NCBI RefSeq assembly: GCF_019393635.1
Contig: NC_057867.1
Coordinates: 4,376,889 to 4,440,888 of the forward strand
Source: Dromiciops gliroides
Lineage: Eukaryota; Chordata; Mammalia; Microbiotheria; Microbiotheriidae
Reading direction: 5' to 3'
DNA: 64,000 nucleotides
How positions within the stretch are numbered: position 1 is the stretch's first letter; every line of letters begins with the position of its first letter. Below are positions 1-64,000 of the stretch, one piece after another. Under the pieces are notes generated by a model. That model was not told the origin of the DNA. It saw only the letters and a list, made by a program, of their open reading frames with translations, and did no database searches. A program made the translations under genes and the position numbers.

Positions 1-3
1 CCA

Positions 4-46
4 TTCTTCTTCTTCTTCTTCTTCTTCTTCTTCTTCTTCTTCTTCT
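4..46. repeat. (TTC)n microsatellite
   Basis: About 14 perfect copies of TTC run from the window edge, so the array may start slightly upstream. No gene is visible around it. Confidence 0.97.
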
Positions 47-619
47 GTGGAAATAGCTGAAGTTGTTTTATATTTGCTGCATCATTTCTGTTTTGGAAAG
101 GTTTGAGAGGTTGTGGGTATTGGAAGAAGGCTAGTACACCATCTTGTTGCTCAAATGACCCTAAAGTGTACTGCTTTTTCTAGATGTTCACTAATCACTC
201 TTTAATAAGTTCTAGAATTTTGCTGGTAATTTAAGTCAAGATCTCTGGCCTATACATTGCATTCTCTTCCCTTTTTGGAAAGTCAGACCATTGGTCCTTC
301 AGTCCAGTGATGCCTTACTTATTCCCCACATTCTTTCGAACACAGTGGCCCAGCACTCCCATCTGTCAGTTCTTTCAAGACCCTGGAAGGTAGCTGTTCT
401 GGGCTTGGCAATGTGAACTCATCAATTGCAGCTAGACATTCTCTTCTTAGCCTTTTACTTATTTTTAGTTTTAATTTCCTAATTGTCTTTTGGGTTTGGT
501 CCTCCCCAGCCCAAAGATCATTCTTCTTGCCACAGCAGAGGGAAGAAGAAGAATTGAGAATTCTCTCTTCTCCTTATCTTGTATCTTGAGCAACCATCCC
601 TCTTTTTATGTCCTTAGCT

Positions 620-1005
620 CCACCTTTTGCCTCTGCGGCTTCCCTCTCTGGAATGCTTTCCCTTCTCACCTTCAAGGCTCTGTTTAGGGGACCCCTACTG
701 GAGGCCTTGCATGATCTTCCACCTCCCTTCCCTCCACCAAGATTTTAGAATTACTTTGTATCCATTTGTATATATTCTGTATGGACTCATTTGTAGAAGC
801 ATTGTTTTCTCTATTAGAGTATAAGCTCCTTGAGGGCAAGGGCTGTTGTGTGTCTCTCTGTCCCCACTACCTGAATGTCTGAATCTATGCTTTTTCACTG
901 GTATACCCTTTTTGAGGAAACTCCCTCTACCAAATGAGATCAAATGAGATAATATTTGTGAAGTGCTTAGCACAATGCCTGGCACATAGAAAATGCTTAT
1001 TCCAT
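620..1005 (+). mobile_element. L2-like LINE 3' end plus MIR-like tail
   Basis: The block carries the usual L2 3'-end phrases in order: a 'gcctctgcggcttccctctctggaatgc' type segment, a run near 760 resembling 'tttgtatccatttgtatata', then 'agctccttgagggcaagggc' near 827. A second old fragment with 'cttagcacaatgcctggcac' follows at 963-985. It is heavily diverged and has no target duplications. The surrounding bases from 47 to 1600 show only further old repeat debris and no gene. Confidence 0.55.
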
Positions 1006-1603
1006 TCCATTCTATAACAGCTCACAATTGCTGTGTAGCTTGGAGTATTAGATGTTTGCCTGCAAGAACTAAGTGGTTAAACAACTTGCCTCAGAGCTGC
1101 CACATGGTCACTACCGAATGAATGACTGAATGACTATTGCCCACTAAGCTCAGCTCTGAGCTTTAGTATTCCTGCCACTGCTGTTATAGGACTGTGCCAC
1201 ATTCCCATATTCCTAGGAGAGCCCAGATCAAGGGCCCAAGTTCTCCTTATGGTCAAATGGCTGGGATTGTCACTATATACCACAGTGAGTACTCCCATAT
1301 CCTGGGACTATTGCTTGAAATCTGGCCCCATTCTGCCTTGCCAAACTCTTCTCCCACCCCAACCCCCCCCCCAGCCTGACTCTCACTCAATGGCAGTTAA
1401 GAGTTTTCACTAGTGGGCCAAATGATCAGAAGAGTATGTTTGCACAATTTCCAATTGATCCAACCCACAAGTAAAAGAAGGTCTAGAAAATCTTGGTTAT
1501 GAGGGCTGGCTCTCTGCAGGGCATAAGGGAAGGGAGAGGAATATAGGAGAAAGTGTAGGTGGTATAAAAACAGATATAGCAATAAAATATTTTAAAAACA
1601 CCT

Positions 1604-1800
1604 TAAATGAAGGAATTAATGAATGAAAAGAGCATTTATTAAGTACTTATTATGTGCCAAGCACTGGGGATATCAATATAAAAAGTAAAGGCAGCTCTTG
1701 TCCTCAAGGACCTTACATTCTAGTGGGGGAGTCAACACACAATGGGGAGTGGTATCCAGAAAGAAATGGTGTATGGGGCAGAGAGAAGTAATTGACACAC
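1604..1800 (+). repeat. Old interspersed repeat, 'TTTATTAAG..TGTGCCAAGCACTGGGGAT' family
   Basis: The block has a poorly conserved head (AAGGAATTAATGAATGAA), then a 'gcatttattaagtacttatt' core, then 'ctcaaggacc' and 'tctagtgggggag'. The same family recurs across this window, for example at 3715, 4690, 11729, 19970, 38810, 45640 and 47055. I take it to be an old LINE-derived mammalian repeat, but I cannot fix the family name by eye. Confidence 0.6.
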
Positions 1801-2436
1801 CCCATCCAGGGACAGTGTCAGAGTGGATGTAATCATGATTCATAATTCCAGAAAAAGAGAAGGAAAGAGTCCTATGGAGCAGATTGCCATGTTTGCTGAA
1901 ATAGTAACCCTAGTTCCCGCCCCCCCCCCTCATGCTGTATGCTCATTCTCCCCAGGGTCACTAGCCATACACTGCCCATGGCCACCTCATCTTTTGGACA
2001 CCCACCCACCCCACTCCCTCCAAGAGCACGTGCCTGGGCATTGGGACAACCCAAAGCTCCCTCTTGGCCCTATAGGTACTCACATCTCTCAGTAGTCAAC
2101 AAGACTGCTACCTAGTGAGGAAAGGCTTCCTAACACATCCTTGTCTGCATCTAACCTTGGACCAGCTGTTTTCTTTGCCAAGGCTTTTCCTGGGAAGGTG
2201 ACTCTGCCCTCCCTTCTTTTGGGCAGCTTTGGGTCAGGCCTAGGTTGGAGGCAGCCAGTAGGACATTCAATCTATAGAATATACAGTGTTAGAGGGAGAA
2301 TCAGCATCCCTGGCAATCATGGGTCCACCCCCCTCATTTTGTAAAGCTGGGGTAAGAGATCATCCTTGAGTCCAGTCTTGTTTTCCTTTTACAGAGGGAG
2401 TAAACTGAGGCCCAGAGAGAGGGTATAATATTCTTT

Positions 2437-2575
2437 TTTGGGGGGTGAGGCAATTGGGGTTAAGTGACTTGCCCAGGGTCACACAGCTAGTGTCAAGTGT
2501 CTGAAGCCGGATTTGAACTCAGGTCCTCCTGACTCCAGGTCCAGTGCTCTATCCACTGTGCCACCTAGCTGCCCC
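2437..2575 (-). mobile_element. WSINE1-like CORE-SINE with 18-bp target duplication
   Basis: Read on the minus strand, the element starts GGGGCAGCTAGGTGGCACAG, continues through the tRNA-like head and the CORE region, and ends in a short A-rich tail. It is flanked by perfect 18-bp copies of GAGGGTATAATATTCTTT at 2419-2436 and 2576-2593. The intact duplication marks a relatively recent, full-length insertion mobilised by L1-type target-primed reverse transcription. Confidence 0.93.
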
Positions 2576-2683
2576 GAGGGTATAATATTCTTTATTGGTC
2601 TTTCTTGCCTACTAGGAACTTGGCTCACTCATACCTGGTGACTTCCTAGTTGTGGTTTGGTCTGATGGATGCTTTCCCATCTC

Positions 2684-2838
2684 CCGTTTTTTGTTTTTTT
2701 TTTGTGGGGCTATGTGGGTTAAGTGACTTGCCCAGGGTCACACAGCTAGTAAGTGTTAAGTATCTGAGGCTGGATTTGAACTCAGGTCCTCCTGAATCCA
2801 GGGCTGGTGCTTCATTCACCGTGTCACCTAGCTGCCCC
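2684..2838 (-). mobile_element. WSINE1-like CORE-SINE
   Basis: This is a second minus-strand copy, with a T-rich left end that is the tail of the element. Duplicated target TGCTTTCCCATCTC lies at 2670-2683 and 2839-2852. It is slightly more diverged than the copy 100 bp upstream, with 'cttcattcaccgtgtcacct' at the head end. Confidence 0.92.
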
Positions 2839-3213
2839 TGCTTTCCCATCTCTTCAAGTGGTTGCCGCTAAAGAGTTGGAACGAATGAACTCATTGGTCT
2901 TTGGCCACAGTAGGAGTCTGTGTGTGCTTCTCTGTTTTGATTAATCCAGTGAGTACCACCCCAACCAAGTCCTAAAGCTGCCTCTGTGTACATGGGCTGG
3001 TGCTTGGCTGAAGGACTCCAAGGAGGAATAGTGAGCTAGCTCTTGTCCTCAAAGGGGTGGTGGTGGTGTGATACAATACGGATCCAATGATCTGTATTTG
3101 TATCCCAGTGGGAAGACCTTGAGTTGCCCAGCTCCCACATACCATTCTTAGGAAGCTCTTCATGCCCAGAGCCATCTTCTCCTCATTCCTTCTGCTTTCA
3201 AAAGATAACCCTT

Positions 3214-3351
3214 TGGGCAGCTAGGTGGCACAGTGGATAGAGCACTGGCCCTGGAGTCAGGAGTACCTGAGTTCAAATCCGGCCTCAGACACTTAACACT
3301 TACTAGCTGTGTGACCCTGGGCAAGTCACTTAACCCCAATTGCCTCACTAA

Positions 3352-3384
<33 letters not shown>

Positions 3385-3385
3385 A
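3214..3385 (+). mobile_element. WSINE1-like CORE-SINE with long A/C tail
   Basis: This is a plus-strand full-length copy starting GGGCAGCTAGGTGGCACAGT. The tail is a roughly 40-bp (CAAAA)n-like run. The 15-bp target CAAAAGATAACCCTT is duplicated perfectly at 3199-3213 and 3386-3400. It is one of three insertions within 950 bp. Confidence 0.94.
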
Positions 3386-3419
3386 CAAAAGATAACCCTT
3401 CACCTCTGCTTTTGGACCT

Positions 3420-4340
3420 ATCCCCTCTCATCTCCTCTGGGAGTGACCTCAGTCAGCCAGCCACTCCTCTCTCATCCATTTCAAGTCTCTTCTCCTTGCT
3501 TTCTTCCCCCTTTCCTGTAGACATTTCTCAAGTCTTTACAATGCCCAGCCTTCTCTTTGGAAACTGATGCCTACCTCATACTAGATGCTGATCCAGCCAT
3601 CCTTTAAAGCCATCATCCCCTCTTTGGTCTTCCTTGTTGCTAGACTTGTAGAAAGTCTTCTGCATTTGATGCCCTTTCTTCCTGTTTACTGCTTAGCCCC
3701 ACCCAATGTAGCCTCCATCAATCAATGAACCAAAAAGGACTGATTAAGCACCTGCTATGTGCTGGGCACTTTTCTAGGCACTGGAGGTACCAAGAGAAAG
3801 ACAGAATGGTCCCTGCTCAGTAGAATTTCCAATTTGCTGAACTGTTCTGGTTAAGGTCACTAAGTACCATGGCCAGTGGCCTTTAGTCAGATCCCCTTTA
3901 AGCCCTTGGCAGCATTTGACTGTGTTGCCCATCCTCCCTCTCTTCTTCTCTTCTCCCTTGGCAACCATGACAGTCCACCCTCCCTTGTTTCTCTTCCTTG
4001 CTGTCCTACAGCTCCTTCTCAACCTATGGGCATCTCCCAAGTCTGTCCTGGGTCCTCTTATCTCCTTGCCCTCGAGTCTCTCAGTCCGTGTGATCTTATC
4101 AAGTCCCATTGGTATCTAATATCAGCTTGACGCTGATGCCCTCCAAATTGCTATCTCCAGGACTGGTTCTCTCCAGCGCTCATTTCCCTATTTCCATGTA
4201 CCTGCTAGATACCTCCCCCAGGTGCTGTTTTGGGCACCTCCCACCTAGGCTCATCATTTTCTCTTCAAGTCTGCTCCTGTCTAACTTCTCTTTCTGTTGT
4301 TGTCACTCAGCCTCTTCTTCCTTCCTACCACCTCCTTGAG
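3420..4340 (+). mobile_element. L2 LINE reverse-transcriptase region, decayed
   Basis: Translated plus-strand fragments include LAAFDCVAHPPSLLLFSLG at about 3907-3965. This resembles the L2 reverse-transcriptase stretch around 'SAAFDTVDHSLLLS.LSSLG'. The rest of the block has the C/T-rich codon bias of L2 ORF2. An old repeat (3715-3850) interrupts it. It is a decayed LINE copy with no intact ORF. Confidence 0.6.
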
Positions 4341-4689
4341 TGTCCAAGCCCAATCGCTTCTCTCGAACAGAAAGGGTGGCCACCAACCCATACATAAGGA
4401 CCCCCTACAGGCAGTATATTAGCTTAGAAAACCACATATTAACATTATCTATATTTTATTGTGTTTTTATTTATTTTGTCGAGTGTTTCCCAATGACATT
4501 TTCATCTGGTTTTGTCCCCCTCTGTGGTGTTCTGTGCCTTATGAGGCCTGCAGGCTATATGTATGATACTGCTCTGATCCTTATTGGTTATGGGACCATG
4601 AGCAAGTCGTGGACTCTAAGCCTTGGTTAGCCCATTTGATAAAGGTCTAATCTTGCCTGTCCTATCAGCTCCCTTCAGGGCTTTGGCAA

Positions 4690-5065
4690 GGCTGGACAAA
4701 GAGGCAAAAGACAATCCCCGCCCTGAAGGAGCTCATAATCTAACGGGAAATACAACATACAAATATATACAAGATAAGCTCTCTACAGGATAAATAGGAA
4801 ATCATTACCAGAGGGAAAGTACTGGAATGAAGAGAGGGTGGCGAAGGCTTCCTTTAGAAGATGGGATTTGAGTTGGGACTTAGAGGAAGCCAAGGAGGTC
4901 AGTAGGCAGAGCTGAGGAGGGAGAGTATTTTAGGCCTGGGGGAGAGCCAGAGAGAGTGCCTAGAGCTGAGAGATGGAGGGGCATGTTCTGGGGACAGCCA
5001 GGAAGCCAGTGACACGGGATCGAAGAGAAGGGCTTGAATGCCAAAAGAATATCATCAGCATTTTC
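4690..5065 (+). repeat. Old interspersed repeat, long copy
   Basis: This is the same family as at 1604 but covers a more downstream part. It runs through 'ctcataatctaacgggaaat', 'aaggcttcctttagaagatg' and 'ggaagccaaggaggtcagta' to 'gaagggcttgaatgcc'. The long copies at 19970 and 45640 are collinear with it. Confidence 0.65.
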
Positions 5066-5399
5066 TGCTCCAAATGGTGTCTACTGTAGCATAAGTCCTC
5101 CAGCAGATTGTAGGGCAAGCTATTACCCAAGACTCCCCATGGAACACTGGACAATCCAGCCGGGCCAACAGACTCCCTGGAATTGCCCTACTCTGCCACC
5201 AAGAGTTCTCCGCAGCCTCATTTGTTTCCCTCTTGTCAATTCAACCAGTTTTGCCTGGAGACCTTTGTTCCCTCTGCTTTTCTGAGGTGTTTGTGGGTGG
5301 CCTCAGAGAGGGAGAGGGGCTGGTAGCCTCCTTGGGGTTGTTGACAGTAGCTACTGCCTTCTTTTAATCTGGTTCCATTGCCCTGCCTCCCTCATTGGG

Positions 5400-5480
5400 G
5401 CTTTGTTGTCATTCGGTCATTTCAGTCGTGTAGGACTCTTTGTGACCCCATTTGGGGTTTTTAACATCAGTTCTTTTCCC
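5400..5480 (-). mobile_element. Long CORE-SINE type, 3' fragment
   Basis: The block reads 'gtcattcggtcatttcagtc', then 'actctttgtgaccccatttg'. This is the antisense 3' part of the longer marsupial CORE-SINE seen complete at 34932 and 39371 (sense phrase CCAAATGGGGTCA). Only the 3' end remains. Confidence 0.75.
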
Positions 5481-5699
5481 TACAATCTGCCATCTAGTCA
5501 CATCCTTTCCATCTTGTACTCATGTGTTTTAGTTTCTTGAGCCCAAGAGCAGGACTTTCCATTTATTCCTGTCCAATATCATCTCAATAGATTTGGCTCA
5601 GGATTCCATCCTGTTGAAATAGCTTTGTATCCTGTTTCCTTTATCCAAAGACTAAACAATGCCTGTTCATGTTGTGTCCTTCACAGATGGCATGAGTGT

Positions 5700-5835
5700 G
5701 CCAGGGGGTCATTGTTGCCCAACTCTGAGTCAGAGGGCTTTGGTTCAAATCCTGCCTCTGATGTTTACCAGCTGTGTGACTTTGGTCATCTCCCTGTGCT
5801 TCAGTTTCCTCATGTGTAAAATTAGGGGGCATGTG
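5700..5835 (+). mobile_element. MIR/CORE-SINE fragment
   Basis: The fragment has the MIR-like order: 'ggttcaaatcctgcctctga', then 'accagctgtgtgactttgg', then 'cttcagtttcctcatgtgta'. It is old and has no target duplication. Confidence 0.75.
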
Positions 5836-6127
5836 GACTGTATGGTGTATGGAGTCCCAGATTTAGGTCTATATGAACTTCTGCCTTCATGCAGAACATT
5901 TATAAGAGGGCCAGGGCCAGAGTCACGTAGCACTCCACCGGAGACCTATGTCCAGGTTATTAAAGATCCATTACCCACCTTCTTTCCCAATGTGATTTTT
6001 CAACCAGTTGACCTCATTGACCCCACTGTATCATCCTCCTGCTCACATCTGTCCATCTCATTCACAAGGATATCACTAGAGACTTTGTTAAGCCCTGATA
6101 GTGCTGGGCCTACAGCATTCCCTTGAT

Positions 6128-6237
6128 TTAAATTGGAAGCTCTTTGAGGACAGGGACTGTCTTTTGTCTCTTTTTGTGTCCCCAGCACTCAGCCCGGGGC
6201 CTGGCACATAGTAGGTGCTTAATAAATGCTTATTGAT
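6128..6237 (+). mobile_element. L2 LINE 3' end
   Basis: This is a classical L2 3' terminus: 'gaagctctttgaggacaggg', then 'cccagcactcagc', then 'ggcacatagtaggtgcttaa' and 'taaatgcttattga'. Confidence 0.8.
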
Positions 6238-7689
6238 AGATCAAGTGATTTGCTGGTCTCGCCTTCCTTTCCACACAGCTCGAAAGTTCATAAGATTTGG
6301 ATGTTAGAAGAGCCCCTGGCGACCATGTGATCATAGCTCCAGAAACTATATTATACAGATTAGGAAACTTGAGGCATCTCTTCCACTCAGAGCAGAAGCT
6401 CCTGTTGGTATTTCTCCCCTCCAGTTAGCACTTAATTACTGGCAGAGCTGGCACTCGAACCCAAGGCTTCTGGCTCCCCTGCATGCATTTTCCAGTAGAC
6501 CTGAAGGAAAGAAATAAGCGCATCCTTAATAGGTACTAGTAGATGCCCCTGGTCTCAACTCCAGCCAGGAACTCTGGAGGCCAGAGACCTTGTCTTTGAA
6601 AGATGAAGTTGCCCAACTTCAGTTGGGTCCTTGTAGACACCAATGCCACCACCAGCACCACCTCTGCTGCCTGTGTTCATTAACTTTGCCCAAGCCTTTG
6701 GTGATGTTCTCCCAATCCCTCCCAACCCCTGCCCCTCCTTTGCTCACAATTGGCCTCCTTTTTCACTGAGAAAACTGAGGCTCTCTGGCACAAGCTTCTG
6801 CCTCTCTCCTTGTCTGCATGTTAGTTACCACTTCTCTCTTTCATCTTTCCTTCCAGTCTTGGTCTTAGGCCTGGATGCCATGCCTGCCTTTCCTCTCTGT
6901 GCCCTCGCTCCATCCCTTAACCCTTCTCTCTTCCAGCATCTTCAATCTCTCCTTTGCTTCTGGGTGGACTTAGGCCTACGGGATCCTAGGTCTGGAGCTC
7001 AGAAGGACCTTCGAGGTGTTGGGTATAGTTCAGGAATCTGAGGTTCTTGGGGCTGAGGAACTTGCCTAGACTCACGTGGGCAATAAGGGACTGAGCTGGG
7101 CCCAGCCCCTCTCATGAGAGCCCACTTCTCTTTCCCACTATACACAATGTTGCCTTCTGGTCTCTTATCTGGAAAAAACCCCCAAAGCAAACCCAACCAA
7201 ATAAGCCATTTCCTTGCCCCAATTTCCTTTCTTCCTTTTACTTCAGGTCGGAGTGACCTCTGACCTCAATGACAGTCCCTTTCTCTGGCTTCTTCTTTAC
7301 CCCCTACCCCCTCCACCTGGCCTCTCTCCCTGACACTCCCAGTGGCCCCCTCCTCCTCAATCTCTTTGCTACACTGAACTTGGCCGGCTTGCTTTTTCCT
7401 CTGCAAAACTCCCCCATCTTGCTTCAGAGACATCACCATTCTTGTTCCCTCCTTTGTGTTCCTGAAGGCCTCTTGCTCCCTCCAGACCCTGAAGATGAAC
7501 ACTCCCTGAGTCTCTTGTCCAAAACTTCCATGAGGAGAGGACTCACTACTCTGGCTCCGGGGCGGGGGTGGGGGGGGGAATTCCCAATAGTCTGCTGGAC
7601 AGTTCCTCCTGAATACTTTCCCATCACCCCAGACTCCAAATTTCCAAAACCAGAGCCACGTCTCTCTCCCAGATTCCCAGCTTTGAAAC

Positions 7690-8570
7690 TCTAGAGTTAA
7701 TTTGGATTCTTTCCCTCTCCTTCAGCCTCCATAGCTGCCCAGTGGACACTAAGATGGACTGACTTTCTTCATTTGCAGTCTCCATCCATTTCTTCCTTTT
7801 CATCCCTAGTTCTAGTCCTCATGGCCTCTTCTAGTCCAAATCATCATTTTAGAAAGGAGGAAGCTGAGGCACAGAGAAAAACCCATGCCAAGTGAAGCCT
7901 GAATAACAGCCAACCCCAACTCTCTGGTTTCCCAGGCTACAGTCTGTCCCTGCTCTAACCCGTCACACACATCCAGCCGCACTCATAGAACTAAATCACC
8001 ACTTTACAAAAGGACGTTTCCTGCCTTAAAACCCTTCCGTGCTAGGGGCAGCTAGGTGGTGTAGTGGATAAAGCACTGGCCCTGGATTCAGGAGTACCTG
8101 AGTTCAAATCCGGCCTCAGACACTTGGCACTTAACTAGCTGCGTGACCCTGGACAAGTCACTTAACCCCCATTGCCCTGCACAAAACAAAAAAAAAACCC
8201 CTTCTGTGCTGCCCATAGTTTATAAAATAGCTTACATTGGCACTCAAGGCCTTCCCTAAGCTGGCCTCAACCTGCCTCCCACAAAACTCTGCTCCAACCA
8301 TGTCTTGCCCTTTTCCCATCATCACGCTTGTGCTTCTCCTCTGTGCTCTTCCGGCTTCTGTTGCCCTTCATCCCTAGCATGTCAGAGTTGGCTCCTCCAG
8401 AGAAAAGCTGTCCACCTTTACCAGCTGCCGTCACTGGAACTTTTGGTCCTGAAAAGCCCAGTGTGCCCCCTCCCCCTGTCCTCCTGCCTGGGAAACTGAT
8501 ACCAGCTAGGCTCAGTGCAATGCCATTTGTTGCAGACCTACCCCTGACCCCACCTGCTTCCTAAGGTTCC
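7690..8570 (+). mobile_element. L2 LINE 3' region, split by a SINE
   Basis: The L2-like 3' region has 'actttacaaaaggacgtttc' before the SINE and 'gcactcaaggccttccctaa' with 'cttcatccctag' after it. The WSINE-like copy at 8045-8193 sits inside it and resolves the relative ages: L2 first, SINE later. Confidence 0.6.
8045..8193 (+). mobile_element. WSINE1-like CORE-SINE nested in L2
   Basis: It starts GGGGCAGCTAGGTGGTGTAG and ends in an A-rich tail. The flanks 'acccttccgtgct' and 'ccccttctgtgct' look like an imperfect target duplication. It is therefore an older copy than those near 2.4-3.4 kb. Confidence 0.9.
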
Positions 8571-9039
8571 AGTGGATGATGAGGCACGGCCAAGATCCCT
8601 TGCATCCCTCATGGACACGTTCCCTAAAGCAAAGTCCAAGATTTGGAGTCAGAGGACCCAGGCTCTGCCACTTAGCACCTGTGTGACCTTGGCCAGTCGT
8701 CTGGGTCTGGTTGGTTCTCCTTCAAAAGCTGGAGCTGGATTGGAGGAGCTGGGAGTTAGTTACCTTTGAGCCCTCAGTTTAGGAGCCTATGATATTTCAG
8801 TCACATTGACTGAGTAGGTAAGCCTGAGAATTTCCTGAAGAGAGATGACGGGCGTTGCCTAGGGGCATCCCAAGCACCTACGTGTCAGAGGTGGAGTGTG
8901 AATCCTCCTGACTAAAGCCCAGCATTCTAGCCACTGCCGTAGACAAGAGCCCCCCACAGTATTCTAGGATGGACAGTCAGACAATACAAAGCAATAATGG
9001 CCAGGACATGATGATGATTGGACGTGGGGAAGGGGACAA

Positions 9040-9215
9040 TGGTGAGAGAGTGGGAACAAGAGGGAAGAGACAGAGACAGACAGAGGTAGAGACAGAGAGG
9101 GAGAGAGGGAGGGAGAGGGAAACAGAGACAGAAAGAGAGAGGGAGGGAAGGAGGGAGAGAGAGAGACAGAGGCAGAGACAGAGACAGGGAGAGATGGATG
9201 GAGGGAAAGAAAAGA
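9040..9215. repeat. GA-rich purine tract
   Basis: About 170 bp of plus-strand purines are built from GAGA, GACA and GGGA units. The Glu/Arg-rich and Ser/Leu-rich ORFs over it are products of the repeat, not proteins. Confidence 0.9.
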
Positions 9216-10019
9216 GAGATAGAAGAATTATCCATAGTAAGGGTGGGTGGGGTTCTGCCCAGCCTGGGGAACTGGAGAGATGTTAACTCAGCACAGACAG
9301 GCAAGACGGCAGAGAGCCCGTTTGGAGAACAGAGTGGGAATGAGAAGATGATATGGTGAGTTTAAAAGCAAGTGGACACTTTGGAATGTACAATTGGAGC
9401 TTGGAAGCCGTGTCGGCCCGGAGATCGAGCCCATCTCTGAGGACACTGAAATAGCCTCATTAGATAGATGTTAGAATGGGGTTTGTTAAGGTGGCCTTGT
9501 CTCCCTGGCCCCAGCGCACACGGCCATTCCCACAGGCATTCAGGAAGGAAGGAATAGAGAGAAATGTATGAGAGGGCCATCCTCAAGGTTGGCATGGCAG
9601 TCCTGGACTCCTTGCTACTCTCCTGAGCAGTGTAGTTGCTGTCAGAGTCTGGCCAAGGCAGCTCCGCCCTCCCCACCCTCTAGTTTCTAGCACTGGAGGG
9701 GGAGATTCAGTACCTCCTCATGAGCTCTCATCCAAGACCACACTGATACTTCCTTTTCCTTCCCCTCCTAGTCCCAATGGGCCTCTTAGAACTGGGAAAG
9801 GGCTTGTTTTAAGCCTCCATTTCCCTTATCTCTAGTTCTCTATCATCTCCACCTCCAGCTAGGGCTGGATAAGAGGCTGGGGCTGGGGCTGGCGTTTCTA
9901 CGTTTACATGGTGACCTGTCAGCCCTGGCAGGAGGGAAGCTCTTCCCAGCCAACACTGCTCTATTTGGTCTTTCTCTTTCCAGAACCTAGCATGGTGAGC
10001 ACCTGGACCAACAGGCCCA

Positions 10020-10160
10020 GAATAACCTGGGATGAAGGGAAGAGTGTGAGATTCGGGGTCAAAGGACCTGGATTCAAATCCCAGGGGTGTCACTTGCTGT
10101 TTGTGTGACCTGGGGTGAGTTCCAGCCCCTCTCTGTGTCTCAGTAAAATGAATGCCTTAC
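10020..10160 (+). mobile_element. MIR/CORE-SINE fragment
   Basis: The order is 'aagtgtgagattcggggtca', then 'gacctggattcaaatccca', then 'ttgtgtgacctggggtga', followed by 'tctctgtgtctcagtaaaat'. This is the MIR core region. Confidence 0.7.
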
Positions 10161-11728
10161 ACTAGAGGGTGTATGAAGTCCTTGCCAGTTCGACATCTAA
10201 TCCCAACCCAATTCCTTGGCTCAGGCCGTCCCTTCTGCCTCACCTGCCCCCAATGCTCTTTCTGTTGTTTTACCTCATCTGTGGATGCATATAGCCCTGC
10301 ATCTCCTTACCCCCACAGTGGAGCAGAAGTTCCTTGTGGGGAGGCACTGTGTCCAGCATCATTCCACATGGGTTCCTTATTCCCACACTAAACCGTATGG
10401 TAGGACTGATTGTGGCTTGGGCCTCTGAAGCCCTAGGTTTGAATCTGTCCCAGTTTCATCCTCTGTGAAATGAGAGCATTGGACTCCATGGCCCCAACTT
10501 GAATTCTGTGTTCATCCACTTTGTGTGGGGGGCACACAGCTGGTGCTTAATGGGTGTATGCTAGATAGCAATTCTGAGTATCCATTTGTATGAAGAGAGC
10601 TGGAAAAGAAGGTGGCCCTTCCTGTGGAGGCTGCAGCCTCCTCTGAGGCAGGGACTGGGAGGCAGTGAGCTCTGTGTCCCCAGCATGGGGCATTTCCCAG
10701 CCATCAGTGGGATGGCTGGGGCCAGGAGCCCAGCCGCAGTGGGCTGCAGTGGCCCAGTCCTTCTCCCAGCCTCCTTGTCCTTTGCCTGTCTCTCCCAATG
10801 TCTGGCAGGAGCTGCAGGGGCCAGGGCCAACAATTCAGGCTTTAGTGCAAATGCAAGTAAAAATGCAAGTAAATACGCCAAAGCGAATGCCAGCTTCTAG
10901 ATCACTGGCATCTACCAGAGGAGAAGCCCTGCCTCTCCCACGTGGCACCTGGGAGCTTGCTCCAAGCAGGGGATGAAGAAGGGCCCTGGGACACTAAAAG
11001 GCAGTTTGAATTGGGGGAAGGGGAGTGAGCAAGGGCTCAAAACTGCTGCTTCAGCAGAAAACGACTTTCCCCAGAATCACCAACGGGCAGAGGACAGGTG
11101 GGTCTTCTTGTAGCTTTCTCCCCTGGTAGCTCCTGTAATTAGTCAAACAGTGATTCAGTGAGCATCCCTCACCTGCTGTGTCCAGTCTGCCCCTTGGGTG
11201 CCAGCAGGAAGCTTCACAGTCAGCCACTTAGACAGGCAGGGTGGGGCAAGAGATCAACCCTCTGCCTATACCTGCTGTTACCCTGAAGGGGCTCATCTCC
11301 ATGAGCTGCATCAGTCTCAAGTTCACAGGAATGCCTTGACCATTGCTTGGTTGCCTCCTGTTCCCTGAAGGCCCCCCCCCCATGCCTGCTCATTACCTCG
11401 GGGCCCTAGGCCAGAGGCACATGCTTATTCTGTTTGGGGCTTCTAAGGAGTAGCAGATAGGCCAGTGGCTGACCTGGAACTAGAAATGCCTGAGGTCTCA
11501 CATCCTGACTCAGCCTCCTGAGCCTTAACTTCCTGACCTGTGAAATGGGGATGATGGGAGGATCAAAGGAGACGATTTGTCCTGGAAAGCACTTGGCAAA
11601 GCAGAAACATCACAAATGGCACTGGGGCTACACAAATGACATGCCCTCTTTTTACCCTCCTGGTCAAAGAGTAATGAGCAGGTGGCCAGACCGTTGGGTC
11701 TTGTGCTCAGAGGGCTTGCTGGGTATCA

Positions 11729-11960
11729 ATCAATCAGTCAATATTGATTAAGTGCCTACTCTGTGCTGGGAGAGCACCGTGCTAAGCACTGGAGACATAA
11801 AAAGAGGCTTCCAATCTAACAGAAGGGACAACATGCAAACAAATATGTACAAGGCAAGCTCTGGACTGGAGAAATGGGAAATGATGGGTTACCAGAGGGC
11901 AGGCCCTGGCATGAAGAGGGGCCGGGGCAGGCTTCCTGCAAATCTTGAACCACTCACTAT
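11729..11960 (+). repeat. Old interspersed repeat, 5' half
   Basis: It begins 'atcaatcagtcaatattgat', then 'gtgcctactctgtgctggga', 'gctaagcactggagacat' and 'acaacatgcaaacaaatatg'. It is the same family as at 1604 and 4690. Confidence 0.7.
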
Positions 11961-12037
11961 ATGAGGGGGGTTACTATGATTCTTGTTTGGTTGTCATCAT
12001 CATCATTGTCTTTTCTGATGGCACAAGACTGTATCTC

Positions 12038-12184
12038 GGGGGGCTGCTAGGTGGCAAAGTAGATAAAGCACCGGCCCTGGATTCAGGAGGTCCTGAGTTC
12101 AAATCTGGCCTCAGACACTTGACACGTACTAGCTGTGTGACCTTGGACAAGTCACTTAACCCTCATTGCCCCTGCCAATTAAAA
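12038..12184 (+). mobile_element. WSINE1-like CORE-SINE
   Basis: A plus-strand copy with head GGGGGGCTGCTAGGTGGC, then 'caccggccctggattcagga' and 'gacaagtcacttaaccctca'. The tail is short and I see no clean target duplication. It sits beside a piece of L2. Confidence 0.88.
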
Positions 12185-12425
12185 CACTTGAGTGACTCCC
12201 TATGGCCTCTAAGATAAAATAGCAATTCCTCAGCCAGGTATTTAAAACCCTTCCCAATTCGGCTTCGGTGTGCCTTTCAAGCTTATTGCTTATTAATCTT
12301 CTTCACACACTATGGCCCATCCAAACTGGCCTTGAACTCAACAATCCATCTCCTACATCTATGCCTTTGCACAGGCTGTGCCCCATGCCTGGAGTGCCCT
12401 CCCATTCTCACCTTAGACTCTTAGA
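12185..12425 (+). mobile_element. L2 LINE 3' region
   Basis: The block reads 'tgactccctatggcctctaa', 'aaacccttcccaattcggct', 'atgcctttgcacaggctgtg' and 'cccatgcctggagtgccctc', which is the L2 3' untranslated region. It seems to resume after the SINE, near 12695-12745 ('caacaagaagtctttcctgc'). Confidence 0.75.
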
Positions 12426-12430
12426 ATCCC

Positions 12431-12683
12431 TTGTTGTTGTTGTTTGGTTGTTTTTCAGGCATGCCCAACTCTTTGTGACCCATTTGGGGTTTTCTTGGCA
12501 AAGATACAGTAATTATTGGCCATGTCCTTCCCCAGCTCATTTTACAGATGAGAAAACTGAGGCAAACAGGGTAAAGTGACTTGTCTAGGGCCACACAGCT
12601 AGTAAGTGTCTGAGGCTGGATTTGAACTCAGGGCTTCCTGACTCCAACCAAGTTCAGCACTTTCTCCACTGCAGTACCACCTA
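12431..12683 (-). mobile_element. Long marsupial CORE-SINE inserted in L2
   Basis: Antisense order: (TTG)n tail, then 'aactctttgtgacccatttg', 'gttttcttggcaaagataca', 'attttacagatgagaaaact', 'agggccacacagctagtaag' and 'ctggatttgaactcagg'. It shares its 5' half with the shorter WSINE-like copies and has a longer 3' half. Confidence 0.88.
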
Positions 12684-12747
12684 AAAAACCCCACTAAGAT
12701 GGGATGCCATCTTCAACAAGAAGTCTTTCCTGCTCCTCCTAGTTCAG

Positions 12748-12905
12748 GGGTTCTTTACCTGGGGTCTGTGAACTTGTTTTTAAATAGTTTGCTAATGGTA
12801 TTTCAATATAACTGGCTTCCTTTGTAGTCTTATGTATTTTATTTTATGCTTTTAAAAGCCTGATTCAGAGAAGGGGGCCAGAGGCTTCAGCAAATGGCAA
12901 GTGAA
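12748..12905. mobile_element. Possible non-autonomous DNA transposon fragment
   Basis: The block begins 'caggggttctttacctgggg' and continues with 'tctgtgaacttgtttttaaa' and 'tatttcaatataactggctt'. This resembles a mammal-wide hAT-type MER element as I remember it. Only one end is clear, so the class is tentative. Confidence 0.4.
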
Positions 12906-15769
12906 GCATGTGTAGGCCAGTCACCAGTGGGCCTGTCACCATGGCTCGCTCCCTCTTCTTCCAATTATCATTCATGACCTTGGGCAAGTCACTGCCATTC
13001 CACTTTCCTCTCTGGCAGGGAGTTGAACTTAATGGCCTTGAAGGTCCCTTTCAGTGCCAAACCCAGGATCCCATAGTGTGTTTTCCCTGTAGAATGTAAG
13101 CCCTTTGAGTGCAGGCTTATGAAGCAGCAGGGTAGGCCATCCCTGCCTCTCTGGCTTGGCCCAGCCCAGCCTCCTTGGGAGCTCTCAGAATCCCACCTTG
13201 AATCTCACCTACTTTTCCAGATAAGATAGCAAGCCTAGAGTTCCAGCCTGTCTTTCCTCTGGCTGACAGGCAGGGCCGCCAACAGATGACAGAATCAGCG
13301 GCCCCAGTCGACACCCTTCAGAGCTGTCAGCCTGCAAGCCCGGGTTAAAATGCACCTAATGGATAGGGCCCCTTCCTAGAAGAAAGCTCTCCTCTCACAC
13401 TCTTAGCCCCTGCCAGCCTGTCCTAAAGGTGTATCCAGTCACTTCAGATGTGTAACCAAGAGGAAAAAAATGGAATTCGGAATGAAAAACAGCCCCTCCA
13501 AGACAGGGAGGCTGGGTGTCTTGGGCTCTTATCATCTGGGAGCAGGGGGAGGCAGGGCTCCCCAGATTTTGGTCATCCAGATCGAGAGCTGCTGACCTCT
13601 GCATTTGACAGGGCCAGACATCAAGGCACAGCTAGTAGGTGGTAGAGCTGAGATTTGAATCCAGGCCCACCTGTGTACTCTCAGGCCCATGTTCTTTCTA
13701 GGGTACAATGTTGCTACACTCTAGTTCTCCCCCCAGGCTGTACTCAGTGGACAAACTCTCCCTTAGTCACTGTTGGAGTTTGATTTCTTGGCTTTGCTTT
13801 AAAAAATAATGAGAATGAGAATGAGAATAATAAGAGTTCCTTTTGAAATGTTCCAACCTTGTCTTAGTTGATCCAAGGGGAAAAAAGTGATTTGTCCTCC
13901 CCTAAGACAGGCATTGGGGGAGGGGGAGGAAAGTCTAACCCAGAATCTTGGACAGAGTCAATCGAGGCCTAAGGGAGATAGCCCAGGGCCAGAACTAAAG
14001 TGGGACAGCCAGAGCACTGGCCTAGGGCAGTGAAATTTAGAGGGCCCTGAGAGCACAGACAGAAACTGAGCTCCGCAGTTATACAACTGTGATGGGAAGC
14101 CTTCCTCTGCCCCTCCCTCCCCTGGCAATATAGGACTGGCTAAGGAAGAAGCCCCCCCCCCAACACTCCCACCGTGGACTGGGGCAAGCCAAGAAAGGAA
14201 GCTTGCCCCCCATCTTTCTCCCTGCAACTCAGCAGGGGATTTCTCAGAGGTTGTCAGGCTCCTGTGGCATGACCAGTTTGAATTCAGCATGAGCCTTATC
14301 TTTGACTGAGCCCTCAATGAAAGGTCATTCGCTTATACCAGCCCCTACTCCCACATACCCCTTTCCACATATGGTTCTCTTCACCTCTTCACTGCCCGCC
14401 TGCCAACCAGACTGGAGCATCCTCTGGGTCTCCCCCTTCCAGAATCTCACCCATTGGCTTCTTTCAGTGCCTCCCCTAACAGTTCAGTCTAGGCGCCACC
14501 TCTCTGAACCATACTTTGGGACCTTGGCTTGGATTGTCTTCTAGTGGTACCAAACTTTTCTTGTGCATACAGAGAAAACGGAAAGTGATTTTAAGGCCAT
14601 TGAGTCCTACCTCGTTTTACAGAGGAGGAAACTAAGGACCAGGGAGTGGAGGCCACTCTTTGTGGCTCATGCAGCTAGCAAATATCTGAATCAGGATTTG
14701 AACTCAGGTCTTCCTAACTCCAAGTCTAGTGACTTCTCCATTACAGCCTCCATATTGGAGGATTAAATTGGAGATGGCAATGTGAGGTGGTAGTACAGTT
14801 GTCCAACAATGGCTAGCTCTGGGATCTGGTCCAAGACTGACCCTTTCACCTCTGATTCTTGGAGCTGCAGGGTATTCTGGAAGCATGGACAGTCCTCTCC
14901 CCGTGCTTCCTCACCTTTCCCACCATGGACACCCTCAGCAACTATAGCATTGTCATTGCTTAGGATAGCATGGTGGCTCCTATAGGAATTGGAATGACCT
15001 CATTTTCTTTCTCACCCAGGCCTAACACTGCCTGGCACATAGTATGCACTCAAGAAGTGCTTGTTTATCGATGGTTTGATGGGTTGATTGCAGCAATGAT
15101 ATTGGGAATGAATGAGTTGAAATGGAGTTGATGGAGGTCCCTTAGGTTCTCCCAGGAGGCCTGTGGAGTAGAGAAACCTGGGACTGAAGGATGAGTACTC
15201 AACCAGAGCAGGGATTCAGAGCATTCTGGGATAGACACAATCCTAGGCAGAATGAGGAGGAGCTGCTCAGTGTCAAACAGCTAGTAGGTGGCAGAGCTGA
15301 GATTCGAATTCAGCTCCCCAGTGGCTCCCTGGCCTTCATCACATGAAAGATCTTCTTTTTAAACGAACTACCAATGGAATGGGAGCTTCAGGGTCTCCCC
15401 AGGTTGCCCCCGTCCCTGCCAAGTTGAGTGTCCTTTAAGGAACACAGCTGATAGTTCACCTCTAACACCATCTTTAACAGGCCAGTAGTGATGCTGCTGC
15501 CGCTGCCTGTGACTTCCAACTCTGAAGAGGCCTCTACTAGGCTAACCGGTACAGACTGGCACAAGCCATTCCTTAGCAAAGAGATCCCTGGCAGCTGAAC
15601 AGCAGCTGAGTGGGGTCCAGAGGGGCAGGGGGTCCTAGGACCCTCTCCAGCTTGGTTCCCAAACCCAGGAAGAGTGCTGTGGCTTTTCCTGGCCTCCATT
15701 TCCCGGGATTGCTGTGGCTGCTGCTCTCCTCCTTTGGTTAGGCAGGAGAGAACACTCTGGGCTAAGGAG

Positions 15770-15965
15770 AACCGAGGGAAATTACCACTTTTCTTGTGAT
15801 TAACCTATCGATCCACTGCCTTTAATAGCTAGGTCAAATAGAATCTCCCCCACAAGCAAGGCGCCTTCTTCAATGGCCTGCTTTTTCACACAATCAGTTG
15901 ACTGACTGGACCCGGCTATTGTCATCCTTGAGAGCAGCAGCACCTGTCATTCAGCAGAGCACTAT
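15770..15965. promoter_or_regulatory. Candidate conserved non-coding element
   Basis: This block matches none of the repeat families in the window and has balanced, AT-richer sequence with homeobox-like and TCF-like words ('gtgattaacctatcgatcca', 'tttaatagctaggtcaa'). It has the look of a constrained non-coding element. No comparison was possible, so this is inference only. Confidence 0.3.
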
Positions 15966-15999
15966 TGCCGGGGAGGCAGGGCCCATAGCCATCATTAAC

Positions 16000-16250
16000 C
16001 CCATTTTACAGATGAGGAAAATGAAGCTCAGGAAAGTTTGGCACAGATAGAGTGTATCACAGGCAGGATTTGAACCTGGTCTTCCAGTGCTCTTTCCATC
16101 AGGCTGTGCTGCCTTTTCAATCATAGCTTACTAAAGCCCCCACATTTTACAAGGGAGAAAATTGAGTCTCAGAGAGGGGAAGAGGCTTGCCCAAGGTCAC
16201 AGAGCAAGCTAATTTTTGACTTGAATTTATTACAGTGGCTTCCAATAGAG
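16000..16250 (-). mobile_element. Two MIR-like fragments
   Basis: Two antisense MIR cores lie in tandem: 'cattttacagatgaggaaaa' with 'gcaggatttgaacctggtct' at 16000-16100, and 'cattttacaagggagaaaat' with 'ttgcccaaggtcacagagca' at 16143-16210. Confidence 0.7.
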
Positions 16251-16929
16251 AGCCAACTAGAACCTCCGCTATGATTCTTGTAATGCCTCAGGGGCACATT
16301 TCCCAACCAGTGCCTCACTAGCCCATCACCCACAGACATCCATCGCAGCCCCCCTCCCCTTGGAGGTACCTAAGCTCCCGCCTTCAGATGCTCATGCTGG
16401 AAGGAAAGAGATAGGATGCAAAGCTGCACTTCAGTCTACACTCCCTCAGATTTTCCTCATTATCTAATAAGTCCCAACCCTCAATCTGCTGGGAATGCCA
16501 ATCCCTCAGCTTTCACCACTATCGGTTCCTCCTTGGTCCTTCTGGGGCATCCAGAATCCTTTCCCCCTAACTCCTGCCACATAAGAAATCCTGAGTTTTG
16601 CCAAGTGGAGGCATCCACTGCTGCTACCCTACAATGTCACTCCTATCACCACTTGGAAAGAAGCACCCCGAATAGGAAGGGGAGTAGCTCTTACATCCAA
16701 ACCCCTCCCACCCCTGAAAATGTCCCAATATATAATAGGCTATTTCTTCTGATCTTGCTGAGTAGAGTGTTGATCCTTCTGTCTTAGCTGCTACCTCTTT
16801 CCCTCACAGGGACATCATAAAGATGAAGTGTTTTTCCCCCAGGCCACAGAATGAGCAAGAAGTGAATGAGGAACTGGATTTCATCGAGTTTCCAATCTCT
16901 TCTTTCTTAATCCACTACACCCCAGGGTC

Positions 16930-17110
16930 TTGCAAGGCAGTATATAAGGACTTGGTTGTAACAACTCCAGGAGCCCCATGATTTTTTTCAAGCCTTTGTT
17001 GGTGTTGAACTTAATTACACCTTTAATTAAATCAATGCAGCATCTCCTCCTTTGCTGGGGTGAGGGTTGAGAGGGTGCCCGGGTAAAAGCTGAGAGGCAG
17101 AGGAGAAAAG
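16930..17110. promoter_or_regulatory. Candidate conserved non-coding element
   Basis: A unique AT-rich stretch with 'gaacttaattacacctttaa' and 'ttaaatcaatgcagcatctc' around 17007-17045. It is not explained by any repeat seen here. The minus-strand ORF across it (16881-17390) has no domain I recognise and I treat it as chance. Confidence 0.3.
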
Positions 17111-17479
17111 CTGACTGATGGAGATACTGCCAAAATTGCAAAAAGGGGCGGGGGAGGGGGAAGAGGAACAGAACACAGAGGGGAGTCCGGTCAAGTAACT
17201 GGGTACTTGCAAGAGGAGGAGAATCGGGGGCATTCATCTTGGTGCAGAATGAAGCAAGCAGAGTGGGGAATGTAATTTTTTTCTCTGGCCGATAACCCCT
17301 TCCAGTGCCTTGGTGAGTGGCAGCCGTGGCTATGTCTGAGGAAGGAAGAAGTCGACAGGACCTAGGAGTGAAGAAATGAATGGCTGCCAAAGGAGGGGGG
17401 AGAGTGATGGAGACAGGGGAGGATGGGGAGCCAGGGTCTGGGGGGGGGGAAAGGCAGGAGGCAGGACCCCCAGGGCAGA

Positions 17480-17665
17480 AGGAAGCCGCGACAGCCGTTC
17501 TAACGGTGATTTGCTGTCAGGACTGGCTGCCCAGTGATATAAGTAAATATTCTCCCAGACTATGTGGCGGGAGTATTAATAATTCATTCACTGGGGATGG
17601 TTCCCAGGGATCTCTTTGCAGTGATTCAAATCTCAGGCAGGAAAGAATTGGATGTTAAGTGTTAT
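17480..17665. promoter_or_regulatory. Candidate conserved non-coding element
   Basis: A unique stretch with 'agccgttctaacggtgattt', 'gatataagtaaatattctcc' and 'gtattaataattcattcact'. It lies about 40 kb upstream of the CpG-island gene. Base composition differs from the C/T-rich repeats on either side. Confidence 0.35.
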
Positions 17666-18249
17666 GAATGGGGCCCTCTCCTAGAGACCATGGATTTCAG
17701 GAGCAAGCTAGGGAAGGAAGGCAGATGACTGCAGAAGAATCCCTTCTCCTAAAGAGACTGGGAATAAAAAATGCAGAAGCTCATTGGAAATGAGGCAGGG
17801 CAGCTGAAAACAATCAAAGATGCCTGAGATGGATGCTGGGACATTGGCTATCGACCAAGCAATCAGTCAATTAAAAGGTCTTTATTAAATGCCTACTATG
17901 CATTCACTTTGAGGCTGCGCTGGGGGAGGGAGCAGGGCAGAAATGGACCTAGATCTCTGTTGTCAAGAACTGGAGAGTCAATTCCTTCAAGTCCAATTAA
18001 AACACCCACCTTCCCTTCCGAGCCTCCCTTGGCCCCCTCTCCCTGCCCCCAGTAACTGCCTCCTTCCTTATCCTCAGTGTCTTTTTTATAGTTTGGACTT
18101 TCCTAATGCACTCACAGAGCATTAGTGTAGATCACAGCTCTTGGGGCTGGAGACTTATGTGGACTGAAAGCCCCTTGAGGGTAGGGATCATGTTTCGGCA
18201 AATCCTTGAATTTCTCCCAGTCCCTAGCACAGTGCTCTGCAGGTGCTAA

Positions 18250-18440
18250 CATAGTGGCCAGAACAATGGACTTGAAGTCAAGAGGACCTGAGTTTGAATC
18301 CCATCTTGCTAGCTGTGTGACCCTGAGCTAGTCTCCGCATCAGTTCTCTCAACTATAAAATCGGGGTAACGATAATGTCTACCTTAAAGGCTTGTTGTAA
18401 GGATCAAATAATCTTTAGAAATCCCTGTGCCAATCTGAAA
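18250..18440 (+). mobile_element. MIR/CORE-SINE, nearly full length
   Basis: The order is 'atggacttgaagtcaagagg', 'tgagtttgaatcccatcttg', 'ctagctgtgtgaccctgagc', 'aactataaaatcggggtaac', then 'cttgttgtaaggatcaaata'. This is a complete old MIR-like element on the plus strand. Confidence 0.82.
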
Positions 18441-18509
18441 GTTAAGTGTAATTAAAAATGTCAGCCCTTACTCTTGGTATCTGCACACAGAAGGTGCTTG
18501 ATCATCTCT

Positions 18510-19425
18510 GTAGATGCCTCTCTCCTGAGCTCTGGACCCAATTCACCTGCTGCCTATTGTCTCTTTCCCAGTGGATACCTCAAAGCCAACATGACCCAAA
18601 TGGAACTCCTTAACTTGCCCTCCCCCATTTTCCTGCTTTCATCAGGGGCATCCTTCCAGTCTGCCAAGTTCTCAACCTCAGTGTTATCCTCACTCTCCCT
18701 CACCCCTCCTATCCAGTTAGGTGCCAAATCTTGTCATTTCTTCCTGTCATCTTCCCTACAGTCACATGCCCAGCCCCTCTCCTAGACTATCATAGTAGCC
18801 TTCAAAGTGGTCTCCCTGTCTCCAGTGTCTCCCCTCTCCAAGTTCTCTTCCTTGTAGCCTCCAATGGGATTTTCCTGAAGCACACTCCCCCATTCAAGAA
18901 CCTCCAATGACTCCCTCGTGTCTCTATGATAAAGATATAGACTTCTCTGTTTGGCGCTCAAGGTCCTTTACAACCTGGCTCCTTTCTACCTCTCTGACAC
19001 TGTCACACATTGCTCCCCTCCAGAGGTTCTGTGGTCTAGCCAAATTGCCCTTCTTGCTGTTCCCCACACGCCACATCCCATCTCCACTGACTGCTTCCCA
19101 TCCCTTTTCACCTTCATCCTTGGGAATCCTTGGTCACCTTCGAGAATGTTCAGGCATCTCCTTCTGCAGGAAGCTTTTCTCTCTCTCCATCCCTTGCTCC
19201 TCCCACGGGTATCCCCCTTGTATGTGCTTAATACATCTTCTTAGTATGTGTTGAGGGTAAGAGCATTTCACTTGGCCTTTGGTATCCTCGTATTCTGGCA
19301 CTGAGTAGGAGAAGAAGGGGAGGAATAAACATTAAGCAACTACTATGCAACAACAAACAATTATCAGCATCTACAAATGGGATCGTATTTGTGCCCAGCA
19401 CATGGTAGGTGCTTAATAAATGAGC
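18510..19425 (+). mobile_element. L2 LINE 3' region
   Basis: A long L2-like copy: 'cctccaatgactccctcgtg', 'gcgctcaaggtcctttacaa', 'cctggctcctttctacctct', 'ctccttctgcaggaagcttt', ending in a 'catggtaggtgcttaataaa' terminus near 19400. A fragment of another old repeat (19310-19360) lies inside it. Confidence 0.75.
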
Positions 19426-19694
19426 CAAGACCCTTGAAATACTCAGGAGAAATTCAAGACAAAACTGTGTGGGAGCATTGCTGGTTCAGGAAGAAGCTCA
19501 GAGAAAGGAGAACCTAGTCTCTCCCAAATTCATCTGTTGCTCTGCATTTCAACTGCCATCAGTCCCCCTCATCACCTTATTCCCAGGGGATCTTTTCCCT
19601 TCATCCCATCCTGCATGGCACCTCAAGTAACGATTCCACCATGTCACTCTTCATCTCAAGATCTTTCAATGACTCCACTTCCCACTTAGCAAGG

Positions 19695-19965
19695 CTTTCT
19701 TTTAAAAAAAATTGTATTCAGATTTTGTTGTTTTTATATCTAACTCTAACCTATCCTGCATCTATATCTAATCCCAGATTTCCCCATCTTCCTCCCCTTC
19801 CAGGGCCATCTCGTATAAGAAAGGATGACAAAATAAAGAGAATGAGAAAAAGTCAGCAAAACTAATACATCACCAAAAAAATCTTATATGCAATTTCCCA
19901 CACGACCTCCCACCTGTGCAAAACAGTGAGCGGAGGTGGCTTCTCATATCTCTTCTTTAGGACCA
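19695..19965 (-). mobile_element. L1-type LINE 3' end fragment
   Basis: After a T-rich start the block matches the L1-like copy at 36335 in antisense: 'gagaatgagaaaaagtcagc', then 'atgcaatttcccacacgacc', 'gcggaggtggcttctcatat' and 'ctcttctttag'. Confidence 0.65.
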
Positions 19966-19969
19966 AGTT

Positions 19970-20490
19970 TCAATGAGTAAGTTAAGCACCTACTGCATGC
20001 CTGGCATTGTACTGTGACAATCATTCCAGCCCTCTATTCTACTAAGGGGAAGCAACATGGACACAGAGGAGTAAATAACATACAAATTAAATACAAATAC
20101 ATTTTGAGGGGTGGGAATACTAGCAATTGGGGAGGGGCATTTCAGGAAAGGTCTCATGTAGGTGGTAGCACTTGAGCTAGATCTTGAATGGATCTAGGGC
20201 TTTCAAGAGGCAAAGGTGAAGAGGGAATGCATTCCAGGCATGGGGGACAGCCTGTGCAAAAACCTGGAGGCAAGAGATGTAATGTTGTGTATATGGAGCA
20301 GCAAGGCCAATTTTCCCAGGATGTAGTAAGTAATAAATAATTCTGGAAAGATAGGTTGGAGGTAGGTTATCAAGGGCTTTAAATGCCCATTTAAAATGCC
20401 CTTTAAGTGAGAAGTTTGTATTTTATTCCTAGAAGCAATAGGGAGCCACTGAAGCTTCTTGAGAAGGGGAGTTAAACAATATGTGACAAA
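19970..20490 (+). repeat. Old interspersed repeat, long copy
   Basis: A long, collinear copy of the repeat seen at 1604. It runs from 'taagcacctactgcatgcct' through 'gcattccaggcatgggggac' and 'atcaagggctttaaatgccc' to 'aatagggagccactgaagct'. A (GAAT)n run follows. Confidence 0.7.
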
Positions 20491-20499
20491 TGCTTGATG

Positions 20500-20527
20500 A
20501 ATGAATGAATGAATGAATGAATGAATC
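20500..20527. repeat. (GAAT)n microsatellite
   Basis: About six GAAT units at the 3' edge of the old repeat, probably expanded from its terminal sequence. Confidence 0.9.
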
Positions 20528-20559
20528 TAGGAAAAGTTCGTTGAGATCTTAGAATATAA

Positions 20560-20830
20560 TGCAAATTCTGGCTCACTCAGGAAATAGAGCCATTTACATA
20601 TCAAGCCTCAAGAAATCTCAAGTCATCTGCCTAACTTTCAAGGTCTTCTGTAATCTAGCCCTAACTCTCCCCATCCAGTCTTGTTTTCCAGTCTTCCCAA
20701 ACAGTCATCTTCCACACCACTCAGGCTGCTGTCTTTACTATTCCCCAAACACACCATGCTCTTTTCTACCTTCATGCCTTTACTGCCATTATTCCACTCA
20801 CATAGATGTCCTACATCTAACTAGAGTGTT
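20560..20830 (+). mobile_element. L2 LINE 3' region fragment
   Basis: L2 phrases: 'aactttcaaggtcttctgta', 'atctagccctaactctcccc', 'ccccaaacacaccatgctct' and 'ttcatgcctttactgccatt'. Confidence 0.65.
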
Positions 20831-20835
20831 GTGAT

Positions 20836-21004
20836 CAGGGCATTGTCCCAGGGCAGCAAACCTGAGGGGACAAAAATTCAACAAATGCATTTCTTCATCA
20901 GCAGAGAAGCCATTGTAGTAACTAATTCCCCTTTCTGTTCAACTGAATTTGCCTTTGTATTATGGTCACGTGATGGATTAGAATGTTGACATGACAGTGC
21001 CCTG
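20836..21004. mobile_element. Candidate 169-bp inverted-repeat element (hAT-like MITE)
   Basis: The left end CAGGGCATTGTC and the right end GACAGTGCCCTG are inverted repeats matching at 11 of 12 positions. CAGGG termini are common in hAT elements. The flanking 8 bases do not match, so the expected 8-bp duplication has decayed or the limits are slightly wrong. Confidence 0.45.
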
Positions 21005-22684
21005 GGTGCCTAAACTGGTAGCTACAGCTATGTAGATTCAAGTCTTCCCCAATCTGCCACTGGATGTGTTCCAGCTCCTTTTTAATTTAATTTTTTAATT
21101 AAACATTGAATTTTAAAATTTTAATTCGTTGGCTCTGAAAATGGAGAGTGTGGAGAACAAGGCACAATCTTTCAGGTGAGCACACCTGCCCAGGGAATAG
21201 CATTAGGGGTTATGCTCCTTCACTCATGTCTCTGCTTCTCTTAATTTAGCCATGGGACTGTCGGTTTATTTGGCCCCAGGTCTGGCCCCTGGCCTGGCAG
21301 CCTATTGTCCCCTCAAACCCACTGGTCTTTTTGCACAAGCCCTGCATTCCCTCTCCTATACTTGGTGCATCCAATGATGTGAACTCCTTCCTGGCTTCCC
21401 TGTTCGTCTTTATTCCCCAGCCTTTCTAACTTTGTGTTGTCTGCAAATGCGACTCTGAGATTTTAGAGCTGGAAGGGTCTTTGGAGGTCATCGGGTTTAC
21501 AGACAGGACTTGCCCAAGGCCACACAGGCAGTGTCTAAGCTAGGAGTGGAAACCAAGGCTTTTCCTCGGTCCAAGTCTCTATCCACTCTGCCACACTGTT
21601 CCTCAAAAGGCTGCTTTTTAAATACTCATCTAAAACACTGGACAGGATAACTCAGAGGTCCGCCATGGAACCCCTTGGCTGACCAATAAAGACTTCCTCC
21701 TAGATGGACTTCAATGTAAGAATCCATGCTCATTGTTGGTCAGCTAGCTACATTCCTGCCAATACCAATATCAAGCACTTAGGAGCACCGATCTAGAGTT
21801 GGAAGGTGCTTTAGTGTCCACTAGCCCAATGCCTTTGTTATTTACAGGTAAGAAAACTGAAGCCCAGAGAGGTTGAATAACCTCAGGTTGTAAGGTAGTT
21901 GGTGGCAGAGCCAGGATTTGAACCCAGAGCCTTTGACTCCAACCCCTGGGCTCTTCCCACTTTGCCCTGACTTTATCCTGCTGGGTCCACTCTTGTAGAT
22001 GTATGGATTACAATGAAAGGTGAACAGATACAAAAACCAAACAGAAATCCAGAGGTGACCTAGCTGCCTGTTATGAGGGAACAGAGGCAAGAAATGGGTC
22101 TAGATTCTGATATTGCTCTAGCAATAATTGTTGAGGCCACCTTGGCAGAGGGTCTTAAACCTTAGCTTGTGGGTCAGAAAAACCTGGATTCAAATTCCAC
22201 TTCTAGCATATACCAGCTGTGTGAACCTGGGCAGGTCACCTCACCTGTAAAGGAGGCTTGTACCAGAGAAATAAACCTTGGAGTGAGGAAGACCTGACTT
22301 CAGGTGGCGACCCTGGACAAGTCCTTTAAGCCTCTCAGTTCCCCAGGCAGCTCTTGTAAACTGCACATGACTTGTAGACTCCAAGTGTGCAGGGGCTGCT
22401 GTCTCCCATCGCATGTCTGGAGGAAAAGAGAAAGAAATGGATCGATTCAGGTGAGTTAGAGCATCAGGGAAGACTTCCTGGTGGAAAGGCATTTGGGCAG
22501 AGCATCAAAGGCCAGAATAAAGGTGTCGAGGCAGGCATGGTGAGCGTGGCATGGATGCAGGGCCTGGAAGCAGACACACGTTCAACTCATCTCCACGAGA
22601 TCTTGCCTAACTCTGAAGTCTGAGCTGAGGAATAGCACTGTGAAGTGGAGCTGGGGCAAGAGGAGACTGAGCTAATATGTTCTC

Positions 22685-22840
22685 AAGGGACTGCACTAGG
22701 AGCCAGAAGACCTGAGACTGAATTGCAATCTGTTCCTTATTAGCTAGATGACCTTGAGCAAGTCCCTTGACCTGTGTGGGCCTCCGTCTCTTCTTCTGTA
22801 AAGTGAGAGGGCTGGACTAATTGACCTCAGAGCCTTCCAT
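22685..22840 (+). mobile_element. MIR/CORE-SINE fragment
   Basis: The order is 'ctaggagccagaagacctga', 'ttagctagatgaccttgagc', 'cttcttctgtaaagtgagag', then 'ggctggactaattgacctca'. Confidence 0.75.
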
Positions 22841-23266
22841 CTCTAAGTGTAGGCTTGCCTTGGCCAAGTTATCTCCTCAGGTGCCATATTTTTTCTGGTC
22901 TTTTCCTGGGGCTTCCACTCGAACTGGTTGGAATCTGGAACTTTCCACAGCTCCCTCACCTGCTGTTACTCTGACCTACAGTGGCTGTTGTGGAGTGGTT
23001 GTGTTTTGTCCTTCATACCATCCACAGGCTCTGCTGGAAGACATGCCCATGGCCAGATATCCCAAGAGACATTTGCATTCATATTTAAACTAATACATGT
23101 CAAAATTGGGGGGGGGACAGAGGATCATGGTTCCAATTTCATCTCTGCCACGTACTAGAGGTAAAATGAGTGAGGTCGGGCTAGATGGTCTCTGAGGGTC
23201 CTTCTAGGCCTACATCTTCCTACAAAGGAAGACTAATGGATCACTAAGATCTTTAATCTTCTAGTG

Positions 23267-23271
<5 letters not shown>

Positions 23272-23304
<33 letters not shown>
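23272..23304. repeat. (TG)n microsatellite
   Basis: About 16 uninterrupted TG units. Confidence 0.97.
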
Positions 23305-23306
<2 letters not shown>

Positions 23307-23499
23307 GAGTCTAAGGAAGGGGGCTAGCCCCTTGAGACAACTGCAGAGTTCCTAGAACCATGGACAGCTCCCAGGACTCCATCCACCTGGCTGGGGCAGA
23401 CTACAGTGGTTGAGGTCCTTGCTTATAAATATTTGTTGACTGGATGGCTGGCTGATCTCTAGCAATTCTCTAGTTCCAAGGTGCCCCTCCTCCTCCTAC

Positions 23500-23720
23500 C
23501 CAGCATGCTGCTGGGCCACCTCCCAGGCCTCCTCCCCTTCCCACCAGTCCCTGTGTGCTCAGGGACTGCAAACTCATCCTAATATTGACCCAAGCAAAAC
23601 AGAATTAGGAAGGGAAACAGCTATAAAACAAATCATATTATGCATCTCCAGGCCAAACAAGAAGGATTTAGGGATTATCAGGAGCCCTGCTGCTCTGTCA
23701 GGGCAGATCATCAAAAGGGG
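23500..23720. promoter_or_regulatory. Candidate non-coding element, copy 1 of a related pair
   Basis: A unique stretch with 'gcaaactcat' at 23576, 'aagcaaaacagaattaggaa' at 23592 and 'aggatttagggattatc' ending at 23679. The same words, in the same order, occur at 60,371-60,498 in the first intron of the downstream gene. Function as an enhancer is inference from that pairing and from the lack of any repeat match. Confidence 0.45.
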
Positions 23721-23814
23721 ACTTGATTATCCAAAGGCAAGAATGGGGCACAAGGCGAGAAGAGGGACTGATGCAATTTATGCGGGAAAGAAAAAAAAAG
23801 CAGATTCTGGCTGC

Positions 23815-24085
23815 TGACACTCTCCCTGCTCTCCCTCTCTCCCTCTCCTCCTCCCTCCCTCCTTCCTTCTTTCTCCTTCAATCTCTCTCTCCCTCCCTCT
23901 CCTTTTTTTCTCTGTGCTCATTCTCCCTCTTTTTCTCACCCCTCCCTTCCTCAATCTCCTCTCTTCTTCCCTCCTTTCTTCCCTCTTTTAGTCCTTTCCC
24001 TCCATTTCCCTCTTTTCCTTCCTTCTTTCTTTCCCTCTCTCTCCCTTTCCCTCCCTCCCTCCCTGTCTTTACACACACACACACA
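23815..24085. repeat. CT-rich pyrimidine tract ending in (CA)n
   Basis: About 250 bp of near-pure plus-strand pyrimidines (CTCC, TTCC, TCCC units) are followed by a short ACAC run at 24072-24085. ORFs over it on both strands are low-complexity artefacts. Confidence 0.92.
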
Positions 24086-25014
24086 AGCAAGGGAATGGAG
24101 AGTGAGCACTCTCACCCAAGGAGAAGCCAAGAGGCCTACAGTCCCTTCTAAATGATGCACAGGAATGTGGAGTGAGAGGTAATCACAGGAATTGACAGGA
24201 AAATGACATTGTAAAACGGCACAAGGAAAAGAAGAGAGGGAGAGAGACAGACAGACAGACAAGGCTTGGTGAATGTTAGTTATCGAGGAGGAGAAAAGCT
24301 GAAATCCTGTCTCTCCATTGGCTAAGGGGAGAAGGCAAGTGAAGGCTGAGCCAGGGACAAGACTAGCTCAACACAGCTGGCCTTGGGCCGAAGACCTGGC
24401 CCTTGTGCCTCTGCTCAGGCTGGGCTCCTTGCCCACAATGCCTTTCTCTAGTGTTTTAGTTCTTCATTTTGGTTTCTCTCCCCAGTACAGGGCCTGACAC
24501 TCAGTAGGTGTTTAATAAATGCTTGTTTGACTCTAGGTTGACCCTCTCCCCCAACACACACCTCATCTTATACTGAAGCTAGAGGAGCTCAAAGATTTCC
24601 CCAAGGTCACCAAGGTAGCCACTAGCAAAGTCAGCATTTGAACCCTGCTCCTCTGACTCTGAGACTGGACTCTGCACTTCCCCACTGGGCTGCAGTTTTC
24701 AGCCCATGAGAAAGCAGCCAGGCTGCATGCAAAGCAGGACCATTGGACTCAAAGATAAAGGCCTTCTTGTGCATAAGGTAGCTAATTACTGGCCTCACTT
24801 GCACACCTTCCTCCCTTTGTCCCCTTGCCCTCTTCTGCAAAGGCTCAGCCCAGATGTCTGTCACCTCTGTCACAGGAGCCTGCCTGCTCCACCCCTGTGA
24901 CAGCACCTTCTGCCTCTCCCCAGTACTTTCTATAGACTTGAAATGAATTTATCTGTGTACATGTAGCTTCTCAATCAAGTGGAAGCTCATAGAGGACAGG
25001 GAAGTACTTGGGAT

Positions 25015-25195
25015 GACCTACCATTTGTTTGCATGTCATCTCCCCCTTAGATGATGAACTTATCGAGGGCAAAGAATGGTTTGGCCTCTCTTTATATCCC
25101 CAGTGCCTAGAATACAGTAGGAGCTTAATCAATGCTTGTTGGCTTCATTTTGGTCTCTGTCTCCCTGGTGCTTGGCACATTAATGCTTATTAAAT
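25015..25195 (+). mobile_element. Two L2 LINE 3' ends
   Basis: First terminus: 'tgatgaacttatcgagggca', 'cccagtgcctagaatacagt', 'taatcaatgcttgttggctt'. A second, shorter terminus: 'tggtgcttggcacattaatg', 'cttattaaatgaat'. A similar terminus lies at 24480-24530. Confidence 0.7.
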
Positions 25196-25849
25196 GAATC
25201 CAGAAGAGGGTACAGTTTCTAAACAGGGATGGCAGAGTGTTTGGCCATTTTGTCTAGTCCTACCACCCAACATGCCAGTGCTGGGGAAGAAAAGTTGAAT
25301 AGATATATAGTCATGGCACCAAGGAATGATGGGGATCCCACCATTGGAGAGCATGGGCTTTTTCCATGGCTGTTGAACTTTGGAAAGATTGGCCAGCAAA
25401 GGGTGTGTGTCCATGAGGGGTCAGAGACCAAAGGGCAAGGCAGCTTGCCCTGCATATCACTGGCGAATTAGAGGAGGAAGGATGGCGTCATGTGGGCCAG
25501 CTCCAAGAAGGAGTCAAGAAGCATAATCCGTGGTCAGACAGTGAAAGGCCTTTAGTGTCATAGGCCCCTGTGAGCTTCAAGTCCGTAGTGTTCTGACCAA
25601 GAGCTGAGCTTAGGCAAGGAGAACTAGTTGGGTCCAGAGGATTCCAGCTGGAAGGGACCGTATAGATCATCTGGACCAACCTCTTCATACCAAAGAAGAA
25701 TTGGAGGCGGGTGAGGGTGGAGGCTGGGACATAGATAGGATAAATGACACATGGGGTAAATTAAGTCTGAAGGGCCAACTGAGGAGTGACCCAGAAGGCA
25801 CCAGGAGGAGGAGGCCAGATTTAAGCTAGGCTGGCCTCAGAGAAAGAGT

Positions 25850-26115
25850 AAGACTAGAACAAGTGGAAGGGGAAAGGGAGGCAGGGAGACCCATTCCACG
25901 AAGGGAGACTAGCATGACAGAAGACTGGAAAGGGCCTGACTTCAGGGCCACAGGACGGGCCTAGAATGCCAGGCTGAGGAGTTTGGGATTTCTCTTGTTG
26001 GCATTGGAGAATTGGTGAAGTTTCTTGGGGAGGGCAAAGCTGCGCTAAAAGCAGTGTTTTAGGAAGATTAATCTGGCAGCTGCTACAGGAAAGATTGGGC
26101 AGGGAATCTGTGGAT
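25850..26115 (+). repeat. Old interspersed repeat, 3' part
   Basis: The 3' part of the repeat family is seen: 'tggaaagggcctgacttcag', 'tagaatgccaggctgaggag', 'ttttaggaagattaatctgg' and 'cagctgctacaggaaagatt'. It is diverged. The overlapping minus-strand ORF (25854-26498) has no domain that I recognise. Confidence 0.55.
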
Positions 26116-26489
26116 GTGTCACCACAAAGGCGTTGGGCCAGCTCCTTCTGGCGGGTGAGGGATGATGTCCTGGGAAGGGGAGGGCTTGCAAGTGGGGTCA
26201 GGCGGCAGCTTAGGGGGATGGAGGCAGGGAGGACACTGGCTTCCTCTGATTGCTGAAAGCGGCTCTTCTCCTTTCTTGGGACTAGGCACATAAGAGGGTG
26301 GGCACAAAGCATCCAAAAGAGGGACTGGGCAGGGGCCTGTGCCAGGCCCCACTGGGAGGACTCTGGGAGAAGGGCAGGGAAGGGAGGAAGGTCACAGGAA
26401 AATGGCAAAGGAGGGAATGCTTGTCTGTGGTACCTTCTCACTTCACTTTCTATACTTTCCTTCCTCTGCTGCCCCCTCCTCAGCACCTG

Positions 26490-26957
26490 TTCATTCATTC
26501 ATCCTTCCGTCCATCCACCCATCCATCCATCCATCCATCCATCCATCCATCCATCCTTCCTTCCATCTGTTCTTCCTCCCTTCCTTCCTTCTTTCCTTCT
26601 TTCCTTCCATCCATATCCATCTATCCATCCATCCTTCCTTTCATTCTTCCTTCCTTCCAGCTGTTCTTCCTTCCTTCTTCCTTCCTTCCATCCATATCCA
26701 TCCTTCCATTCATCCATACTTCCTTTCATCCATCCATCCATCCATCCTTCCTTTCATTCTTTCTTCCTTCCTTCCATCCATATCCATCCTTCCTTCCTTC
26801 TATCCATCCATCCATCCATCCATCCATCCATCCATCCATCCATCCATCCATCCTTCCTTCCTTCCTTTCATCCATTCATCTATCCATCTATCCATCCATC
26901 CTTCCATCCTTCCTTCCTTCCATTCTTCCTTCCTTCCTTCCATCTGTTCTTTCTTTC
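26490..26957. repeat. Long (CATC)n/(CTTC)n tetranucleotide array
   Basis: About 470 bp of alternating CATC, CTTC and CATT units, including a nearly pure CATC block at about 26,800-26,850. Larger blocks with the pattern 'ccatatccatcc' recur at about 26,600, 26,690 and 26,780, so a higher-order unit of about 90 bp is overlaid on the 4-bp unit. The Ser/Pro/Ile-rich ORFs across it are repeat artefacts. Confidence 0.97.
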
Positions 26958-26959
26958 CA

Positions 26960-27330
26960 CTAGGGCACAGAGACCAAAATGGAACAGTCCCTACCCTTGA
27001 GAAGCTGATACTCCACAGAACTGCAAGTAAAAGAGGGGAGATATCAAATCTCTGTAGAATAAGGGGGCTGTGGTGGGGATGAGGAGAGCTAACAGGTCAG
27101 GTCAGGCCTCAGCATCCCCGGCAGGAGGGACAGTCTAGGCAAAGGCACAGCGGTGGGAGATGGGGCGAGGAATGTCATTCACAGGGAACTGCTGGAACAT
27201 CACGTGAATGATGGGGAGTAATGTTTCTCCAGCCTGGGAAGGATTTTAAATGCCAGAGGACTTTGCAGTTTGACCCTGGAGACAAAAAGGAGCTAGCCAT
27301 TGAAGTTTCTTGAGCTGGAGAGGACCCCGC
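26960..27330 (+). repeat. Old interspersed repeat fragment
   Basis: It is collinear with the copies at 19970 and 45640: 'gggcacagagaccaaaatgg', 'cagtccctacccttgagaag', 'gtctaggcaaaggcacagcg', 'ttttaaatgccagaggactt' and 'agctagccattgaagtttct'. The tetranucleotide array lies at its 5' edge. Confidence 0.6.
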
Positions 27331-27461
27331 CCCCTTTCTCTCAGTTTCCCCGGAAGTGTTCCCTCCCAGCCCCTCCCACTCACTGAGTGGTTCCTGGTTT
27401 GCCAGTTGTTGTCCAAGGTGGGCCTGGATCCTCCTTCATGCCAAAGTCTGAGGAAAGGCAC

Positions 27462-27560
27462 TTTATTTATTTATTTATTTATTTAAAGTTGTGAGTTCCA
27501 AATTCTATCCCTCTCTCATTACCTCCCTCCCCTCCCCCCCAAGGTTATACATGCGCAATT
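27462..27560 (-). mobile_element. Short L1 3'-end insertion
   Basis: A TTTA-rich left end (the tail in antisense) is followed by L1-like 3' terminal sequence ('aaagttgtgagttccaaatt', 'ctccctcccctcccc'). An 11-bp target AGGAAAGGCAC is repeated at 27451-27461 and 27561-27571, marking a severely 5'-truncated L1 insertion. Confidence 0.75.
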
Positions 27561-28997
27561 AGGAAAGGCACGTGAGCAGGGGTCTTGCCTTTGGGGAGCA
27601 GCCCCAAGCCTCGGGCTAACTTCACTACATCATCTGGGGCTCCCAAAGAATACCCCTTTGCCCACACCTTTCCATTGACTGTGGCACTGGCTGGTGCCAG
27701 GTCCATCCAAGGCCCTGATTCAATCCTCACTGATTGAGGTGTACAGTGGGAGGAGAAGTGACCACAGCAGGGAGGAGACAAGCCCAGAGCCATTAGCCTC
27801 TGCTGGCTGTCAACAGACCAGGAAGGAGGCAGAAGCTAGGCCCTGTCACCATGGCGACCTGCCAACAGGAACCCTGGGAGAAGTGCGTGGGTCTCCCGGC
27901 CCTTCTCCTGACCAATTTCCCTCATTGAGGAGACTTGGGGGAAGAAGATGGGCTGATTCCTCCTGTGCAGGAAGGCAAGGCTGGGGTGTGGGGCTAAGGC
28001 CTCCCTACTCACCACCTCTCCCCCCAGCCCTGTGTGCTGCTTCCCAGTCCCAGGAGGTCTTCCCTTGGGGGCTACCTGAGTCACTGTGGGGGATGAGTTT
28101 CCATGGCTGGATCATTGTCTTTTCCTGTGGCTGCTGCCTCAGCGGTTTGCTCTCCTACATTCTGCTGCTAAGGCTCTGAGGGGTGCCTTCAACCCTTCTT
28201 CTCCTCCTCAGGGTCCTTATCCCAGGTTCTCCTAGCTGTCCCAGCCTCCCTTGGGACCCCATCCCTGAGACACTTCTAACCCAAGAGGGCCCTCACTGTG
28301 GAAGCTGGCAGAGGCATCCAGGGCTTGAGAGGTGGGTGTGGTGAGGGGAAGAGTTGGGGTATGCAGGGCTTTGGCCCTCTGATGGTCCCAGACTAAGGAT
28401 CCTTTAGCCAGCAAGCAGCATTCTGGGTGGGGCCACCCCTTGTAGGGCAGCTTGGCTGATGGCCACTTGTGAAGAGGGTTTGGGGCTTTCCAGCCAGGCC
28501 AGGACCAAGCTGTTTGCAGCTGGTCCCAGCTAGACTCACAGCAGATCAATTTTGATCCTTGGGGGGAGACACTTAGGGCCTGTAGCTCTGACTCAGAAGA
28601 GACTTAATATCACCTGCTACAGTGTGTGCCTTCACCTCTCCAGCCAGTAAGTTCACAAGGGATTGGCTTAGAAAATGGGCAGCACTTCTACCCCTGCCCT
28701 GACCCACAGCCTCTGGTGCCCAGGCCTTAAATCTGTCACCTAACTGCACTCCAAAGGCTGCTTCTAGGACCCAATGGGCACCCAGAGGATTGGTCATGTG
28801 ACAGACCCCCCAGCCCCACCAGAAAATCCTAGAGAATCCCAACCCTAAGAGTTGGGAGGGACCTCAGAGTCCTCTACTCCAGCTTGTAGCTGGCTAGAAA
28901 TCTTCTTTAAAACATCACTCCCAAGGGGATATCTGGCCTCTACTTGGAGACCTTCGGAGATGGGAATTTCAGTCCCTTGTCATCTATTTTCATCTAG

Positions 28998-29215
28998 GTG
29001 GTGTTCAGCCTGGAGTCAGGAGTAACTGAGTTCAAATCTGACCTCAGACACTAGTTGTGTGACCTTGGGCAAGTCACCTCTGTTTGCCTCAGTTTCCTCC
29101 ACTATAAAATGGGGATAACATAGCCCCTACTTTGCAGGGTTGTGAGACTCAAATGAGACCATGTTTGGAAAGGTGCTCAGCACATAGTAGGGACCATGTG
29201 ATGTTTATTCCTATC
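28998..29215 (+). mobile_element. MIR/CORE-SINE, nearly full length
   Basis: The order is 'ggtgttcagcctggagtcag', 'tgagttcaaatctgacctca', 'tagttgtgtgaccttgggca', 'cagtttcctccactataaaa', 'tgcagggttgtgagactcaa', 'aaggtgctcagcacatagta'. The head also resembles the WSINE-like elements. Confidence 0.85.
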
Positions 29216-29309
29216 TATCGAGTATACTAAGCACACGGACACCTCACTAGACTAGTGGCTACTGTAGGGCAGCTGACCGTCTTCCCAGTTACTCAGGCTC
29301 ACCACTTAG

Positions 29310-29975
29310 GTGTCATCTTCAGCGCCTTACTCTCTCACACTTCCCCCAGTATGCCATCTATTGCCAAGGGCAATCTATTGGAATAGGCCCAAGTCTCTCC
29401 ATTTTGCTTCCTGAAGGACAGCTCTGACTCAGGACAGCTCTGACTCGATCACTCCCATCCATTCAGAGAAACTCCAGTGGCTCCTTATTGCCTTCCAGGA
29501 TCCTCTAAATAACGCCCTCGATTTGCCTTCTAACATCCTTCAGCACCTGCCTCCTCTTCCCTTCCCAGTCTTCCTGGCCACAGACTCTGCAATTCTGTGG
29601 CACCAGCTTCCTCCTCCTGTTGTTGTTGTTGAGTCATTTGTCAGTCAGTCATGTTCAACTCTTCATGACCCCATTTAGGGGTTTCTTGGTAAGGATCCTG
29701 TCCTCTTTTCTCTTTCTCAAATAAGACTCTCCATCTCCTAAATCCGGGTATTTGTACTGGCTGGAATTCTCTCCCTCTTCATTTCTTCCTTCAAGTACCA
29801 GATAAAATCCCATCTTCTACAAGAAGCTTTGCCCAATCCCCCTTAATGCTAGTGACTCCCTTGGTTTATATCCCATTTATCCTGCCTATGGCTTGCTTGT
29901 CCCTCTCACTAGATAGTAACCCCAACACTCAGGGCAATATGTAGTAGGTGCTTGATAAATGCTTGTTGGCTGTCT
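29310..29975 (+). mobile_element. L2 LINE 3' region split by a CORE-SINE fragment
   Basis: L2 pieces: 'tctatcgccaagggcaatct'-like sequence near 29350, 'ctccttattgccttccagga', 'cagcacctgcctcctcttcc', then 'ctggaattctctccctcttc' and the terminus 'agtaggtgcttgataaatgc' near 29940. At 29,619-29,697 it is interrupted by an antisense CORE-SINE 3' end ('ttgttgttgttgagtcattt', 'catgaccccatttagg'). Confidence 0.75.
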
Positions 29976-30179
29976 ACTGACTGATGCAGTCCCACTGGTT
30001 CAGAACCAGGGCGCTTTACCCCAACTCCAGCAGAGACTGCCTCCACTTCACCCTGACCTACCGCCGAGCCCCCTCACTGGTCTGCGATCAGAGCCTCAGA
30101 AGAATCTGCTGGTGCTGAAGGCTCTGAGGCCGGCTGGAAGAACTGTTTGTTCCTGGCTGGGTCCAGACCGTGCGCTGAG

Positions 30180-30335
30180 CTGTTCGGCCTGATCAGCAGG
30201 TGATCGCAATTGCCCTCTTTTGCGGAAAAATAGTCTCACTCTGTTCTTCTTATGTGCATTAGGCCGATCTGGGGTTTTTTTAATGGCATTATTTGGGAGT
30301 GAGTGAACAGGTTTATCTGGAGCTTGTGGGAGTCA
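30180..30335. promoter_or_regulatory. Candidate conserved non-coding element
   Basis: A unique stretch with 'ggtgatcgcaattgccctct', 'cttatgtgcattaggccgat' and 'tttttttaatggcattattt'. It is flanked by a short open frame (29959-30192) that has no family I recognise. It matches no repeat in the window. Confidence 0.3.
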
Positions 30336-31271
30336 CAACCTCTCCTCCCCCATCTTGGCTCTGCCCTCTCCTGATGCAGTCCCGTAAGAATATCACCTAG
30401 TTAGTCCCTTAGGACTGCCCAGAAAGTTGGAGTTGCCATGTTGTCTTGTCACCCTGTTGACTCAGACTGAATCAAACTCTTACCTGAAGTGCTGCTGAGC
30501 ACTCCTGAGCTGCCCCCTTCCTGTAGTTCTCCTGTAATCGATCTGTGGATGTTAGTCTTGGCTGTTCTGTTGATTCAGATGACATTTTCCCTTCTGCCAT
30601 TCAGCCCATCATCCCCCTCCTCTCCAGAGCTTCTTGGATGCTGATTCCTTTCAGAAGACAATGACTCTTAGCTGCCCCGATCTACTTGCAGCCAATGGGG
30701 GCGTGGGCTGCAATTGAGTATTGGGAATGGGTCCCTTACCATGTCATTCTGTGTTACCCTGGCAGTGGACCTCTAGAAAGGCAACACAAGCCAGAGTCAT
30801 GGGGAGACCTTCTTTGGATCCCACTTTTGATGCTTACTCGCTTATAGGGCCCTGGGCTAATTACTCCAGCCTCATCTGGATTCCACGGAGTAGCTACATT
30901 TCCAGGGCTTTGCCAACCTTCAAGTGAAACTCTAGCAGCACAGCAGAGTGGTTCAGTCCTACATGGGGGCCCTGGCAGGAACTGGACTCAGTCATTCCAA
31001 TATAACATGCGAGTGGCAGCGTGTGCATGTATACACACACGTGTGGATGGAGAGAATGAACTACACGGCATTGGCTATTCCTGCTTTAGACTCTATCTGG
31101 AATATGGGATAACAGGCCCAATGAAATAGTCTGATCAAAGCAGGGGTTATCACTGTCCTGTGCTGAAGCTAATGGGTCCCTTCTCACAATCATGGGTTTA
31201 AATGCATAAAATAAGATTATGAGATTACATGTGGGTATCCAATCATATTGAAATAGTTATCTATTTCGGTC

Positions 31272-31398
31272 GTCTATCTATCCATCTGTCTGTCTATCCA
31301 TCTATCATCTATCTATCTATCTATGTATCCATCCATCCATCCATCCATCCATCCATCCATCCATCCATCCATCCACCTACCTATTGATCTGTCTATCT
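31272..31398. repeat. (ATCT)n/(ATCC)n tetranucleotide array
   Basis: A run of CTAT units changes into a pure CATC block at about 31,327-31,374, then ends in diverged CTAT units. Confidence 0.95.
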
Positions 31399-32699
31399 TT
31401 TTCCAAAATCACAGATATGCGGGTGAGAAGCCCCTGATTTAAGGGAATGTCTGTCCTGGAGCTAAGGTGACAAATGACCTTCTGTCAGGGGGAGGCATCA
31501 GGGCTGCAGCTGCACCAGTGTGCCAGTAAAGGGGTACCTTCTGAGGCTCTTTTTGGGAGTCAGGGCAGAGGAAGGGAGGGAGGGAGGGAGAGGCAGAAGG
31601 ACTGCTCTCTCTGAAAGGTATTGTGTAATTTGTCAAAGTTCTTCCATGCCTCCTCCTGCTGCAACCAATTAAGGAAAGTGGATTGTGGCCTTGGCCCTGC
31701 TCCCCAGAAGCAGTGCTGGAAGGATGGGGACTCATCCCACAGGCAGTGTTTACTTCCTTCCCTATGCTATTGTCACATGGCTAACCCTCTATTGACCAGG
31801 CCTGCCTGCTCAGCTGGGTGCACATTTCCCTCCTCTGCCCACTTGTGCCCACCTAGCTATCCTTGGGCTGTCTGTGAGCCAAAGCTAGTCTTCTCTTCAG
31901 CCAGCGAGCTCTCCTCCTGTCTTTTCTGGAGTCTTCTGGGCCTGGAACTTTCCAGCCTTAAGCCCTGCAGAGTCCATGCTGATTGAGGTCTCTCAGAGGA
32001 ACCAAAGCAATCAGAGCAGCCTGATCTTGATTCAGGGGCTTGAGGGAGGGGCCAGGGTGGGGATGATGCCTGAGGCTCATGAGACATTCCTGCTTGAAGC
32101 CTAGTGCTGCTTTAGGACCCTCCCTTCTGTACCCCCTCCCCCAGCCTGCCCTTTAACTTGCCAAAAAGAAAAAGGGGAGGTCAGTTGCTCGAAGACGCCA
32201 CCGGCAGCAGTGAGCCTCAAAGCTGAAGTCCCAAGTGGCCCAGAGTGGCACGAGGCCAGCGGCTTTGGTCCTGCTGTCAGAGACCCTGGAAGCCTGCTCA
32301 CTCGCACCCAAAGCCGAGCGGGAAGAGCACTGAACTGGGCCTCAGATGAGGCCAGGGCCTCAAGCCCCACTCGCCCGACCTATTTCACATGAACTAAGCC
32401 ATACCAGGGCTCTCTGGCATTCAGCCCATGTGGGGTCTGGAGCAGCTCCCACCCCCATTTGGGGCTTTTATTCCTTCCTCTGTACAGTGAGGGGTTGTCC
32501 AGATTGCTACCTGACCTCTGAGTTCTCTCTGAACTCCAAGCACTGGTTAGGAGTTAGGGGAGCTGGGTTACAATTCTGCAGCTGTGACTGAGGAGCTTGG
32601 CCAGGATGGGCTCTGGAGGCCCCGATCCCAAGCTCCAGAATGATAAAATCTGGCCAGTTTCCAGGAGCAAAGGAGCTAAGAAGGGGATGGTGGCGGCAG

Positions 32700-32890
32700 G
32701 AAGGGCAAGATTCACTTACTCTCTTGTTGAAGTTAATAGACACCTTCCTAAATGAACTGTAAATAATTGAGTATACAGTTACATGTATGGTCATTTTTTA
32801 TCCCTGTTTGTGGATTTCAGCGTTCACTCTTCTCGATGCTTGCTTGGAGGATCAATTTTTGGAAGCAATTAAATAAATAAATGAGAGCCA
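32700..32890. promoter_or_regulatory. Candidate conserved non-coding element
   Basis: A unique AT-rich stretch with 'gttgaagttaatagacacct', 'aactgtaaataattgagtat' and 'ggaagcaattaaataaataa'. No repeat family explains it. Confidence 0.35.
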
Positions 32891-34931
32891 TCATTTCTCT
32901 TCCTCCCTTCAAGGCCTTCTGATGCTCCTTTGTGTTGAGACCCTGGTGGCTTGGCTAGCCCAGTCCCCACCCCTCACCCAACATCATGCAAATGGATTCT
33001 GGCTGTCTGTGCTCGCTTCGCTGGTATAGCTGGAGAATGTAGCAAAAAGCTCAAAGATGGGGGGGGGGAGAGAAGATAGAGGAAGCAAAAGGGGCCCTAG
33101 GAAGGAGGCGGCCATCCTTCTTGGGGACCTTAAGTTCCCACATGTGGAGGAAACTCTCTGGAACTTTGGGGTTCTTGGCACATACTGTGGATTTGCCAAG
33201 AAAGGCTTGGCAAGCAGCCCACCTGGGGCTGTGATGAGCCCTGAGATCTCCCTTGTGTTATCATCCTTGGAGTGTCATTCATCAAGTCAAGCTGAGGCTT
33301 CAGCCCCCTGGCATGATCTCTTCCATTGTCCCTCCCACAAGGCAGTGGGGTATATGTATGTCATTCAGAGAGCAGGAGGTCTTGGATTCAATCCTACCTC
33401 AGCCCCTGATTGCTGTGCTGCTTAGAGAAGACCACTCAACTAGCTAGTGTTGGCCAGTGGAAGGAGCTCTGGCTTTGGAGTCGGAGGACCTGTGTTCAAA
33501 TCCTGAGTGACTTTAAGCAAAACCCTTCTCTCTGGCCTTCAGTTTCTTCCTCTGTTAAATGAGAGGATGACCTCTAAGGCCCTTCTGAGCCTCAGCCTAC
33601 TCGTCAGTAAAATGGGCATCATGGGTTATCACAAGAGAAGCACTCGTTGTGATCATTTGAGCGGCAGGCTGAAGATGAGTCAAGGCCAGGCCAGTGGTGA
33701 GGAGGGGCCTGCACTCTGCCTTGAGGTGGCAGGGGACTGAGGGGAGGGAGAATTCACAGCACTTGGGGAGTGATCAGTTGGGAGAAATGCATCATACTCT
33801 GAGCAAGAGGGCCCCAGAGGTTGGGCGAATGATGGTGCCCCTGACAGATCCCCTGCAGTCGGAAGGAGGAACAAAATGCGGGACCCAGGGGCCCAAAGCT
33901 CAGACCAAGAGAGACACCATTGGGAAGCAGCTGCAGAGAGGAAGAAGGCCAGGCCCTGGAAAATGAACAGGGTTGATAAAGGAGAGGAGTCCTGAGCCAG
34001 TACCCTCAGGGAGCAGCTGCAGAGAAGGTTGGAGCCAAGGAGGTTGGAGGAAAGTAAGAGCAGGGAGTGTTCAGCACGGGCTGAAGCTGCAGAGGCCACA
34101 AAGGGGCATCTGAGTCAAAGGGCATCCGTGGCCTGGGAGCCTGAGTGCCAGGGCTCAGTTAGGAAGGGAGTGCCTTAGGCACAGACAACTTGTTCAGGTC
34201 ATTTTGCAGTGTGGGTCAGTAGTTGTAAAGGGCAGAAGGGCCAAGACAAGGTCCTTTGCTGTAAGCTTGGACACCTGAGACAGTTATGGGTCTGACCATA
34301 GTGCATGGGCCTGGAGTAGATCTAGGAGGGAATGGGATCCAGGGTGCCTTTAAGATGGCACTCAGCCCAAGTGACCACAACAAGTGAGAGCCAGTGGGGG
34401 GATGGTGGCGAGAAATGTGGTCAAGAGGGCCCAGGGGTGAGAGAATCGACTAAGGTACCAGGCAGCTTCAGTTCTGCTGCCAGTGTTTGTCAATGTCAAG
34501 CCACCTACTGCTTGTTGATTTTCCTCTGGCCTCAGGTCCTGTGAAATGAACCTTCGCCCCCACTCCAAGCCCTCCTGGTTGTGCTCCTGTGCTTTCGACT
34601 CTCTGAATGTCAGCAGTATGCCTCAGCTGCAGCCTCACTCTAGAATACCCCTCCACCATGTGGGCCCCTTCTCCCCTTGACAAATTCATCCCAGAGTCTC
34701 TGTTTTGTGAAGAGGCCCATGCTGGCCAACCTCATTCCCTTCCCTGCAGAAAAATCATCCCTTCTGGTCCAGTGGATGAGTGCATGATAAATGTACATGG
34801 TGCTACCAACACATACACACTTTATGGAGATGGAAAGCCCTAAGTTTGGGAATTGAATTTGGATACTAACAAGAACCAGAATCATCAGTCAATTAACAAA
34901 CATTTACTAAATGCCTACAAAACACCACCAA

Positions 34932-35180
34932 GGGCAGCTGAGTAGCTGAGTGCCTGGCCTGGAATCAGGAAGACTCATTCTCCTGAATTCAAATCCAGCC
35001 TCAAGTACTTCTTAGCTGTATGACCTTAGGCAAGTCACTTCACCCTGTTTGCTTCAGTTTCTTCATGTGTAACATGAGCTGGAGAAGGAAATGGCAAACT
35101 ACTCCAGTATCTTTGTCAAGAAAACCCCAAATGGGGTCACCAAGAGTTAGTGATGACTGAAACGACTGAACACCAACAAG
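34932..35180 (+). mobile_element. Long marsupial CORE-SINE, full length
   Basis: It starts GGGCAGCTGAGTAGCTGAGT and runs through 'gaattcaaatccagcctcaa', 'ttagctgtatgaccttaggc', 'tttgcttcagtttcttcatg', 'gaaggaaatggcaaactact' and 'ccaaatggggtcaccaagag' to an ACTGAACACCAACAA tail. The head is shared with the shorter WSINE-like elements and the long 3' half is specific. Confidence 0.88.
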
Positions 35181-35565
35181 GATGATGACGACACAATGTG
35201 GCAGGCAGGCCCTGTTCTAAGCAGTGCCATTGACCTCTGTAGCCCCTGAGAAGATTCACATGTCTCCTTATGAATCTCCTGAGGAGTTTCCACATCCGAG
35301 GATTATAGGTTCAGAGCCAGGAGGGACTTTGGCAGCATCTAGTTGACCCCCCCCCTAATTTTCTAGCTGAGGAAACTGAGACCCAGAGAAGTTAATTGAC
35401 TTTCCCAAGAGCATATAGGTAAATAATTGATGTGGGATTCAAACCCAGGGCCTCTGACTCCTATTTGAGTGCTCAGAGTGCTCTGTACCAGGCTCTCTCA
35501 GTACAACTGAGCTGTGACTAGTTTAGGGCAAATAAGGCTTTGCTCTTTGCCCCAGGACACCAAAT

Positions 35566-35567
<2 letters not shown>

Positions 35568-35620
<53 letters not shown>

Positions 35621-35629
35621 AGTGTGTGG

Positions 35630-35664
<35 letters not shown>
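35568..35664. repeat. Composite (TG)n then (GA)n microsatellite
   Basis: About 25 TG units, a short spacer, then about 16 AG units. Overlapping ORFs with Val/Cys, Thr/His and Arg/Glu repeats are artefacts. Confidence 0.97.
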
Positions 35665-35667
<3 letters not shown>

Positions 35668-36334
35668 CAAGGTCTACTCCCACAGCCTAGGCTGGTTTTC
35701 CCCTGTTGTTTGTCCTTCATTCTTGAAGAGGATCATGACATCAGGGTGATGTCATGCCTTGCACTGAATTGGATTTAAGTGAGGGAGGGCTGTGCAAGGT
35801 CACCAGTCTCACTCTCTCCTCCAGAGCCATCTGGGCCCAGTGACAAGATAGACATCAGGATGACTGGAGATGGCCCCGGTGAGTTTTCCCCTAAAAGACA
35901 ATGAAACCATTTTCAAGATTTAATCCATTCAGGGAACTAAGGTTCAAACTGTCTACATAGCTTCCTGGTTGCCTGAGTATAAAAGCCCAGTGCAGTAGAC
36001 ATCAGGGTCTCCTCAGGCTTGACACATGCTACTGATGGGTGAACAAATGTAAAGGCAGGGCAGCTGCATCTGGTTGAATCAATGCTGTGCCCTTACTGAA
36101 TAGCTTTTCCATGTCCTCCTTTTGTTCAATGTTATATTGTCTCCAAGTGTTTCCGTTAGTTCTAATCCTAGCCCTACACATATGTACTACGATGCAACAT
36201 GACTGTTCATGGACGTCAGGCTTGTTTTCTCAAGCCACATGAGTACTAGCAGGTCAGGCTTCCAAATGGAGGCTACTCTATAAATGGAGGCTACTCTACC
36301 TCAGGATCCTGATGGGTTGGGAATGTCTTTCTTT

Positions 36335-37185
36335 TTAAATAAGTTTTTATTGATCTTTTGGGTTTTTTCACATTACCATAATTTTCTCCAGTATCTCTCC
36401 CCCTCTCTCTACCAAAGAGCCATCCTATGTAAAAACATTTTTAAAGATCAGAAAAAGAAGAGGAAAAAGATAAGCAAAAATGATCAATATGTTGAAAAAG
36501 TATGAAAATATGTACAATATCCCATATTCATGCATCTCCCACCTCTGCAAAAGGATGGGGTGGGAAGATCTTCTCTATCTCTTCTTTCCAGCCAAGCTTG
36601 TTCTTTTCAATTTAGCTATATTCACTTTCGATTTTTTTTGTGCATAGTTGGTTCTTCCATTGACACTATTGTAATCATTGTGTATGTTGTTTTCTTGGTT
36701 CTGCTCACTTCCCTCTGCATCAGTTCATGGAGACCTTTCCATGTTTCTCTGTATTCATCATATTAATAATTTCTTACAGTGCTGTAAGATTCCATTACAT
36801 TAACATACTACAATTCATCTAGCCATTTCCCAATGGAAAGGCATCAACTTTGTTTCCAATTTCTTCATTGCACCAAAAGTGGTATTCTAAATATCTTGGT
36901 GTGTATAGGGATTTTCTTTTGGATTAGCATGTCTGGTTCAGAGTATGGACATTTTACTCACTTTATTTGCATGATTCCAGACTTCTTTTCAAAATAGTTG
37001 TATGACTCCACAGATCCACCAACAATGCAGTTGTGTCTATCTTCTCACAACATGGATTATTCCCATTGATAACATTTTTGTAAATTTTTAGAGCATGAGG
37101 TGAAACTTTAGGGTTGTTTTGATTTGCATTTCACTTCTTATTAGTGATTATTAATAGTTTGCTGTTCTTGTTTTAAGAGCTGTTG
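36335..37185 (-). mobile_element. L1-type LINE 3' region, antisense
   Basis: It starts with 'ctttttaaataagtttttat' (the tail side in antisense). It contains 'tttccatgtttctctgtatt', 'agattccattacattaacat' and 'ctagccatttcccaatggaa', then 'gttttgatttgcatttcact'. These are antisense counterparts of L1 sequence well known from therian genomes ('aatattccattacat', 'ttgatgggcat', 'ttgatttgcatttct'). It is 5'-truncated and ends next to a SINE. Confidence 0.7.
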
Positions 37186-37204
37186 GGATAGGACGTGTCT
37201 TTTT

Positions 37205-37317
37205 GGGGGGGCAGGGCAATGAGGGTTAAGTGACTTGCCCGGGGTCGCATAGCTAGCGTCAGGTATCTGAGGCTGTATTTGAACTCAGGTCCTCCTGAAT
37301 CCAGGGCTGGTGCTTTA
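37205..37317 (-). mobile_element. 5'-truncated WSINE1-like CORE-SINE
   Basis: Antisense body: 'gttaagtgacttgcccgggg', 'tgtatttgaactcaggtcct', 'gaatccagggctggtgcttt'. The final 25 or so bases of the head (the GGGGCAGCTAGGTGGC end) are missing. Flanks ATAGGACGTGTCTTTT and ATAGGAAGTGTCTTTC are a near-perfect target duplication, so the truncation happened at insertion. Confidence 0.85.
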
Positions 37318-38214
37318 TAGGAAGTGTCTTTCTAATACTATCTGCTCAAACCCCCATTCTGAGCCATCCCCCCTAATATCAAACACCAGTTACAGTTAGT
37401 ATCTACCTAATGTTGTTAATTGACCCAACAATTAGTGGCTCAAGCTCATTTAGCCAATTATCATCAGTTAGCTTTCCCTGAGTAAATCTGGCAAGACCCT
37501 GAATTGCAGGCACTCTTTCCCATATAGTCCCCTGGGCAGAATGGTTTCAAATTTAAAGTGGTTATATTGGTCCCACTAAGTTTGATTCCCAAAGTTTCCC
37601 TTGCTTGCAGAAATCTTGGTGTCCATTTGCTGGCTTTGACTCAACCCAACTCCACCTCCTGCCCCCCCGGTGGTTTCCCAACTTTTCTAAGCTCCCAAAG
37701 CTGGTCTGCTTTGTCTCCAGTACTCCTTCACTAGAGGCAGGAAAGACTAGATATAACTGGGACGGAAGCAACAGAAGAATCACGTGTTCTTGGCTTCATG
37801 TTGATCAACAAGGGGATAATAGGCTTTGCCTCCTTACTTTAACACAGCCAGGCAGGAAGAGAGAACAAGGTTGAGTAGCTCTGTCTCAAAAGCCTTTCCT
37901 CACTACACAGTCAGTCAACTGGAAACAGTCACTGAATACTTGCTCGTGTTACAAAGTCAAAGTCAGAGAGCAAGTTCTTTATTGCATGTCATTGGATATT
38001 TCTGGAAGCAGGCCCCCTAGTTTCCATGTGAGTAGGTAGCAGGCAGAGCATGCAGAACATTCTCTGAGGACAGGGCTCCCATTGAGCCGTCACCTCTTTT
38101 TGTCAAATGTTAGAGGGTCTATGAGTGTCTCATTTTGTTCCATGATCAAGTCTGAACTTGATCTAGGCCTGGCCTACAATGGCATGGGGACGAGGTTTGG
38201 GATTTCTCAAGGGA

Positions 38215-38760
38215 GCCCACCTGGAGCTCCCACTTCTGCCCTCCTGATCATCTCCTATCACCCCAATGCCTTCTTCACCCCTGTCTCACATGAAGAAGAT
38301 GCCCTTCTCCTTGCCAAAGCCAAACCTTCTACCTGCACAAGTGATCTTGTTCCAGCCTGTCTTCTCTATAAGTGTTTAACTACACTCTCTTACTTCAATT
38401 CCACTCTGTCACTGCTGCCCACACACACGCCCATGTCTCCTTCATCCTCAGAACTCCCTCACTCGATTCATCCATCCTTTCTAATGATCACCCGTGTCTC
38501 TCCTGTCTTTGTGGCTAAACTCTTTGAGAAGGTCCCCATTTCCTCTCCTCTCAGCTTCTTCTTCACTCTTGACAGTCTGGCTTGTGACCTCATCATTCAC
38601 CTGAAGTTGTTATCTCTAACGTTACTCTTACTTGCCAAATCGAATGGCCTTTTCTCACTCCCTATCCTTCTTCATCTCTGCAGCCTTTGACACCAGTGAT
38701 CACTCACTCTTCCCTCTATGTTCTCAGGACATCCCCTGTTCTCCTCCCATGTGTCTGGCT
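38215..38760 (+). mobile_element. L2 LINE reverse-transcriptase remnant
   Basis: The plus-strand translation contains FVAKLFEKVPISSPLSFF and, downstream, LLAKSNGLFSLPILLHLCSL. These resemble L2 reverse-transcriptase segments such as 'LAKLLEK' and 'KSNGLFSVLILLDLSAAFDT'. It is part of a longer open frame (38,082-38,690), which I read as LINE debris rather than a host gene. Confidence 0.65.
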
Positions 38761-38809
38761 GACCCTTAGTCTCCTTTGCTTCATCTTCCTCCAGTTCACT
38801 AAACTGAAT

Positions 38810-39150
38810 GGTACATGGGGTGGTGGGGAAGTGGAAGAACATTTTTCAAAGGGAGGCGGGTTATGAAGGGCTTTGAATCCCAGATGTGAGGTTTCCCATT
38901 TGATCTTGGAAGTGACAGGGAAGTACTGGTGTTTATTGAGTAGGGGCTGTGTGACAGGGTCAGACCTGTGTTTTAGGAAGTTCACTTTGACAGCAAAGGG
39001 GACAGAATCGTGGCAGTCTGATGAACAAGTGGCTTACTGCAGTAGTCCAGGCATGAGGAGATGAGGACTTGCACCAAGGGATGGTAGTGTCAGAAGAGAG
39101 GAGGTGTATGGGAGAGATATTACAAAGGTCAAGTCAGCAGACCCCAGAGA
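38810..39150 (+). repeat. Old interspersed repeat, 3' part
   Basis: Phrases in order: 'ttatgaagggctttgaatcc', 'atttgatcttggaagtgaca', 'gtgacagggtcagacctgtg', 'ttttaggaagttcactttga', 'gcagtagtccaggcatgagg'. Confidence 0.7.
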
Positions 39151-39370
39151 TGAGATTCAAGCACCATTTTTGGTGATCCTGGGAGAGAATAATGGGCAAT
39201 GGGAGAGGTGTCAGAAGTCTGGAAAGAGGCAAATATCCCCATTTTCCAGAAGGTGGAAATCCACAGACTAGATTGGTGAGGCAAGTTCTGGAGTAAACAA
39301 AGTGGTACTGGGGGAAGAACACCAGTCTTGGAGTCTGTGGATCCTTTGTATGAGACCAGGTATGGACTGA

Positions 39371-39614
39371 GGGCAGTGAGGGGGTGCAGTGGATAGAGTA
39401 CTGGGCCTGGAGTCAGGAAGACCTGAGTTCCAATCTGGCCATCAGACATTTAGTAGCTGTGTGACCCTGGGCAAGTCACTTCACCCTGTTTGTCTCAGTT
39501 TCTTCATCTGTCAGATGAGCTAGAGAAGGGAATGGCAAACCACTCTGCCAAGAAAACCCCAAATGGGGTCATGAGGAGTCAGACATGACCAAAAAACAAT
39601 TGAACCACAACAAA
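39371..39614 (+). mobile_element. Long marsupial CORE-SINE
   Basis: Plus-strand copy collinear with that at 34932: 'gggtgcagtggatagagtac', 'gagttccaatctggccatca', 'cagtttcttcatctgtcaga', 'gggaatggcaaaccactctg', 'ccaaatggggtcatgaggag', and a CAATTGAACCACAACAAA tail. Confidence 0.88.
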
Positions 39615-39815
39615 TAGACTCTATGCTTCTGTAGGCTTATGCTCTGAGGTAGAACTACCATTATTGTATCTGCCACCTCTGCTGTTGTTATGCGACCACC
39701 AACCATCTGACCCAGTGGCCAAGCAAACAAAAGGGACTTTGGAATTTATCCATGCTTGTCCTACTCCCTTCATCAGATCAGAGCTGGAGTCCTCTAGTCA
39801 ATTCTGGTCACCAAT

Positions 39816-40254
39816 CTTTTTTTTTGTTTGTTTGTCAAATCTTTATTGGATAATTTCTTGGGTACCTGGGGCAAGGCAGGCAGGGTCCAGTCTAGTCCTT
39901 CTTGGCAGCGGCCTTCCTCACAGCAGCCAGGATGTTGCTGAGCTCCTCTCTCTTCTTCTTGGCTCAGATGTGAGTTCCCACCCTTTTTGTGATGAACTTT
40001 AGGGCTCGCTTATCCTTGGAGACCTTTAACAATTCCATGGCTCGCCTCTCATAAAGGGCAAACCCACACCCCTCCCGGATCATATCTCGCACAAACTTGG
40101 TGTGTTTGGTCAGGCGCCCATGGCGGCAGCAGTGTCACGGCTTCGAAACGTTCTTGGTGACTTTGTGGCCTTCATTGAGGCCCACAGCCATGGGGTAGTG
40201 GATAGCCATGGCTGTGGCGTGACTGTAGCCTCAACGGCAGCCACAACAGAAGGC
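39816..40254 (-). pseudogene. RPL36: Processed pseudogene of ribosomal protein L36
   Basis: Read on the minus strand from ATG at 40209 to TAG at 39892, the frame is exactly 318 bases (105 codons plus stop), the length of mammalian eL36. It reads [20 protein letters not shown] and continues with VSKP, then later [39 protein letters not shown] and ILAAVRKAAAKKD. All match RPL36 (large-subunit ribosomal protein eL36). The frame is intact in length but holds two in-frame TGA codons, at codon 25 and at the arginine position after THI (codon 82), both consistent with CGA to TGA decay at CpG. It has no introns. It keeps a 3' untranslated region with AATAAA, an A-rich tail at 39816-39836, and about 45 bases of 5' leader. 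The 12-bp target CTGGTCACCAAT is repeated at 39804-39815 and 40255-40266. It is a dead L1-mediated retrocopy. Confidence 0.96.
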
Positions 40255-41519
40255 CTGGTCACCAATTTTTAGGAAGGCTACGGACAAGTTGGAGACATCC
40301 AGAGATCAAAGACCAAGGGGAAGGGAACTAGGAATGTTTAACTAGGAGGGAAAACAAATATCTGAAAGTACTCATGTGGATGGAGGGTTGGCCTTCCTCT
40401 GATTGGCCTGCGCAACTGGTACGAATTGGTAGAAACGATAGCTTGCGGGCCAATATATGGAAGACCTCTCTTGCAATCAGAGCTGTCCAATGAAGTATTG
40501 TACTTGCTTGCTGAAGAGGATCATGCTGTTCGTCTCCAGGCAGGAGCTGGGTGACCGCCTGTCACGGATGCCATGGAAGGGAGACCACAAGTGGAAGAGA
40601 TTGAACTCTATGACCCCCGAGATCTCTCCTAGCTCAGAGATTCTTAATTCTATATACCTCTTCATCCTTCTCTAATTAAACTTGCTTTTCTCAAGTACCA
40701 TCATTCAAGCTTAATTAAAAAATCCACTAACAATCCAGCCTGTTTTATGGTTTTTCTTTGATGAGTAAGATTAGTGCTGATAGCCGGACCTTCAGTTCAT
40801 ATTTTAGGTAGTGGCCAAGCTAGAGGATAAGAGGTAGCGTACCCGGGCTCAAATTTGGTCTCTACAGCTTGCTTACTGGATGATACTGGGCCATTACTGT
40901 CACCTCTGCAGACCTTCCTTTCCTCATGTAAAATGGGGGATTGGACGGGATGACAGGTTCTGTGATCCCATGATTGTCCAGAAGAAGACCACCAGAATGG
41001 TGACAGGACTAAAGAGCCTTCTGCTGTACACTGAAGGGGTTTAGCCTGGAGAAGAGAAGACTTGGGGGAATAGGAGGTCTCTCTTCCATTATCTGAAGGG
41101 CTGTCATGTAGAGGAGGGATCAGTTTTGTTCTCCTTGGTCCCAGTGGGCAGAGCAAGGAGCCCTGGCAGAGAGGCAGATTTAGGTTGGATGTCAGGAAGG
41201 AGAACTTGCTAACACTAAGCTGTCTCAGAGGGGAAGTGGTGGCTTCAGGACAGGGCTGGCTCCGCTTCAAGTAGATGCTGGAGGACCCTTGATTGTGATA
41301 CCTGGTAAACCTGCCTTTATTGTATGTGTCCTTTCTCCCAGAAGGACTTTTGGCCCTTTCCCATCCTAGTTGGGCTTCTCAAAATATGGCTCTAAGAACA
41401 AAACACAGTACTCTAGGTGTGTTCTGACCCCTCTTGGTTCTAGTGTCTTCCTTCTGTTCATTATTTCCTATTTCTCTTGGCTAGAGCATGCTTGTCTATA
41501 TCTGTTTGCATGTCACCTC

Positions 41520-41632
41520 CCCCATCAGGTTGTAGGCTCTTTGAGGGCACGGAGCCTCTTTTTGTATAGCTAGTGCTTAACTCAGTGCCTAGCACATAGT
41601 AGGTGCTTAATCAATGTTTATTGATTGACTGG
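41520..41632 (+). mobile_element. L2 LINE 3' end
   Basis: A well-preserved terminus: 'gttgtaggctctttgagggc', 'ctcagtgcctagcacatagt', 'aggtgcttaatcaatgttta'. Confidence 0.8.
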
Positions 41633-42834
41633 CAAGGGCAGCTTACAGGAAGCAGTGTGGTTCTTAAAGCAGTCCACTATGCCATTCATTGTTTTGGCTG
41701 CCATGCCACACCACACTGTTGACTCAGTTGGGCATACAGTCTAGTCAAATCCCCAGATCTCTTAGTTAAACTGTTGTCTACTCTCATCACATCTATCTTG
41801 TATTCATGAAGTTGATTTCTCAAATGTCTGGAAGGACAGAAGAGGCTACCCTCTCTCCATCTCCCTCCCCTCCTCCCTCTCCCTCTCCTCCTTCTCCCCT
41901 CCCCCTTTAACGGCTCCACAGTTTAGTTTACAGTAGCAGAGGGTTGGGCACCCAGTGAACACAATTCCAGCTAGGATAACAGAGTCCAAACTGGAAGGCC
42001 CCAAAGAGATCCCCCTATCTGAACTCTTGATTTTAGAGAGGAGGAAGATGGAGTTCTGAGAAGGGAAAGAACAGTGGCCAAGCTGGGATTCTGAGCCAGC
42101 TCCTCTGAGTCCAAGAGCAGCTCTCCTCAGGCAGAACTCTCTCTGTGCTCATGGAGAACATGATCTGGTCTCCACAGTGAATCTCCTTACCTCCTTGTGA
42201 CCCTGAGGAAATCTCGGCCTCTCTGGGCTTCCTTCTCATCCTCTGTCACGCTGAGGGTTGGACCAGCTGATCTCTAAGAGTCTTTCTAGCTCTGATTGCC
42301 TGTGAATAAGGAGGCCACAATATTCTTGGGGATTAGGGCTTTTGATCATAGGGGTCATGCCCTTTCTTTCTCTTAGCCCTAAAGCACTGAAGCTGGCACA
42401 AGGAGGATAAGCCACCAGCCAAGCACCCTTCAGTGCCCTTGACCCATCCAGGACCACTAGCTTGCTTGCCCTTGTTTGCTTGAGTGTCCTATCTGGATCC
42501 AGTATAGGGATAAAGGGTATACCTTTATGCTCCAGGGGTCCCTTCTACTTTTGGTAAATCATCAGGGTTAAGGTAACTTGAATGGAGGCAGGGGGTTGTC
42601 CTGGTTGACCTCTACAGGACCTCTTTAGTCTTTAAGTTCTAGAAGAGCAGTATGAAGACTAGGTCTAGAGTCAGAGGACATAGGCCCAGAGCCCTTTGTT
42701 ACCTAGGGGAAGTCCCTTTACCTACCTAGCCCTCAGTTTCTTCTTCTGGAAAAGGACAGTCCAGACTGATTACCCTCATGTTCTAAGCATATGGTCATCA
42801 TTGTCCTATGATCTCACTTCTCCAGCCCAGGAAG

Positions 42835-43122
42835 TCAGTACCAGATTTTAGAATTTGGATTCTTCCCCTCCCCCAGCTCCTTTCCTATGCTCAAGGAGCC
42901 AGAGGAAGCTCTTCTCTTGGGAGGTCGATCAATGAGACTCCTCCTCATCATAGCATCACCCCAGTGACTCCTCTTGATGGACCTTAATATAGCACAGAGG
43001 AAAGTGAAAAGCCGCCCCACACTGAGCAGAATGAGAAAGTAGAGAAGCCTGAAGAGAGTCAGAGCTGTGGGGGCTGCCACAGCCAGGGGGAACCAGGCAA
43101 GACACTGGGCCATGAGCACCAT
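42835..43122 (-). CDS. Doubtful small membrane-protein ORF
   Basis: An intact 95-codon frame on the minus strand. Residues 1-47 are strongly hydrophobic (PLAVAAPTALTLF, LLYFLILLSVGRLFTFLCAI), enough for one or two membrane segments. A basic tail follows with PPKRRASSGS, which contains an RRxS protein-kinase-A type site. A short AAGATGGCGGC context with a three-codon uORF lies just upstream, as in real 5' leaders. I recognise no family. It lies outside the repeats identified here. No splice sites, polyadenylation signal or homology support it, so it may be chance. Confidence 0.18.
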   Translation of the reverse strand: MVLMAQCLAWFPLAVAAPTALTLFRLLYFLILLSVGRLFTFLCAILRSIKRSHWGDAMMRRSLIDRPPKRRASSGSLSIGKELGEGKNPNSKIWY

Positions 43123-43195
43123 CTCATGCCGCCATCTTTCTTAGTCTTGGGTCCAAGGACCAAGGAACCCAGAGGCTCTAGCTGGCTGGGCCTTT

Positions 43196-43699
43196 ATTTT
43201 TTTAAATTTTAAAAGTATTTTTGTTATTTTCCAGTTACATGTAGAGATAGTTTTCAACATTTCTTTTTATAAGATTTCTAGTTTCAAATTGTTCTCCCTC
43301 CCTCCCCGCTCCCCAAGACAGCAAGTAATCTGATAGAGGTTATATATGTACAATCCCATTAAACATATTTCTGCATTAGTCATGTTATAAGAGAAGAATC
43401 AGAGCAAAAAGGAAAAAACTCAAAAAAGAAAAACAACAGTACCAAAAACAACAGAAATAGTATGGTTCAGTCTGCATCCATATTCCACAGTTCTTTTTTT
43501 TTCTTTCTGGATTTGGAGCTCATTTTCCATCATGAGTCCTTTGGAACTATCTTGGACCATTGTATTGCTGAGAAGAATCAAGTCTATCACAGTTGATCAA
43601 CACAAAATGTTGTTGATACAGTGTACAGTGTTCTCCTGGTTCTGCTCATCTCACTCAGCATCAGTTCATGTAAGTCCTCCCAGGTTTCTCTGAAATCCA
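43196..43699 (-). mobile_element. 5'-truncated L1 insertion with target duplication
   Basis: A T-rich left end (tail in antisense) precedes L1-like 3' sequence: 'tattttccagttacatgtag', 'tgttctcctggttctgctca', 'cagcatcagttcatgtaagt', 'cccaggtttctctgaaatcc'. The 13-bp target TGGCTGGGCCTTT is perfectly repeated at 43183-43195 and 43700-43712. About 500 bp of 3' end were inserted. Confidence 0.85.
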
Positions 43700-45599
43700 T
43701 GGCTGGGCCTTTCTTGCCCTAGAGTGGGACTGCCCCAGTTCATCTCTGATATCAACTCTTATTTCTCCTTAGTTTGGTTCCTGCACCCTTTAGTCAGTCC
43801 AATGACCAAGCTCCAAGGGATCCTCAGGCCCTCGGCACTCTTCCTTCTTTGGCCTGCCCCAGAGACTTGATGGGAGGGGGCACTTTGCTCAAGTCTCCCT
43901 TTCTTCTTCTTAGGAGGAGGAGGAAGAGGACAGTCTCAGAAGTGATACAAGTGAAAGATACAAATGAAATGAGGCCAAAGGGGGTCATAGAAGGTGATGA
44001 AGACAAGGGCCAGTGGGCGATGGGCAAGGGGGTATTGCGGTGGGGATTTCTATTCAGACAAAAATTGGCTGAGGTGGTCTCTAAGGTCCCTCCCAGCTCC
44101 AAAGGAGGTCTGGCATTTTGGGGATGACTTGAGGTGGGGAGAGGAGAGACACCTGAGCTTTAGTGGCTCAGCCCTTGGGGATGCAGAGTCATAAAACATG
44201 ACCTCAGAGGTCATGTGATCCAACACTTCGCTTTTATGGAGGAGGAATCTGAGATTTAATGGCCTGAAGGGACTTGGTCAAGACCTTGCAAGTGGTGAAA
44301 GGTAGATCTAGGATTGGGAGCAGGGGTCTCAAGGGCCCAAATCAGGCTCCATCCAATTCATTGCATTGGTGGAGACACCTTGTCCCCCTCCTCACCCCAC
44401 CCTTGCCAAGCCCCCACCAGACTGTGGGGTGGGCTGTGATAAAGGTCGTCTTTGTTAAATGCTACTGAGAAAAGGAAGGAACCTTGGGGGGGGGCTAGGT
44501 AGAGTGAAGAGGAGGAATAGGGAGAGAGCCAGGGCCCAGAACCAAGGACAGTCAGTGAGACAAAGGCAGACCGACCAGCTGAATCAATGGGTTCAGTAGC
44601 TCAGACTGTAGTGGAGATCTGAAGCCAGATCAGTTAGGGTTGAGATGAACAGAATATACCCTGGTTTGTAGGTATTTTGAGGACTGAGAACAAGAGAACT
44701 CAGCTTAGGCCCAGTGGGGGCAGTAGTCAGAGACTGGCAAGCAAGTGTCTTTGAGAGCCGAGCAGGCCCTTGAGTGGAAGAGGAGGAATGGCCAGTAATG
44801 CCCAGAGAAGGGCAACTGAATCAGGGGCCTTTTGTCATCCCTATAGCTGCCCCGCACTGAGCAGGAGAGAAACCTGGGAGCCAAAGAAGCCTGTCCTTGA
44901 TCCCCTGGCTGAAGGTACAGGAAAGGTGCCTATGGCACTGAGACAGGATGCTTACAGAGCAGCCTTCTGGCAGGGGGATGCCCTGGTAGTGTGGCTGTGG
45001 TCATAGGGGGTCCCATTTCATTACAGCCCTCTTGTCCTTCATCTCTTCATCTCCCTTTCCTTGGTGTCCAGAAGTAGCACTGATCGGAAGGGTGGGTAGC
45101 AGGGCAATTTGGGCACTTAGGGACAGGAGAGATCTCATTACTGTGGGCATTTTTCCCCAACTCAGGCACATTGTGGGTACTCAAAGGCATTCCTTCCCTT
45201 CAAGGCCACTTTTGTTAGTACGGAAACTTCTGCTACCATCATCTGGAACCAACCTTCAATGCTACAGTCTTCCCTTCCCACATTAGAAGTACTATCCATT
45301 TCTAACATTCCATCCCTTGCGGCAGGATTTGCCAGTGTGAGAGGGCATGGGCCAAGAGAGTAGAAGCTTCTCAAAGGCAAGACTGTTTCCTTTGGATCTT
45401 TTTATCTTTTTTTGTTTGTATCTTTTTAGCCACAGAGTCCAGCACGGTTCCTGGAACATGCTTGTTGGTGAATTTTGAAAGTTAGCCATCTTTAAGTATT
45501 TGACAGGCTGTCATAGGGAAGAGGGATTAGCTGTGGTCAGCTTCAAATCAATAAACATTTCTTGACTCGACTCGACTCGATGGATTGTGATCATATTTC

Positions 45600-46300
45600 T
45601 GGAGGGATTGCCTACATCCATCCACCCATCCATCCATCCATCCATCAGCATTTATTAAGTACCTACTCTGCTCCAGGGACTGTGCTAGGTTCTGGGCACG
45701 GAAAGACCAAAGGTGATGCAGTCCCTGCTCTTCAGTGCATGCAGTTGAAGTAGATGCAAAATGTACACAAGATCAACCCAAGGCAATTTCGAGGTAGGGG
45801 AAGGCACTAGCATTTGGGGGAGTCAAGCAAGTCTTCCCATAGGAAGTGGCACTTGAGTGAACTTTGGGGGAAGCTAGGGATTCTGAGAGGCAGAGGTGAG
45901 GAATGTGTTTCAAGAATGGGAGATAAGCTGGGCAAAGGCATGGAGGTAGGAAATGGGATCTTTCATGTGAGGAGCAGCAAGCAGGACAATCCTTTTGGCT
46001 GGACCATAGAGTATATGGAGTGAGTAAGCTGGAATAAGGCTGGAAAGATAGGGTGGGGGTCGATTGAGAGTGACTTGAAATACCAAGCAGAGAAGCTGGC
46101 GGTCTATCCTAGTAGCGAAACAGCTTTTTGAGCAGGAGGGATGCAGGACTAGGAAACAGAGGGATGCCATGGGGTCAGGCATAAGTTTTAGGAAGATCAC
46201 TTTGGCCCCCGAGCTGGGGAGACACAGGAAATAGGGAGCCCAGGATCAAGACTATTGCGGTAATCAAGGCAAGAGTCCCTAATAGGGGAAGGGCTCAGGA
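45600..46300 (+). repeat. (CATC)n run followed by long old interspersed repeat
   Basis: A short CCATCCATC run at 45617-45646 leads into the fullest copy of the old repeat: 'catttattaagtacctactc', 'gactgtgctaggttctgggc', 'tgtttcaagaatgggagata', 'agagtgacttgaaataccaa', 'gttttaggaagatcactttg', 'attgcggtaatcaaggcaag'. This copy gives the internal order used to interpret the shorter fragments. Confidence 0.72.
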
Positions 46301-47054
46301 AGGGAAGATTTTGATTCAGTAGAAGGAAAGGCTTTCTTAGAGATTCCCCACAGTGGCCTGGGGCTGCTTTCTTTCCTTACTGGCCTTCAAATGGTCTGGA
46401 GGAAGCAGTGGCCCAGAGACCCAAGGCCTCTGGTGGGAGGCTCCTATTGGTCACAGGCCAGACTGGGCTCCGGCTTCTTCTGTCTAGCTTCTGCCTCTTC
46501 CCATATCTGCCTGCAGGCATCATCCTTAGTCTCTAGCCTCACTTCCTTCTTTTCCTCCTTCTTCCTTCTCTCCCTGTGCAGGCCTTCAGCTCCTCTACTC
46601 TCTTATTCATTCATTATCATCATTTGGAATTTCAAATTAGGAATCCCATTAGTGTGGAAGTCTGGGGAAGCCAAACTCCCCATTATGGATGGCTTCCAAA
46701 TGTCTATGCAGGTGGCTGAGCGGGCCAGAGCAGTGGCTTTGGCCCACACCTGCCAAATGTAGCCCTGAAATTGGAGCTGCAGGGCACTTTAAGGGAGACT
46801 TGGTGATTCCCCCACCAGCCTTGGGTGCCTGCTGGCCTCGTGGAGCTATCCCTAGATGCTCCTAGAGTTGAAGGTGATGCTGGGGCCCTGAGTCTCTTCC
46901 TGACACCACTTCCTTGCTTAAGCATTTGACAATTCCACCAACACTGAGTAAGTGCAAGGCCCTGGGCTGGGCACTGGCATGGGATGGAAAAGGATTGCCT
47001 CACTAGATGAGGGCCCTTAGAAGCCATTGGCTCTCTCCCCCTCTTTTTACCAAG

Positions 47055-47240
47055 TTCAAGTCAACAAGAAGACAACAAGCATTTATGAAGCACATAGTAA
47101 TGTGCTGGGCACTGTGCTGAGAACTGGGAGTACAAGCAAGAAGAAAACTTGATCCTTGCCTTCAGGGAGTCCATGGTCTAATGAGTGGGATAACATGCAA
47201 ATGAGAAGGACTGAGCAAGGCTTCCTGGAGGTGAAAGGCG
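47055..47240 (+). repeat. Old interspersed repeat, 5' part
   Basis: Phrases: 'caacaagcatttatgaagca', 'tgtgctgggcactgtgctga', 'cttgccttcagggagtccat', 'gataacatgcaaatgagaag'. Confidence 0.7.
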
Positions 47241-47704
47241 GAGCCTGAGGCCCAGAGAGAGCAAAGAACTAGGCCAAGGGCACACAAGGAATAAGGGGCA
47301 GAGTGGGGACGAGAGATTCCCAGAGCAATGTGGGTGTGGGTGGCACTGGGGGCCAGATGTCTGAAGTCAGTGATGGGAAATCAGAAAGGCCTGCTTTGGA
47401 ATCCCGGCTCAGCCAATCACAGGGCTGGATTCCCAACGCGGCTCTCCGAGCCCCCAAGACGTACCACAAAATTCAGTCAAGGCCCATCCCACCTCCTTCA
47501 GGGAAACAGGACTAGGTCAGAAGGTCCTACCTACCACTTTATCTACCAGGTCCTGGGAGCTGGAAGAGCAGCCAGAGGACTATTGGGATGAGCTGGGAGA
47601 TCTCTGATTCTCTGAGGGCCTGGGAGGCTGCTCATGCATCATGGGCTGAGATGGCACCCCTCCTCCCACCAGGCAGAGCTCACTTTGAGCTGGGGTGAAG
47701 CCAA

Positions 47705-48240
47705 AGGTATTTCATTTTTGTGTTTTGTTTGATTTTTTCAATTAAAAATAGCAATTTTCTCTCCCTCCCACTCACCTACCCCCAATTTAAAAGAAAATAA
47801 AAACAAAGCTCTCTCAACAAATTCCCACACTGATTGTGTCCAAAAACATATGTCTCATTCTGCACCCTGACTTGCTTAGCACTCACTTAGGGGACGAGCA
47901 GCATGTTTCATCATGGGTCCTCTGGATTAGGGTTGGCCATCATACTTATCTAAGTTCTTAAGTTGTTCAAAGTTGTTTGTCTTTACAATGTTGTATACAT
48001 TGCTCTCCTGATTCTGCTCACTTCATTCTGCATCAGGTCATCCAAGTTTTCCCAGGTTTCTCTGAATCTGTCTCTTTCACCACTTCTTATGGCACAGTAA
48101 TATTCCATTACATTCAGATACCATCATATCTTTAGCCGTTGCCTGACTGATGGGCATCCCCTTAGTTTCCAGTTTTGTTAGTACAATAACAGCCGCTCTG
48201 AATATTTTTGTACATAGGGGTATTTTTCCTTTCTTTGACC
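47705..48240 (-). mobile_element. L1-type LINE 3' region, antisense
   Basis: Antisense L1-like text: 'ttgctctcctgattctgctc', 'ctgcatcaggtcatccaagt', 'cacagtaatattccattaca', 'gactgatgggcatcccctta', 'gaatatttttgtacatag'. It overlaps in content with the copies at 36335 and 43196. Confidence 0.78.
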
Positions 48241-48564
48241 TCTTCAGGGGCATAGAACTAGCAGTAACGAGTTGTAATAAGGAAACATTTAAACAAAGCC
48301 AAGTGACACAATAACCTGGTCTGATCACGTAGGCCACATTCTGTGTCTGTAACATCTCCTGATATGAAGAAGGGGTGTTTCCTTATCAGTTCTACATGAT
48401 CAGGACATGATATCATTTGAGGAGAACTAGGGAGCTCAGGAAAGTTTCTCTGTAGAGAACCAGCTTCCTAGCCCTTATTAAATCAAATCTCCAAATGCCA
48501 ACTCTTTAGCTAGGAATGCAAGACTTCCCATTAATTGTCCTTGTTCCATACCTAGCCTATCTAG

Positions 48565-48690
48565 AGTCACAGCATCATGGAAAGATCTCAGAGTCAGGAA
48601 ACCTGAGTCCCAGCTGTGTGACCCTAGGCAAATGACTTAACTTCTGTGAGCCTCAGTTTTCTCATCTGTAAAGTGGGGATAATAAGCATG
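48565..48690 (+). mobile_element. MIR/CORE-SINE fragment
   Basis: The block reads 'cagcatcatggaaagatctc', 'agctgtgtgaccctaggcaa', 'gcctcagttttctcatctgt', 'aaagtggggataataagcat'. Confidence 0.8.
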
Positions 48691-48899
48691 GTTTGGCAGA
48701 AAGAGAACCAAACTGAAAATTAGGAGGCCTGGATGAAAATCCTGGCTCTGCCATGCCACTAGCTTGCTCAGAGACCTCGAGGTTGAGCTATATAAGCTCT
48801 CAGGCAGGTCCCTCCCTCCCTTCTGCTTGACACCCCTACCATACAGGATTGTGAGAAAAGATGTCTCTAAACATTGACATGCTCTCAAACTGTAATGGA

Positions 48900-48900
48900 A

Positions 48901-48936
<36 letters not shown>

Positions 48937-48937
48937 G
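48900..48937. repeat. (ATT)n microsatellite
   Basis: About 12 uninterrupted ATT units. Confidence 0.97.
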
Positions 48938-49136
48938 GATGTCAGAGCTGAAAGTGACCTTAAAGAGCAGCTTGCCCAACCTTTTTACGGAGGAGAAAAC
49001 TGAGGCCCAGAGGCAGAGGGCGAACCAGGCTCCTGGTTGGTAGTACAATATTACTATCCAATGCGAGGCTCTTCATCCTTCAGGCAGCCTGGCCAAAGAG
49101 CCCTGGGGTGAGTCCTGGCTCTGCCATTGACTTTTT

Positions 49137-49277
49137 TTTGGTGAGGCAATTGGGGTTAAGTGACTTGTCCAGGGTCACACAGCTAGTAAGTGTTAAGTGT
49201 CTGAAGCCAGATTTGAACTCAGGTATTCCTGACTCCAGGGCCGGTGCTCTATCCACTGCGCCACCTAGCTGCCCCTA
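49137..49277 (-). mobile_element. WSINE1-like CORE-SINE with 13-bp target duplication
   Basis: Full-length minus-strand copy: 'ggtgaggcaattggggttaa', 'gatttgaactcaggtattcc', 'gctctatccactgcgccacc', 'tagctgcccc'. Target CCATTGACTTTTT is repeated at 49124-49136 and 49278-49290. Confidence 0.93.
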
Positions 49278-50143
49278 CCATTGACTTTTTACATGATCTT
49301 GGACCAGTCACTTTACTTGTTTGGGCCTCAGTTTCTTCACTTCACAAACAAGGGAATGGGACTAGGTGATGGTCAAATTCTCCTCTGGCTCCAAGCTTTC
49401 CCTGTCAGCCCTCCGCTTGCACTCTTTCCGGGGATAGGCCTGGCATTCTCTACACTACTCTGTAACAGAGGCAGGGAGAAGCACATCTGGCATAGGGTAA
49501 GGCACAGAAAGGTCCCTTGAGTTGATCTCTGCCCCACTCACCACCTTCCTCATAGTAGCTATAAAGTAGGAGGGCAATTAGCACTTTTTTACAAGGATAG
49601 AAAAGGATTCCTTTAACCCAACAACCTCTCTACTCTGTTGATTTACTGAGGGTCAGGGCAAATGAGGTCCCTAAAGCCAAGGGGTTGGGAGCCATTGTTT
49701 CTTAGAGGGGCCTCTGGGAGGAGGGAACAAGGTGGGGGGTATATGTGTGCCAAGGCTGCTTGACTGGCATAGCATCAAGGACAAGTACACACACTCACTC
49801 AGATGTCACACGTTGAGAAGTGGTACCCACTGACTTTGGCATCAATAGACATGCTTTGACAGACTGTGTCCATGGGCAAGTCACTTTATCTCTGTGACCC
49901 TGGTTAAGTCACTTCACCTGTCTTTCTCAGTCTCCTTATCCAAAACGTGAGGGGTTGGATTCTATGGACTCTAAGGACCCTTCAAGCTCTCCTGTTATGA
50001 TCCCATGAATATTAGCCTCGTTCTACTACTCAGATGGTCCAGTCTACCTTTCAGATTCTTAGCTTCCTTATCTGTGAAATGGGGATAAAAATCTCTGGCC
50101 TGCCTGCCTCATGGGCACAAGTGGAACAAGAAATTGGAACCAT

Positions 50144-50285
50144 GGGGCAGCTAGGTGGCTCTGCAGTGGATAGAGCACCGGCCCTGGATTCAGGGGGACC
50201 TGAGTTCAAGTCTGGCCTCAGACACTTAACACTAGCTGTGTGACCCTGGGCAAGTCACTTAACCCCAATTGCCTCACCAAAAAAA
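50144..50285 (+). mobile_element. WSINE1-like CORE-SINE with 13-bp target duplication
   Basis: Plus-strand full-length copy starting GGGGCAGCTAGGTGGCTCTG and ending in an A tail. Target AAATTGGAACCAT is repeated at 50131-50143 and 50286-50298. Confidence 0.94.
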
Positions 50286-52119
50286 AAATTGGAACCATAA
50301 GGAATTTCAGTTGGTGCCACTGCTGCTGTTAGAATAAATAGACTGTCCTAAACTAAAGTGTAGGAGAGTAGAAGGTGTGAAGAAAAGCTAGGTCTGAGTT
50401 TGAATGCATAAACTAATTGAATTGGGTTCAGTTAGTTGCAGGTCATTTTCAAAAGGACATTGACAGGTTGGAGTATAGAGAAGAAAGTGATCAATGTGGG
50501 CAGAGGAATGGAGACCAGGCCATATAAGTTTCAGTCAAAGGAACTGGATATGTTTTATGAGAAGAGAAGAGGGGGGCAGGGGAGCCAGAGCTGGAGTCAG
50601 GGTGACTTTTTAAGGACAGTCTTGAGGAGGTGGGACGAGCCTTATTCAGAGCACAGTACCGGGAGCAATGGGTGGAAGTTGGAGAGAGCCCAGTGTAGAG
50701 CTTCCTAAAATTAGAGCTATGCCCAAGCAGAAAGGGCAACTTCCAGGCCTCCACTCCTCAGGAGCCTTTCAGCAGAGACTGAAGGGCCACTTGTTGGGTA
50801 TGATGTAGAGGGAATTTTTGGTGATGTGCTTTGAAGTCTCTGGATATGAAGGAGAACATGTATAGAACACACAAAGGCTTGCAAATCACTACATACCCTG
50901 TCTCATTTGATTCTCATAACACCCATGTGGGGTAAGTGCTGTTCGTATTCCCTTTTTACACATATGAAAGCTTAGAGAGGAGCAGTGACTTGGCCAGGGA
51001 TGGGATCCAAAGCCTGGCCTGTCCTGCAATGCTTTACTTCAATTCTTTGCTCCATACTGCCCCACTGCATGTCTGACTTTGTGTTGGTAATAAATTTAAG
51101 AGCATGCTGCCTCCTTCTGCTCTGGTCACTAACACCTGAACGAATGGGGCCTGGGGAGAAGGAGGGGGGAACGGAGCAGGGATCTAGTAGAGGCACTTGT
51201 TTCTCAGGTTTCTGTAAGAGGGGATGGTTGACAAGAAGGAAGCCAACTCTGCTCCCACGCACCCCAGTTGGGGCCTATTTGCTGGCAGTAGGCATGCAGA
51301 AAGATCCAACTGGGATATTCAAACTCTCCCACAGTTCCCCTTTTTCTTTCTTATTTTAAGGTGAAAGATTATTTAGCTCAACTACCTCACTTTACAGATG
51401 AGGAAGCTGGTACAATGTCTGTCTCAAGATCATAGAAAAGGCCATGTAGTCTAACCTCCTAATTTTCTAGAGGCCCAGGGAGGTGGAGACACGGGCCTGA
51501 TGTCACCCAGGTAGAAAGTGGCATAGCTGAGGGGTTTCAACTGGAGTCCTCTGATTTTAAATCTATCACTCTTTCCATGGAAGAGCTTAGGTTTAGAGAA
51601 GGAAGAGACCTTAGAAGTCATCCTCAGCCCTTCAGTTCTCTCTTTTGACAGGTGGGGAAACAGACAGAGAAGGGAAGGGACTTCTCCAAGGTCACTTGTC
51701 TAGGAAGCACAAAACCGGGATTTACATATGAACTCCAAATCCAGGGTTCACATCTCATTGACCTGGAGGCCTAGGGCCATAATAAAGGGGCATTAAAAGC
51801 CCAAGACCTGTTGATGCTGGGGGCAGGGGGCATAAGGCTCAGGTTTGTGGTCCAGGCTGCTGCCAATCAGGCAATCAATTGGCCACTGTGCCTGGACTAG
51901 CCACTATATACAAAGCATTGAATCATATTTTATGGGGGAGGGGAAGAATACACTCCACTCTGCTGAGACCCAGTCCAATGAGCTGACTTAGGGAACCTCT
52001 ACCGGATCACCCTCTCCCAAAATAGGACAGCAGGTTGATGATATCTATCCAGATCGGAAATGTGCTTGGGCCTCATTTTCTGTCTTGTTCTATCTCTGAA
52101 CATCCTGACCAGTGACCAT

Positions 52120-52265
52120 GGCACAGTGGAAAGAGAGATTTGGAGGCACGGGACTTGGCTTCTAATACTGACTCCCCCACTTAAAAACTCCATGTGTGAC
52201 CTTGCCCAAGTCCTTTCCCTTCTTTTTGCTTCAGTTTCCTCCTCTGTAAAATGTGGGAGTTAGGC
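52120..52265 (+). mobile_element. MIR/CORE-SINE fragment
   Basis: The order is 'cacagtggaaagagagattt', 'catgtgtgaccttgcccaag', 'cttcagtttcctcctctgta', 'aaatgtgggagttaggctgt'. Confidence 0.78.
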
Positions 52266-55200
52266 TGTATTACCCCTGAAGTATTTTCTCCCTCAAAATA
52301 TATGAGGCCATAAAATTTAACCCCCCCCAATATCTGCTCTGACTATTTGTTTATTTGTGTTCCTGAACCCCATGCTAGGCTGTCCTCGGGGAGACCCAAA
52401 TTTTAGGGAGGACACTTTCCCTGTTCTCAGGAACTTCCCCTTTAAGTTGGAGAGAATGAGGCAGAGACACTAATAATACCTTCAATGATCCCAGGAAAAC
52501 ACAAGCAAGGGCTGCCCCCTCCGAAATCTGGCACACCCTGCTGCAGTGTCTCAAGCTCCGGGCCCAAGCCATCCATCCGGTGCCAAAGAAGGCCTAAGAA
52601 AGTATACCCTAGATTGTGTTTGGAGTTGAAAATTCTACCCTCAGACACACATGAGAAAAAAGACACAGCTTCAAGTTGTCCCCTGGTGGTGTCTCATACC
52701 ATCTCCGCCACTAGGCCATAGGCTCAAGCTTCTTCCCTTCCTCTTCCCCTCCACTGAGCCCCACCAAGGCAACTTGAGACCCTTTTAGGATTGAGAAGAG
52801 GCCACGAGGAAGAGTGAGGTAGTCAGCAGTCCAGTAGTGGCCTGGCTGACCATGGCACCAAGGAAGCAGCTATTCCAAGCTGGGCTTTGGCCTCTTAGAG
52901 GGCTTCTAGGAGGCAGCAAGGGGATAGGGGACAGGTCTGGCCAGGGCGTTTGGTATATTAGGCCAACCCATAACAGTTGGTGTGCCTGCCGGCTCAATAG
53001 CTATATAAGAGGATTCCATCTAGGCAGGAAAAAGAGCTCTTAAAGAATCCAGCCCTGCCAATAGCCAAATAAGACAGACACCCAGGCAGTAGGGCAAGGC
53101 AGTGATGACTAGAGCAAGCCTTAGGAGAAAAGTAGGAAGCAAGTCAGGAATAGCTAAGCTCAAGAGCTGCCTGGTTGCCTACCTCCCCAGGGGAGAAGGC
53201 CTACCTTCCAACTGCAGCTCTGGGTGGGGCCGAATTGTAGCTCCTGTTCAACTTTCCAGGGAGGTTTATATCCTTTGGTTTTCTGGGTTTCTAAAGTGTC
53301 TCCACTCCAACATTGATGGCAGTTTTATGCAGCTTGTGGTGTGATGAATGTCATGCAATGAATGGAGCTGTTGATAAGGCTTCTTTGAAGTCTGTGAGTA
53401 CCAAGTGCTCAACCATCCCAAGGTGTGCAGTGGGCAGATAATGCCAGTTACCTCAACACAGAGGAATTGCTAAGACAAAATCCAAGAAGGGGGAATGGTA
53501 GAGAGAGAAACCAGAGGTACACACTAAAGAGAAGTTTGGGAAAATAAGGCAGAACAAGAGAAAGGAGACATATTCTAGGAGATAGGGAAAGAGACAAGAG
53601 AGGACCACAAAGCCCTGATGGAGAGGTCCCAAAGACATCCAGATATCTAAGACAGGAGTGTAGACAAGAGAAAAGAAAGGGAGATGGAGAAATAGAGGCA
53701 AAAATAAAGCAAATAAAGCAAATGGAGAATGAACAGTTTATTAGGTGAGAAAAGGAAGTAGGGGGTAAATTCCCCACTCCTATGCTAGGGGGCTCCACCT
53801 GCACCTACCCCTAGCTGAGAAGGCCTGGCCCATCTCTAAGAATCCCAAAGCTTCTAGCACATATATTCAGAAAACTTGGTGGATTTTGATACCAAATAAT
53901 GGAGAGCAAAAGCAGCCTCCCAGCCTCCTAGCCTCCCAGCCTCCCTGCCTCCACCCCATCTACACCATTTTGCTCAAGTCACCCATCCACCTGTTTATGA
54001 TTCGATTCACTGGCCAGAGGCAGAAGCTGGTGGTGCAGCAGCGCCTGGGATGCTCACTTGCTGCTGGACAGGCAGGGATAGGCGTCCAGGGCGCAGACAA
54101 GGTGAGGGGGCGCATGCCCTGCATTGGCTCTCCCAGGGAGCTCCACAAAGCTCTCAGAGAGGAAACCAGCCCTTCCCTCTGGTCCCTGGTTCCCCTGCCC
54201 CCCTCACTCCTTCGCTCACCTCCCCTGCTATGCTCCCCCTAGAGCGTTCGCGCTTCCACCCCGCAGGGAGCTCATTCGGATCGCTCTGTGCCCCTGTGCT
54301 TTCTCTCCTGCACATCCATCGGTCCTCCCTGTCAGCCAGCCTGGGGTAGGGGTGGGAGGTGGGGTAGGGGCTGCGGAGGGAGCCCTGGGTGAAGGGGCAA
54401 GTGGCTCACGCCCATCCACCCCCCAAAGTGGCTTAGATCGGCTCGTGGCTTAGATCCGCTCGGAGGGAGGCAGCGAGCGGCGCCAGGCCAGCTTGCCAGC
54501 CTGCTGCCTGCTGCCTGCCCGGCCAGGCTCAGCCCAGCTCGGCCAGAGAGAGAAGGAGGGAGCGTGAGAGAGGGGAGGGGGGGAAAGAGAGAGAGCGAGG
54601 GGAGGGGAGGGGAGGGGACTGCGAGCGAGCGCGGGCGTGAGCGCGCGAGCCTGTGGGGAGGGGGAAAGTTTGGCAGAGGCTCCTGGGGGCTGCTGCTTTA
54701 GCTGGCCGAGTGCACGGTCGCCACCAGAGCGCTCCTGGACTGCGCGCCCTCCGGACCTCGGAGGAGAGCGCCCCAGAGCCGGAGGAGAGCAGCTCGGCGC
54801 TGGGACGGACCCTGGCCGGATCCCATCGGAGCAGACCGGAGCACAAGGAGCGGAGCGGAGCTGAGCAGAGCTGAGCGGAGCCGGGGAGCGGACCGGGGCT
54901 GCCTGCGCCTCACGGCCCCGCCGCCGCAGGCCAGCGCACCGACATGCGGCGGCGCCACACGGCAGCTGCCCCGGCTGCCGGGGACACCGACCCACCACCC
55001 TCTCCAGACGCCACCCCTGAGGGCCTGGGACCTTCACCGCAAGGAGTGGAGGGAGGCGCAGTGGCGCGGCCGCACCCGGAGGTGGGACATGGGGGCAGCC
55101 GGCAGGGCTGCGGGAGCGGGAGCTGGAACCCTGGGGAGCAGCGGGGAGGGCGCACCGGGGCCTGGCCTCAAGCTAGGGGAGAGCAGTGCGCCGTGCGCCT

Positions 55201-55833
55201 CTGCAGCGGCTGGGGAGACGGAGTCCAGGCAGGCAGGAGCAACAAGTGCTTGAGTGAGCGAGCGCACAAGCCGGCCAATGTGGGGGTGCAGTGAGCCGCC
55301 GGGGAGAGGGGGCCGCAGCCGGACACGGGAGGTGGGGGGAGAGGCAGGGCTAGCCGACCAGCCACGGGCCGCTTGGCTGGGCTGCAGAGCCGAGACGGAG
55401 ACAGGAGGTTAGGGGAGAGGAGAGCGGGGAGCTGAGAGCGCCTCCAGGGAGCGCAAGAGACTGGAGGAGGTGGAAGCGGCAGGGCTGTCCCGGTGCTGCC
55501 CTGCACGGAGGCGGGCGCGTTATCTCCGGGACCCACCTCCCTCTCAGCTAGTGCCGCAGAGGCAGCACAGGCTGGGCTGGGCCGGGCCCCCGGCCGGGGA
55601 GCTAGAGCGAGAGCTGAGAGCTGGCGGCAGCGGCTCGGTTCCTCCAGGCAGCCAGGCGGCCGGGCCGGCAGGCAGCAAAACCAAGCAAAGCCAGGGAGCC
55701 CCCCGGCGGCTTCTATAGCTCATCTTGGGGCTGCCCGCCTGCCTGTGTGAGCGCTTGAGCCCGGGGCGCAGGCGGGAGGCAAGAGGCAGGCGGTGGGCTG
55801 GTGGGCTCGGCTTGGCTCCCAAGCTTGCTCGTG

Positions 55834-55839
<6 letters not shown>

Positions 55840-55929
<90 letters not shown>

Positions 55930-56014
55930 ATTTTATTTCTCTCTCTTGCTGTCTCTCTCTATTTCTCTCTCTCACACACACACACACACACGCACACACA
56001 CGCACACACACGCA
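55840..56014. repeat. (TC)n then (CA)n inside the CpG island
   Basis: About 85 bp of TC repeats, broken once by CAATC, are followed by a short diverged pyrimidine stretch and then a (CA)n run interrupted by CG (ACACACGC units). It lies just upstream of the possible exon-1 donor, so it may be part of the 5' leader or the core promoter. Confidence 0.96.
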
Positions 56015-56175
56015 CTGCAGGAGCCACGGGCGCTCTCCTGCTGCCCACCGCTGGGCCGGACCTGGCCGGTTCTCCGGCTTTTCTCCGGTCGGGTGGGGGG
56101 AAAGGGACGGGACGGGTTCGGGGGCGCCCGCTGGCGCCTTGGCCAAGCTGCCACTCCACGGGCTGCAGAATCTCC

Positions 56176-56190
56176 AGGCAGGTAGGTAAG
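56176..56190 (+). other. Possible 5' non-coding exon donor
   Basis: AGGCAGGTAGGTAAGC offers two overlapping donors, GGCAG|GTAGGT at 56181/56182 and GTAG|GTAAGC at 56185/56186. The nearest strong acceptor on the same strand opens the coding exon at 57,340. A GC-rich non-coding first exon spliced to that exon is the simplest model. It is not proven. Confidence 0.4.
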
Positions 56191-56529
56191 CGCGCAGACA
56201 CAGGGATGGGGCTGAAACACGCAGGGGGCCCAGGCCGCAGGATGGTGTGGGGGCCGCCAACGGTTGCCAGCTTGGCTTCTAAAAAGCCATCCTGCTTTGG
56301 GGGCTGCTTGGTTGGGACCCCACCCTCTCGCACTCTCTCTCTGCAGTGTCACGGTCAGTATTTTGGCATTTAGCCCCAAGAGGGGCAGGTGCTGGCTCAG
56401 GGCCAAGGGGGGGTGGTGGTGCGGTGAATGAGGTGATCTAGGGGCCGAGATCTGTTGTTGTTACCTTTTACAAACCTTTTCTTATGCGCTGGACTTGAGC
56501 TGAAGTCTCTGACAGCTCCCCCCCCCCCC

Positions 56530-56800
56530 AGGATCTTTATATCTCTATCTCTGTTGCTGTCTCTGTGTCTCTTTCCCTCTCCCTTTCTCTCTATCCCTCT
56601 TTCTCCCTCTCTCTCCCTTTCTCCCTCCCTCCTTGCCTCCCTCCCTCTCCCTCTCCCTCTCTCTCCCTCTTTCCCTGTCCCTGTATCCCTCCTCCTCCCC
56701 CTCCCTTCCTTCTCTCCCTCCCTCTGTGTCTCTCCTCTCTGTCTCTGTCTGATCTCATCTGCATGTCTGTCTCTGTCTCTCTCTCTTCCTCCTACTCCTC
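56530..56800. repeat. CT-rich pyrimidine tract
   Basis: About 270 bp of TCTC, CCCT and CTCCCT units in the likely first intron, upstream of the coding exon. The Ser/Leu/Pro-rich ORFs across it are artefacts. Confidence 0.92.
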
Positions 56801-57348
56801 CTTTCCCGAGCTGAAAGACGGGGATAATCTTGCTAGGGCACCCGCTGTGCTCTCCCTCTTACACACCCAGACGTCCCCTCCTCCCCTGCTCGAAGCCCGT
56901 GGCTCTTGGCCATCCCTATACCTGTAGAGCAGAATGCAGCTGAGCGGCGGTGGCGGCGGCAGTGGCGGTGGCGGCAGCGGTGGTGGGGCGGCGCAGGGGA
57001 GGTTAGGCAGACAGAAATGGAGCACTTCTTGCTTCCTGAGTCGCAATGAGGGAAGCTCGAGTTTGCAAAATAATTGCAGTCAGAAAGAAGGACCGAAAAG
57101 AGGAAGGCTCAAGCCAATCGTCCTGCTGAGAGCAAGGGGGCAGAGGTTGGAGGAGCAAAATCAGCCGGTGATTTTTAGTGTGGGGCAGGCGAGAGGCACG
57201 GCTTCCTAGCCTCACTCCCCTGCAGGGTCTGCTTCCTGCCAAGCCCCTCTCTCTAGTAGAGCAGGGAAACTGCGAGAGAGCCGGCCAGCCAGCCAGGGGA
57301 AAGGCTGCCTAACCCGGGTGCTTTGCTCTTGTCTTTTAGAAGGGTTGC

Positions 57349-57414
57349 ATGAAGCTAGTGGGAGGGAGAAGAGCGGCTAAAGTCTCGGGAGCTCGTGGCC
57401 TGTGGCGCCCCTAA
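57349..57414 (+). other. Upstream ORF in the 5' leader
   Basis: A 21-residue frame (MKLVGGRRAAKVSGARGLWR and P, then TAA) begins 10 bases after the predicted exon start and ends 16 bases before the main ATG. Its start context (TTGCATGA) is weak, with C at -3 on the usual counting... specifically TGC before ATG, whereas the main start has GACC before ATGG. Leaky scanning past it would be expected if the exon model is right. Confidence 0.45.
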
Positions 57415-57430
57415 GTGAGACCTTGGGACC

Positions 57431-57622
57431 ATGGCTGAGCTGCTGCCACCAGGGGACTTGGTGGCCGGGAAGCTCAGGGAGTCTGGCTCCTCTCTGGACT
57501 TGGACAGGCTGGCTCCAGCTGAGGGGCCGGGAGAGGAATCCTCTGGCAGCGAGGGAGAGCAAGAAGGAAGCTCCCACAAGCTCATCAGCAAAGTGTCCAC
57601 ATCAGGCCAGATGAGGAGCAAG
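57431..57622 (+). CDS. First coding exon of an unrecognised plus-strand gene
   Basis: The exon probably runs from the acceptor CTTGTCTTTTAG (AG at 57338-57339, with a good pyrimidine tract) to the donor AGCAAG|GTAAGG (GT at 57623-57624). The start at 57431 has a strong context, GGGACCATGG. It encodes 64 residues and ends in phase 0. The protein begins MAELLPPGDLVAGKLRESGS and has an acidic, Ser/Glu/Gly-rich middle (EESSGSEGEQEGSS). It ends HKLISKVSTSGQMRSK, a basic segment. No signal peptide or known domain is visible, so it looks like a disordered N-terminus of a nuclear or cytosolic protein. I do not recognise the family. The last four residues, MRSK, equal the known N-terminus of PRDM16 and MECOM/MDS1, which start MRSK and splice near there into a huge intron. 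If that is right, residues 1-60 would be an in-frame extension. Four residues are weak evidence. The rest of the gene lies beyond the window. Confidence 0.7.
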
Positions 57623-58249
57623 GTAAGGGCACAGTCATTAGCATCCTCTACATGGCCCAGGCTTCTATGCAGGTGGCCAGGGCTCTTGGGCCTTGGGCTG
57701 GCTCCGGGCCCAGAGTTCAAATGCTGCTTTTGCTCAAACTAGGGCCAGGCTCTTGTTTGATTTCCCATCCTTAGGATGGGATTAGTGATGTGGTCCAACC
57801 TCACAACCAGCCTCACAAGAGGGCCATGGAGACGAATGACTTAGGGGCACTAAGATGCTTTAAAAACAGCAGAACACCTCCATAAAGGCTCCCATTTCTG
57901 AGACCGGCCATGTCCACCAGACTGCAGGGCCAACCCCTCTGCCACCTTGCATTTGGGCAGGTAGCTTCACCGGGAGGGCAGGGTTCAGAAACACTGCCTC
58001 TTAGAGGTCATTCTTGGGCACAGCACCTCTCCCTGGGGGTGGGGAGCTGGCCATTATTCACAGAACACAGCCATCCTGCCTGTTCCAGCCATGAAATGAG
58101 CAAAAGGGCTTAGGTGGTGCTGGGTATTGGCCCCCTTTGCTGGTTGAAGTTGTCCTGCCTAAGGTGGAGCTGGATCCCCTAGGGGTGGCCAGCTTAGCTC
58201 CTCACCCTGGTTATTGTACCATTGTGGTTAGGCTGAGGGTAGATGTAGC

Positions 58250-58251
<2 letters not shown>

Positions 58252-58341
<90 letters not shown>

Positions 58342-58355
58342 CACACACACACACA
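58252..58355. repeat. Composite (TG)n-(AG)n-(ACAG)n-(CA)n microsatellite
   Basis: About 28 TG units, then AGAGAG, five or six ACAG units, then an ACAC run. It lies 630 bases into the intron after the coding exon. Confidence 0.97.
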
Positions 58356-58979
58356 ACAGAGATGATGAGGGCACATTTTATTCAATTTTTTCTGATGGTT
58401 TAGTCTGTGAATGAGATCTGTCCATGCCCCTCCTTTCTAAAATTTTCAATTTCCAGGCAATGGACCAGGGTCCCCTACCTTGTGGCAGAAAGTGTGAGTA
58501 CAAATGTGTGAATTGGTTTTTTAGCAATGATGTGACCCTCTAGGGGTTGATATTAAGTGAGCCACATTTGTCTGTCTCTGCTCAGCTTCTGTTGAGAGTA
58601 TGCTGTGGAGTATCTTTGTGCCCTGAGATTTGACCAGCTAGGAAATCATTATAATTGTAGGATTCAGGAAAATTAGTTGAAGAAAAATATCAGTGGCTTC
58701 TGTTTTTTTCTTATGGGGTCTCTTTGCACTTCCTCACTAAGAACAAATGAATGTCCCTTATTGCTTCCTCACCTCCCCCAACCTCAGCCAAGTCTCCCTC
58801 CCCTGCATTTATGTATGGACACATGCTGTTGCTAACACCTGGCTTGTCTGTTTCATATGTGTCTGTCTTGTTTCCCCCGTTTGATTGCAAGTTCCCTAGG
58901 GATAAGGACTTTGCCATATATGTCTATAGTGCCCACAACAGTGCTTGCTCTCGAGTATGTGAGCACACACGGACACAGA

Positions 58980-58981
<2 letters not shown>

Positions 58982-59029
<48 letters not shown>

Positions 59030-59030
59030 A
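58982..59030. repeat. (CA)n microsatellite
   Basis: About 21 CA units, then ACGCACAA, in the intron. A weak L2-like 3' end precedes it ('ttgattgcaagttccctagg'). Confidence 0.97.
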
Positions 59031-59214
59031 TTGTTGAAGCCTGCAGTGTACAAACCATCCCCAGAAATGGAGAGAGCTACTGAGCTGCTGGGTCTGAAGG
59101 AAGCCAGACAAGCCCCCCTAGTTTGAAGGCCATTGGAGATGCAGAGTGAGAAGTAAATGCTCCTTTAAGTGGCCCAGAATATATGGGTCCAGGGGGAAGT
59201 ACAGTAAATCTTTC

Positions 59215-59460
59215 CATTCTCAGAGTGGGTGTTAGAACCATAATTAAGAAGTAAATTGGAAACTATTAAAAAAAATGGTCGGCAAGCATCCTTTTCCCAT
59301 TCATTCCCGACAGCAGGCCGGCAATGATGCTTTTTTTGTTTAGAGGGTAATAAATTCTTTTTCTAAGTGAACACAGCATCCGCAGTGCTATTAACAAGCA
59401 CCAGGGCTGTTGATTCTAATACTTAACCTGTTGAAGATCAGGAAGAAATTCTGTCTCCTC
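59215..59460. promoter_or_regulatory. Candidate intronic enhancer
   Basis: A unique AT-rich block: 'gaaccataattaagaagtaa', 'tcccgacagcaggccggcaa', 'tagagggtaataaattcttt', 'gctattaacaagcaccaggg'. It matches no repeat in the window and contains several TAAT-type homeodomain words. It lies 1.6 kb after the coding exon. Enhancer role is inference. Confidence 0.4.
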
Positions 59461-60099
59461 CTCCTCTCCCTCCCCTGACCCCCTCTTGCTCCTGCCTCCT
59501 CCCCCCACTCCCCTCCCTGTTCTTCCTTCCCCTCTCCCTCCCTCCCTCCCTGGCAAGGTTCTAGTGCCTTCTAATTATTCTAGTAGGTTGGTAGAGCTGT
59601 GGGGCTCTGGGGCTAGGCCCTTACAGAAAGGAGAGGGAGGATTTGGCTCGCTGGCTTTTTGCTCTTATGTCTTTATTAAATATAATCTATGACCTGTGTC
59701 TTTGCAAATCGGTAGCCCCCTGAATGGAAAGCTAAGCTATGTCCCTCTCTTCCCCCAACCCCCCAGGGGTCAGCAAGCAAATGACAGCTAATCAAATCCC
59801 CCAACTCTGCCTCTGCTCAGTCTGGCCATCTGTGCCTCACGAGACTCCCATTTGTCCACAAACAATCTCTTGGCTGACATTTCATCAACACTGATTCCCC
59901 CCAACCAGGGATTGCTGCTGAAAGGAGAGAGGATAAGGCAGAAGCTCCCCAGGTCTGGGAGCTAGGTTTGAATCCAGGTCCTCGGGGCCCCTTTCTGAGC
60001 CTTCGGTTCTTCATTTGTAAATGTGAATGACAATCCTTGGCTGGCTGGCCTGCCAACCTCCCTGGGCTGTTGTGGGGAATAGACCCATATATATGTGAG

Positions 60100-60290
60100 C
60101 TAATATTATTATTGATTCGTGCAGTTGAGTGGCGCTGGGGGTGTCAGATACCCATTAATTTTAACAAATTTCTTTGGATTTCTTTTATTCCCTCTCCTTT
60201 CTCAGATGAATAAAAGCAGATAAAATTAGAAATTGAGAGCCCTTATTTAGAGGCAGCTCACAATTAGCCATAGGGGGCTTATTGGTGGCA
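60100..60290. promoter_or_regulatory. Candidate intronic conserved element
   Basis: A unique block with 'cccattaattttaacaaatt', 'aaagcagataaaattagaaa', 'ttagaggcagctcacaatta'. TAAT and GATA-like words (AGATAA) are frequent. It directly precedes the paired element. Confidence 0.35.
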
Positions 60291-60299
60291 AATGTTTAA

Positions 60300-60520
60300 T
60301 CCCAGACTGGTTCCCCCCTCCCCTCCAACCTCCCAGCTCCCCCCACCCCAGTTGTGCTCAGTCAGGGAAGGCAAACTCATTAGTCTAAGCAAAATGGAAT
60401 TAGGGAGGCAAATCTTCCAGGGGGAAACAACAACAACAAAAAACCCACCAACCATAGAGTGCTTTCCATGGCCCAAGAGAAATGATTTGGGGATTATCTG
60501 CACCACTGCTTTCCTCTATT
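60300..60520. promoter_or_regulatory. Candidate non-coding element, copy 2 of a related pair
   Basis: It contains 'gcaaactcat' at 60371, 'aagcaaaatggaattaggga' at 60388 and 'atgatttggggattatc' ending at 60498. All three also occur in this order at 23,576-23,679. Upstream C-rich text and 'gtgctcag' also correspond. A CAA-repeat expansion at 60,427-60,440 lengthens this copy. Enhancer role is inference. Confidence 0.45.
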
Positions 60521-60767
60521 ACCACAGATAATTGAGAGTTGGGGATAAGCTTGCAAGCAGTGACTCTCTTTCCCACTGAAACCCAGGGCCTCAGCACAGA
60601 CAAATGTGTAGTTAATTCAATAACAGGGTGCCTATATTGTCAAGGTATTGTTAGTGTCATTAATAAGGAAGACTGGGCTTGGATTTGGGGGGAGGGGTGG
60701 TGGGTGAGAGAAATGTTAGATTGGTCTATTTCCATTCTCCTTTCTGGTAGAATCCTGGGAGAGCCAG

Positions 60768-60945
60768 AGGGCATGTGTGTGCGTGAGAATGTGTGTACAC
60801 GACAGTGTACGTGTGTGTGAGAGAATATGTTTGTATCCTGTACATGTGTGTGTCCTACGTGTGTGAGAATGTGTGTATGTCATGTACATGTGTGTATGAG
60901 AGAATGTGTTTGTGTGTGTCATGTACGTGTGTGTGTACCCATGCA
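60768..60945. repeat. Diverged TG-rich tract
   Basis: Irregular GTGTGT units with TACA and TGAGAGAA interruptions. A related CA-rich tract lies at 61,180-61,290. Overlapping Cys/Val-rich frames are artefacts. Confidence 0.85.
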
Positions 60946-61699
60946 TGCTTATGGAGGGGGGAAGCTCATTTAAGCCCTGATCAGTGAATGGACAGATGAA
61001 CAAATTGAGAACCCAGGCCTTCTGGGCTTGTTTGCCTCACCTTGGGATTCATCTAAGCAGGAGCTCGCTCTAGCTCTCGCTCTCTCTCTCATGTGCATTT
61101 AAAATGGGATTGGATTTATCAAAAGCTGATTGATAGACCAGGGCTCTTGTCTGTGTATAGCAGTGGCGTGCATCCGGAAATGCACATGCACACACTGACA
61201 GCACACACATGCATCCCCATACTACACACACATAGGTCCACATGTGCAATGCTGTGCAATGCTCCCCCCCCCCCAACACGCACACACAGGTCTAGAGTGC
61301 AGCCTTTCCCAGGGATGAGAGCCACAATGCAGATGTGCCGCACGCCAAGTGGGGGCGTGTACGTTTGGCCGCCACAGGAGGCTCCCCAACACACACGCCC
61401 ACTGCTTCTAGCTCTCCCTTTCTGACCCTTGGGGAGTCTTCCTGGGCTCTCAGCTCCCGGTTTTTCTTGTCATTGTCTCAGTCTGAATTTTGCGCACTGC
61501 GTTCATACAAGAAACAAAGCAGACTTGACCGAAATCCCCCTCCCCCCTCCCCCCCCCAATTTCCCAAAGGGAGACTCCCTTAGGTCATGTCTCAGCCTAA
61601 ACTGGGGACTAGCTGGTGGCCTTGTCCCTTTAACACCAAGTTACTGTTTCAGGCACCATCTGGGTGAGCCCTCCCTGGGGGAAATGAGTGTGTGTGAGG

Positions 61700-61800
61700 A
61701 AATTAACAGCAATTAAGGAGCCAGAATATTCAATTCATCCAGTTTTCATTAACCGAGTGTGGTAGGAAATAGGGAGAGTTAATAAAGTGTCTCCCATCAG
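61700..61800. promoter_or_regulatory. Candidate intronic conserved element
   Basis: A unique stretch: 'aaattaacagcaattaagga', 'atattcaattcatccagttt', 'tcattaaccgagtgtggtag', 'gagttaataaagtgtctccc'. It has many TTAA and TAAT words and no repeat match. Confidence 0.4.
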
Positions 61801-61806
61801 ATTCCG

Positions 61807-61860
61807 GCTGGGGTTGGGACTGGGGCTGGGGCTGGGGCTGGGGCTGGGGTTGGGGTTGCT
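61807..61860. repeat. (GGGGCT)n G-rich hexanucleotide repeat
   Basis: Eight G3-G4 runs separated by CT, TT or AC on the plus strand. Any four adjacent runs can form a G-quadruplex. It sits between two AT-rich candidate elements. Confidence 0.95.
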
Positions 61861-61861
61861 G

Positions 61862-62020
61862 AGCCAAGTGAGCAGCAATCTTGACCAAGATCTTAATCCC
61901 AGGCTTTAGCTGTGAAGGGCTGCCCGAGAGAGAGCTCTCCCCATTTGAACAGCACGATTTTCATATTCCAAAGGCAGCAGCCACTTAAGCCTCTTTTGCT
62001 CCCTGGGAGAAGTGTTTTTT
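61862..62020. promoter_or_regulatory. Candidate intronic conserved element
   Basis: A unique block with 'gagcagcaatcttgaccaag', 'atcttaatcccaggctttag' (a TAATCC bicoid-type word), and 'agcacgattttcatattcca'. No repeat match was seen. Confidence 0.35.
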
Positions 62021-63714
62021 TTCCCCAGCCAGACCCAGACAGGCAGCTTCCCTCAGGGCGGGGACCTTGCTTTTCTCCCAGCCGTCTTTTCCTCTATCAC
62101 AGAGCCCAGGGCTGCACTTGCAGGAAATCTTGATGGATTATTCCTTATTACCCTCCTTCTATACGGGGAAACTGAGGCAGAGCATTCCAGGAGTCGCTGG
62201 ATTTTAGGGCAAATGTGTTGACAGTCAAGAGCCTGGCTTACCTTCCCCACCCCCCTCTGTTCCCTGTCTAGCTAATATGAAGGTGGGAGCACTCTCATTT
62301 CCTGATGTGGGTGAGGGCTGGCAGTCTTATCTCCCTAGCAGTAATACCTGCTGCCACACAGGGAGTGACTCTGATGCTGCTGATTTGGGCTTGGGTGGGT
62401 TTTCATCCAGCCATTTTAAAGCAGCAATGTCTTGTCCAAGTAAGAAGGTTGGATTATTGATCTTTTATGAATGGAGAAACTGAGGCACAGCCCTGAGAAA
62501 TTCATTTCTTGAAACGTTGACAAAGCACATGCTCTGAACTTGGCACAACCTAGGCTTCTAGTGTTGGAGCTGGAGATCTCAGGGGCCAAGTGACGGAGGA
62601 CGACTAGGAGGCCCAGAGAGGAGAAGGGTCAGCAGGGGGCTCAGCAAACTCACCCATGCAGCCCACACACCTCTGAGGGCCCTGACTTTCACTGTGGGCT
62701 GGAGGGGGGACCAGAGTGCAAAGAAAGCAGTTAATGAATATAGACAAAGGAAGCGCCTCGCTTCACTTGGGTGTGGAGGGGGCCTGCCATTTCTAGCAGA
62801 GGAATTCACATTCATCATCTCACTTAAAGAAGGTGCTTTTATGATCTCTATTTTCTGAATGAGGAAACCAATGACTTGCCCAAGGTCACAATCTAGTCTG
62901 TGTGTCTGACACCAAGTCCATCTTTCGTCCCCATGGTGTGCCCTCTGACTGAGGCTGGGCTATGATAGTGCTCAGAACCTCATCATGTGTCTGCAACCCT
63001 CAAAGCTACGGAGAGAAGGTGTCTGCCAGAGTGTGGCCTGCCCAATCTACGGTCGTCTGGGCAAGGCTCACCGGGTGGAACAACACTGGCTGGTGGCTAT
63101 ACTGGGCTAAACATCACAAATTGTCAGAGCTGGAAGAGATCTCAAAGGGCAACTATTCTACTCTTCTGGAGATGAAGTGACTTGACCAGGGCCACTCCCA
63201 CAGCTCCTTGGTAGAAGGGCTCCCGCCTCTACCTCCTACTTGGAGCTTTGTTCTGTGCTGCATCCCTTTCTGAAAAGAGAGGAGCCCCAACTGGCTGAAG
63301 TCTTTCTCGCTGGAAACATATGGTCCAGTTGGAGAGGCATGTTTGTTTCAAAGGTGGGGGGGTGGGCAATGAGCCTTCCTCTGCTCTATCCCTCCACATG
63401 TTCCATGTGTGTTCTTGCTCCTTATTGTCTATCTGGGGACTCCTTGTGGGCCCTAGAGCAGCACAGTAATCTGGGGGTCTCCTGAGAGCCCTAGGACTTT
63501 GGGACTCAGGTGAAAGAAGGCTTCTAGCTAAGCAATATTGAAAGCCTGTTGAGACCTTCCAAATTTCTGGACAGAGAGGATGTGAGTTTGAATTCCACTT
63601 CTGTGCCATGCTACTTGTGCCAGCTCCCTGGGCCCTCATCTATAAAATGGGACCATTGGACTCCATGTTCCCTGAGCTCAAAGTCTAGGAGGTTAAGATT
63701 ATTATTCAGATTAA

Positions 63715-63935
63715 TAATAATTGCTAACACTAAATGACACTTTATGGTTTATAGAGGACTTTATCATCTCACCAGAGCCTCCTGATAGCCCTCTGAACTA
63801 GGTACTGTTATTATTACCATTTTATAGAGGGAGAAACTGAGGCCCAGGTAAAATGACTTATTCAAGGTCACATAGAATTAAGGGTAGGGCCTTAATTAGG
63901 TCCCCAATCTAAAGATCACACATCACTGCATAGTG
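63715..63935 (-). mobile_element. MIR/CORE-SINE fragment
   Basis: Antisense MIR order: 'tttatagaggactttatcat', 'aactaggtactgttattatt', 'accattttatagagggagaa', 'actgaggcccaggtaaaatg', 'attcaaggtcacatagaatt'. A further SINE head begins near 63,930 ('gcttgacctggattcaggaa') and is cut by the window end. Confidence 0.78.
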
Positions 63936-64000
63936 AGGGTATAGGGTGCTTGACCTGGATTCAGGAAGACCTGGTTCAGATCCTGCCTGTGAGCCAGACT

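Follow-up and report, generated by a model that had tools for sequence, protein, structure and literature searches.

Two apparently independent copies of an ancient repeat, probably of Tc1/mariner type, on either side of the presumed DGKK promoter of Dromiciops gliroides

The window, a 64-kb stretch of Dromiciops gliroides DNA, holds two related non-coding elements, copy A and copy B, which lie on either side of the presumed DGKK promoter. With a probability that we put at about 0.92, they belong to a single ancient, non-autonomous family of Tc1/mariner type, as independent copies that are near full-length but heavily mutated. The copies and their surroundings are as follows.

23428..23723, plus strand: copy A, near full-length, profile positions 22-322 of 325; nhmmer E 6.7e-48, rank 3 of the 40 places scored in the genome search
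23665..23679, plus strand: the GATTTAGGGATTATC block of copy A, in the 3' subterminal part of the element
54001..56000, plus strand: GC-rich stretch (0.685), by its composition presumably the DGKK promoter together with the region of the 5' untranslated exon
57431..57622, plus strand: first coding exon of DGKK, with 64 codons and a GTAAGG donor behind them
60250..60543, plus strand: copy B, near full-length, profile positions 3-321 of 325; nhmmer E 2.2e-40, rank 13 of the 40 places scored in the genome search
60484..60498, plus strand: the GATTTGGGGATTATC block of copy B, in the 3' subterminal part of the element

Copies A and B have three blocks in common, in the same order and on the same strand: GCAAACTCAT, AAGCAAAANNGAATTAGG and GATTT(A/G)GGGATTATC, the first of which begins at 23,568 in A and at 60,371 in B. 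A sequence-only reading had noticed these collinear blocks, at 23,500-23,720 and 60,371-60,498, as well as C-rich text upstream of them; both were found again, and the C-rich text corresponds in the two copies. The same reading held chance to be an unlikely cause, and the controls bear it out. The local alignment of 23,450-23,750 with 60,280-60,540 (match 2, mismatch -3, gap -5/-1) scored 75, far from the shuffle level, the best of 500 dinucleotide shuffles giving 34. Under two other scoring schemes, the alignment reached 69.5 and 480, while the shuffle maxima were 34.25 and 339, so that in each of the three schemes the real score was attained by none of the 500 shuffles. The next best matches in the same 64 kb scored 35 against A and 37 against B. 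As a single gapped pattern, the first two blocks occur at two sites only in the window, namely A and B, with 0 expected. When 391 repeat-masked 300-bp segments of the window were compared all against all on both strands (about 152,000 pairs), A-B was the top pair; the runner-up, an unrelated pair of low-complexity appearance, scored 68. Plain blastn of the window against itself gave A-B only E = 0.28, with many other pairs scoring better, because long gaps separate the blocks and are penalised by blastn. While the resemblance noticed earlier stood, its extent did not: by profile, the copies span 23,428-23,723 and 60,250-60,543. The window also carries copies of another dispersed repeat, at 3215-3344, 8046-8175, 12041-12170 and 50148-50277, with 60-88% identity to its first copy.

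The translation of the 64-residue exon is 89% identical to the diacylglycerol kinase kappa of Petaurus breviceps and 83% identical to that of Antechinus flavipes. It corresponds to residues 1-64 of both marsupial DGKK proteins, the match stops exactly at the exon end, and the window therefore represents the 5' end of DGKK. The 13 other proteins matched belong to birds, turtles and a lizard; their identity is 68-79% across 92-100% of the exon, except for one turtle protein with 88% across 52%. The source names of the 13 non-marsupial matches are mostly kappa or unspecified, two being "delta-like". A Platysternon (turtle) protein with the DGKK exon bears the source name transmembrane protein 192, which is apparently wrong. 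An assignment to PRDM16/MECOM, guessed from the last four residues of the exon, was ruled out by the DGKK match over all 64 residues. No later DGKK exon was found in the 26 kb after the first coding exon at E up to 0.01. Among ten ORFs of the GC-rich region and the exon, Pfam gave no matches but ones under the curated cut-off; the search of solved structures gave a single match, at E 9.7, and Rfam gave 0 matches at the gathering score. The window sits on an 85-Mb contig of the 3.3-Gb assembly. Relative to the first coding exon, copy A is about 34 kb upstream, and copy B is about 2.6 kb downstream, within intron 1, the intron in which a reported association at this gene would lie.

Both copies belong to a dispersed family. 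With A as the query, its own genome (3.3 Gb) returned A itself and 11 other places with E from 2e-17 to 3e-6 and 72-86% identity over parts. A search with a 260-nt consensus, in which A, B and seven of those places were combined, yielded 274 candidates, and the 40 that were scored all had E 3.1e-18 or better. We aligned the best 30 of these 40 places with their flanks, A and B included. Agreement per 20 columns was 0.59-0.88 inside and 0.41-0.52 outside, which delimits an element of ~320 bp. Its ends, TACAGTCAACTCTCAATTATC and the reverse complement of TATAGTCAACTCTTAATTATC, are inverted repeats, alike at 19 of 21 positions with TA included. TA is the consensus at both ends: at the 5' end, T is present in 22 and A in 20 of 29 copies, and at the 3' end, T in 16 and A in 21 of 30. 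This partial retention of the TA flanks counts against the transposon reading, and no empty insertion site came to light. A profile built from 28 copies, with A and B left out, was run over 104 kb around DGKK. It recovered A (E 6.7e-48) and B (E 2.2e-40), both almost end to end, and besides them nothing better than E 1.1.

Inverted ends adjoining TA are a hallmark of Tc1/mariner DNA transposons. In addition, the GGATTATC words inside the element ends are, we presume, akin to Tigger-like subterminal repeats. Judging from its ends, the element would thus be a non-autonomous DNA transposon of the Tc1/mariner type. The 30 aligned copies are 58-79% identical to the consensus, which suggests great age. 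Copy A has no clear 5' end. The segment adjoining it, 23419-23455, presumably resembles the tail of an L2 element and may have taken the place of that end of A.

Taken together, the searches with A, the consensus, the 3' part and the 5' part identified at least 117 distinct places on 7 contigs, a lower bound since each larger search scored 40 (the 3' part gave at least 40 candidates, and of the 44 obtained with the 5' part, 40 were scored). Six pairs were found within 50 kb, compared with 0.19 expected, and 57 within 5 Mb, compared with 20.5, and none of 2,000 random placements attained either number. There were 12 pairs within 1 Mb against 4.1 expected (reached by 2 of 2,000). Random placement is a weak control here, as copies may persist only in certain kinds of DNA. 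Based on the first 40 places alone, a single 37-kb pair is modest, as at least one pair within 50 kb arose in 124 of 5,000 random sets; were all 274 candidates real, about 0.8 pair within 50 kb would be expected. Other close pairs or clusters exist on C4, C1 (a pair at C1:613.8 Mb) and C7, so A-B is one of several. At C4:156517950-156523152, three copies (L012, L051, L069) lie inside 5.2 kb in two orientations. The copies at C7:52183093 and C7:52203670 (L087 and L079), one on each strand and separated by 20 kb, show the same match figures and probably represent an inverted segmental duplication. Eleven of the 117 places fall in a 14-Mb stretch, C3:491.4-505.3 Mb, which could be a regulatory desert where copies persisted. 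Two exact patterns scanned in viral and prokaryote contigs gave 0 matches, a result with no bearing on vertebrates.

The middle of the element is its best preserved part, and A and B retain it to different degrees:

23551..23623, plus strand: core of copy A, agreeing with the other copies at 61 of 73 positions, which places it 12th from the bottom among 30
60354..60419, plus strand: core of copy B, agreeing with the other copies at 51 of 66 positions, which places it second from the bottom among 30; an 8-bp deletion follows GCAAACTCAT

In the middle 74 columns (GTGTGTGCTCAGGG...GTAAATCTGCTG), the mean agreement was 0.848 compared with 0.647 elsewhere, and the core exceeded the rest in all 30 copies, which were, however, picked through the core, so that selection bias is possible. 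Leaving out TG/CA sites changed little (core 0.858, rest 0.674). In a neutral simulation, core-based picking produced a core-over-rest rise of 0.07-0.12 on average and 0.14 at most, compared with the observed 0.20. We also drew two samples by the ends of the element, each made up of the best 20 of 40 places: one with the 5' 110 nt as the sole query, the other with the 3' 112 nt alone. Of the 20 5'-picked copies, 15 had a core and 8 a far end that scored above the 99% shuffle level (mean scores 54 vs 25); of the 20 3'-picked ones, 13 and 5 did so (41 vs 22). In both comparisons the core is nearer to the query end than the far end is, the end consensus letters derive from core-picked copies, and some matches may be related elements with only one end in common. 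In copies with both parts detectable, the identities of the core and the far end were 0.84 vs 0.82 and 0.83 vs 0.78. The samples overlap the first set in L056 (3'-picked) and in L072 and L078 (5'-picked), while L051 (3'-picked) is 1.7 kb from a place of the first set. L079 and L087, both in the 5'-picked sample, do not differ in their values, one probably being a copy of the other; the ten loci L039-L048 enter no count. Overall, the figures favour selective retention of the central ~75 bp in at least part of the family, and its greater persistence relative to the ends hints at co-option somewhere in the family.

Several other origins of the pair were considered. A single DGKK regulatory element copied inside the locus, giving a duplicated enhancer, would fit with A and B being on the same strand, 36.8 kb apart and both almost full length. 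Yet the two copies have no special kinship. Their identity, 57.9%, ranks 203 of the 435 pairs formed by the 30 copies, and they have 10 non-consensus bases in common, compared with a mean of 14 per pair. Copy A is far closer to L002, a copy on another contig (95 bits), than to B (34 bits), and blastn of the window against itself showed no A-B match beyond the element at E up to 1. The absence of kinship argues for independent insertions, and by this comparison A and B are separate insertions, not a duplicated enhancer; local duplication is very improbable. Thus, of the two origins that the sequence-only reading had proposed, the ancient repeat is upheld by the dispersed family and the profile matches, whereas the duplicated enhancer is not, A and B being no closer than average copies. 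An ancient SINE such as LF-SINE is just as improbable. LF-SINE is an old conserved repeat family with some enhancer-derived copies, and its age and dispersal fit loosely, but inverted ends with TA flanks suit a DNA transposon and not a tRNA-derived SINE, and ARAGORN found 0 tRNA genes in the window. The closest approach to an A box in the 260-nt consensus, on the minus strand, agrees at 11 of 12 positions, and the closest to a B box at 8 of 11; on both strands, the B-like site comes first and the A-like site second. The most far-fetched origin is a conserved coding exon, even though the frame with SK(T/M)ELGR and DLGII is open in both copies, for 125 and 85 codons from stop to stop. The copies differ by 8 bp in the distance between the first two blocks, which breaks the frame at that point, and a protein search with both frames gave 42 word-sharing candidates, none with E up to 1; we rejected the coding-exon reading of A and B.

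Separately inserted copies could each have turned into an enhancer of DGKK or of a neighbour, acting redundantly and flanking the promoter. We judge such a co-opted pair to be rather unlikely, and this judgement covers at least a shared regulatory role. In its favour are the excess of the core over the rest in every one of the 30 copies (0.848 vs 0.647 on average), the end-picked copies that keep the core more often than the far end (15 vs 8 and 13 vs 5 of 20), the clustering of copies (6 pairs within 50 kb vs 0.19 expected), and the co-opted enhancers reported from other ancient repeat families (PMC3757057). However, just one of the 30 cores is poorer than that of B, which also has a deletion, and the core of A is 12th from the bottom. 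Moreover, core-based picking alone adds 0.07-0.12 on average (at most 0.14) in the neutral simulation, the core and the far end are nearly equal in identity where both are detectable (0.84 vs 0.82; 0.83 vs 0.78), and the core is closer to the query ends, whose consensus came from core-picked copies. For the copies taken singly, co-option of A is a possibility that we would take seriously while leaning against it, and co-option of B seems unlikely, both by judgement. Passive survival is, in our judgement, a little likelier than function, by about three to two for A and three to one for B. A broader scenario, which we consider improbable, is that the family core served as a ready-made binding platform and was co-opted many times in marsupials or earlier, DGKK being among several sites where at least two independent copies were retained near each other and served as redundant enhancers on both sides of a single promoter.

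The reading that we prefer, independent insertions of one old transposon family, would account for the pair in the following way. The ~320-bp element has TA adjoining its ~19-bp inverted ends and no coding capacity that we could see. Each copy would have been inserted long ago by a transposase acting in trans, and A and B would flank the DGKK promoter by happenstance. Co-option of some copies by their hosts, perhaps as platforms for the binding of transcription factors, may be why the core is the best preserved part. What looked like a duplicated enhancer would then be two transposon insertions, datable in other species, and any regulatory role at DGKK, if true, would represent convergent co-option and not duplication. 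DGKK is named in parts of the literature on hypospadias and fragile X, and old regulatory repeats at this gene, if true, would be of note for that reason; our literature search found no paper joining DGKK with conserved noncoding elements. If neither copy is functional, the case would still illustrate that collinear non-coding blocks can mark old repeats that standard self-alignment scores poorly.

Paralogous enhancers, that is, duplicated conserved non-coding elements, resemble the present case in that two related non-coding stretches lie near one gene. Unlike A and B, which are related via a mobile element present in more than 100 copies, they arise by locus duplication. Closer parallels come from ancient repeats. 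The families described in human DNA by Kojima (2018, PMC5753468) include the Mariner/Tc1 families MER127, MER132, MER116, UCON39, UCON42, UCON104, MARE1, MARE10 and others, and a report cited there describes 96 families of conserved non-coding elements, some of them related to MER121, LF-SINE and AmnSINE1. Enhancer marks are enriched on several ancient repeat families (Wenger 2013, PMC3757057; PMC6904449). MER121, LF-SINE, AmnSINE1 and MER130 are similar to the A/B element in being old dispersed repeats. MER121 is, however, listed as a hAT element (PMC5753468) and LF-SINE as a tRNA-SINE (PMC4255032), and both differ from the A/B element, whose inverted ends are flanked by TA in the consensus. 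The ancient non-autonomous Tc1/mariner families, compared by their descriptions and not by consensus letters, are alike in being the old dispersed remains of DNA transposons. In particular, the description of UCON39 is that of a non-autonomous Mariner family that begins with the target duplication, TA, as its first two letters (PMC5753468), and in this it agrees with the end consensus found here. By description, then, the A/B element is probably one of these Tc1/mariner families or a marsupial relative of them.
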